Assembly: GCA_903847975.1 (NCBI GenBank)
Contig: CAINFC010000211.1
Location: 1-35,195, forward strand
DNA length: 35,195 nucleotides
Direction of reading: 5' to 3'
Source: an uncultured Acidobacteriota bacterium
GTDB lineage: Bacteria > Acidobacteriota > UBA6911 > CAINFC01
Positions 1-35,195 of this stretch are shown piece after piece; the stretch's first letter is position 1, and the number at the start of each line of letters is the position of its first letter. The translations under genes were made by a program, and so were the position numbers. The notes beneath the pieces were generated by a model. The model had not been told where the DNA came from. It ran no database searches and saw nothing but the letters and a program-made list of their open reading frames with translations.

Positions 1-87
1 ACGAAATAGCGGAGACCGTACCGTTGTACTCCGGCCTTGCCTTGTCAGGCCCTGCATAATCCGGCACAGGACTGTGATTCCGAGGCA

Positions 88-272
88 TAGTCCCGTCAGG
101 GACGGCAAGATTTTAGCCCGGCAATTTTTTGCCGGGTTGGCTCCCGCACGGGGCAAGTCCCATCGGGACGGCAGAACCGGACGGAAAAACGATTTTTTAC
201 GAAGCCATCAGGGGTGATGAAGGTGCAAAAAGTGGTTGACGGGACCGGTTCCGCCATCCCTGCCGGGATTTT
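88..272. repeat. Cluster of short palindromes (REP-like hairpins)
   Basis: Four short inverted repeats lie close together. Positions 90-103 read GTCCCGTCAGGGAC. Positions 117-136 form a perfect 8-bp stem (CCCGGCAA/TTGCCGGG) with a TTTT loop. Positions 157-169 read GTCCCATCGGGAC, and positions 256-269 have an ATCCC/GGGAT stem. The first and third share the flanks AGTCCC and GGGACGGCA, so they look like two copies of one unit. This pattern resembles REP-like intergenic elements. It could also terminate the minus-strand operon that ends at 360. The rest of 1-359 holds no convincing gene: the overlapping reading frames there have no ribosome site and no recognisable protein. Confidence 0.5.
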
Positions 273-359
273 TGCCTCGGAATAACAGTCCGGTGCCGGT
301 TTGCGCGGAGTCTCGTAAAAAGAACTCAAAAGCATGCCGGACCGGGCCGGTATCGCGGA

Positions 360-785
360 TTATCCACGCTCCGGCAGCGCCGCGCGGACCTTTTCCAGCC
401 AGCTGGAGGCGATCCATTCCAGATCATGGAAAGGAAAGACCCGCAGCACCGTCCATCCTGCTCCCTCGAGGGCGAACTGCATCCCCTCGGCGGCCGGGGC
501 ATTGGACGAGTGCACAATAACCGGGCATTGCGGACGGAATGCCGTCAGCAGATCGGCAACCTGCCGCCCTGTGCCGGGATCCCAATCGCCGTCAGGACCC
601 GGCCGATCGGGGCCAAGATCGTGGTCCAGAGAGATCAGTGTCACGGAGGCCAGATTTTCCGGAAGCCAGGAAATCATTTCCGGCGCATTATCGAAGAAGG
701 CGGCCTGCAGGCCGGAAAACTCGATCCAGGCCCGCATGGTTTCCGTTCTTCGCGCGTCGTCTTCCAGAATTGCAATCAATGCCAT
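360..785 (-). CDS. Receiver-like cREC domain protein (141 aa)
   Basis: This small single-domain protein resembles the cyclic-phosphate-processing receiver (cREC) group, which is related to response-regulator receiver domains. Visible marks are the acidic start ILEDD (residues 6-10), the block SLDHDLGP with D54-H55-D56, a DPGTGR turn near 69-74, and VIVHSSN with H92 to N95. The DHD and HSSN blocks are not the phospho-Asp and Lys pattern of ordinary receivers, so a standard phosphorelay role is doubtful. The family assignment is from memory of the motif set, and its biochemical role is poorly known. No DNA-binding domain is attached. I chose ATG 785 because the domain begins there, although its ribosome site is weak. 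GTG 860, four bases after the kelch stop, is an alternative start coupled to the upstream gene. Confidence 0.72.
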   Translation of the reverse strand: MALIAILEDDARRTETMRAWIEFSGLQAAFFDNAPEMISWLPENLASVTLISLDHDLGPDRPGPDGDWDPGTGRQVADLLTAFRPQCPVIVHSSNAPAAEGMQFALEGAGWTVLRVFPFHDLEWIASSWLEKVRAALPERG

Positions 786-863
786 ACGATGAAGGTCAGG
801 CTGCCTGCCGGGTTCCTCGATATCACTCCATCCGTTCCCGATCCGGCGGTCGTCCGGCACGAT

Positions 864-1826
864 TCACCGGATCGGGTACTCCATAATCTGCCGTGCCCCG
901 ATGTCCCCGGGCCAGGCGACCGCCTTGATCGCCCGGGCTAAGGTCAGGCCGCCGCACACATAGGCTTTATCTTTGTAAATTCCGACGTCCATGCAGCCCA
1001 ACCGGTAAGGCAGCGGCTCCTTTTCGGTCCAGGAATTGGTGTCGGGAGAATACTCCTCCACCGTTTGCAGGAATTCAATCTCCTGGGAGTTTTTCTGCCC
1101 GCCGAACGCCAGTAGCGTATTTTCCGCGACAGCGGCGCCGAAGAAGGTTCGGGTATGGCGCATGGGGGCTCTTACCTGCCAGCGGTCCGCCGAAGGGTCG
1201 TATTCTTCCACGGCGGCCGATCCGCCTTTTTCATCGGATCCTCCTATGGCATATATCTTTCCTTGAAGAACCACCAGGCCCAAACCGCCCCGGGGGGTTG
1301 GCATTGCCGCGCACCGCTTCCATGTTTCGGTCTCCGGGTCATATTCTTCCAGCATGCCGGTGGCCTTTCCGTTGAGGAAGCCGCCCGCTACGTAGATCCT
1401 GCCGTTCAACCCTGCGGCGGCGACATCATTTCTCCATACCGCGGAGGGCTTCCTTGAAACGGTAACATCCCGATCCGGGTCATACTCCTCCACGGAGCCT
1501 TTCTGATCGGACCCGATCAGGTATACTTTGCCGCGGGCCGCCGCTACGGCGAAACAGTGCTGCATCGTTTTCATCACCGCCTTCCGGAGAGTCAGCCTCC
1601 CTGTGGAGAAATCGTATTCTTCGATCTGCTCCGCTTTGTTCCGGACATTGCGGAGGCCGCCGAAAATCAGCAGTTTCCCGCCGATCACCGCCACCTTGTT
1701 GTTATATCGGGACAACGCCATGAAGGCCACCGCACCCTGCCTTTCCGTCCGGCTGTTTATCAGAAACAAAAGGCCCAGGACAGCGCAAACCAGAGCCGTG
1801 GTGAAGAGAAGGATCTTGATTTTCAT
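864..1826 (-). CDS. Membrane-anchored or secreted kelch-repeat propeller protein (320 aa)
   Basis: An N-terminal hydrophobic segment (about residues 4-24) is followed by six kelch-type blades. Recognisable strands are GGKLLIFGG, RGKVYLIGS, NGRIYVAGG, QGKIYAIGG, ENTLLAFGG and KDKAYVCGG, with the usual EEYDP and W motifs between them. Kelch propellers mostly bind partners or carbohydrates, and no catalytic residues are evident, so the function is unknown. ATG 1826 is preceded by GAGGG with four bases between. GTG one codon earlier is possible. The gene lies 81 bases after the large SGNH protein gene and just before the cREC gene on the same strand, suggesting one operon of surface and signalling proteins. 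The hydrophobic N-terminus has no lipobox Cys, so it is either a signal anchor or a cleaved signal peptide. Confidence 0.8.
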   Translation of the reverse strand: MKIKILLFTTALVCAVLGLLFLINSRTERQGAVAFMALSRYNNKVAVIGGKLLIFGGLRNVRNKAEQIEEYDFSTGRLTLRKAVMKTMQHCFAVAAARGKVYLIGSDQKGSVEEYDPDRDVTVSRKPSAVWRNDVAAAGLNGRIYVAGGFLNGKATGMLEEYDPETETWKRCAAMPTPRGGLGLVVLQGKIYAIGGSDEKGGSAAVEEYDPSADRWQVRAPMRHTRTFFGAAVAENTLLAFGGQKNSQEIEFLQTVEEYSPDTNSWTEKEPLPYRLGCMDVGIYKDKAYVCGGLTLARAIKAVAWPGDIGARQIMEYPIR

Positions 1827-1907
1827 CACACCCTCACGAATTCGGAAGATTCTCCGGTTGGCCTCCGCCGGAATGGCGGCAGGAGTTCCATTGTCGAATC
1901 ACAGTTC

Positions 1908-4900
1908 TCACGGAATCGCCGTCCTGCTGCGCCAGTCCGCGGGCATCAGCAGCTGCATCAGGAACACCTGCTCCTTCCCCGCCTGCTGTCCCCAGTTGTC
2001 CGCCCAGACCACCATGCTTCCGTCATTGGTAATGCTGCCGTGGGTCTCCTCAAAATAAGCGCCGCAGGTATTGTAAACCTTGGCCAGGTAAAAGGCCCGC
2101 GGTCGGGCCGGGTCAAGGCGCAGCAGCAGGTGCGACCGATCCAGCCAGTTCTGTTCCGGGAAAGGCGCTTCCAGGCTGGTGGAGACCAGGCAGTATCCCG
2201 GCGTGTTGCAGGAAATATGAACTCCGGCGTGAAGTCCGGAAGAGGACTCCGAGGCATAGAACAGCCTCAGGAGCGGCGTGCGCTGGGTTCCGCCATAGCT
2301 GCTGTCGCTCTGGAGAATGGGCTGTGTCTTCCAGTCGATGGGGATAAGGTCGATGTAGTCGTTGATCACGTTCTGCATGACGATGATTTCGCGGCCCGCG
2401 ATGTCCAGTCCCACGTCGGAGTGGGCCGTTGTGGCATCGAGGCGGTGGAACCGGGTGAATCCTTTGTCCGCCATGGTCAACCCCTGCAGGTTCCCGCGGT
2501 TGGACTCCGAGCCGCCGATCAGAACGTATTCTCCCAAGGGCGACATGCCGATCCAGTCCAGGTCCCTCTCACCAGCCGGGATTTCATAGAGCCCCAGGAC
2601 TTTGTCCTGCTGCCGGTCCCAGGTGAACATGTGGGTGGCGGCATAGTCTTTTTTCTCGTCCCCCTGCAGGAACAGAGCCCAGTATCGCCCGTCCAGCGAG
2701 GCCTCCCCCTCCTCCAGGGTGGTGACCCGGTAGGTCCCGCCCCTGGCAATGACCGGCCCCAGCACCGGATCTTTGCTGAAATCCTTGACGGTGGTCAGGG
2801 ACAAGGTGGCCGCATGGAACTTGCGGATCCGGAAATCCTCGAGCCCCCAGAGCACGGAGGGATCGGTGCGGTCCCAGCGGGGTTCCAGCAGGGGTACGGC
2901 CGAGACCCAGTTGGCCGGCTGGTTGAACGGCAAGGCGGCCGTCCGGTAAACATGAAAGGGATCCCCCAGGAGAAGGATCAGGGTCTGGTCCCGGTTGAAG
3001 GGATCGAACCGGGAGTACTCATGCCGGCCGGTGGCTCCGTCGATCCGGGTGGCCCGGCGAAGCGTGGTTTGAAAGCGGCTGTCCTTGAAGCAGGCGCCGA
3101 TTTCGGGGACCGGCGCGGGCAGAGCGGAATAGACCGGATTGCTTTCCGCGACCGGGTTGGGAACCTCGACAAAAGAAAAATTAGACGGGTAGTGGCATTC
3201 CGGCGTGAGGCCGGCGGCGGCCTGGGAGGGAACGGCAGCCAGGACGCTTCCGCTGCGCGTGCCGAAAAGGGCGAAGGCCGCCAGCGGCCGGGGCGCGCGA
3301 AGCTCAAAATAGCCGCCGGTCATGGGCGGCAGCGAGGGGATCAGCTCGGAAAGAAGGCGCGAGAAGCGGCCTCCGGCGGGCAGGGTGTAGGAAGCCGTGC
3401 CCAGCTGCCTGGCCTTCGCGTCGTAAACCGCCAGGGAAGCGCTCACCGGCTGATCGTTCAGGTTGATCGCCGCCAGGCCGGTATAGTAGAGGGCATCCTG
3501 GGCCACGTGATGAAAAAGAGACCGGGTGGCGCCACCGGAAAGCAGGGGTAGGGCGCTGCCGAACTGAGCGCCGGCCGCATCGGAGAACCGCACGGCGCCT
3601 GTAAACCGTCCCCCTTCGCTGCGGATATGGACATAGCCCTGGGTCAGCCCGGTTCCGGACAAACCGAAAAAGGAAGCGCTGTCCACCCTGGCGGATCCCC
3701 GGCCGGCAAGATTCAGAACGCCGGGCGAGCCCAGCCGGCGGCCGTCATCCCCCATGAGCTGCAGGGTAAGGCGGTTTCCGTGGTCCTCGAGGTTGACCAG
3801 GTAAACCGCCGTAGACCAGTCGCCCCCCATGGCGCACTGGGCGGCATAGAGGCTCAAGGGGGCATCCGTGCCGACCGGATTCGAGGGCAAAGCCGGAAGA
3901 ACCGCTTTCCAGGCGGAGGGGCCGAAATACTCGACCACGCTTAATCCGCCATCCGCCTCTCCGGCCAGGTACCCGCTGCCGGTTCCCGCCGGCACGATGG
4001 CTCCGGACAGGAGCGTAGTCCTCCCCTGGGGCGGGATCGTTCCCTGGGACGTACTGCCGGGTACTCCATCCGGGGCGACATAAAACAGGCTGTAGCTCAC
4101 GGCCTTTTCCGATGGGTTCACCAGGCTGATCTCCGCGTTATCGACGACCGGCAGGACGAAATACTGCAAAGCCTGGGTCGCGGCCCGGGTTCCGTCCATC
4201 AGGGTCAGGGTGTCATTGTATAGCAGGAAAAATCCGTCGGCTTCCGGGAGGCTGCTTTCCATGCTGAGCCACCCCTCGATGCGGGCCAGGCCCGGGAACA
4301 TCTGGAAAAGGAGTTCCGTCAGCTGATTTCCCGCGGGCACCTTCCTCCTTGCCGAGCCCATGCCGGCCCCCGAGCTTCCCCACAAACGAAACAGGACTTC
4401 CGCCTCCTTTTCCCCGGCATTTACCACCGCCAGTCCGGTGGTCATGGCCGGGTCCTGAACCGCCTTCGGGAAGAAGCGCCAGGAAACGCCCGGCAGCGTG
4501 GTGGTCGAGGTGGTTGGAATGCTGGTGCTGGTGGAAACCGTTACGGTGGTGCTGCTGCCGGTCACGGTGGTCGTGGTCGACGGGCGCAGCGAGCTGCTGG
4601 TAGAAGAGGTGGTGCTGGAGGGCCGCAGCGAGCTGCTGCTGGTTGAAGAGGTCGTCGTCGGAACGACCGTGCTGGTCGTGGTCGTCGGCCGCAGGGACGT
4701 GCTGCTGCTGGTGGTGCTGGTGGAGGTAGTCGGCCGGATGGAGCTGGTGGTGCTGCTGCTGGTGGGAACAGGACCCAGGGTTGTCGTGGGGGACTGGCCG
4801 GCTGCCCAGCGGTTGTAAAAAATGTTCAGCAGAGGGATGAACTCCGCGGTGGCCTTGAGGTTGCCGGCCTGGCTGGGATGATCGTCTCCCGAAGGGTACT

Positions 4901-5756
4901 CCAGTATGTTGGGATTGGAATCGTTGTCTCCGTCGGTCTTGTGCTGAACGGCGCTCTGCCAGTAGCGGTGGTGGTTCCCGCCGGAGCTGTTCAGGTCGTT
5001 GATGTTGGGATTGCCGCCGTTGGTGGTCAGCACATTGTAGAAATCGAAAACCGCCACATTGTTCAGCGGATATCCGCTGAGCCACTCCTGGACCAGCCAG
5101 TTGTTCAGCGCCCGGGCATGGGCGCTGTAGGTCGCATCGCTGAGGGGCGGGGCGGCGATCAGAAGGAAGAGCTTGTCCGGGCGGCTTTGAAAATAGTTGC
5201 GTAAATCCAGGTATATGCCTTTGGCGTTGGCCAGAGTATGATAATCGGAGCCGGCATCCTCCCCGCGCAGGGGATTGCTGCCGATGGCCGGCACGGGATC
5301 GCTGAGGCTGCCCCGCAGCGCGGAGTTCGGGAAGCAGGATTTGAACAGGATCACCTGGTTCTGCCCGCCGGGATTGACCGCGCGCCGCGAGTAACTGCAG
5401 TGCGGCTCGCTCTCCGCGTAGAGGGCGGACAGGATGGAACCGCTCTGCGGTCCGCGGAACCAGTTCCAGAAGTGGCCGATGTCGGTGGTGTCGCCGATCC
5501 CTTCGGGACCCCAGCCGTAATTCGTGTCGCTGACATAATAGTTGTTATCCCGCAAGGCAATTCCCAGTCCGCCGTTGTCATCCGAAAGCCAGTTTTCACC
5601 GGTGGAATGGTGGATAAAAATCAACCGGACGGTCTGTGACGGGGGATTGGGGTTGTCCGCCAGGTACGTGTTCCGCGAAGCGGCGGGGAGCGTACCAACC
5701 AGAAACGGGAAAACAATCCATGCGCCAAGGGCCGGCAAGGCAAATCTGATCTTCAT
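1908..5756 (-). CDS. Large secreted SGNH-like hydrolase with Ser/Thr linker, Ig-like repeats and C-terminal propeller-like region (1282 aa)
   Basis: A signal peptide (about residues 1-26) leads into an SGNH/GDSL-like domain (about 40-315). Its first block is LIFIHHSTGENWL (45-57) and its last block is DDHPSQAGN (291-299), which resembles SGNH block V. Residues 322-421 are a Ser/Thr-rich linker. Residues 426-845 appear to be four related beta-sandwich repeats of about 105 residues. Each has a TGLAVVN- or TAVYLVN-like strand, a turn with DG or DA, and an LPAGG-like strand. Residues 860-1282 are beta-rich, with strands such as GEYVLIGGSE and SMVVWADN that suggest a propeller, but I cannot name the family. 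ATG 5756 has GGAGG upstream. Substrate is unknown; a cell-surface esterase or carbohydrate-binding role is inference. It heads the operon with the kelch and cREC genes. Confidence 0.72.
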   Translation of the reverse strand: MKIRFALPALGAWIVFPFLVGTLPAASRNTYLADNPNPPSQTVRLIFIHHSTGENWLSDDNGGLGIALRDNNYYVSDTNYGWGPEGIGDTTDIGHFWNWFRGPQSGSILSALYAESEPHCSYSRRAVNPGGQNQVILFKSCFPNSALRGSLSDPVPAIGSNPLRGEDAGSDYHTLANAKGIYLDLRNYFQSRPDKLFLLIAAPPLSDATYSAHARALNNWLVQEWLSGYPLNNVAVFDFYNVLTTNGGNPNINDLNSSGGNHHRYWQSAVQHKTDGDNDSNPNILEYPSGDDHPSQAGNLKATAEFIPLLNIFYNRWAAGQSPTTTLGPVPTSSSTTSSIRPTTSTSTTSSSTSLRPTTTTSTVVPTTTSSTSSSSLRPSSTTSSTSSSLRPSTTTTVTGSSTTVTVSTSTSIPTTSTTTLPGVSWRFFPKAVQDPAMTTGLAVVNAGEKEAEVLFRLWGSSGAGMGSARRKVPAGNQLTELLFQMFPGLARIEGWLSMESSLPEADGFFLLYNDTLTLMDGTRAATQALQYFVLPVVDNAEISLVNPSEKAVSYSLFYVAPDGVPGSTSQGTIPPQGRTTLLSGAIVPAGTGSGYLAGEADGGLSVVEYFGPSAWKAVLPALPSNPVGTDAPLSLYAAQCAMGGDWSTAVYLVNLEDHGNRLTLQLMGDDGRRLGSPGVLNLAGRGSARVDSASFFGLSGTGLTQGYVHIRSEGGRFTGAVRFSDAAGAQFGSALPLLSGGATRSLFHHVAQDALYYTGLAAINLNDQPVSASLAVYDAKARQLGTASYTLPAGGRFSRLLSELIPSLPPMTGGYFELRAPRPLAAFALFGTRSGSVLAAVPSQAAAGLTPECHYPSNFSFVEVPNPVAESNPVYSALPAPVPEIGACFKDSRFQTTLRRATRIDGATGRHEYSRFDPFNRDQTLILLLGDPFHVYRTAALPFNQPANWVSAVPLLEPRWDRTDPSVLWGLEDFRIRKFHAATLSLTTVKDFSKDPVLGPVIARGGTYRVTTLEEGEASLDGRYWALFLQGDEKKDYAATHMFTWDRQQDKVLGLYEIPAGERDLDWIGMSPLGEYVLIGGSESNRGNLQGLTMADKGFTRFHRLDATTAHSDVGLDIAGREIIVMQNVINDYIDLIPIDWKTQPILQSDSSYGGTQRTPLLRLFYASESSSGLHAGVHISCNTPGYCLVSTSLEAPFPEQNWLDRSHLLLRLDPARPRAFYLAKVYNTCGAYFEETHGSITNDGSMVVWADNWGQQAGKEQVFLMQLLMPADWRSRTAIP
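4494..4793 (-). repeat. Ser/Thr-rich linker with recurring RPTT/RPST units
   Basis: This part of the SGNH protein gene encodes residues 322-421, almost all Ser and Thr. The motif (I/L)RP(T/S) recurs at about residues 341, 356, 378 and 391. The DNA is an imperfect tandem repeat of GTGGTG, GCTGCT and CGGCCGCAG-like units. Such linkers keep secreted domains apart and are often glycosylated; that is family knowledge, not shown here. Length variation between strains would be expected. Confidence 0.8.
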
Positions 5757-5785
5757 GGGAACCTCCTGTCGGGCTGATACCTGTC

Positions 5786-5816
5786 ATTATACCGCTTCCG
5801 CTTCCGTCCGGTGCAA
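5786..5816 (-). promoter_or_regulatory. Possible promoter of the SGNH-kelch-cREC operon
   Basis: On the minus strand a perfect TATAAT (5791-5786) lies 30 bases upstream of ATG 5756. TTGCAC (5816-5811) precedes it by 19 bases, which is longer than the ideal 17. The -10 box is convincing; the -35 is not. Confidence 0.35.
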
Positions 5817-5856
5817 AAGGCCGGGCTTTTTCCCGATCCTGGGGAATCGCTTGCTT

Positions 5857-5885
5857 TTGAGGTACATTATCCGCAGAGATAAATA
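5857..5885 (+). promoter_or_regulatory. Possible promoter of the M28 peptidase gene
   Basis: TTGAGG (5857-5862) and TAAATA (5880-5885) are spaced by 17 bases, 24 bases before ATG 5909. Both boxes match the sigma-70 consensus only in part. The position suits transcription divergent from the SGNH operon. Confidence 0.28.
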
Positions 5886-5908
5886 ACGGAAATCGATAGG
5901 AAAAAAGT

Positions 5909-6952
5909 ATGAATCAAGCAGGCATTCGGGCAGGGCTGACGGTTTGGGCCGGACTTGGTTTTTTTCTTTGCATGGCTGCCAACAGCAGCGGCCAGGAGGG
6001 AAGCCGGCTGAAGGACAAAAAATACGAAACCGCTTTTGAAACTCTTCGCACCCGGGTCAGCGTCGACCGGATCAGGAAAACGGTCGATCACCTTTCCCGG
6101 GACCCTCTGCCCAGGCGGGTTCTGAACTTTTCCCTCCCCGGGCATGCCGCTTCCACCCTGGAGGAGGCGGATGAGTGGATCCTCGGAGAGCTGAAAAGCG
6201 CCGGATATGCACCGCGTACCGACGAAACGAAGGTAAGAGCATTCGGCCGGGACTTTTCCAGGCCGTTGGCCCGCCAGTACGCCAAGCCGCCGCAGGACGC
6301 TGCCTGGTTTTCCGCACGCAATATCATCGCCGAAATCAAAGGATCCGAACATCCCGGCGAGCTCCTGGTCCTGATCGCCCACAAGGATTCCCAGAGCTGG
6401 ATCGCATCTCCCGGGGCCAACGACAATGCCGTGGGGACCGCCGGCGTGCTGGAACTGGCGCGGGTTCTGAGCGGCCATCCGCCGCTGCATACCATTCGCT
6501 TCCTTTTCTGCAATGAGGAGCACACGCCTTGGACCAGCGTTACCGCGGCCGAAGAGATCAAAGCCGGGGGGCTGGAGGTGCTGGCGCTGATCAATCTGGA
6601 CGGCATCGGGGCCAAGGCTCCCTCGCAGCAGGGCCTGCTGACGAACGTCACCCGCAACACCTCGGCGGAAGGGGAAAGGCTGGCCGATCTGATGGCCGCG
6701 CTGAATGCGCGCCACTCCCTTGGCTTGCTGCAATCGAAATACCGCAGCGACTCGCCCAACGACGACGACGGTTCCTTTATCAAGGCGGGATTCCCGTGGT
6801 CCGTTCTGAATATCGGGTCCATGCCCTACGCGGATCCCAATTACCACCAGGAAGGGGACACGGCCGACAAGGTGGATTATGAAAATGCCCGGGCGACCGT
6901 TCAGCTCACCCTGGCCGCCATTCTGCACCTGGATCTCTTCGGAAGACCCTGA
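5909..6952 (+). CDS. Secreted M28-family zinc peptidase (347 aa)
   Basis: A signal peptide (about residues 1-29) precedes an M28 aminopeptidase-like domain. The expected metal ligands and catalytic residues are present in order: H158 and D160 in AHKDS, D172 in GANDNAVG, E203-E204 in NEEH, D231 in NLDGIG and H313 in YHQEGDT. The usual AHYDS motif carries Lys instead of Tyr, a small deviation that leaves the ligands intact. It likely trims peptides or amino acids from exported substrates; specificity cannot be read from the sequence. ATG 5909 has AGGA eight bases or so upstream. The gene is divergent from the SGNH operon and convergent with the radical SAM cassette; the 134-base gap at its 3' end has only a weak hairpin. 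Confidence 0.85.
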   Translation: MNQAGIRAGLTVWAGLGFFLCMAANSSGQEGSRLKDKKYETAFETLRTRVSVDRIRKTVDHLSRDPLPRRVLNFSLPGHAASTLEEADEWILGELKSAGYAPRTDETKVRAFGRDFSRPLARQYAKPPQDAAWFSARNIIAEIKGSEHPGELLVLIAHKDSQSWIASPGANDNAVGTAGVLELARVLSGHPPLHTIRFLFCNEEHTPWTSVTAAEEIKAGGLEVLALINLDGIGAKAPSQQGLLTNVTRNTSAEGERLADLMAALNARHSLGLLQSKYRSDSPNDDDGSFIKAGFPWSVLNIGSMPYADPNYHQEGDTADKVDYENARATVQLTLAAILHLDLFGRP

Positions 6953-7086
6953 AATGGTTGCCTTAGTACCCGGTATTGCTGAGGAAAATACCAGCCGTTT
7001 TCGCTTGGGAGACGGTAGCGGCTCGTATCCGGATTTTTTGCGGGCCATCCGGCTCTCAAGAGAAGGCGGGATGGCGGTGGAAGAGA

Positions 7087-8226
7087 TCAGGGGAGCGAGG
7101 GGCTGCCGGGGCGGAGTCGGGTGGTCGGAAAAACGCCCGCCTGGAACGCTTCCTCGCAATACCAGAACGGGGCCAGCAGGTCGCGGTGCCGGTAATAGTT
7201 GTTGGCTACGCAGCTGGCCAGGCAAAAGGTCCGGTTGAGGCAGTCGGCACAGATCCCCTTCAGCTCCGCAGGCAGACCGCGGCGCAGCTCCTGGAGGATC
7301 GGGTTGCGGTTCCAGACGTCGGCCAGGCGGTCCGCGCGGGCATCGCCGAAGACCAGCTCCGGCACGGTGGTGCCGATGCCGCACAGGGCGTATTTGCCGT
7401 TGCCCAGCACCCCGAGGATACCGAAGATGCCGCAGCGGCTGCGCTCCGCGCCGAGCAGGCGGTGCAGCGGCTGAAAGGCCGCGGGGTGCGAGTAGACCAC
7501 CCGGATTTTCGAGCCGGGCACCAGTTCGCGCTCCACCCACTCCCCGAAGCGCACCAGCTCCCCGATCGACAGGGTGTGGCCGGTTTCCGCCAGCCGCTCG
7601 CCGCGGGCCACCGGGGTGACCAGGTTGAACTTCACCGATGCGCACCCCTCCCGTTCGGCCAGCCGGACCACGGCCTCCATCTGTCCGGCGTTGTGCTTCA
7701 TGACCGACATGATCAGCTGCGGACGATAGCCGGTACGGACCAGCAGACGCACCCCTTCGAGGGCCTGCTCGAAGCTGCCCTCCACGCCGCGCACCCAGTC
7801 GTGGGTTGCCGGATCCACTCCGTCGATGCTCACCGAAATAAAGCGCCGCGGATTGGCCAGGATCTTATCCACCAGCGGCGGAGTCAGCTTGACTCCGTTG
7901 GTTTCCAGGGTCAAACCGAGCTTCTCTCCCTGGATAAAGTCGAGGATGGCTTCGATTTCCGGGTGGATCAGCGGCTCCCCGCCGGTCAGCTTGATCGAGT
8001 TCATTCCGAGCGGTCGAGCCTGGCGGACAATGTCCTTAAACAGGTCCAGCGGCAGGCAGGGAGCTTTCATTTCCGCACCCCCTTCGTAGGGAGGGTTGAT
8101 CCAGCAGTGGCGGCAGCGCAGATTGCACCCTTCGGTCAGGTAGAAATAGATGGTGTTGAGGTAATAGCCGCACTCCGGTGCGGGAGGCGCGGCGCTTTTT
8201 TCAGAGGGCACTTTCGTTTCGCTCAT
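7087..8226 (-). CDS. scmF: Radical SAM/SPASM enzyme, ScmF-like (379 aa)
   Basis: The radical SAM motif CNLRCRHC supplies C34, C38 and C41 for the SAM-binding 4Fe-4S cluster, and TGGEP (81-85) follows. The C-terminus has a complete SPASM pattern: C265, G277-x4-C282, C326-x2-C329-x5-C335-x3-C339 and C357, enough for two auxiliary clusters. The opening YFYLTEGCNLRCRHCW and the ending CEEAFQAGVFP match my memory of ScmF of the SynChlorMet cassette. SPASM enzymes of this type modify ribosomal peptides, so peptide modification is the likely role, with substrate unknown. ATG 8226 has AAAGAGAAA just upstream. It lies 71 bases after the ScmE-like gene, third in the minus-strand cassette. A generic SPASM maturase is the alternative reading. 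Confidence 0.78.
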   Translation of the reverse strand: MSETKVPSEKSAAPPAPECGYYLNTIYFYLTEGCNLRCRHCWINPPYEGGAEMKAPCLPLDLFKDIVRQARPLGMNSIKLTGGEPLIHPEIEAILDFIQGEKLGLTLETNGVKLTPPLVDKILANPRRFISVSIDGVDPATHDWVRGVEGSFEQALEGVRLLVRTGYRPQLIMSVMKHNAGQMEAVVRLAEREGCASVKFNLVTPVARGERLAETGHTLSIGELVRFGEWVERELVPGSKIRVVYSHPAAFQPLHRLLGAERSRCGIFGILGVLGNGKYALCGIGTTVPELVFGDARADRLADVWNRNPILQELRRGLPAELKGICADCLNRTFCLASCVANNYYRHRDLLAPFWYCEEAFQAGVFPTTRLRPGSPSLP

Positions 8227-8297
8227 TTTCTCTTTCAGACGGTTGCTTGTCGGTCGGTTCAGGAAAAGTTGAAGAAGGGGAAGTGCCCGTCGCCCCC

Positions 8298-9392
8298 TCA
8301 GGCGGGCAGGCGTCCGCCGGCCGCCAGGAAGTCGCGGTAGCAGGCATCCGGTGAAGGCCTGTTCTCATCGCCAATTACGTTGTAGGCCATGGCCGGGCAT
8401 CCGCCACGGCAGGTGCGCAAATAGCGGCAGCCCCGGCAGTGGTCGAATCGCTCGAGGGGCATATCGCGCCGTTCACGCAGCCGCTGCAGCTCGGGGTGGT
8501 TCTGCCAGATTTCCATCAGCGGATCGCGGTTGATTTCGCCGAGGGCGATATGGTTGAGCTGAGTGCAGGGGACCATGGTCCCGTCGGAGCGCACCGCCAT
8601 CGTGGCGAACACCCCACCGCAGCTTCGCAGGAAACCGCAATCGGGCAGCGATTCGCGCCCGTCGGCCAGGGCCTTCTCCATCTTGCGCCACATGCGCAGC
8701 GAGGCCTGTGGCCCGGCCTGCGCGGAGATGCGGCCCGGGTATTTCCGCTCCAGGGCTTCGAGCCGGACCATGGCCCGGCTGTACTCTTCGACGCTCAACT
8801 CCACCTCGGAGCTGTTCTGGCGGCAAAGCCCGCTGTAGGAGGCCACGTTGGTGGAAAAGCTGTGCAGCCCCACTTCTTCCAGCAGCAGCCGGGCGGCCTC
8901 GTCCAGAGCGTCCAGGTTGTGGCGGTGGATGGTCAGCCGGACCGTGGCCGGCAGACCGTGCCGCAGGGCGGCTTGCAGCCCCCGCAGCGCTTTTTCGAAG
9001 GAGCCGTCGCCGCGGCAGCGGTCGTGCGATTCCGGGCCCGGCCCGTCGATGGATACCTGGAAGGAGTTGCAGCGCCGGGTGGACTTTAAAAAGGCGGCGG
9101 TCTCGTTGTCGAGCAGCGTTCCGTTGCTCAGCACCGAAAAGCGCATCCGGTTGCGTACCACTCCTTCGATCACCTGCCGGAAGTCCCTGCGGATCAGGGG
9201 CTCTCCGCCTGCCAGGCATACTTCCAGGACCGCAGCGCGGGTGCACTCTTCGAAAAACTGCAGCCAGCTCTCGAGCGGCAGATCCACGCCGGTGTCCCCG
9301 TCGCTCGAGAAAAAGTAGCAGTAGGAGCAGCGCAGATTGCAGCGCGAGGTGATATCGATATCGATCTTCCTGGGGGAGAACGGCACTCTCAT
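8298..9392 (-). CDS. scmE: Radical SAM/SPASM enzyme, ScmE-like (364 aa)
   Basis: The motif CNLRCSYC gives C18, C22 and C25 for the SAM cluster, followed by AGGEP (61-65). The SPASM region holds C252, C258, G271-x4-C276, C319-x2-C322-x5-C328-x3-C332 and C351. Segments such as RNRMRFSVLSNGTL, HSFSTN and PSPDACYRDFLAAGG resemble ScmE as I recall it. It probably works with the PqqD-like protein encoded immediately upstream, which would present a peptide substrate. The start ATG 9392 lies 13 bases after the PqqD-like stop, with a GAAGG a little far upstream, consistent with translational coupling. The two radical SAM enzymes are not simple duplicates: they share the architecture but differ strongly in sequence. 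Confidence 0.8.
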   Translation of the reverse strand: MRVPFSPRKIDIDITSRCNLRCSYCYFFSSDGDTGVDLPLESWLQFFEECTRAAVLEVCLAGGEPLIRRDFRQVIEGVVRNRMRFSVLSNGTLLDNETAAFLKSTRRCNSFQVSIDGPGPESHDRCRGDGSFEKALRGLQAALRHGLPATVRLTIHRHNLDALDEAARLLLEEVGLHSFSTNVASYSGLCRQNSSEVELSVEEYSRAMVRLEALERKYPGRISAQAGPQASLRMWRKMEKALADGRESLPDCGFLRSCGGVFATMAVRSDGTMVPCTQLNHIALGEINRDPLMEIWQNHPELQRLRERRDMPLERFDHCRGCRYLRTCRGGCPAMAYNVIGDENRPSPDACYRDFLAAGGRLPA

Positions 9393-9405
9393 GGCGAGGG
9401 TACCT

Positions 9406-9690
9406 TCAGCATTCGACTGCGATCAGGCCGCGTTTTTCCAGGTCCGCAAGAAAGTGGCGGAGGTGTTCCGGGGCCGTGTCCGGGATGCAGCCTTCGCACT
9501 CCTCGCGCATCGCCCCGAGGATGGAGGCGGCATCGTACCGGCCGTCGAGCATCTTCCAGAAAAAGGGGCTGACCGGGTCGAGTCCGTGGCTTTTCCCGAT
9601 GTCGGAGTTGAATAGAACGGTCCGGCCGCCATTTTCCCGCCGGAAAACAACCGGCGGGTTGGCCGTCGGGCAGCCCGATTGCAGGTTCAT
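9406..9690 (-). CDS. scmD: PqqD-like peptide chaperone, ScmD-like (94 aa)
   Basis: This is a RiPP recognition element-type protein. The opening NPPVVFRREN, the strand TVLFNSDIGKSHGLDPVSPFFW, read here as two adjoining stretches, and LDGRYDAASIL form the winged-helix pattern of PqqD proteins. The stretch AMREECEGC and the final EKRGLI match ScmD-type members. Such proteins bind the leader of a precursor peptide and hand it to a radical SAM enzyme. ATG 9690 was chosen because AAGGAAG lies eight bases upstream; starts further upstream would add an unlikely N-terminus. A TACAAT (minus strand, 9737-9732) sits 42 bases before the start but lacks a good -35. It is first in the cassette with the ScmE- and ScmF-like genes. 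No precursor gene is visible next to it. Confidence 0.78.
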   Translation of the reverse strand: MNLQSGCPTANPPVVFRRENGGRTVLFNSDIGKSHGLDPVSPFFWKMLDGRYDAASILGAMREECEGCIPDTAPEHLRHFLADLEKRGLIAVEC

Positions 9691-9774
9691 GATGATCGCT
9701 TCCTTTCCAGCAGAGTGATTGCAAGCCACCTATTGTAGGCCAAGTCAAGAGTGAATGCCAGAGCCAACTGCTTT

Positions 9775-9795
9775 CCCCGCTGGGACAGCGCGGGG
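9775..9795 (-). terminator. Possible terminator hairpin after the glycine-zipper gene
   Basis: CCCCGC (9775-9780) pairs with GCGGGG (9790-9795) around a nine-base loop, 65 bases past the stop at 9860. There is no run of T after the stem on the minus strand, so intrinsic termination is uncertain. Confidence 0.25.
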
Positions 9796-9859
9796 CTTCC
9801 GGAAACGAAAGCGATCCCTGGTTCCGTCCAACTTTCTACATCGCGGCACCGGCTTGCGC

Positions 9860-10339
9860 TCAATGGGCGGCCTGGTAGATAACCACGTCCTGCCGGCTGG
9901 CGACGGCATTTCCGATGAGGGCTCCCGCCAGGGCGCCGATGCAGCCGAAGATCAGGGCCTGAAATTCGGTACGGGCCATAATGGTTTCATCGAAGGATTG
10001 AGCGACGGCGGCGCCCGCCGCAGCGCCGGCACCGGCTCCGAGTGCTGCCCCGAGGCGATAGGGCGTTTTGCTTTTTACGTCGGGCAGCAGCACCTGCTCG
10101 ACAGAGGTCTTCGATACGCGCCGCACGCCGGTGGAGGTAGTTTCCACTGCCAGTTCCTGCGGATCCGAGCTTTTGAAAACGCCTTCGAGGCGGTCTCCGG
10201 CCTTCAGCCGGACAACAACGGTCGTGCCGGCTCCCAGGCGGTCCACCTTTTCCCAGCGTCCCGGAATGATTCCGGCAGGAAGCCATTCCATCGCTAACAC
10301 CACCCAAACAAGAAGGACGGCCAGACATCGTTTTGTCAT
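9860..10339 (-). CDS. Exported Sm-like plus glycine-zipper protein (159 aa)
   Basis: A signal peptide or signal anchor (about residues 4-24) leads to a short beta region, GTTVVVRLKAGDRLEGVF (38-55). It resembles the Sm/LSm-like fold found in envelope proteins of this kind. A glycine-zipper segment follows, LGAALGAGAGAAAGAAVA (96-113), with a second small-residue helix near the C-terminus containing CIGALAGALIGNAVA. Glycine zippers insert into or associate with membranes. The function is unknown. ATG 10339 was chosen because GGGAGG lies five bases upstream; a start six codons earlier lacks this. The gene precedes the Scm-like cassette on the same strand, separated by 169 bases, and I see no reason to join it to the cassette. 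Confidence 0.7.
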   Translation of the reverse strand: MTKRCLAVLLVWVVLAMEWLPAGIIPGRWEKVDRLGAGTTVVVRLKAGDRLEGVFKSSDPQELAVETTSTGVRRVSKTSVEQVLLPDVKSKTPYRLGAALGAGAGAAAGAAVAQSFDETIMARTEFQALIFGCIGALAGALIGNAVASRQDVVIYQAAH

Positions 10340-10416
10340 GATAACCTCCCTTGCCATGACGAACTTCGCGGAAAGGTCGCAGGCGGATGTTTTTGGGCTT
10401 TCGAACTTATGAATTC

Positions 10417-10422
10417 ATTATA
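10417..10422 (-). promoter_or_regulatory. TATAAT -10 box upstream of the glycine-zipper gene
   Basis: A perfect TATAAT on the minus strand lies 77 bases before ATG 10339. No -35 box of quality stands 16-19 bases upstream, so it is only a candidate. The surrounding gap 10340-10520 shows no gene. Confidence 0.28.
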
Positions 10423-10520
10423 ACCGCAAAGCAGGGGCGAACCTGTCGGCATGGGCGAAAGGCAGTCGAATTCTCAATTGAAGCCCTGGTAATGCCGCGG
10501 CTGCGACCGCGCCGCGGCGA

Positions 10521-11879
10521 TCAGACCTTGTCGGGCATCACAAAAGGCTTCCGGTACTCCCGGGTGAGATAACGGTCCGCCTCCGGGTCGCCGACAAAGG
10601 TTTCGGTTTCCGGTCGGAATGCCAGCTTCCTTCCCAGGCGGCAGGATATGATCCCCAGGTGACCCAGGGCCGCCGACATGTGGCCTTCCAGGATTTCATT
10701 ATCCAGCTCCTCACGGCGGCGGCTCCGGACGCAGTCGATCAGGTTCTTCCATCCGTTGTGCTGCTCTTCCGGGGGAAAATCCTTATCGGAGCGGGCCGGG
10801 CCAGGTTCGTTTTTCCTCCCGAAATAGGTCCGGTACCCGTCGGGGGAGAAGGTCATCCAACCCTGGTCGCCGTAAATAAAGACGTCGCCCGAATCCGGGA
10901 GCCCTTCGGGATTGGTCGGCAGGCACCTGGCCTCATTCTGAACGATCACGCCGTCGCTGTATTCGTAATCGGCCGCCAGGATGTTGGGCACCTCCTGATC
11001 GTCGTCCCGGCCGTATTTGCCGCCCACGCAGCTCACTTTCACCGGATGCTCCTTGCGGTCGAGCGCCCAGCGCACCGTGTCCATGCGGTAGATGCCGTTA
11101 TTTCCGAATTCGGTGGTGCCCCCGGTGTCCCAGAAAAAATGCCAGTTGTAGAGGAACCGGTTTTCGTTGTAAGGGCGAAAGGGAGCCGGGCCCAGGAACA
11201 GGTCCCAGTGCAGGCCTTCCGGGGCCGGGCTGTCGGCTACTTTACCGATCGACTCCCGGTAGCGATAGGTGACCCCCTTGGCCATGTACACCCTGCCCAG
11301 CTTGCCGCTGCGGACCAGGCCGACCCCCTCCTTGACCGCCTTGCTGTCGCGGTAGCAGATTCCCGACTGCACGATCCGATCGTACTTGCGGGCCGCCTCC
11401 ACCATTTTTCTACCTTCGGAAATCGTGAAGCAGACCGGCTTCTCCACGTAAACATCCTTGCCGGCCTGGCAGGCCATAACGGTCATCAGGGCGTGCCAGT
11501 GGTCCGGGGTGGCGATGGAAACCACATCGATGTCCCGGTCGGATAGCACCTTGCGGAAATCGATTTCCGTCTTCGGCGCCGCCCCGAATTTCTCCTCGAC
11601 CAGCTTTACATTGGCCGGAAACAGCCGCTCGTCCACATCGCAGAGGGTCGCCAGACGGACGTTGGGGATCTCCGCGTATTTCTGGATGTGTACAATTCCC
11701 CGGCCGCTGATGATCCCCCGGATGGCGGGACGCCTGCCGGCAATGCCGAGCAGCGCGACGTTGATCCTCTCGTTCGGGCTGCGGCTGATCATCTGTTTCA
11801 CAAAGGCGGGGGCCACCATCATCCCGCCGGCTGCGGTTACGGAATTTTTGATGAATTCGTTCCTTGTCATTGCTTTCAT
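10521..11879 (-). CDS. Gfo/Idh/MocA-family oxidoreductase with export-type N-terminus (452 aa)
   Basis: An NAD(P)-dependent sugar dehydrogenase-like fold is evident: a Rossmann start INVALLGIAG (39-48), CDVDERLF after the second strand, ATPDHWHA (123-130) and the family motif EKPV (146-149). The remaining region has the GxNWHFFWDTGG-like and GNNGIYRMD segments common in the exported branch of the family. The N-terminus MTRNEFIKNSVTAAGG resembles a Tat signal but has only one Arg where two are expected, so export is uncertain. ATG 11879 has AAGGG a few bases upstream. The gene starts 21 bases after the MFS stop, so the two form an operon. It probably oxidises or reduces a sugar or its derivative; the substrate cannot be read from the sequence. 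Confidence 0.87.
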   Translation of the reverse strand: MKAMTRNEFIKNSVTAAGGMMVAPAFVKQMISRSPNERINVALLGIAGRRPAIRGIISGRGIVHIQKYAEIPNVRLATLCDVDERLFPANVKLVEEKFGAAPKTEIDFRKVLSDRDIDVVSIATPDHWHALMTVMACQAGKDVYVEKPVCFTISEGRKMVEAARKYDRIVQSGICYRDSKAVKEGVGLVRSGKLGRVYMAKGVTYRYRESIGKVADSPAPEGLHWDLFLGPAPFRPYNENRFLYNWHFFWDTGGTTEFGNNGIYRMDTVRWALDRKEHPVKVSCVGGKYGRDDDQEVPNILAADYEYSDGVIVQNEARCLPTNPEGLPDSGDVFIYGDQGWMTFSPDGYRTYFGRKNEPGPARSDKDFPPEEQHNGWKNLIDCVRSRRREELDNEILEGHMSAALGHLGIISCRLGRKLAFRPETETFVGDPEADRYLTREYRKPFVMPDKV

Positions 11880-11900
11880 AGAGCCCTTTCCTGAATTCGA

Positions 11901-13139
11901 TTACGCTTTCTGTACGGTTTTAATGGCTCTCACCAGGAAAATGCCGAGGACCAGCAGAACGCCTGCGGTCAGATAGGAGATGGTGTACGATCCGGTCTTG
12001 TCCACCGCAATTCCACCCAGAATGGGGCCGACGATGGCCGCCACCCCCCATCCGGTAAAGACCAGGCCGTAATTGACACCCAGATTCTTCACCCCGAAGA
12101 AATCGGCAGTGGTGGCCGGAAACAGGCTGAACAGGGCGCCGTAGGCCGAACCGGCGACGGCGGCCCCCAGGGCCAGCAGCGGCACGCTGGTGAAGTAGGT
12201 GAAGGAGAACATGTTCGCCGCCTGGATGGCGAAAACCAGCATCATGGCGGACGTCCGGCCGATCTTATCGGAAAGGATGCCCCCCAGAACTCGGCCGAGG
12301 GCATTGAATATGGACAGAATCACCACCAGCAGGAATCCCGCCTGCCACTTGGCCTGCGTAGAGGCGATGGTGGCCATGTGCCCGATCAGCATCAACCCGG
12401 CGGTAGCGGTCAGCAGGTAAAGAAGCCACAGCAGGTAAAAGGGTTTCATGCGCAGCAGGCTGGTCCAGTCGTAATTGCCCGCGGCAGGGGGCGCCTTTTT
12501 GGCGGCTGCGTTTTTAGGGGTGCCGACCGGCTCCGGCGGATTGCGCAGGAAAAGCGAAAAAAAGAAAACGATGCCGATCGACATGGCTCCCAGAACGGTG
12601 AAGGTTTCCGGCAGACCGGAGGTCTCGAGCCGGACGGGAGAAGCCTGCGCGGACCGGAACTGGCGCAGCAGATAATCGGCCAGCGGGGCCCCATACACCG
12701 GAGCCAGCCCCACGCCCGAAACCACGATGCCCGAAATGAGTCCCCGCTTGCCGGAATCGAACCACTTGATGGCGCAGGGAGTGGTGGCGGAGTACCCGAA
12801 GCCGATGCCGATTCCGCCGAGCAGCCCGAAGGTGATCACCATCTGTAAGGGAGTGGTGGCAAACCGGGAGCCGATCAGGCCCAGACCCAGCAGCAGGCCG
12901 CCGAGCATGGCGATGTAGCGGGGGCCGATTTTATCCTGGGCCCGACCGGCGAACACCATGACCAGGGCGAAGACCGCCGCCGAAACCGTAAAAGGGAGGG
13001 AGGCATCCGTATTGCTCCATCCGGATTCCACCAGGGCTTTTTTGATGACGCTCCAGGCGTAGAGCAATCCAAAAACCAGGTTCACTCCCAAGGCGCAGAT
13101 AGTAATAGTCCAGCCGGCGGTATTCTTTTTCGATTCCAT
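11901..13139 (-). CDS. MFS transporter of the oxalate/formate antiporter (OFA) type (412 aa)
   Basis: A predicted 12-helix major facilitator. The first helix carries GLLYAWSVIKKALVESGWS, typical of OFA-type carriers, and GRAQDKIGPR between helices 2 and 3 is the MFS signature loop. The second half repeats a similar loop, GGILSDKIGRTS. A hydrophilic spacer rich in Lys, Ala and Pro (about residues 205-225) joins the halves. OFA members move small carboxylates such as oxalate, formate or pyruvate; with the oxidoreductase next door, an acid sugar is also possible (inference). ATG 13139 was chosen because GGGAGG lies three bases upstream; the longer frame from 13199 adds an unlikely tail without a ribosome site. 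It is first in the operon with the Gfo/Idh/MocA gene. Confidence 0.88.
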   Translation of the reverse strand: MESKKNTAGWTITICALGVNLVFGLLYAWSVIKKALVESGWSNTDASLPFTVSAAVFALVMVFAGRAQDKIGPRYIAMLGGLLLGLGLIGSRFATTPLQMVITFGLLGGIGIGFGYSATTPCAIKWFDSGKRGLISGIVVSGVGLAPVYGAPLADYLLRQFRSAQASPVRLETSGLPETFTVLGAMSIGIVFFFSLFLRNPPEPVGTPKNAAAKKAPPAAGNYDWTSLLRMKPFYLLWLLYLLTATAGLMLIGHMATIASTQAKWQAGFLLVVILSIFNALGRVLGGILSDKIGRTSAMMLVFAIQAANMFSFTYFTSVPLLALGAAVAGSAYGALFSLFPATTADFFGVKNLGVNYGLVFTGWGVAAIVGPILGGIAVDKTGSYTISYLTAGVLLVLGIFLVRAIKTVQKA

Positions 13140-13261
13140 AATCCTCCCTGACATTTCGGCAAAAAGCAGTTGTTGTGAATGGGCAAGTCCTTCGGACAAA
13201 TTCCCGGTTGGAAAATGCGGCGAGTGGTTCGCATTTTCCGGAGACGGTTTCGGAAAGCCCC

Positions 13262-13267
13262 ATTATA
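13262..13267 (-). promoter_or_regulatory. TATAAT -10 box upstream of the MFS gene
   Basis: A perfect TATAAT on the minus strand lies 122 bases before ATG 13139, in the divergent gap shared with the ABC exporter. No good -35 box is seen at the right distance. Confidence 0.27.
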
Positions 13268-13373
13268 ACCTGAGCCTGTCCCGGCGGCTACCGGAGACCA
13301 CGATTGACATTGCCGGCCAGGATTTCTAGAATGCATCGGTGATGGATTGTGCCGATTTCCGGAATAAGCTGCC

Positions 13374-15197
13374 ATGAGCAACCCGTATTCCAACGGGAGG
13401 CTGATCCGACGCCTGCTTGCCATGACCTGGGAATACCGGTGGTCGTGCGTGAAAGTCCTGTTCTATCAGATCGTGCTGCTGGCCCTGGGAATGGGAGGGC
13501 TCGGGCTGACGGGACTGGGGATCGACTTCCTTCGCCACGAGCTGCAGCCGGCCACCCGTCCGCCGGACTGGCCGGCCGGCCTGGCGCCTCCCGCCGCGTG
13601 GTCTGCGCTCGGCGTGGTTACGGCGATTGCCGCGGCGATGCTCCTGATGGCCCTGGCCCGCGCCGGCCTGAACCTGGCCTACGGCCTGGAAGTGGCGGAC
13701 CTGCTGGAAATGCGGGTAATGGTGAAGCTCCGCGCCGAAGTGTACGACAAGCTGCAGCGGCTCAGCTTCCGCTTTTTTGACGATCACGCCAGCGGCTCCA
13801 TCATCAATCGCGTCACCGGCGACTCGCGCAGCGTCGGCAACTTCGTCAACAACGTCCTTTTCCAAAGCCTGATCATGGCGCTCTCTCTGGCTGTGTACCT
13901 GGCTTACATGCTGTCCATCCATGTCCGGCTGACCCTGGCCTGCCTGGCCACCACCCCGCTGCTCTGGCTGATCACCGCCTCCTTTTCCCGCAAGGTGCGC
14001 CCGGCCTACGAGCGAAACAGGGACCTTTCCGACCGCCTGATCCTGACCCTGGTGGAGACGGTGCAGGGCATCGCCGCCGTAAAGGGTTTTGCCCGGGAGA
14101 AGGAGCGCTTCGACGCCTTTCAGCAGGCCAACCGCACCGTCCGGGAGCAGCAGCAGTCCATCTTCTGGCGGGTGAGCTTCTTCGTTCCCTCGACCGGCTT
14201 CCTGACCCAGGTAAACTTATGCATTCTCCTGGCCTACGGCGGCCACCTGGTCATCCGGGGCGAGCTTCCGCTGGGGGCCGGCCTGATCGTCTTCGCCGGT
14301 CTGCTGCAGCAGTTTTCCGCCCAGGTTTCCAATGTGGCCCAGATCGCCAATACCATTCAGCAGAGCCTGACCGGAGCGCAGCGCGTCTTTGAGGTGCTCG
14401 ACGCCCCGGTCGAAATCCGGAATTCCCCCGATGCCCGGCCGCTCCCCCGGGCCCGCGGCGCCGTGACCTTCGACCGGGTGACCTTCGGCTATAAGCCCGG
14501 CGAGCCGGTGCTGGAAGAAATCAGCTTCGCGGTTCGACCCGGGGAGTGCATCGGCATTCTCGGCCCGACCGGCTCCGGCAAGACCACCCTGCTCAGCCTG
14601 ATTCCGCGCTTTTACGATGCTTCCCGCGGCACGGTCACGGTGGACGGCTGCGATGTTCGGCAGCTTCACCTCGACGACCTGCGCCGCAACGTGGGCCTGG
14701 TATTCCAGGAAAGCTTCCTTTTCAGCAACACCATCGCCGCCAATATCGCCTTCGGCCACACCGCGGCCACCGCCGCGGAAATAGAAAGCGCCGCGCGCAT
14801 CGCCGCGGCTCACGACTTCATCACCGGAATGCCGCTGGGATATGAAACGCTGCTGCGCGAGGGGGGCAAGGATCTGTCCGGGGGGCAGCGCCAGCGTCTG
14901 GCCATCGCCCGCGCCGTGCTGCTCGATCCCTCCATCCTGCTGCTCGATGATCCCACCGCCGCCGTGGATCCCCGGACGGAAGCGGAAATCCTGGAGGCCG
15001 TGGAACACGCCATGAAAAACCGCACCACCTTTATCGTCGCCAACCGGATCAATACCCTGCGCCGGGCCGACCGGGTGCTGGTCCTCGAAAAAGGGCGCAT
15101 CGTCCAATCGGGAAGGCACGAGGAGCTCATCCGCGTTCCCGGCGCTTACCGCAGCGCCGCCCTGCTGCAGTTCGGCGAGGGGACAGGCGCGTCATGA
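13374..15197 (+). CDS. ABC exporter half-transporter with degenerate ATPase site (607 aa)
   Basis: A type IV (exporter) ABC half-transporter: six membrane helices (about residues 20-310) and a nucleotide-binding domain. Walker A GPTGSGKTT is near 395-403 and the signature LSGGQRQR near 500. Walker B ILLLDDPTAAVD near 521 has Asp where the catalytic Glu normally follows, and the H-loop reads VANRINT with Asn in place of His. Both changes are typical of the non-catalytic partner in heterodimeric exporters such as TM287/288 (established knowledge). The partner gene follows with an ATGA overlap. Substrate is unknown; lipids, drugs or peptides are all possible. ATG 13374 has only GGA with longer spacing as ribosome site. 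The gene is divergent from the MFS operon. Confidence 0.92.
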   Translation: MSNPYSNGRLIRRLLAMTWEYRWSCVKVLFYQIVLLALGMGGLGLTGLGIDFLRHELQPATRPPDWPAGLAPPAAWSALGVVTAIAAAMLLMALARAGLNLAYGLEVADLLEMRVMVKLRAEVYDKLQRLSFRFFDDHASGSIINRVTGDSRSVGNFVNNVLFQSLIMALSLAVYLAYMLSIHVRLTLACLATTPLLWLITASFSRKVRPAYERNRDLSDRLILTLVETVQGIAAVKGFAREKERFDAFQQANRTVREQQQSIFWRVSFFVPSTGFLTQVNLCILLAYGGHLVIRGELPLGAGLIVFAGLLQQFSAQVSNVAQIANTIQQSLTGAQRVFEVLDAPVEIRNSPDARPLPRARGAVTFDRVTFGYKPGEPVLEEISFAVRPGECIGILGPTGSGKTTLLSLIPRFYDASRGTVTVDGCDVRQLHLDDLRRNVGLVFQESFLFSNTIAANIAFGHTAATAAEIESAARIAAAHDFITGMPLGYETLLREGGKDLSGGQRQRLAIARAVLLDPSILLLDDPTAAVDPRTEAEILEAVEHAMKNRTTFIVANRINTLRRADRVLVLEKGRIVQSGRHEELIRVPGAYRSAALLQFGEGTGAS

Positions 15198-17020
15198 AGC
15201 CGAAGCCTGCCGCTACCATCACCCATATCCACCGCGAGCCATCGGAGGACGAAGCCCGCCAGAAGCCGCTGGAATTCCGCCTCATCTGGCGACTGTTCCG
15301 CTACACCGCGCCGTACGCCCGGAAGCGGAACTGGCTCATCGTGCTGGTGGTGCTCCGCGCCATCCAGCTGCCGGTACTGGTCTGGGCGATCGGCGCGGTG
15401 ATCGACGGGCCGGTGGCCCGGCATGATTTCGCCGGTACTCTCCGGGGAGCCGCGGCGTTCCTGGCTTTTGCCGCCTTCACCCAGTTCTGCTTTCATTTCC
15501 GGCAGCGGCTGGCCCTGGAAATCGGCGAGTCGGTAATCCAGGATCTGCGCCGGGACATTTTCGCCCGGCTGCTGCGGATGCCCATGAGCTTTTACAACCG
15601 CACCAAGCTGGGCCGGATGATCAGCCGCTTCACCTCGGATGCCGAGGCGGTGCGCGCCGGCGTGCAGGACGTCTTTTTTATCACCACCGTGCAGGCCGGG
15701 CAGATGGCCGTAGCGGCAATCCTGATGGTCTGGTACGACTGGGTGCTGTTCCTGGTAGTGCTGGCCATGGGCCCTGTGCTGGCCGCGCTGAACCGGCATT
15801 TCCGGCGGGTCCTCAGCACCGCCAGCCGCCAGGTTCAGGAGAGCTGGAGCCGGGTGACGGCAACCCTGGCCGAATCGGTTAACGGCATCCGGGTGACCCA
15901 GGGGTTCGTGCGCCAGGACATCAATGCCGGCCTGTTCTCGGACCTGATCCTCGACCACTCGCGCTACAACTACGGAGTGGCCCGGGCTACCGGCATCTTC
16001 CTGCCGATGCTGGACCTCAACGGGCAGATTTTCACTTCCGCGCTGCTGATCATCGGCGGCTATCGGGCCCTGACCCCGGACATTCATATGCCCATCGGCA
16101 GCCTCATCCAGTTTTTCTTCCTGGCCAACGTCTTTTTCAGCTCCATACGCCCGATCGGCGAAATGTACAACCAGGCCCTGGTGGCCATGGCCGGCTGCGA
16201 GCGGGTCTTCCGGCTCCTGGACACCAGGCCGGACTGGGAGGATTCCCCCGAAGCCCGAAACCTGCCGCCCATCCGGGGTCGCGTCGAATTCCGCGAAGTC
16301 GTTTTCAGCTACGGTCAAGACCGGCCGGCGCTGCGCGGGGTGAGCTTCATCGCCGAACCCGGGCAGACCCTTGCCCTGGTCGGGCACACCGGTTCGGGAA
16401 AGAGCTCCATCGTCAACCTGATCACCAAGTTCTACCTGCCGGACGAAGGCACCGTCCTTCTGGATGACCATGATATTCGCACCGTCACCGCCGACTCGCT
16501 GCACCGCAATATGGGCCTGGTGAACCAGCAGAATTTCCTGTTCACCGGCAGCATCATGGACAACATCCGCTTCGGGCGGCCGGAAGCCGGCGATGAGGAG
16601 GTTATCGCCGCCGTTCGGGCGCTGGACTTTCTCGACATCATCGGAGCCCTGCCGGCCGGTTTTGCCACCCAGGTGGGAGAGCGCGGCGCGAGCCTGTCTC
16701 TGGGGCAGCGCCAGCTGGTCTGTTTCGCCCGGGCCATGCTCGCCAACCCGCGGATCCTGATTCTGGATGAGGCCACCAGTTCCGTGGACGCCCTGACCGA
16801 GTCCCGCATCCAGCAGTCCCTGGCCCGGCTGCTGCGAGGGCGCACCAGCTTCGTCGTAGCTCACCGGCTCAGCACCATCCGGCACGCCGATCAGGTGCTG
16901 GTTCTCGAATCCGGGAAGATTGTGGAGCGCGGCACCCACGACGGGCTCCTGGCCGGGGAAGGCGTTTATGCCCGGCTGTACCGGGAATTCATCGGCGGAG
17001 GGGAGCCTTCGGGCGACTGA
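15194..17020 (+). CDS. ABC exporter half-transporter, catalytic partner (608 aa)
   Basis: The second half of a heterodimeric ABC exporter. Walker A GHTGSGKSS lies near residue 396, Walker B ILILDEATSSVD near 521 keeps the catalytic Glu, and the H-loop VAHRLST near 554 keeps His. The signature reads LSLGQ instead of LSGGQ. In heterodimers the degenerate ATP site is built from the altered Walker B/H-loop of one partner and the altered signature of the other, and that is exactly the pair of changes seen in these two genes. The start overlaps the upstream stop as ATGA, so translation is coupled and the two chains should be made in equal amount. A strong hairpin follows within four bases of the stop. 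Confidence 0.93.
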   Translation: MKPKPAATITHIHREPSEDEARQKPLEFRLIWRLFRYTAPYARKRNWLIVLVVLRAIQLPVLVWAIGAVIDGPVARHDFAGTLRGAAAFLAFAAFTQFCFHFRQRLALEIGESVIQDLRRDIFARLLRMPMSFYNRTKLGRMISRFTSDAEAVRAGVQDVFFITTVQAGQMAVAAILMVWYDWVLFLVVLAMGPVLAALNRHFRRVLSTASRQVQESWSRVTATLAESVNGIRVTQGFVRQDINAGLFSDLILDHSRYNYGVARATGIFLPMLDLNGQIFTSALLIIGGYRALTPDIHMPIGSLIQFFFLANVFFSSIRPIGEMYNQALVAMAGCERVFRLLDTRPDWEDSPEARNLPPIRGRVEFREVVFSYGQDRPALRGVSFIAEPGQTLALVGHTGSGKSSIVNLITKFYLPDEGTVLLDDHDIRTVTADSLHRNMGLVNQQNFLFTGSIMDNIRFGRPEAGDEEVIAAVRALDFLDIIGALPAGFATQVGERGASLSLGQRQLVCFARAMLANPRILILDEATSSVDALTESRIQQSLARLLRGRTSFVVAHRLSTIRHADQVLVLESGKIVERGTHDGLLAGEGVYARLYREFIGGGEPSGD

Positions 17021-17023
17021 TGC

Positions 17024-17050
17024 CGATGCCCGTCCGGCGGACGGGCATCG
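17024..17050. terminator. Strong hairpin between convergent genes
   Basis: A perfect 12-bp stem (CGATGCCCGTCC paired with GGACGGGCATCG) encloses a three-base loop, followed by TTT on the plus strand. It sits right after the ABC exporter stop and 52 bases before the 3' end of the convergent STAS-kinase gene. The T-run is short, but the stem could end transcription from both sides. Confidence 0.6.
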
Positions 17051-17101
17051 TTTGGGGATCGAAGGCCGAGGCATCCTTGCGGTGATCTTCTCCGGATCGG
17101 C

Positions 17102-18262
17102 TTACTTCAAAGCCGCGATTTCCGGAGGAAGCATCTCAAAGATGAAGTCCCTGCGCCGGGAGCGCATGGCCTCGCCGCCGCTGCCGCTCAGATAGAGGAA
17201 CACATTCTTGACGGCCCGGAAAAAGTTGATTTTCCCGTCCAGGGCCGCGAACTCATCCGGCGCGGGGTGGCCGAGGTATTTCCCGATGAACAACTGCCAA
17301 ACCCGGGGAGCGATCTCGTCGTTGAGCCCGATGATCCGGTGGCAGAGCCCCATGCGGGCGTAATAGTAAAGGACCTGTTTGATCTGGCCCAGGTCGAAAA
17401 AAGGCGTGCCGATGGCCACATCCCCCATGTCGATCAGGCAGGGTTCGTCTCCCTGCATCATGATGTTGCCGGGGTGGAGGTCCCAGTGGATCAGGGTGTT
17501 TTTTCGTTCGGCGCGCAGCAGGAGGTCCCGGACCGCCGCCCGCTGCGCGTCGTTGAAGACGTCGCAGGCATCGATGTAGCCGCAGGCCAGCTCGACCGCA
17601 TCCGGGAAGGTCTCCCGGCTCGCCTCGATGGAGTGGAGCCGCCGGCACAAGCCGACATACATATCCGTCACTTCCTCCAGGCGGTGGACATTCTTTTCGA
17701 TGTACCGGGCCAGCGTCTCGGCCTTCAGCAGCTCATACAGGACCCCCTTGCGGTTCCCGCAAGCTACCACATCAAAGGAAATGGCGGTGGGCACGCCGGC
17801 CAGAAAGGCCTTGCGGGCCAAATCCTTCTCCCGGGCCACGCAGGCTTCGTCGATGTACTCATAGTAGAGCTTCAGGACGGTTTCCTCGTCCACCTTGTAG
17901 CATTCGCCGTTGGCCCCTCGGCCGATTCTCTCCAGCCCCTCAACCGAGAGCTGCCTCCGCTTCTTTTCAAAGGCGAGCAGGCGGTCGAAACCGGTGGTTT
18001 CGAATATATCGACAATATCGCGGCAGACGTTCCGGATGCGCAGGCGGCCCCCGCAATCGCTCATCTTCTTCTGCGCGGAGAGCAGGATGCGCAGGCCGGC
18101 GGAAGAGACGTAGGTGAGTCCGTCGAAATCCAGGACCAGTTCGGTGACGCCGGAAGGCGGTTCGTCCAGGACCGCGCGGAGCATCGGCGCCGTGCCGGAA
18201 TCCAGCCGGCCGCTCAGGGCCACCGTCAGGCAGGAATGGTCAAGAAACGGGACCAGCTTCAT
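17102..18262 (-). CDS. STAS domain fused to an aminoglycoside-phosphotransferase-like kinase (386 aa)
   Basis: Residues 1-100 form a STAS domain of the anti-anti-sigma type: SGRLDSGTAP (17-26) and DGLTYVSSAGLRIL (47-60), where S53 or S54 is the residue phosphorylated in SpoIIAA-like proteins. Residues 108-340 form an APH/choline-kinase-like fold with IGRGANGECYKV, a candidate ATP-binding K131 in VLKLYY, the Brenner motif HWDLHPGN (H259, D261, N266) and metal-binding D278 in LIDMGD. The kinase half resembles the TIGR02172 family as I remember it. What it phosphorylates is unknown, possibly a small molecule. The STAS half suggests regulation through phosphorylation or binding to an anti-sigma-type kinase (inference). 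ATG 18262 has no evident ribosome site. A long inverted repeat lies directly upstream. Confidence 0.85.
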   Translation of the reverse strand: MKLVPFLDHSCLTVALSGRLDSGTAPMLRAVLDEPPSGVTELVLDFDGLTYVSSAGLRILLSAQKKMSDCGGRLRIRNVCRDIVDIFETTGFDRLLAFEKKRRQLSVEGLERIGRGANGECYKVDEETVLKLYYEYIDEACVAREKDLARKAFLAGVPTAISFDVVACGNRKGVLYELLKAETLARYIEKNVHRLEEVTDMYVGLCRRLHSIEASRETFPDAVELACGYIDACDVFNDAQRAAVRDLLLRAERKNTLIHWDLHPGNIMMQGDEPCLIDMGDVAIGTPFFDLGQIKQVLYYYARMGLCHRIIGLNDEIAPRVWQLFIGKYLGHPAPDEFAALDGKINFFRAVKNVFLYLSGSGGEAMRSRRRDFIFEMLPPEIAALK

Positions 18263-18280
18263 AAGAACAAGTTTATGACA

Positions 18281-18342
18281 GTTACGCGGAAACAGCGAAT
18301 GGAACGGATGAAAACCGATCCGATCCGCCGTTTCCGCGTAAC
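18281..18342. repeat. Long inverted repeat between two minus-strand genes
   Basis: Arms 18281-18297 and 18326-18342 are 17 bp long with one mismatch; the outer 13 bp (GTTACGCGGAAAC/GTTTCCGCGTAAC) are perfect. The 28-base loop contains a smaller CGGAT/ATCCG pairing. It lies 18 bases past the isomerase-like stop and 18 bases before the STAS-kinase start. It could be a terminator of the first gene, a regulatory RNA structure for the second, or a protein-binding operator. There is no T-run after the stem. Confidence 0.6.
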
Positions 18343-18359
18343 CGGGACAGCGGGTGTCC

Positions 18360-19844
18360 TTACACCGCGAGGTCTTCCTCGATTACCTTGAAGCCCATCA
18401 GGTCTCCCAGGCGCCGCATGCCGCGGACGTGGTTTCCGTAGAAGACCGCGCGGTGCAGCATGGGCATGGCGCCGGCGTACTGCGAGAGGTCGCCGGGGCT
18501 GCCGGGGTTGACGATCTGGCCGGCGCCCCAGTTGAGGAACAGCTGCCGGGCGCTGCGGACGCTTTGCGTAAACTGCGTACGGCAGGCCAGGGGGCTGACG
18601 CCGGTTTCCAGAATCTTCCCGGGGACGGCCAGCATGGTCTCGAGGTTTACCAGCTTGGCCATGGTCACCGCCTCTCCGACCTGCCATTGCACCTGGAGGG
18701 CCACGCCGCCGCCGCTGTCCGTCTGGTTGCGGATCACGAACGGCATGCGGCTGCCGTCGGCTCTGCGGGTAAAGGAGGTGCAGTGGAACTGAACCACGGC
18801 ATTCTTGGATTCGTCGATCACCGGGTCGGTGATGAATCCGGGGGCCCGGAAGGCATGGGCGAAAAGCAGCATGGTGAGCGTGGAATCGATATCCCCTTCG
18901 CAGGCTCCGACCATGCCAAGGTCATTGAGCTTGCTGAAGGTGAGACAGCCCCGGGGGTTTCCCATGCACGCCGCGCTGCAGATCCCCTGGGCGCGCTCCT
19001 GGATCATCAGCTTTTTTGCGGCCAGGTAGTAGCGGGCGGAGTCGATGATCTCCTGCCGGGTGGGCTCAAGAATGCCGATGGCCGGCTTGATCCAGTAGTT
19101 CTCGGCTTCCGCTTCGGCCGCTTTGGGATCGATCGATTTGGCCAGTTCGAGGATCTGTTCGTTGGGGATGGTGATCAGTTCGGCGCCCAGCCTGTTTTTG
19201 ACCTGCTCGGCCGAGCAGGCCGCCTTGGTGCCGCGCGGGCCGTTGACCGCCAGTATGCGGGTCTGCTTCATCAGCGAGGGGACGCGCAGCAGCGCCACCG
19301 CCTCCTCGAGTTCGCCCCAGTCGGAGGTCGAGAGCAGCAGGACCTTGCGGCCTTTCCACTGCTGGTGCCACATCCAGCCATGGCCGCTGAACGGCTGGAA
19401 AAAGGAGACCGCCGGCTTGTCGATGCCGAAGCTGAGCTTTTCCAGGGTGGCATAATCTCCGCCGTGCCCGGAAAGCCAGATGATCAGCAGCCCGTCGGCC
19501 GAGGCGGCCCGGGCCGCGATCTGGGCCACGTCGGTGGGCGGGATGGTCTCGCCGCCGACGAATTTTACGTCGCCGAGCCGGGTTTCGAGGGCGGTCAGGT
19601 AGTCGTTCATCCTGGCCAGCTCCTCTTTCCCCCAGGTCAGGTACTGCACGGTCTTGCCGGCGGCGTTGACGCTGGAGCCCGACCGTCCGATGAAGATTTT
19701 ATGGATCGTCGCCGGCCGCAGCTTCGGCCATTCGTCCCGTTCCGGATCGACCGGTACGGTTACGGCAGGCGGTGCGGCCAACAGAGAGCCGGCGGCCGCG
19801 CCGGTTCCCAGGAATGCCCTGCGGCTGAGATGTTCTTTGTTCAT
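18360..19844 (-). CDS. Tat-exported protein related to L-fucose/L-arabinose isomerases (494 aa)
   Basis: The N-terminus SRRAFLGTGAAAGSLLAAPP (7-26) is a good twin-arginine signal. The body resembles the COG2407 sugar-isomerase fold: an early LIIWLSGHGGD segment, a central ILAVNGPRG strand, CSAACMGNPRG, and the core ACEGDIDSTLTMLLFA, equivalent to the CExD region that binds metal in fucose isomerases. The C-terminal part (about 370-490) matches the isomerase C-domain. Typical isomerases are cytoplasmic, so a Tat signal is unusual; several exported paralogues of unknown role exist in related bacteria. ATG 19844 was chosen because AGGAG lies seven bases upstream; the ATG two codons earlier is too close. 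It follows the NTF2-like lipoprotein gene by 112 bases. Confidence 0.75.
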   Translation of the reverse strand: MNKEHLSRRAFLGTGAAAGSLLAAPPAVTVPVDPERDEWPKLRPATIHKIFIGRSGSSVNAAGKTVQYLTWGKEELARMNDYLTALETRLGDVKFVGGETIPPTDVAQIAARAASADGLLIIWLSGHGGDYATLEKLSFGIDKPAVSFFQPFSGHGWMWHQQWKGRKVLLLSTSDWGELEEAVALLRVPSLMKQTRILAVNGPRGTKAACSAEQVKNRLGAELITIPNEQILELAKSIDPKAAEAEAENYWIKPAIGILEPTRQEIIDSARYYLAAKKLMIQERAQGICSAACMGNPRGCLTFSKLNDLGMVGACEGDIDSTLTMLLFAHAFRAPGFITDPVIDESKNAVVQFHCTSFTRRADGSRMPFVIRNQTDSGGGVALQVQWQVGEAVTMAKLVNLETMLAVPGKILETGVSPLACRTQFTQSVRSARQLFLNWGAGQIVNPGSPGDLSQYAGAMPMLHRAVFYGNHVRGMRRLGDLMGFKVIEEDLAV

Positions 19845-19956
19845 TTCCATTCTCCTGTCCGAAAGCCGCCTTGACGGGTTCCAGGAATTAGGCCGGCCAT
19901 CCCTCCAGGCGCCGGACGGCTGCGGCGCTCGAAGTATGGTCTTTGACAACGTTTGC

Positions 19957-20457
19957 TCATGGGGTCCGGGAGTTCTGCCGGAACGGCGAATGATGTTCAT
20001 GGGCAATCTTCCACCCCTGGTCCGTTTTCACCAGCACAAAGGTGCTTCGGTCCTTGCCCTGGAAGGTCGCCTCTCCGGTCCTGACCAGGAACTCCGGCTC
20101 CAGCGTCGCCACGGCCACCTCTCCGAAAACATCCACCTTCAGGTTGTGGAGGGAGGCCTGAAACTCGGCGGCTCCAGCCAGCTGCTCCCGCTCCGCCCGG
20201 ATCGCGGCACGATCATCCTGACGCGTCTGCTCTCCGGCGTCGTCAAACTTGGTGAACTTGGGACCCCGCAAATGGAAGGCTTCCAGTTTATCCAGCTCCC
20301 TGTTTTGGGCGGCATCAAAAATTTCGCGGATGGTCTTTTCGACCGCCTTCTGGTCGGCAGGGAACGCTTCGCTCACGAGATCCGTTCTGTTTGTCTGGCA
20401 TCCGGCGAGTGCCAGAGCCAGGGGCGCAAGGAATACGACCGGCAGGAGTGTCTCCAT
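19957..20457 (-). CDS. NTF2/SnoaL-like lipoprotein (166 aa)
   Basis: A lipoprotein signal peptide with lipobox LAGC near residues 16-19 is followed by an NTF2-like cone fold: an early helix AVEKTIREIFDAAQNRELDKL, read across two stretches, the middle strand AVATLEPEFLV and the closing KTDQGWKIAHEHHS motif typical of DUF4440/SnoaL proteins. These bind small molecules or act as isomerases or dehydratases; no specific activity can be assigned. The start ATG 20457 was chosen because the signal peptide starts there and GGGAAAG stands upstream. Longer frames up to 20562 would bury the lipobox and overlap the promoter described at 20534-20562. The gene may be co-transcribed with the isomerase-like gene. 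Confidence 0.78.
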   Translation of the reverse strand: METLLPVVFLAPLALALAGCQTNRTDLVSEAFPADQKAVEKTIREIFDAAQNRELDKLEAFHLRGPKFTKFDDAGEQTRQDDRAAIRAEREQLAGAAEFQASLHNLKVDVFGEVAVATLEPEFLVRTGEATFQGKDRSTFVLVKTDQGWKIAHEHHSPFRQNSRTP

Positions 20458-20533
20458 TATTCTTTCCCAGCTCCGGACCCAAGGAAGAAGACATTGCGAT
20501 GAAGAAACAGAAAATTGGTTTTTCATCACGAAC

Positions 20534-20562
20534 ATTATACGGGTGGTAAAAACAGGAGTCAA
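20534..20562 (-). promoter_or_regulatory. Consensus sigma-70-type promoter of the lipoprotein gene
   Basis: On the minus strand TTGACT (20562-20557) and a perfect TATAAT (20539-20534) are spaced by exactly 17 bases. The predicted transcription start near 20527 leaves a leader of about 70 bases before ATG 20457. This is the best promoter in the window and excludes the longer frame for that gene. Confidence 0.62.
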
Positions 20563-20942
20563 AGGAAAAAAGGAAGGGAAGAGTCCCTGCCGGGAACCGG
20601 GTGACGACGATCCGCCGGCGGGGCCTGGAGAGGACCATTATGGACATGGATACCCTTTCGCTTTTCTTCCCGCTCTTCCTTCTTCCTGTGCGCCCCATCT
20701 TTTCACAGGAAGACAGGAAGATCAGGAAGGGAGAAAGCAGCCGTCCGGCATTTCGGATGCTTTAGGTTGAAGGTGCATAAACCCGCCCAGCCCGCGCCGT
20801 CCGGAAAAGGCCTATCCTTCTCCGGAGGAAGGCATGTGGGACGTTAAGGATATGTATTGTGCAGGGCTTGCCTTCCGCCCGGCGGCAGTCCAAAGCCTAA
20901 ATGGCAGGCCGGACCCGAGTCTTCCCGGAGTCCTCGCCCGGA
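20563..20942. other. Non-coding stretch with a dispersed repeat
   Basis: No gene is supported in these 380 bases between the lipoprotein promoter and the 3' end of the Imm5-like gene. Reading frames here are low-complexity and lack ribosome sites. The stretch contains the dispersed repeat at 20653-20740. Confidence 0.55.
20653..20740 (-). repeat. Dispersed hairpin repeat, copy A
   Basis: Read on the minus strand, this element matches 27688-27772 on the plus strand with about nine or ten differences and one four-base gap over about 85 nt. It contains a stem CTTCCTGTG/CACAGGAAG (20682-20690 with 20704-20712). Flanking purine-rich arms (AGGAAGAGCGGGAAG and its counterpart) are shared with copy B. 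The element has no coding capacity. Its ends are not precisely defined by eye. Confidence 0.72.
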
Positions 20943-21482
20943 TTATTCCCGGCTTCCGCAGTACCAGTCGATTTTGGCCGGATCGGGTTCGTTTTCCACC
21001 GAAACGGCACGCAGGGCTTTTCCCATTGTTTCGAATTCCCCGGCGGCGATCCCGTCGTAGACCTCCGCCGCCTCTTCCGTGCCGACACGGTCATAGGCCA
21101 GGGCCGCCGCGCCGTAGAATGCCAGGGCCAGGGAATGGGTCGGCGTGTGAATGGCCGCCGCCGACTGGGCCACCGCCCGGGCCGCGGCCTGCGCCGCCGG
21201 ATTCCCCTCCGCTTCCCGGGCCGCGGCTTGCGCTTCCCGGATGATCGCTTTGGCCGCCGGCAGCTTCATTTTCCCGTTCAGGAATTCCCGGGCAGCCTGC
21301 AGCGCCCTTCCCGGGCGCTTGTCTTCCGGATACGCTTTTTCGTAAACCGGAAGAATATTTTCTCCGGCGTATTGAACACACCAGCCGGCAATCGTGGTTT
21401 TGCTTTGGGTTTCAATCTGCTTCATCAGCGCCACAATGCCGGGTGAGTCCGCTCTGCCGAGCATTTTCCGTACCTTGCTCAT
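20943..21482 (-). CDS. Imm5-like putative immunity protein (179 aa)
   Basis: An all-helical protein with the pattern of Imm5-type putative immunity proteins: WCVQYAGENILPVYEKAYPE, then DKRPGRALQAAREFLNG, an Ala-rich helix pair with AQAAAREAE and AQAAARAVAQSAAA, and IHTPTHSLALAFYGAAALAYD. The family was named from its place in polymorphic toxin loci; single genes are also widespread and may do something else. No toxin gene lies beside it here. ATG 21482 was chosen because GGGAGAAGGAG runs directly up to it; two earlier in-frame ATGs lack this. It is divergent from the first GH106 gene, sharing a 101-base control region. Confidence 0.65.
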   Translation of the reverse strand: MSKVRKMLGRADSPGIVALMKQIETQSKTTIAGWCVQYAGENILPVYEKAYPEDKRPGRALQAAREFLNGKMKLPAAKAIIREAQAAAREAEGNPAAQAAARAVAQSAAAIHTPTHSLALAFYGAAALAYDRVGTEEAAEVYDGIAAGEFETMGKALRAVSVENEPDPAKIDWYCGSRE

Positions 21483-21504
21483 CTCCTTCTCCCTTTTAAA
21501 TTCC

Positions 21505-21512
21505 ATTATAAT
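21505..21512. promoter_or_regulatory. Symmetric -10 element between divergent genes
   Basis: ATTATAAT is its own reverse complement, so TATAAT is read on both strands (21510-21505 minus and 21507-21512 plus). It lies 22 bases before the Imm5-like ATG and 71 before the GH106 ATG. No strong -35 box is seen for either direction. A shared, bidirectional promoter is possible. Confidence 0.35.
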
Positions 21513-21583
21513 ATGGTCAGGAAATTCACGAAGCAAGGAATTTTTCGAAGCTCATTTTCTGAAAGAATGCCTGGAGGAAAATT

Positions 21584-24505
21584 ATGAGGAAAAGGCTTGG
21601 CCTGCTGCTGGCGTTTCTATGGCTGACCGCTCTCCCAATGCATGCGGAGGATCTGGCCGGGAATTTCGCCTCTCCGCCGCCGTCGGCCCGCCCGTGGGTC
21701 TTCTGGTTCTGGATCAACGGCAACATCAGCAAGGAAGGGATCACCGCAGACCTGGAGGCCATGAAGGCCGTCGGCATCGGCGGCGTGCTCTGGATGGAGG
21801 TCAGCGGGCCCTGGTGGGCGCCGGAGGGGAAGGTGACCGCGCTCAGCCCCGAGTGGCATGAGTGCTTTCAGTGGGCCATTAAAGAATGCGCCCGTCTGGG
21901 CCTGACGTTCGATGTCTCCGTGGATTTCGGATACGGGAGCGGCGGACCGCACATCTCCCCCGACCTTTCCATGCAGAAGCTGTACTGGAGCGAAACCGAG
22001 GTGGAGGGGGGGCGGACGGTCACTGCGACATTGCCCAAACCGTCGGTTCCCCGGAACCTTTCTGCGTGGCTGCGGCCCGGCGCCGAGATCAGCGCCCGGG
22101 TCCGCGAGCAGGTGGAGAAGATCGATTCCTACCGGGATGTGGCAGTGGTGGCCATTCCCGCTCCCTCCTCCGATGCGGCCCGGGCCTGGCGGTTGCCGGA
22201 GATCGGCCGGAAAGACGGCACCGACTGGCGGCGGCCGGAGCTTGCGAGCCCGGAGGCGCCGCCGCCCGGAGCGGTGACTCCCTCCGGCCAGGTGCTGGAT
22301 CTGACGGAGCGCATGGGCCCGGACGGCCGGCTATCCTGGGAAGCGCCGCCCGGACGCTGGCTGATCCTGCGGTGCGGCCACGCCTCCAATTACAAGATGA
22401 CCCGGCCCAGCCCGGCGGCGGCGGTCGGCCTGGAGTGCGACCGCCTTTCTCCCGCCGGTATCGAAGCTCACTTCGGCGCTTTTTTGAAAAGGATCTTTAC
22501 CGATGCCGCGTCGACGCCGGCGGGCCACGCCCTGACGCATGTTCACGTCGACAGCTGGGAGGCCGGCGGCCAGAACTGGACCGCCTCCTTTCCCGCGGAG
22601 TTCCGGGCGCGGCGGGGCTATGACCTGCGGCCGTGGCTCCCGGTGCTGGCCGGCCGGGCGGTGGGCAGCCTGGAATTGTCGGAGCGGTTCCTGTGGGACG
22701 TTCGCACCACGGTGAGCGAAATGATCCGCCGCAACTACGCCGGCCGGCTGCGCGAGCTGGCCCGGCCGTTCGGCATCCGTTTTTCCACGGAGGCCTACGG
22801 CAATTTATGCATCGACAACCTGGCTTATGCCGGCGTCGGCGACCTGCCGATCAGCGAGTTCTGGGCCATGGGCGACGGCCTTTTTCCCGGCACGCGCACC
22901 TCTTATGAGCGCTCCACCAAGGTCATGGCCTCGGCGGCCCACACCTACGGCCGGCCCGTGGTGGGTGCCGAGTCGTTCACCTCCGACCGCGGCTGGCGCG
23001 ACCACCCCTTTCTGCTCAAGGCCATGGGGGACCAGAAGTTCTGCGAGGGGCTCAACCGGGTGATCTTCCATCTTTCGGCCCACCAGCCCTATGCCAACAT
23101 GATCCCCGGTCTGACGCACCGCAAGTGGGGGGAGCACATCCAGCGCTACAATACCTGGTGGAATTACAGCCGCCCGTGGATGGAGTACCTGGCCCGATGC
23201 CAGTACCTGCTGCAGCAGGGCGAATTCGTGGCCGATGTCGGCTACGCGTTCGGCGAGGGGGCCCCGCTGAATGTCAACGACATGCACCTGGAGCTGCCTC
23301 CTGGTTACGATTTTGATTTCCTTTCTGCGGAAGCCCTGCTGCAGATGCAGGTGAAGGACGGCCGGCTGGTGCTGCCGTCCGGGGCCACCTACCGCTATCT
23401 GCGATTGCCCGACAGCGAGCGGATCACCCTCCCGCTGGCCCGCAAGATCCGCGAGCTGGCCACAGGCGGCGCGCGATTGGTCGGCAGCCGCAAGCCGATC
23501 GGCACTCCCGGGCTGTCCGGCATTCCCCGGTCCGATGAGGAAGTGGCCGCCATCTCCACGGAGCTGTGGGATGCCCGGAAGGCGGTAGCCGATCGTCCGT
23601 GGGCCGAAGTCTTTGCCGGGGACCGGCTCCCGCCGGATTTCGAAGGGCCGGGCCTGCGGTACATTCATCGCCGCGACGGCGATGCCGATATCTATTTCCT
23701 TTCCCACCCGGAAAACCGTCCGCTCGACGTCCGCTGCACCTTCCGGGTCGGCGGCAGGCGTCCGGAGCTCTGGGATCCGGAAACCGGCGCCATCCGCGAT
23801 CTGCCGGATTTCGAGGAAAAGGACGGACGGGTGACCGTTCCGCTGCGCTTCGAACCGATGCAGAGCTGGTTCGTCGTCTTTCGCAGGAACGGCCGCTCCT
23901 CCTCCCGAGAGGCGGGCCCGGGGAGCAACTTCGGGCGACGCCGCGAGCAGGCCGCGGTCACCGGGCCTTGGCGGGTCTCCTTCGATCCCAAATGGGGCGG
24001 CCCGCCGGAGGAGGTCCTTTTCGGGCAGCTCTCGGACTGGAGCCGCCACCCCGATGCCCGCATTCGCTACTATTCCGGGACGGCCACCTATCGGACCCGC
24101 TTTCCCTGGCAGATGCCGCTCTCCCGCTCCGCACCCGTCCTTCTCGACCTGGGATCGGTGGAGGTGATGGCCCGGGTGACCGTCAACGGCAGGGATTGCG
24201 GCATCGCCTGGAAGCCGCCTTATACGGTCGACATCTCTGCGGCCTTACGCCAGGGCGAGAACTCCCTGGAAATTGCCGCCGTCAACCTCTGGGTCAACCG
24301 GCTGATCGGGGACGAGCAGCTTCCGCTGGACGGGAACTGGAAGGATTTCGAAACCCTGCTGGAATGGCCGGAATGGTTCAGAAACGGCGGCCCGCGCCCG
24401 TCGGGGCGCTTTACCTTTACCTCCTGCCGGCATTACCGGAAGGATTCCCCCCTGGTTCCCTCCGGCCTGCTGGGGCCGGTCACCCTGCAGCTCCTCGAGA
24501 AATGA
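21584..24505 (+). CDS. Secreted GH106 alpha-L-rhamnosidase, first copy (973 aa)
   Basis: A signal peptide (1-21) is followed by the GH106 N-terminal signature PWVFWFWINGNISKEG and GITADLEAMKAVGIGGVLWM. Family blocks in the catalytic part are HVDSWEAGGQNWT, the phrase RRGYDLRPWLPVLAG, and VVGAESFTSDRG; the Glu in DSWE and in GAES are the best candidates for catalytic residues, though I cannot align them to a solved structure here. The C-terminal part (about 780-973) is a jelly-roll-like region ending GLLGPVTLQLLEK, usual for GH106. It should remove alpha-L-rhamnose from pectic or microbial glycans in the periplasm or outside the cell. ATG 21584 has GGAGG seven bases upstream. The second GH106 gene begins 17 bases after the stop. 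Confidence 0.9.
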   Translation: MRKRLGLLLAFLWLTALPMHAEDLAGNFASPPPSARPWVFWFWINGNISKEGITADLEAMKAVGIGGVLWMEVSGPWWAPEGKVTALSPEWHECFQWAIKECARLGLTFDVSVDFGYGSGGPHISPDLSMQKLYWSETEVEGGRTVTATLPKPSVPRNLSAWLRPGAEISARVREQVEKIDSYRDVAVVAIPAPSSDAARAWRLPEIGRKDGTDWRRPELASPEAPPPGAVTPSGQVLDLTERMGPDGRLSWEAPPGRWLILRCGHASNYKMTRPSPAAAVGLECDRLSPAGIEAHFGAFLKRIFTDAASTPAGHALTHVHVDSWEAGGQNWTASFPAEFRARRGYDLRPWLPVLAGRAVGSLELSERFLWDVRTTVSEMIRRNYAGRLRELARPFGIRFSTEAYGNLCIDNLAYAGVGDLPISEFWAMGDGLFPGTRTSYERSTKVMASAAHTYGRPVVGAESFTSDRGWRDHPFLLKAMGDQKFCEGLNRVIFHLSAHQPYANMIPGLTHRKWGEHIQRYNTWWNYSRPWMEYLARCQYLLQQGEFVADVGYAFGEGAPLNVNDMHLELPPGYDFDFLSAEALLQMQVKDGRLVLPSGATYRYLRLPDSERITLPLARKIRELATGGARLVGSRKPIGTPGLSGIPRSDEEVAAISTELWDARKAVADRPWAEVFAGDRLPPDFEGPGLRYIHRRDGDADIYFLSHPENRPLDVRCTFRVGGRRPELWDPETGAIRDLPDFEEKDGRVTVPLRFEPMQSWFVVFRRNGRSSSREAGPGSNFGRRREQAAVTGPWRVSFDPKWGGPPEEVLFGQLSDWSRHPDARIRYYSGTATYRTRFPWQMPLSRSAPVLLDLGSVEVMARVTVNGRDCGIAWKPPYTVDISAALRQGENSLEIAAVNLWVNRLIGDEQLPLDGNWKDFETLLEWPEWFRNGGPRPSGRFTFTSCRHYRKDSPLVPSGLLGPVTLQLLEK

Positions 24506-24522
24506 ACGAAAAGGATCACGCC

Positions 24523-27500
24523 ATGTCTCTCAGAAAACTTCTTGCGCTCGGGCTCGTTGTTCTGTATTGTTGCGGCACGGCTGCCGCCGGCAGCGATCCG
24601 CTGGCCGCCTCCTTCCGGAATCCGCCCGATTCCGCCAAACCCTGGACTTACTGGTTCTGGATCAACGGCAACATCACCCGGGAGGGGATTACCGCGGACC
24701 TCGAGGCGATGGCCCAGGCCGGAATTCACGGCGTGCTGATCATGGAGGTGGCCCGGCCGAAAATGATGGCCCCCAACGGGCCGGTGGCCTTCGGTACGCC
24801 GGCCTGGCGGGAGCTTTTCCGCCACGCCGTTTCGGAGGCCGGGCGTCTCGGCATGGAAGTCAACATGAACAACGACGCCGGGTGGACCGGCAGCGGAGGG
24901 CCCTGGATTACCCCTGAGTATTCCATGCAGAAGCTGGTTTCGACGAGCCTCGCGGTCGGCGGGCCGGGGCGCTGCGGGGAGGTGATGTCGATGCCTGTCG
25001 CGGTGCAGAATTTTTACCGCGATCTGCGGGTGCTGGCTTACCCGGCTTCTTCCGCGCCGGGCGAGGCCGTTGCCCCCGAGCGGATCGTGGACCTGACCGC
25101 TCGCATGAACCCCGAAGGCCGCCTGGACTGGGAAGTCCCCGCGGGAAGCTGGGTGGTCCGGCGCATCGGCCACACCTCCACGGGGCAGAGGAATCTTCCC
25201 GCCCCGGAAGCCGGACTGGGCCTGGAATGCGACAAGCTGAGCGCCGAGGGCATCCGGCGGCATTTCGAGGGATTCCTGGGAAAGCTGCGGGAAGAGCTGG
25301 GGCCGGAAACGGCCCGGACTCTTTCCTTTACCCACATCGACAGCTGGGAGGTGGGCGGGCAGAGCTGGACCGCGCGTATGGCGGAAGAGTTTTCGCGGCG
25401 GCGCGGATACGATCTGACCCCGTATCTGATTCCGCTGGCCGGCGGACCGGCGGTGGGCAGCGAGGATCGGACGCGCCGGTTTCTGCGCGACTTCAAGCGC
25501 ACCAAAACGGAACTGCTGAACGAAAATTACGCCGCCGCGCTGCGCGAGCTTGCCAACCGCCAGGGAATGCGCTTGTCGATTGAGGCCTACGGGCCCAGCG
25601 GGGACTTTATCCATCCGCTCGACTACGCGGCGGAAGCCGACCTGCCGATGGCCGAATTCTGGGTGGGACGCTGGGGCGCCTGGCACCTGCTTTCGGCGCG
25701 GCTGATCTCTTCGGCGGCCCATGCCGTCGGCCGCACCGTGGTCGGGGCGGAGAGCTTCACGTCCCTGGGGGAAAACGACAGTTTTACCGAGCACCCATAC
25801 TCCATCAAGGCCGTCGGCGACTGGGCCTTCAGCGAGGGGATCAACCGCTTTATTTTTCACCGGACCGTGCTGCAGCCCTGGGCCGGGAACGAGCCGGGGA
25901 TGTCCTTCGGGCCCTACGGCACGCATTTCGACCGCAACCAGACCTGGTGGGGCCAGGGGAAGGCCTTCATGGAGTACCTGGCCCGCTGCCAGTACCTGCT
26001 GCAGAAGGGGCGGTTCGTGGGCGATATCGGCCGGCTGGTGCCCGACGCGGAAAACCACGGCTTCAAGCCCGGCATGGGCGCCCTGCCGGCGCGCTTTCCC
26101 GCCCTGCCGGACGGATACAACTACGACTATCTTTCGGATAAGCTGCTGCTCGGCCAGGCTGTCGTATCGGAAGGGCGCATCCGTCTGACCTCCGGGATGA
26201 GCTACCGGATCCTGCAGCTGCCGGACGACAGGGCCATGACTCCGGAGCTGCTGCGCAAAATCCGGGACCTGGTGCGGGCCGGGGCGATGGTATCCGGCCC
26301 CCGCCCGGAAAGCTCGCCGAGCCTGCAGAACCATCCGCGCTGCGACGAGGAGGTCCGCAGCCTGGCGGCGGAACTCTGGGGCCCGTGCGACGGCCGTACC
26401 GTCACCGAGCATCGGCTGGGCGCGGGCCGGGTTTTCTGGGGGAAGCCCATGGCGGAGGTTCTGCGCGAGGCAGGCCTTGAGCCGGACCTGCAGTGGAAGC
26501 TGGATCCGCCGCCCACCGAAGAAGCCGTCCGTTCGATCACCGTCGGCTGGGGAAAGCCGATGGGTGACGAGCCGGCCCTGCCCATGCCGACCCGGGGAAT
26601 CAACTGGATTCATCGCCGCGACGGGGAAACGGAGATCTATTTCCTGGCCAACCCGCAGCACCGGGCGGTGGATGCCTGGTGCCGCTTTCGGGTTGCCGGC
26701 CGGCAGCCGGAGCTCTGGGACCCGGCAACGGGCGAGATCACCCGTCCGGCCGCTTTCCAAGTCCGGGAAGGGGCGACTGATCTGCCGATACGCTTCGCGC
26801 CGGCCGGGTCGCTGTTGGTCCTGTTTCGGGAGCCGATCCGCCCGCAGGCCCGGCTGGCGGGCCTCAAGCGGGATGGCACGGTCCTGCTGGCCCGGGGAGA
26901 GGTGCAGGGTTCGATCCTCCCGGATATCCGCGTCGGCGATACGAGAGTCGAGCTGGAAACCGCCTTGCCGGGGCGCTACGAGATGGAATTTGCCGACGGG
27001 CAAGCGCGCATCGTTACGGTGAATGCGCCGCGCGCGGCGGCCATGATCGGCGGCCCCTGGCGGGTCGGATTTCCGGACGGGCGGGGTGCCCCGGCTTCGG
27101 AGGAGTTCCCGGCACTCGTCGACTGGTCCCGGCATGAAAAAGAGGGGATACGCTATTTCTCCGGCACGGCGAAGTATGCCACGGAGTTCAGCTGGGAGCC
27201 GCCGCCAGCCGGCCGGCCGGCGGAATCGAAGCCGGAGGCCCGGTTTCTCCTGGACCTGGGCCGGGTGGAGGTGATTGCCGAAGTGCAGTTGAACGGCACC
27301 GATCTCGGGGTGCTCTGGAAGCCGCCGTTTGTCGTCGATGCGACCCGGGCCCTGAAGGCAGGCACCAACCGGCTGGAGGTGAAGGTGACCAACCTGTGGC
27401 CCAACCGGCTGATCGGCGATGAGCGCTTTCCGGACGACTGCACTCCGGGAGGCACCTGGAAAACAGGTCCCATCCCCGCCTGGCCGGAATGGTTCCTGCA

Positions 27501-27636
27501 GGGACGGCCGCGGCCGGAACCGCGCCGTCAGACTTTCACGACCTGGAAGTACTACACGGCCGACTCACCCCTGCTTCCCTCCGGTCTGCTGGGCCCGGTG
27601 ACCCTGCAGATGTCATGGAGGCTCGGGGTTCGATGA
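24523..27636 (+). CDS. Secreted GH106 alpha-L-rhamnosidase, second copy (1037 aa)
   Basis: A paralogue of the preceding enzyme. It shares the start FWINGNITREG, GITADLEAMAQAGIHGVLIM, THIDSWEVGGQSWT, RRRGYDLTPYLIPLAG, VVGAESFTSLGEND and the closing GLLGPVTLQ. The signal peptide spans about residues 1-22. Extra length lies mainly in the middle (near residues 620-690) and in an inserted stretch before the C-terminal jelly roll. ATG 24523 was chosen because AAGGA lies seven bases upstream; ATG 24502 overlaps the first gene's stop as ATGA but has no ribosome site. The same frame stays open far upstream inside the first gene, which is a shadow of high GC content and not a fusion. Different linkage or substrate preference from copy 1 is likely but not readable. 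Confidence 0.9.
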   Translation: MSLRKLLALGLVVLYCCGTAAAGSDPLAASFRNPPDSAKPWTYWFWINGNITREGITADLEAMAQAGIHGVLIMEVARPKMMAPNGPVAFGTPAWRELFRHAVSEAGRLGMEVNMNNDAGWTGSGGPWITPEYSMQKLVSTSLAVGGPGRCGEVMSMPVAVQNFYRDLRVLAYPASSAPGEAVAPERIVDLTARMNPEGRLDWEVPAGSWVVRRIGHTSTGQRNLPAPEAGLGLECDKLSAEGIRRHFEGFLGKLREELGPETARTLSFTHIDSWEVGGQSWTARMAEEFSRRRGYDLTPYLIPLAGGPAVGSEDRTRRFLRDFKRTKTELLNENYAAALRELANRQGMRLSIEAYGPSGDFIHPLDYAAEADLPMAEFWVGRWGAWHLLSARLISSAAHAVGRTVVGAESFTSLGENDSFTEHPYSIKAVGDWAFSEGINRFIFHRTVLQPWAGNEPGMSFGPYGTHFDRNQTWWGQGKAFMEYLARCQYLLQKGRFVGDIGRLVPDAENHGFKPGMGALPARFPALPDGYNYDYLSDKLLLGQAVVSEGRIRLTSGMSYRILQLPDDRAMTPELLRKIRDLVRAGAMVSGPRPESSPSLQNHPRCDEEVRSLAAELWGPCDGRTVTEHRLGAGRVFWGKPMAEVLREAGLEPDLQWKLDPPPTEEAVRSITVGWGKPMGDEPALPMPTRGINWIHRRDGETEIYFLANPQHRAVDAWCRFRVAGRQPELWDPATGEITRPAAFQVREGATDLPIRFAPAGSLLVLFREPIRPQARLAGLKRDGTVLLARGEVQGSILPDIRVGDTRVELETALPGRYEMEFADGQARIVTVNAPRAAAMIGGPWRVGFPDGRGAPASEEFPALVDWSRHEKEGIRYFSGTAKYATEFSWEPPPAGRPAESKPEARFLLDLGRVEVIAEVQLNGTDLGVLWKPPFVVDATRALKAGTNRLEVKVTNLWPNRLIGDERFPDDCTPGGTWKTGPIPAWPEWFLQGRPRPEPRRQTFTTWKYYTADSPLLPSGLLGPVTLQMSWRLGVR

Positions 27637-27687
27637 GCGTTTCTCGGCCCGGCCGGAAGTCCGGGATTCCGAGCCCCTGCAGTGTTC

Positions 27688-27772
27688 CTGCTTCCTTCCT
27701 GATCTTCCCCTCTTCCTGTGAAAAGATTTCGCTCACAGGAAGAAAGGAAGAGCGGGAAGAAAAGCAGAAGGG
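27688..27772 (+). repeat. Dispersed hairpin repeat, copy B
   Basis: This is the plus-strand counterpart of 20653-20740. The stem CTTCCTGTG/CACAGGAAG and the purine-rich arm AGGAAGAGCGGGAAG are kept; the loop between the stem arms differs. It lies in the 263-base gap between the convergent second GH106 gene and the truncated kinase. The remainder of that gap (27637-27899) shows no gene and no propeller remnant. Confidence 0.72.
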
Positions 27773-27899
27773 CTTGTCAAAAGGAGATGATGACTTTTTA
27801 CCGGTTGGTCAGAGAAGATGGGCCGGCAGAAAGTTCCACTCCAGGCCGGGATCGCTTTGCCCGCCTCCTTCTTCCTGGAAAAGGGGCAGAAGGGATTCG

Positions 27900-29120
27900 C
27901 TAAACCCAGGCTGCGGCGGTTGTCGTTACCAGCATCCGGAGCAATCGGAGAAACCGGAGCACCTCCCGCGATCGGAAGCGATGTGCTTTTGAGGATGGGA
28001 GCCGGCTGGTGCCGGCCAGGCACATTATCTCTACCAACAGGTTCTCGAGCTCGATCCGGATATCCTCCATGCGCTGCCAGCGCCGGTCGGGATTTTTTCT
28101 AAGGCACCGAATGATCGTCTTTTCCAGACGCAAGGGGATATCCGCTGCCAGTTGCGACGGCGGGATGGGGTCCTGCTTGACAACCGCAGCCAGGGTCACC
28201 AGGGTCGAAAAAAATGATTTATCCGCAAACGCGCAGCGGCCGGTGACCATTTCATAGAGCAGGGATCCGAACGAGAAGATATCGCTGCGCACATCGATGG
28301 GCTTTCCTACCGCCTGTTCCGGGGACATGTAGGCGACCGTACCCAGGACGCCGCCTTTCCGACTCAGAAGCTGCCCGGAAGCGGAGGACCTGGAATCGTC
28401 GGCGGACAACGGCCGAAAGATTTTCGCCAGTCCGAAGTCCAGTAATTTCACCTCGCCCCGGTGGGTAATCATGACGTTGGAAGGCTTCAGATCGCGGTGG
28501 ATGATGCCTGCCTCGTGAGCCGCTGCCAGGGCATCGGCAATCTGGATGGCGTATTTCAGTCCCTCTCCCAGGGGCAACCTCCGGTGCCGGAGGCAGTCGG
28601 AAAGGGTCTGTCCGTCCACAAATTCCATGACAATGAAGTTCGCCTCCGGGTCCTCGTGAATATCGTGGATCTGTATAATGTGCGGGTGGTTGAGCAGGGA
28701 GGCGGTCCGTGCTTCCTGGATGAAGCGCCGCTTATATTCCGGGTCGGCGACGGCTTTTCCGGGCAGTACCTTGATGGCTACGGAACGTGCCAGGAGGCAG
28801 TCCCGCGCTTTGTACACCACCCCCATGCCGCCTTCCCCGATTTTTTCGGTAATGTGATAATGTGCCAGGTTTCTGCCCGAAAAATCCGGAGGGAAGTCCC
28901 GTCGCTGATCCCGGGCTAAAATCCGGGCGGCCACCTCCAGCGCCGACGATTCCAGCGGGCTCTGTGATCCGGCGCTCTGATCCAGAAGCGATGCGACCTG
29001 CCGCCGCAGCGACGGATTCCCGGCGCAGGCTGAATCCAGAAAGCCCTTCCTCTCTTCCGGCTTGTGCCTCCGTGCCGATTCATAGAGCCGTTTGACCTGC
29101 TGCCAGAGCTCCGGGGTCAT
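27900..29120 (-). CDS. Ser/Thr protein kinase lacking its membrane and sensor part (406 aa)
   Basis: A complete Hanks-type kinase follows the N-terminal MTPELWQQVK module (1-50). It has the glycine loop IGEGGMGVVYKA (94-105), K117 in VAIKVL, HRDLKPSNVM, DFGLAKI and GTVAYMSPEQ. The related kinase at 30816-33671 goes on through a transmembrane helix and a propeller. This one aligns only up to the juxtamembrane part, then diverges into an odd Arg/Leu-rich tail ending TTTAAAWV and stops where the helix would be. Truncation is therefore likely, though the catalytic domain looks intact. ATG 29120 overlaps the sigma factor stop as ATGA, with GGAGGAAGG directly upstream, so it is translationally coupled to the sigma gene. 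Confidence 0.85.
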   Translation of the reverse strand: MTPELWQQVKRLYESARRHKPEERKGFLDSACAGNPSLRRQVASLLDQSAGSQSPLESSALEVAARILARDQRRDFPPDFSGRNLAHYHITEKIGEGGMGVVYKARDCLLARSVAIKVLPGKAVADPEYKRRFIQEARTASLLNHPHIIQIHDIHEDPEANFIVMEFVDGQTLSDCLRHRRLPLGEGLKYAIQIADALAAAHEAGIIHRDLKPSNVMITHRGEVKLLDFGLAKIFRPLSADDSRSSASGQLLSRKGGVLGTVAYMSPEQAVGKPIDVRSDIFSFGSLLYEMVTGRCAFADKSFFSTLVTLAAVVKQDPIPPSQLAADIPLRLEKTIIRCLRKNPDRRWQRMEDIRIELENLLVEIMCLAGTSRLPSSKAHRFRSREVLRFLRLLRMLVTTTAAAWV

Positions 29121-29695
29121 CCTTCCTCCGCCTGCTTCATCTCCCGCTCCAGCCATGCCTTGGCCGCTGTCCAGTCGCGCCGTACCGTCCGACTGGTGAC
29201 CTTCAGAACCTCGGCGATCTCCTTCGCGCTCAGCCCTCCGAAAAAGCGCAGCTCCACAACCCGGGCTTCCCGCGGAGCGAAGCCTGCAAGGCGCCGCAGG
29301 GATTCATCGAGCAGCAGAAAGTCCACATCCGGCTGAAGAGTCATGGCACACTCTTCCAGCAGTTCCTGCCGGATCAGTTTTCCTTCTCTTTTTCGGTAAT
29401 CCCGTGCCCGGGCGAAATCGATCAGGATCCGGCGCATCAGGTTGGCCATGATAGCGAAAAAATGAGCACGGCTTTGCCAATTTACTTTGTCGGATTCGAT
29501 GAGACGCAGGTAAGCCTCGTTGACCAGGGCCGTGGTTTGCAGGGTGTGGTCGATGCGTTCGTGCCGCAAAAAACGATGGGCCAGCCGGTGCAGTTCATTG
29601 TGAACCAGCGGGATAAGAGACTCCAGGGCCTCCTGGTCCCCGCGGGACCAATCCCGGAGCAGCTGAGTAACCTGCAGGGAATACCCCTTCCCCAT
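29117..29695 (-). CDS. ECF-type RNA polymerase sigma factor (192 aa)
   Basis: An ECF sigma factor of the acidobacterial/planctomycete kind. Region 2 contains LVNEAYLRLIES and the segment SRAHFFAIMANLMRRILIDF, and region 4 contains FAPREARVVELRFFGGLSAKEIAEVL, each read in shorter stretches; the recognition helix is KVTSRTVRRDWTAAKAWL. No anti-sigma gene is adjacent. Instead the coupled downstream gene is a Ser/Thr kinase, and kinase-linked ECF groups are known to be controlled by phosphorylation (established for some groups, inferred here). ATG 29695 has a GGGG about eight bases upstream. Compare the 44-codon remnant at 33668-33802, which matches both ends of this protein. Confidence 0.9.
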   Translation of the reverse strand: MGKGYSLQVTQLLRDWSRGDQEALESLIPLVHNELHRLAHRFLRHERIDHTLQTTALVNEAYLRLIESDKVNWQSRAHFFAIMANLMRRILIDFARARDYRKREGKLIRQELLEECAMTLQPDVDFLLLDESLRRLAGFAPREARVVELRFFGGLSAKEIAEVLKVTSRTVRRDWTAAKAWLEREMKQAEEG

Positions 29696-29776
29696 ACCCG
29701 GTTCCCCTTTTTAAAAAAGACGGGAAGATGGTTTCGTCAAGCTATGGTGGTTGACTAACTTTTCCTGTTGAAAGGA

Positions 29777-29805
29777 ATGTTAGTCCCATAACCGGATAAG
29801 GTCAA
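29777..29805 (-). promoter_or_regulatory. Possible promoter of the sigma-kinase operon
   Basis: On the minus strand TTGACC (29805-29800) and TAACAT (29782-29777) are 17 bases apart, 82 bases before ATG 29695. The -35 is good and the -10 moderate. Whether the operon is read by the housekeeping sigma or by its own ECF product cannot be told. Confidence 0.35.
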
Positions 29806-29895
29806 GAAAGATAATGATATATATGGCTTTCTTTCCAAGGGGTTTCACCGGGTTTTCAAGAGCGCACCGGGTTTTTTTAGAAAGCATGTCCGCTT

Positions 29896-29924
29896 TTGCC
29901 TGCCGTTCCCGCTTTTATTATGTA
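29896..29924 (+). promoter_or_regulatory. Possible promoter of the HEMAH lipoprotein gene
   Basis: TTGCCT (29896-29901) and TATGTA (29919-29924) are spaced 17 bases apart, 38 bases before ATG 29962. The match to consensus is partial. Confidence 0.25.
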
Positions 29925-29961
29925 GAGGGGATTATTCTGCGCACTCCAAAGGGGAGGCAAA

Positions 29962-30723
29962 ATGGCGCTCAGGCATCGATTCGCATTGCTGGCGGCGGCA
30001 TTTTTGATTGGTTGCGCTGGTGTGGACCTACGGGCAGCCGGCATTCTGGCGGACCGGCTGACGCCGCGCCAGCTGCCAATCTGGCGGGAGATTGAGACTG
30101 TGGTCCTGGCGAGGGATTCCTCCGGATTTCCCATCCACCCTATGCTCTACAGCCTCTGGCAGCAGCTGGAAATCAGCGGCTACCTGGTTGCCATTGAGTT
30201 TCCCGAACCGAAAGGGGTTTCTTCCTGTTCCGGAGGACAATTCGTCGTGGAAAAGACCTCGTCCGGCGAAACCCCGGGAATCGGCGTGATTCGTCTCTTT
30301 CTCCAGGACATAGACCGTGCTTCCACCGCGGAGGTCGCCCGCCGGAGCGACGGGTTTCTTCCTTTCCAATATCTTTCCAGCCGGCCGCTTCGATACGCGG
30401 AGGTGCTTGGCCATGAAATGGCGCATGCACTGCAGATCCTGTCCCGTGAAGATCCGCTGCGCCTGACCGGAGACCTGAAGCAGGAGGCCGAGCGGCTCCT
30501 TCACGATATCTGCCGCCACAAAGGCACGGCCTTTCATGAGGAAATCCGGAGCCGAGCTAAAAAAGTGGAGCTCATGCGCGAGGCGATTGAAAAACCGGCC
30601 CGGGAAGCCGAAGCAGCCGTCTGGCGGGAGCTGGCGGCCACGCAGCGCGCCGCCGGGGCCAGGCCGTCGGCAGTGAGCGTTCATCTTTCGCGGGCATCCG
30701 GAGAGATCGGCAAGAGGAAATAA
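29962..30723 (+). CDS. Putative zincin-type lipoprotein of unknown family (253 aa)
   Basis: A signal peptide with lipobox LIGC (C18) starts the protein. The only strong motif is LGHEMAHALQIL, an HExxH zinc site (H151, E152, H155). A Glu in the following helix LKQEAERLL could be the third ligand, as in gluzincins (inference). The C-terminal 60 residues are charged and helical, possibly coiled coil. I do not recognise the family. ATG 29962 has GGGGAGG four bases upstream, an excellent site, and the codon pattern is clean, so the gene is real. It stands alone between the truncated kinase module and the second kinase module, divergent from the sigma gene and convergent with the kinase. Confidence 0.7.
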   Translation: MALRHRFALLAAAFLIGCAGVDLRAAGILADRLTPRQLPIWREIETVVLARDSSGFPIHPMLYSLWQQLEISGYLVAIEFPEPKGVSSCSGGQFVVEKTSSGETPGIGVIRLFLQDIDRASTAEVARRSDGFLPFQYLSSRPLRYAEVLGHEMAHALQILSREDPLRLTGDLKQEAERLLHDICRHKGTAFHEEIRSRAKKVELMREAIEKPAREAEAAVWRELAATQRAAGARPSAVSVHLSRASGEIGKRK

Positions 30724-30815
30724 GTCAGGCGCCTTCCTTTCGGAAAGCAGCCATTTCCGATTCCTTCGAAAAAAGTCCGGGTATCGAATTTCCCGGGTGG
30801 TTCCGGAGCCACCTT

Positions 30816-33671
30816 TCAGCGAAAGTTTTCCACCAGCATCAGGTCGATGTTCGGGTCCTCGTAGCGGCTGTAGAGAAATGTTTTCCGGTCCGGACTGACA
30901 GCCAGGCCCTGAAAAATGGGGCCGTCCAGCCTGGTGAGCACCCGCTTTTCGGATGTCGCCAGGTCCAGAAAGACCAGTTCGTACCAGACCTCCTGGGGCC
31001 GCTTGCGGATATAGTAAATTCCCTCGGTGCGCACCGCAAAAGCTCGCCTGTGGGCGAAGGGGTCCAATATGGCAGGCGTTCCTCCCGCCACCGGTACCGT
31101 CCGCAATCCCGGGCCCCAGCCGGTGTAATAAAGCGTCCGGCCATCCATGGAAACCTGGCCATAGTCGGCCCCATGCCGGGTGATCTGCTCGGCCTTTCCG
31201 CCGGCGGCAGGCATACGCCAGATCTGGGATGTTCCGCTGCGCTCGGATCGGAAATAGATCCATTTCCCGTCGGGAGAATAGCTGCCGTTGACTTCGGTAT
31301 TCGGATCCGAGGTGACGCGCTCGACAGGCCCGCCTGCGGCCTTGACCCGGCCCAGGCCGACTTCGCCGTCGGGTGTGTTCAGGTCGAACAGGAGAAATTT
31401 ACCGTCCGGGGACCACTGCGGGCAGCCTGACGATGATTTGGGGATGAACGTCATCTGCACCGGAGCGGAGCCGTCGGCATGGGCCAGCCAGATATCCGCG
31501 CTTTCGCCGGCCCGGTCGGAGGCGAAAACGATTTTGGTGCCATCCGGTGAATAGGCGGGACTGAATTCTCTCAGGGACGAGACAATGAAAGGGCGGGGAG
31601 CCTCTCCTTCCCGATAGCACCAGATGTCCTGGTCCTGATTGATTTTGTTGAAGGAAAAGGCCAGCCGGTTTCCGGAGCGGGCAACCGCCGGCTGGGACGC
31701 ATAGGGGCCGGCATACTCCAGGCGCTGGGGATTACGGCCATCCTTCCCGACGCGCCAGAGGTAGGGCTTCATCGCCACGAACCTCGAGGCGCTGTAGATC
31801 ACCGATTCACTATCCGGGCTCCAGGCGACGCCGGAAAAGAAAGAATACTGCTGCGTCAGCCGCCGGGCCTTCCCCAAAGCAGATCCGTCCGGGCTCAGAT
31901 CCAGACAATAGATGTCGCAGACCGGGTACATGGGGCAGCGGGTAAAAGCCAGCCGCCTTCCATCGGGCGAAACGGCGGGATGCCAGTCTTTCTGCGGGGA
32001 GCCGGGCACGGTGATCTGCCGCGGGCGGCCTCCTTCGACAGGAATCAGGTAGAGGCCGCTCCCCTCCTGGCGGTCCGCTGCGTCCCAGCTGGATTTGGCT
32101 GTCGCCAGCCACTCGCCGTCCGGAGTCCAGGATAGCGAGACGCCCTGAAAGTCCGAGATCTTCCGTTCCTGCCCGCCGAGCGGGGAGATGGCGTAAATGC
32201 CTCCCTTGCCTTCGCCGGTACGATAAAAGGCAATCTGCTTCCCGTCGGGAGACCATGCGGGGTAGGTGTCCGGCAGCGGATCGGTGGTCAGCCGCAGGGC
32301 ATACGATTCGCCTACGACCTTTACGTAAATATCCGTGTTGTCTCCCTGCTCCCCGTTCCAGGCGAATGCCAACTGGTTTCCATCCGGAGAAAAGCTCGGA
32401 AAAGTCTCCGATCCCGGGTCGGAGGTCAGAACTGTAACCCGGGGCGCTGGCGGCTCGCTTTCCGTGAGGGTCCGCCAGAACCATGCCGCAGCCGCAGCGG
32501 CCGACGCGAGAAGGAGTAGCGCGGCCCACCATCCGATGCGGCGCGCTCTGGCGGAAGGCCAACGGCCGGAGCCGGGAAGGCTGCCGATTTCTGCCAGCAG
32601 TTCTTCGAGCTCTATTCTGACATCCTGCATGTGCTGCCAGCGCCGGGCGGTATCCTTGCGAAGACAGCGCAAAATGGTTTTTTCCAGAACCGGCGGTATA
32701 TCTGCTGCCAGTTCCGATGGCGGTATGGGATCCTTTTGGACAACGGCAGCCAGCGTGGAGATGAACGAGTCGCCCGCAAAGGCGCGTCGGCCGGTGGCCA
32801 TCTCATAGAGCAGGGATCCGAAGGAAAAGATGTCGGTGCGCATGTCGACCGGCTTTCCTTCCGCCTGCTCCGGGGACATGTAGGCGGCCGTACCCAGAAT
32901 GCTGCCTTCCCGGGTCAGGTCTTTCCCGAATGAGGAGATTCCGGAATCGGTTCCGGCCGGCAGCCGGATGAGTTTGGCCAGTCCGAAGTCGAGTACTTTC
33001 ACCTCGCCGCGGTCGGTGATCATGATGTTGGAGGGCTTCAGGTCGCGGTGAACGATACCGGCTTCATGGGCCGCTGCCAGGGCATCGGCGATCTGGACCG
33101 CGAACTTCAGCGCCTCGCCCAGGGGTAATTTTCGGCGATCGAGGTAATCGGAGAGGGTTTTCCCGGTTACATATTCCATGACGATGAAGTCCATCCCGTC
33201 GTCTTCCTGTATGTCATGGACCCTTACGATGTGTGGGTGGCTGAGAGAAGAGGACACCCGGGCTTCCCGGAAAAAGCGTCGTCTTTGTTCCGCATCGGCG
33301 ACGGCTTTCCCGGGCAGCACCTTGATGGCCACCGTCCGGTCGAGGCGGCGATCGTGCGCTTTGTAGACGACGCCCATGCCTCCTTTGCCGATCGTTTCGG
33401 TGAGGTCATATTGAAGCAGGGTTCGCCCGGAAAGATCCGGCAGAGGTTCCGGCGGACTGTTCCGCACCGGGGCCCGGTGTGCGGTCTCGGGCGCCGGAGA
33501 ATTCGAGGGGGGCTCGGAGCCGTTGCGCTCTGCAAGTTGCGATTCGACCTCCTGACGCAACGGCAGGTCTCCGGCGCAGGCCGCTTCCAGATAGCTTTCC
33601 CTGTCTTCCGGAGGCCGCTCCAGAGCCGACTGAACCAGCTGCCTGACCTGCCGCCAGCGCTCCGGGGTCAT
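30816..33671 (-). CDS. Transmembrane Ser/Thr kinase with C-terminal WD40/TolB-like propeller (951 aa)
   Basis: Residues 1-50 are the MTPERW N-terminal module common in acidobacterial kinases. The kinase domain (about 88-360) has IGKGGMGVVYKA (94-105), K117, HRDLKPSN (208-215), DFGLAK (228-233) and GTAAYMSPEQ. One transmembrane helix (380-399) follows. Residues 410-951 carry repeated SPDG motifs such as FSPDGNQLAF, WSPDGKQIAF, VSPDGRRLAF and YSPDGKWIYF, giving a TolB/WD40-like propeller outside the cytoplasm. It presumably senses an envelope signal and phosphorylates a cytoplasmic protein; no partner is identified. ATG 33671 overlaps the stop of the 44-codon sigma remnant as ATGA and has GGAGGG upstream. 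The propeller is strongly similar, also at DNA level, to the partial gene at 33903-35195. Confidence 0.92.
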   Translation of the reverse strand: MTPERWRQVRQLVQSALERPPEDRESYLEAACAGDLPLRQEVESQLAERNGSEPPSNSPAPETAHRAPVRNSPPEPLPDLSGRTLLQYDLTETIGKGGMGVVYKAHDRRLDRTVAIKVLPGKAVADAEQRRRFFREARVSSSLSHPHIVRVHDIQEDDGMDFIVMEYVTGKTLSDYLDRRKLPLGEALKFAVQIADALAAAHEAGIVHRDLKPSNIMITDRGEVKVLDFGLAKLIRLPAGTDSGISSFGKDLTREGSILGTAAYMSPEQAEGKPVDMRTDIFSFGSLLYEMATGRRAFAGDSFISTLAAVVQKDPIPPSELAADIPPVLEKTILRCLRKDTARRWQHMQDVRIELEELLAEIGSLPGSGRWPSARARRIGWWAALLLLASAAAAAAWFWRTLTESEPPAPRVTVLTSDPGSETFPSFSPDGNQLAFAWNGEQGDNTDIYVKVVGESYALRLTTDPLPDTYPAWSPDGKQIAFYRTGEGKGGIYAISPLGGQERKISDFQGVSLSWTPDGEWLATAKSSWDAADRQEGSGLYLIPVEGGRPRQITVPGSPQKDWHPAVSPDGRRLAFTRCPMYPVCDIYCLDLSPDGSALGKARRLTQQYSFFSGVAWSPDSESVIYSASRFVAMKPYLWRVGKDGRNPQRLEYAGPYASQPAVARSGNRLAFSFNKINQDQDIWCYREGEAPRPFIVSSLREFSPAYSPDGTKIVFASDRAGESADIWLAHADGSAPVQMTFIPKSSSGCPQWSPDGKFLLFDLNTPDGEVGLGRVKAAGGPVERVTSDPNTEVNGSYSPDGKWIYFRSERSGTSQIWRMPAAGGKAEQITRHGADYGQVSMDGRTLYYTGWGPGLRTVPVAGGTPAILDPFAHRRAFAVRTEGIYYIRKRPQEVWYELVFLDLATSEKRVLTRLDGPIFQGLAVSPDRKTFLYSRYEDPNIDLMLVENFR
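31672..31739. repeat. 68-nt tract identical to 34762-34829
   Basis: Within the propeller region of the kinase gene, 68 consecutive bases are identical to the neighbouring paralogue, offset by 3090 bases. It encodes a conserved segment around the residues NPQRLEYAGPYASQPAVARSG. Identity without silent changes over this length, while flanking parts differ, points to recent duplication or gene conversion. Confidence 0.85.
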
Positions 33672-33802
33672 GATCCCTCCGCCCGCTTCATTTCCCTCTC
33701 CAGCCACGCCCTGGCGGTCGTCCGGTCGCGCCGCACGACCAGGCGGCGGCAGCGCGACGGCCCCGGTAACCGGGTGACCTGACCGGAGTCATCTTCTCTC
33801 AT
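33668..33802 (-). pseudogene. Internally deleted ECF sigma gene kept as a 44-codon in-frame ORF
   Basis: ATG 33802 opens a 44-aa frame that begins MREDDSGQVTRL and ends VVRRDRTTARAWLEREMKRA plus EGS. The first 12 residues match the start of the intact sigma factor at 29117-29695 (M....S.QVT.L). The last 23 or so match its recognition-helix end (TVRRDWTAAKAWLEREMKQA). The middle, about 155 residues, is missing. The joint lies near PGPSRC. GGAG stands six bases before the ATG, and the TGA stop overlaps the kinase start as ATGA, exactly as in the intact module. It therefore cannot act as a sigma factor but may still serve as a leader ORF for coupled kinase translation (inference). The remaining gap 33803-33902 shows no gene. 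Confidence 0.85.
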
Positions 33803-33902
33803 ATCCGGCTCCACTTTTTCGAAAAGGCGTTGTGGCAGTGGTTCTGTCGATTCATCCCAGCTCGATCGTTCTATACGGCATGCAGGATTCGTGGTTTCCC
33901 GC

Positions 33903-35195
33903 TCAGCGAAAGTTTTCCACCAGCATCAGGTCGAAGGTGGATTCCTTGCGACGGGTGTAGAGAAAGGTCTTCCGGTCCGGGCTGACCGCCAGACCCTGAA
34001 AAATGGGGCCGTCCAGCCTGGTGAGCACCCGCTTTTCCGATGTCGCCGGATCAAGAAAAACCAGTTCCAATTGGTTCGTCTCCGGCTGCCCGCGCAGATA
34101 ATAGACCCCCTCGCTGCGCACCGCAAACGCGCGCCTTTGAGCCAGGGGATCCAAAACGGCAGGCGTTCCTCCCGCTACCGGGACCGCCTGCAATCCCGAG
34201 TTGCCCCAGCTTGTGTAATAGAGTGTCCGGCCATCCATGGAGACCAGGCCCCAATCGGCGCCATGCCGGGTGATCTGCTCGTCCTTTCCGCCGGCGGCTG
34301 GCATCCGCCAGATCTGCGACTTGCCGCTGCGCTCGGATCGGAAATAGATCCATTTCCCGTCGGAGGAATAGCTTTCGTTCACTTCGAGATTCGGATCTGA
34401 AGTGATCCGTTCGACAGGGCCGCCGTCTGCCTTGACTCTCCACAAACCGACCTCGCCGTCCGGCGTGTTCAGGTCGAAAAGGATGGAGCCGCCGTCCGGG
34501 GACCATCGCGGAGTGCCGGCAGCCGAATTTTTGACGAAGGTCAGCTGCACGGGTTCGGAGCCGTCGGCATTGGCCAGCCAGATATCCGCGCTTTCCCCGG
34601 CCCGGTACGAGACGAAGGCGACTCGCCGGCCATCGGGCGAAAATTCGGGACTGTAATCGATCTGAGAGGAGTTCGTGAAAAGACGGGGCGCCTGGCCTTC
34701 GCGATAGCACCAGATGTCCTGCTCCTGTTGGTCCGGGGTGCTCGTAAAAGCCAGCCGGTACCCGGAGCGGGCAACCGCCGGCTGGGACGCATAGGGGCCG
34801 GCATACTCCAGGCGCTGGGGATTACGGCCGTCCTTCCCTACTCGCCAGAGATAGAACCTCTGGCCGCCGAACCTCGACGCACTGTAGATCACCGACTCAC
34901 TGTCCGGAGTCCAGGACACGCCTGAGAAATAAGAAAACTGTCGTGTGAGCCGCCGGACCTCCCCCGAAGAAGATCCGTCCCGGTCCAACGCCAGGCAGTA
35001 GACATCACAATTCGGCACCATCGGGCACCGGACAAAAGCCAGTTGCGTTCCATTGGGGGAAACAGCGGGAAAAAAGTCTTTGAGCGGAGGCTGCGGTGCC
35101 GTAATTCGTTTTGGCATACCGCCTTCGACAGGAACCAGGTAGATTCCACCGGAATCATCGCCGTCCGCTCCTTCCCAACTGGCTTTGGCCGTTGC
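33903..35195 (-). CDS. Third kinase-propeller paralogue, C-terminal part (cut by window edge)
   Basis: The open frame runs out of the window at 35195, so the start, the kinase domain and the membrane helix are not visible. The 430 residues present are the TolB/WD40-like propeller, with VSPNGTQLAF, FSPDGRRVAF, WSPDGGSILF and YSSDGKWIYF, ending TFDLMLVENFR. They align along their whole length with the propeller of the kinase at 30816-33671, which ends in the same LMLVENFR. An apparent start at ATG 35117 is internal: the frame upstream of it still aligns with the paralogue (WEGADGD.. against WDAADRQ..). That it is a kinase is inferred from the paralogue. It is the upstream member of a tandem duplication. 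Confidence 0.85.
   Translation of the reverse strand, partial: ATAKASWEGADGDDSGGIYLVPVEGGMPKRITAPQPPLKDFFPAVSPNGTQLAFVRCPMVPNCDVYCLALDRDGSSSGEVRRLTRQFSYFSGVSWTPDSESVIYSASRFGGQRFYLWRVGKDGRNPQRLEYAGPYASQPAVARSGYRLAFTSTPDQQEQDIWCYREGQAPRLFTNSSQIDYSPEFSPDGRRVAFVSYRAGESADIWLANADGSEPVQLTFVKNSAAGTPRWSPDGGSILFDLNTPDGEVGLWRVKADGGPVERITSDPNLEVNESYSSDGKWIYFRSERSGKSQIWRMPAAGGKDEQITRHGADWGLVSMDGRTLYYTSWGNSGLQAVPVAGGTPAVLDPLAQRRAFAVRSEGVYYLRGQPETNQLELVFLDPATSEKRVLTRLDGPIFQGLAVSPDRKTFLYTRRKESTFDLMLVENFR
34762..34829. repeat. 68-nt tract identical to 31672-31739
   Basis: This is the counterpart in the third paralogue of the identical tract described at 31672-31739. The repeat distance of 3090 bases agrees with the 3087-base distance between the two stop codons, as expected of a tandem duplication unit of about 3.1 kb. 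Confidence 0.85.

Follow-up and report, generated by a model that had tools for sequence, protein, structure and literature searches.

A ScmD-ScmE-ScmF operon from an uncultured Acidobacteriota bacterium as the probable enzyme half of a split SynChlorMet cassette

The SynChlorMet cassette (ScmA-F; NCBIfam TIGR04248-TIGR04252) has curated models, and no paper naming it was found in the literature searched. Nor did any paper in that literature bring together four of the five topics radical SAM, HprK, RiPP, nucleotidyltransferase and signal peptidase. In the LPP pathway (LppA/B/K/S/D/N; PMC13381572), LppK places several phosphates on a serine, the leader is cut by LppS with the help of an RRE, and LppD is the exporter. 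As described there, LPP contains no radical SAM enzymes, whereas Scm has two, plus a cysteine-repeat core. YxxP and WxxP motifs are read by the RREs of lasso and LPP pathways (PMC13381572, PMC12710340). In prochlorosin biosynthesis a single promiscuous enzyme, ProcM, serves many precursors (PMC10783134). The split Scm system described here is a variant of a known, uncharacterised cassette type.

We analysed a 35,195-nt stretch of DNA (the window; contig C211) from the draft genome of an uncultured Acidobacteriota bacterium. An earlier note on this DNA had described a PqqD-like gene and two radical SAM genes in a tight minus-strand operon, and this description was borne out. The operon comprises the following features:

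9406-9690, minus strand: ScmD-like PqqD/RRE protein, 94 aa (TIGR04248, 68.1 bits; PF05402, 38.7 bits)
8298-9392, minus strand: ScmE radical SAM/SPASM enzyme, 364 aa (TIGR04250, 532.7 bits)
7087-8226, minus strand: ScmF radical SAM/SPASM enzyme, 379 aa (TIGR04251, 497.1 bits)
9732-9761, minus strand: putative promoter of sigma-70 type, some 40 nt upstream of scmD; weak consensus match (9/12)

All three genes (9690-7087) are intact, with intergenic gaps of 13 and 71 nt. Promoter-like matches near scmD numbered two in the region against 0.5 expected, so the promoter call is weak. Both ScmE and ScmF scored above the curated NCBIfam cut-off of 400 bits for TIGR04250 and TIGR04251, with second-ranked families at no more than 127 bits, in line with the SynChlorMet D-E-F assignment made earlier. 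For the third member the profile check came out differently: TIGR04248 was the best family for the window ScmD, yet its score fell below the cut-off of 100 bits. The protein did pass the PF05402 cut-off (23.4 bits). The predicted fold of the window ScmD best matched the lasso RRE TbiB1 with bound leader (5v1v_A; TM 0.76/0.80), and PqqD and other RREs matched as well. The protein is presumed to be a leader-binding adaptor.

A CxxxCxxC motif and, as claimed before, the complete seven-cysteine SPASM pattern were located in both radical SAM enzymes (C258, C276, C319, C322, C328, C332 and C351 in ScmE; C265, C282, C326, C329, C335, C339 and C357 in ScmF). These cysteines are invariant in alignments with relatives, and the whole pattern was kept in 79 of 80 full-length ScmE sequences. 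The nearest solved structures by sequence profile are the sactipeptide maturase SkfB for ScmE (6efn, 110 bits; distant) and the PQQ maturase PqqE for ScmF (6c8v, 82 bits; distant). Assignment of a bond type from these structures was rejected as they are too distant.

The operon is flanked by genes for a glycine-zipper protein, an M28 peptidase and a GFO/IDH/MocA oxidoreductase, and farther away lie an ABC half-transporter pair, a GH106 protein and Ser/Thr kinases. No flanking gene by itself marks a peptide pathway. Elsewhere in the window, a minus-strand ORF of 1282 aa (1908-5756) had no Pfam or NCBIfam match, and of the two Ser/Thr protein kinases (27900-29156 and 30816-33707) one is joined to PD40/WD40-like repeats.

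The neighbourhood of ScmE was surveyed by one scan of 84,980 species genomes, which gave 80 ScmE loci. These were found in Lentisphaerota, Verrucomicrobiota, Kiritimatiellota, Thermodesulfobacteriota, Nitrospirota, Chlorobium, Chloroflexota and Acidobacteriota, as well as in Aminicenantes, Planctomycetota, Fermentibacteria, WOR-3, KSB1 and methanogenic archaea; none was found in viral contigs. ScmF accompanied ScmE in 75 loci. In 45 loci a PqqD gene stood directly upstream of ScmE, and 20 loci had a PqqD domain fused to ScmE, an arrangement that speaks for joint action of ScmD and ScmE. The earlier note had proposed a search for small ORFs co-occurring with scmDEF in relatives, and clustering of neighbouring ORFs indeed yielded one peptide family, A, in 50 of the 80 loci. 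Profile searches added ScmC in 51, with A and C adjacent in 39, many loci terminating at contig ends. The commonest gene order was D-E-F-A-C. Among the fuller loci (≥12 kb, n = 47), an archaeal-type signal peptidase was present in 32, an MsbA-like exporter in 25 and an NTP_transf_5 gene in 21; the signal peptidase is sometimes fused to ScmC.

Peptide A is small and consists of a [YFW]xxP leader followed by CxxGxx[AP] repeats. The leader motif occurred in 60 of 63 peptides. In the cores, which are rich in G, A, S, T, C and N, the spacing between cysteines is mostly 10-11 residues; the +3 position relative to Cys is glycine in 77%, and the +6 position is A, P or V in 63%. A Chlorobium peptide beside ScmF reached 21.8 bits against the TIGR04252 cut-off of 35, indicating that the ScmA model is narrow. 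Scans of the Chlorobium neighbourhood brought up no ScmB, for which no model was identified. In another locus (L055, 7489-7980), a PqqD domain lies in frame with a YEKP-led, cysteine-containing tail in a 163-aa protein, apparently adaptor and precursor in one.

No such peptide accompanies the operon in the window. A precursor profile built from peptides of other genomes gave nothing credible in the 35-kb window, either in start-to-stop ORFs (best E 3) or in stop-to-stop frames (best E 0.18). No relic of a hidden or decayed precursor was visible in the operon gaps, and no ScmA-like or ScmC-like gene was seen near D-E-F. The absence of a precursor and of ScmA- and ScmC-like genes reported in the earlier note therefore stands. 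That note left two options for the substrate, one encoded elsewhere or a normal protein. The first of these gained support, as further contigs of this genome encode three precursor-type peptides and two ScmC-like proteins; there is no need to invoke a normal protein.

The source genome (8.1 Mb in 326 contigs, 99% complete, 1.8% contamination) encodes a single ScmE and a single ScmF. Its six reading frames were searched with a profile built from 28 peptides of other genomes, which returned the following candidates:

C145, 2788-3189, plus strand: 133-aa peptide, followed by a ScmC-like gene (profile match 2791-3060, E 1.3e-6)
C312, 19226-19396, minus strand: 56-aa peptide adjoining ScmC and a second ScmD, in the order ScmD-ScmC-A (profile match 19220-19378, E 0.002)
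C80, about 90783-91061, plus strand: lone peptide (profile match 90831-91061, E 1.3e-8)

The C145 ScmC-like gene scored 115.5 bits, under the TIGR04249 cut-off of 125, while the C312 run passed both relevant cut-offs (ScmD 104.4 bits, ScmC 127.8 bits). The PqqD protein beside this ScmC and precursor is thus a ScmD by the curated threshold, whereas that of the window is not. The identity of the C312 peptide rests partly on these neighbours, its profile match being weak alone. The C80 peptide (L137, 8700-9062) has a YEPP leader and, unlike most others, a Gly-Gly motif (DLDQVSGG) before the repeats, which suggests cleavage by a bacteriocin-type peptidase. Across the genome, TIGR04252 gave chance-level matches only (best 17 bits), so that no peptide reaches its cut-off. 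Two weaker precursor matches were discarded: one (C21:14005) lies inside a large unrelated ORF and the other (C138) belongs to a different cassette with its own SPASM enzyme.

Other peptide-type loci were observed in the same genome, which holds nine other SPASM matches and 12 PqqD matches. The C138 cassette (L036, 6093-8544) has a SPASM radical SAM enzyme, a KKKYEAP-leader peptide, an HprK-like gene and a PqqD gene in one run. C22 (L035, 6160-12756) carries a further cassette of similar build, in which two radical SAM-like genes and an archaeal-type signal peptidase are joined by PqqD and HprK-like genes and by a small peptide whose leader contains WVKP. On C245 (L037, 625-1093) a PqqD gene adjoins a 51-aa ORF that has a YEPP leader and may encode a precursor of the lasso type. 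A 158-aa ORF on C185 (L189, 8693-10348) adjoins an NTP_transf_5 gene away from any PqqD gene, and by eye resembles a lasso leader peptidase (B2). Neither a signal peptidase nor NTP_transf_5 was found beside the Scm modules of this genome; C22 and C101 carry signal-peptidase-like genes within other PqqD loci, and NTP_transf_5 genes lie on C185 and C71.

HprK kinases belong to the PEP carboxykinase superfamily. The C312 ScmC was predicted with high confidence to have this fold (pLDDT 90.5), and its P-loop residues G131, K132 and T134 are invariant. Scm and LPP (PMC13381572) have in common the YxxP leader, a discrete RRE and an HprK-like kinase; the fuller Scm cassettes also share the archaeal-type signal peptidase, MsbA-like exporter and NTP transferase. 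By this analogy, complete Scm cassettes look like an LPP chassis to which two radical SAM enzymes have been added, and the gene set suggests a radical-SAM-modified, phosphorylated peptide as the likely product. The full LPP set (RRE, HprK-like kinase, signal peptidase, MsbA-like exporter and NTP transferase) is absent from the window, with parts scattered in the genome.

Taken together, we consider it probable that D-E-F in the window is the enzyme half of a split SynChlorMet RiPP cassette, acting in trans on scattered precursors. These would be supplied from C145, C312 and C80, away from the enzyme operon. One or both PqqD-like proteins would bind the leader through its YxxP-type motif and hand the CxxGxx[AP] repeat core to ScmE and ScmF, in an order that we assume. 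Binding of peptide A leaders by ScmD is favoured because its predicted fold resembles lasso RREs that bind YxxP leaders. ScmE and ScmF may then introduce radical-SAM modifications, among which thioether cross-links at the repeated cysteines are the likeliest; we infer this chemistry from the cysteine repeats of the core and from the nearest solved relatives, SkfB and PqqE. The HprK/PEPCK-fold ScmC would phosphorylate the peptide, and a protease and exporter would finish it. The missing precursor is best read as precursors in trans, on good but indirect evidence.

Peptide and enzyme track each other across the phylum. Among 396 genomes, ScmE (E ≤ 1e-60) was found in nine, the peptide (E ≤ 1e-4) in nine and both in eight (one-sided Fisher p 6e-15; p 5e-10 when the three genomes that fed the profile are removed; kinship is ignored). 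One family supplies five of the nine ScmE genomes and the single peptide-only genome, which inflates this significance. The genome-wide search also misses some precursors: it found no match in the genomes of ScmE loci L056, L064, L065 and L130, and in L130 a peptide beside ScmF was detected by a local profile. Split layouts recur. A-C or A-D-C modules lie on contigs without E-F in four further cases (L178, L179, L180 and L182; some contigs are short), and the genome of the Acidobacteriota locus L061 (same contig as G320) has a second precursor on another contig.

The different histories of the parts are the best argument that they do not cooperate. The D-E-F proteins of the window have their nearest relatives among Lentisphaerota-type sequences (59-64% for ScmE; a set of five, tree support 100/99), whereas the C312 ScmD comes nearest to its Acidobacteriota counterpart in L061 (58.5%). 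We hold the trans reading with no greater confidence for this reason. D-E-F might have been gained without, or have lost, its own A-C genes, the other A-C modules being leftovers and D-E-F itself idle or awaiting loss. One genome without ScmE (G357) also carries peptide-plus-ScmC modules, and transposase-like ORFs lie near the end of C312. Against such a remnant, the three genes are intact and no expected cysteine is missing, three precursors and two P-loop ScmC genes remain in the genome, and genomes without ScmE are nearly devoid of the peptide. We regard a remnant as unlikely. The abundance of other SPASM and PqqD genes in this genome would also allow the CxxG-repeat peptides to be served by other SPASM enzymes, with ScmE and ScmF acting on an ordinary protein or an unrecognised peptide type. 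But the same peptide type lies beside ScmE/ScmF in dozens of loci from many phyla and tracks ScmE within the phylum, and a different peptide accompanies at least one further SPASM enzyme, that of C138, making this alternative rather improbable.

The scattered layout could itself be an artefact, given a draft of 326 contigs with 1.8% contamination, if the modules were truly neighbours or some contigs came from another organism. However, the nearest contig ends are 7 kb and 25 kb away from D-E-F and 2.8 kb or more from the C145 and C80 peptides; adjacency of the operon to these peptides would thus require a misjoined contig. Comparison of the ends of the window, C312 (3') and C145 gave no shared 15-mers and no overlap. 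Tetranucleotide correlation of C211, C145, C312 and C80 with the rest of the genome was 0.946-0.975, compared to at most 0.90 for other genomes, and the four contigs thus fit one genome. An assembly or binning error of this kind seems very improbable, and we retain the split cassette acting in trans as the preferred reading.

Compared with SynChlorMet as modelled, the source genome agrees in ScmE and ScmF and, on C312, in ScmD and ScmC, all above cut-off. It differs in that the set is distributed across four or more contigs, the ScmD adjoining E-F scores under the threshold, the ScmA model is passed by none of the peptides and the window lacks ScmC. The window ScmD is predicted to fold like lasso RREs (TbiB1, 5v1u/5v1v; 6jx3) and PqqD (5sxy), and the peptides have a YxxP-type leader; unlike lasso RREs, this ScmD stands with two SPASM enzymes and has no lasso cyclase or leader peptidase beside it. 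The working principle of one enzyme set for several scattered precursors is that of the prochlorosins (PMC10783134), but the enzymes and peptides are unrelated, and here use of the three precursors as substrates is presumptive.

More tentatively, Scm may be a broad RiPP class in which an LPP chassis (RRE, HprK-like kinase, archaeal-type signal peptidase, MsbA-like exporter and NTP transferase) is combined with a SPASM radical SAM pair on CxxG-repeat peptides, giving a cross-linked, phosphorylated, exported peptide. The present genome would then use one enzyme operon for at least three unlinked precursors, two of them with their own kinase. Substrate candidates are now concrete, in cis for dozens of relatives and in trans in the source genome. 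The leader motif and the adaptor fold predict binding. With these and a link to a characterised phosphopeptide pathway, the product of an orphan radical SAM class becomes directly testable. A cassette without a visible precursor need not lack a substrate.
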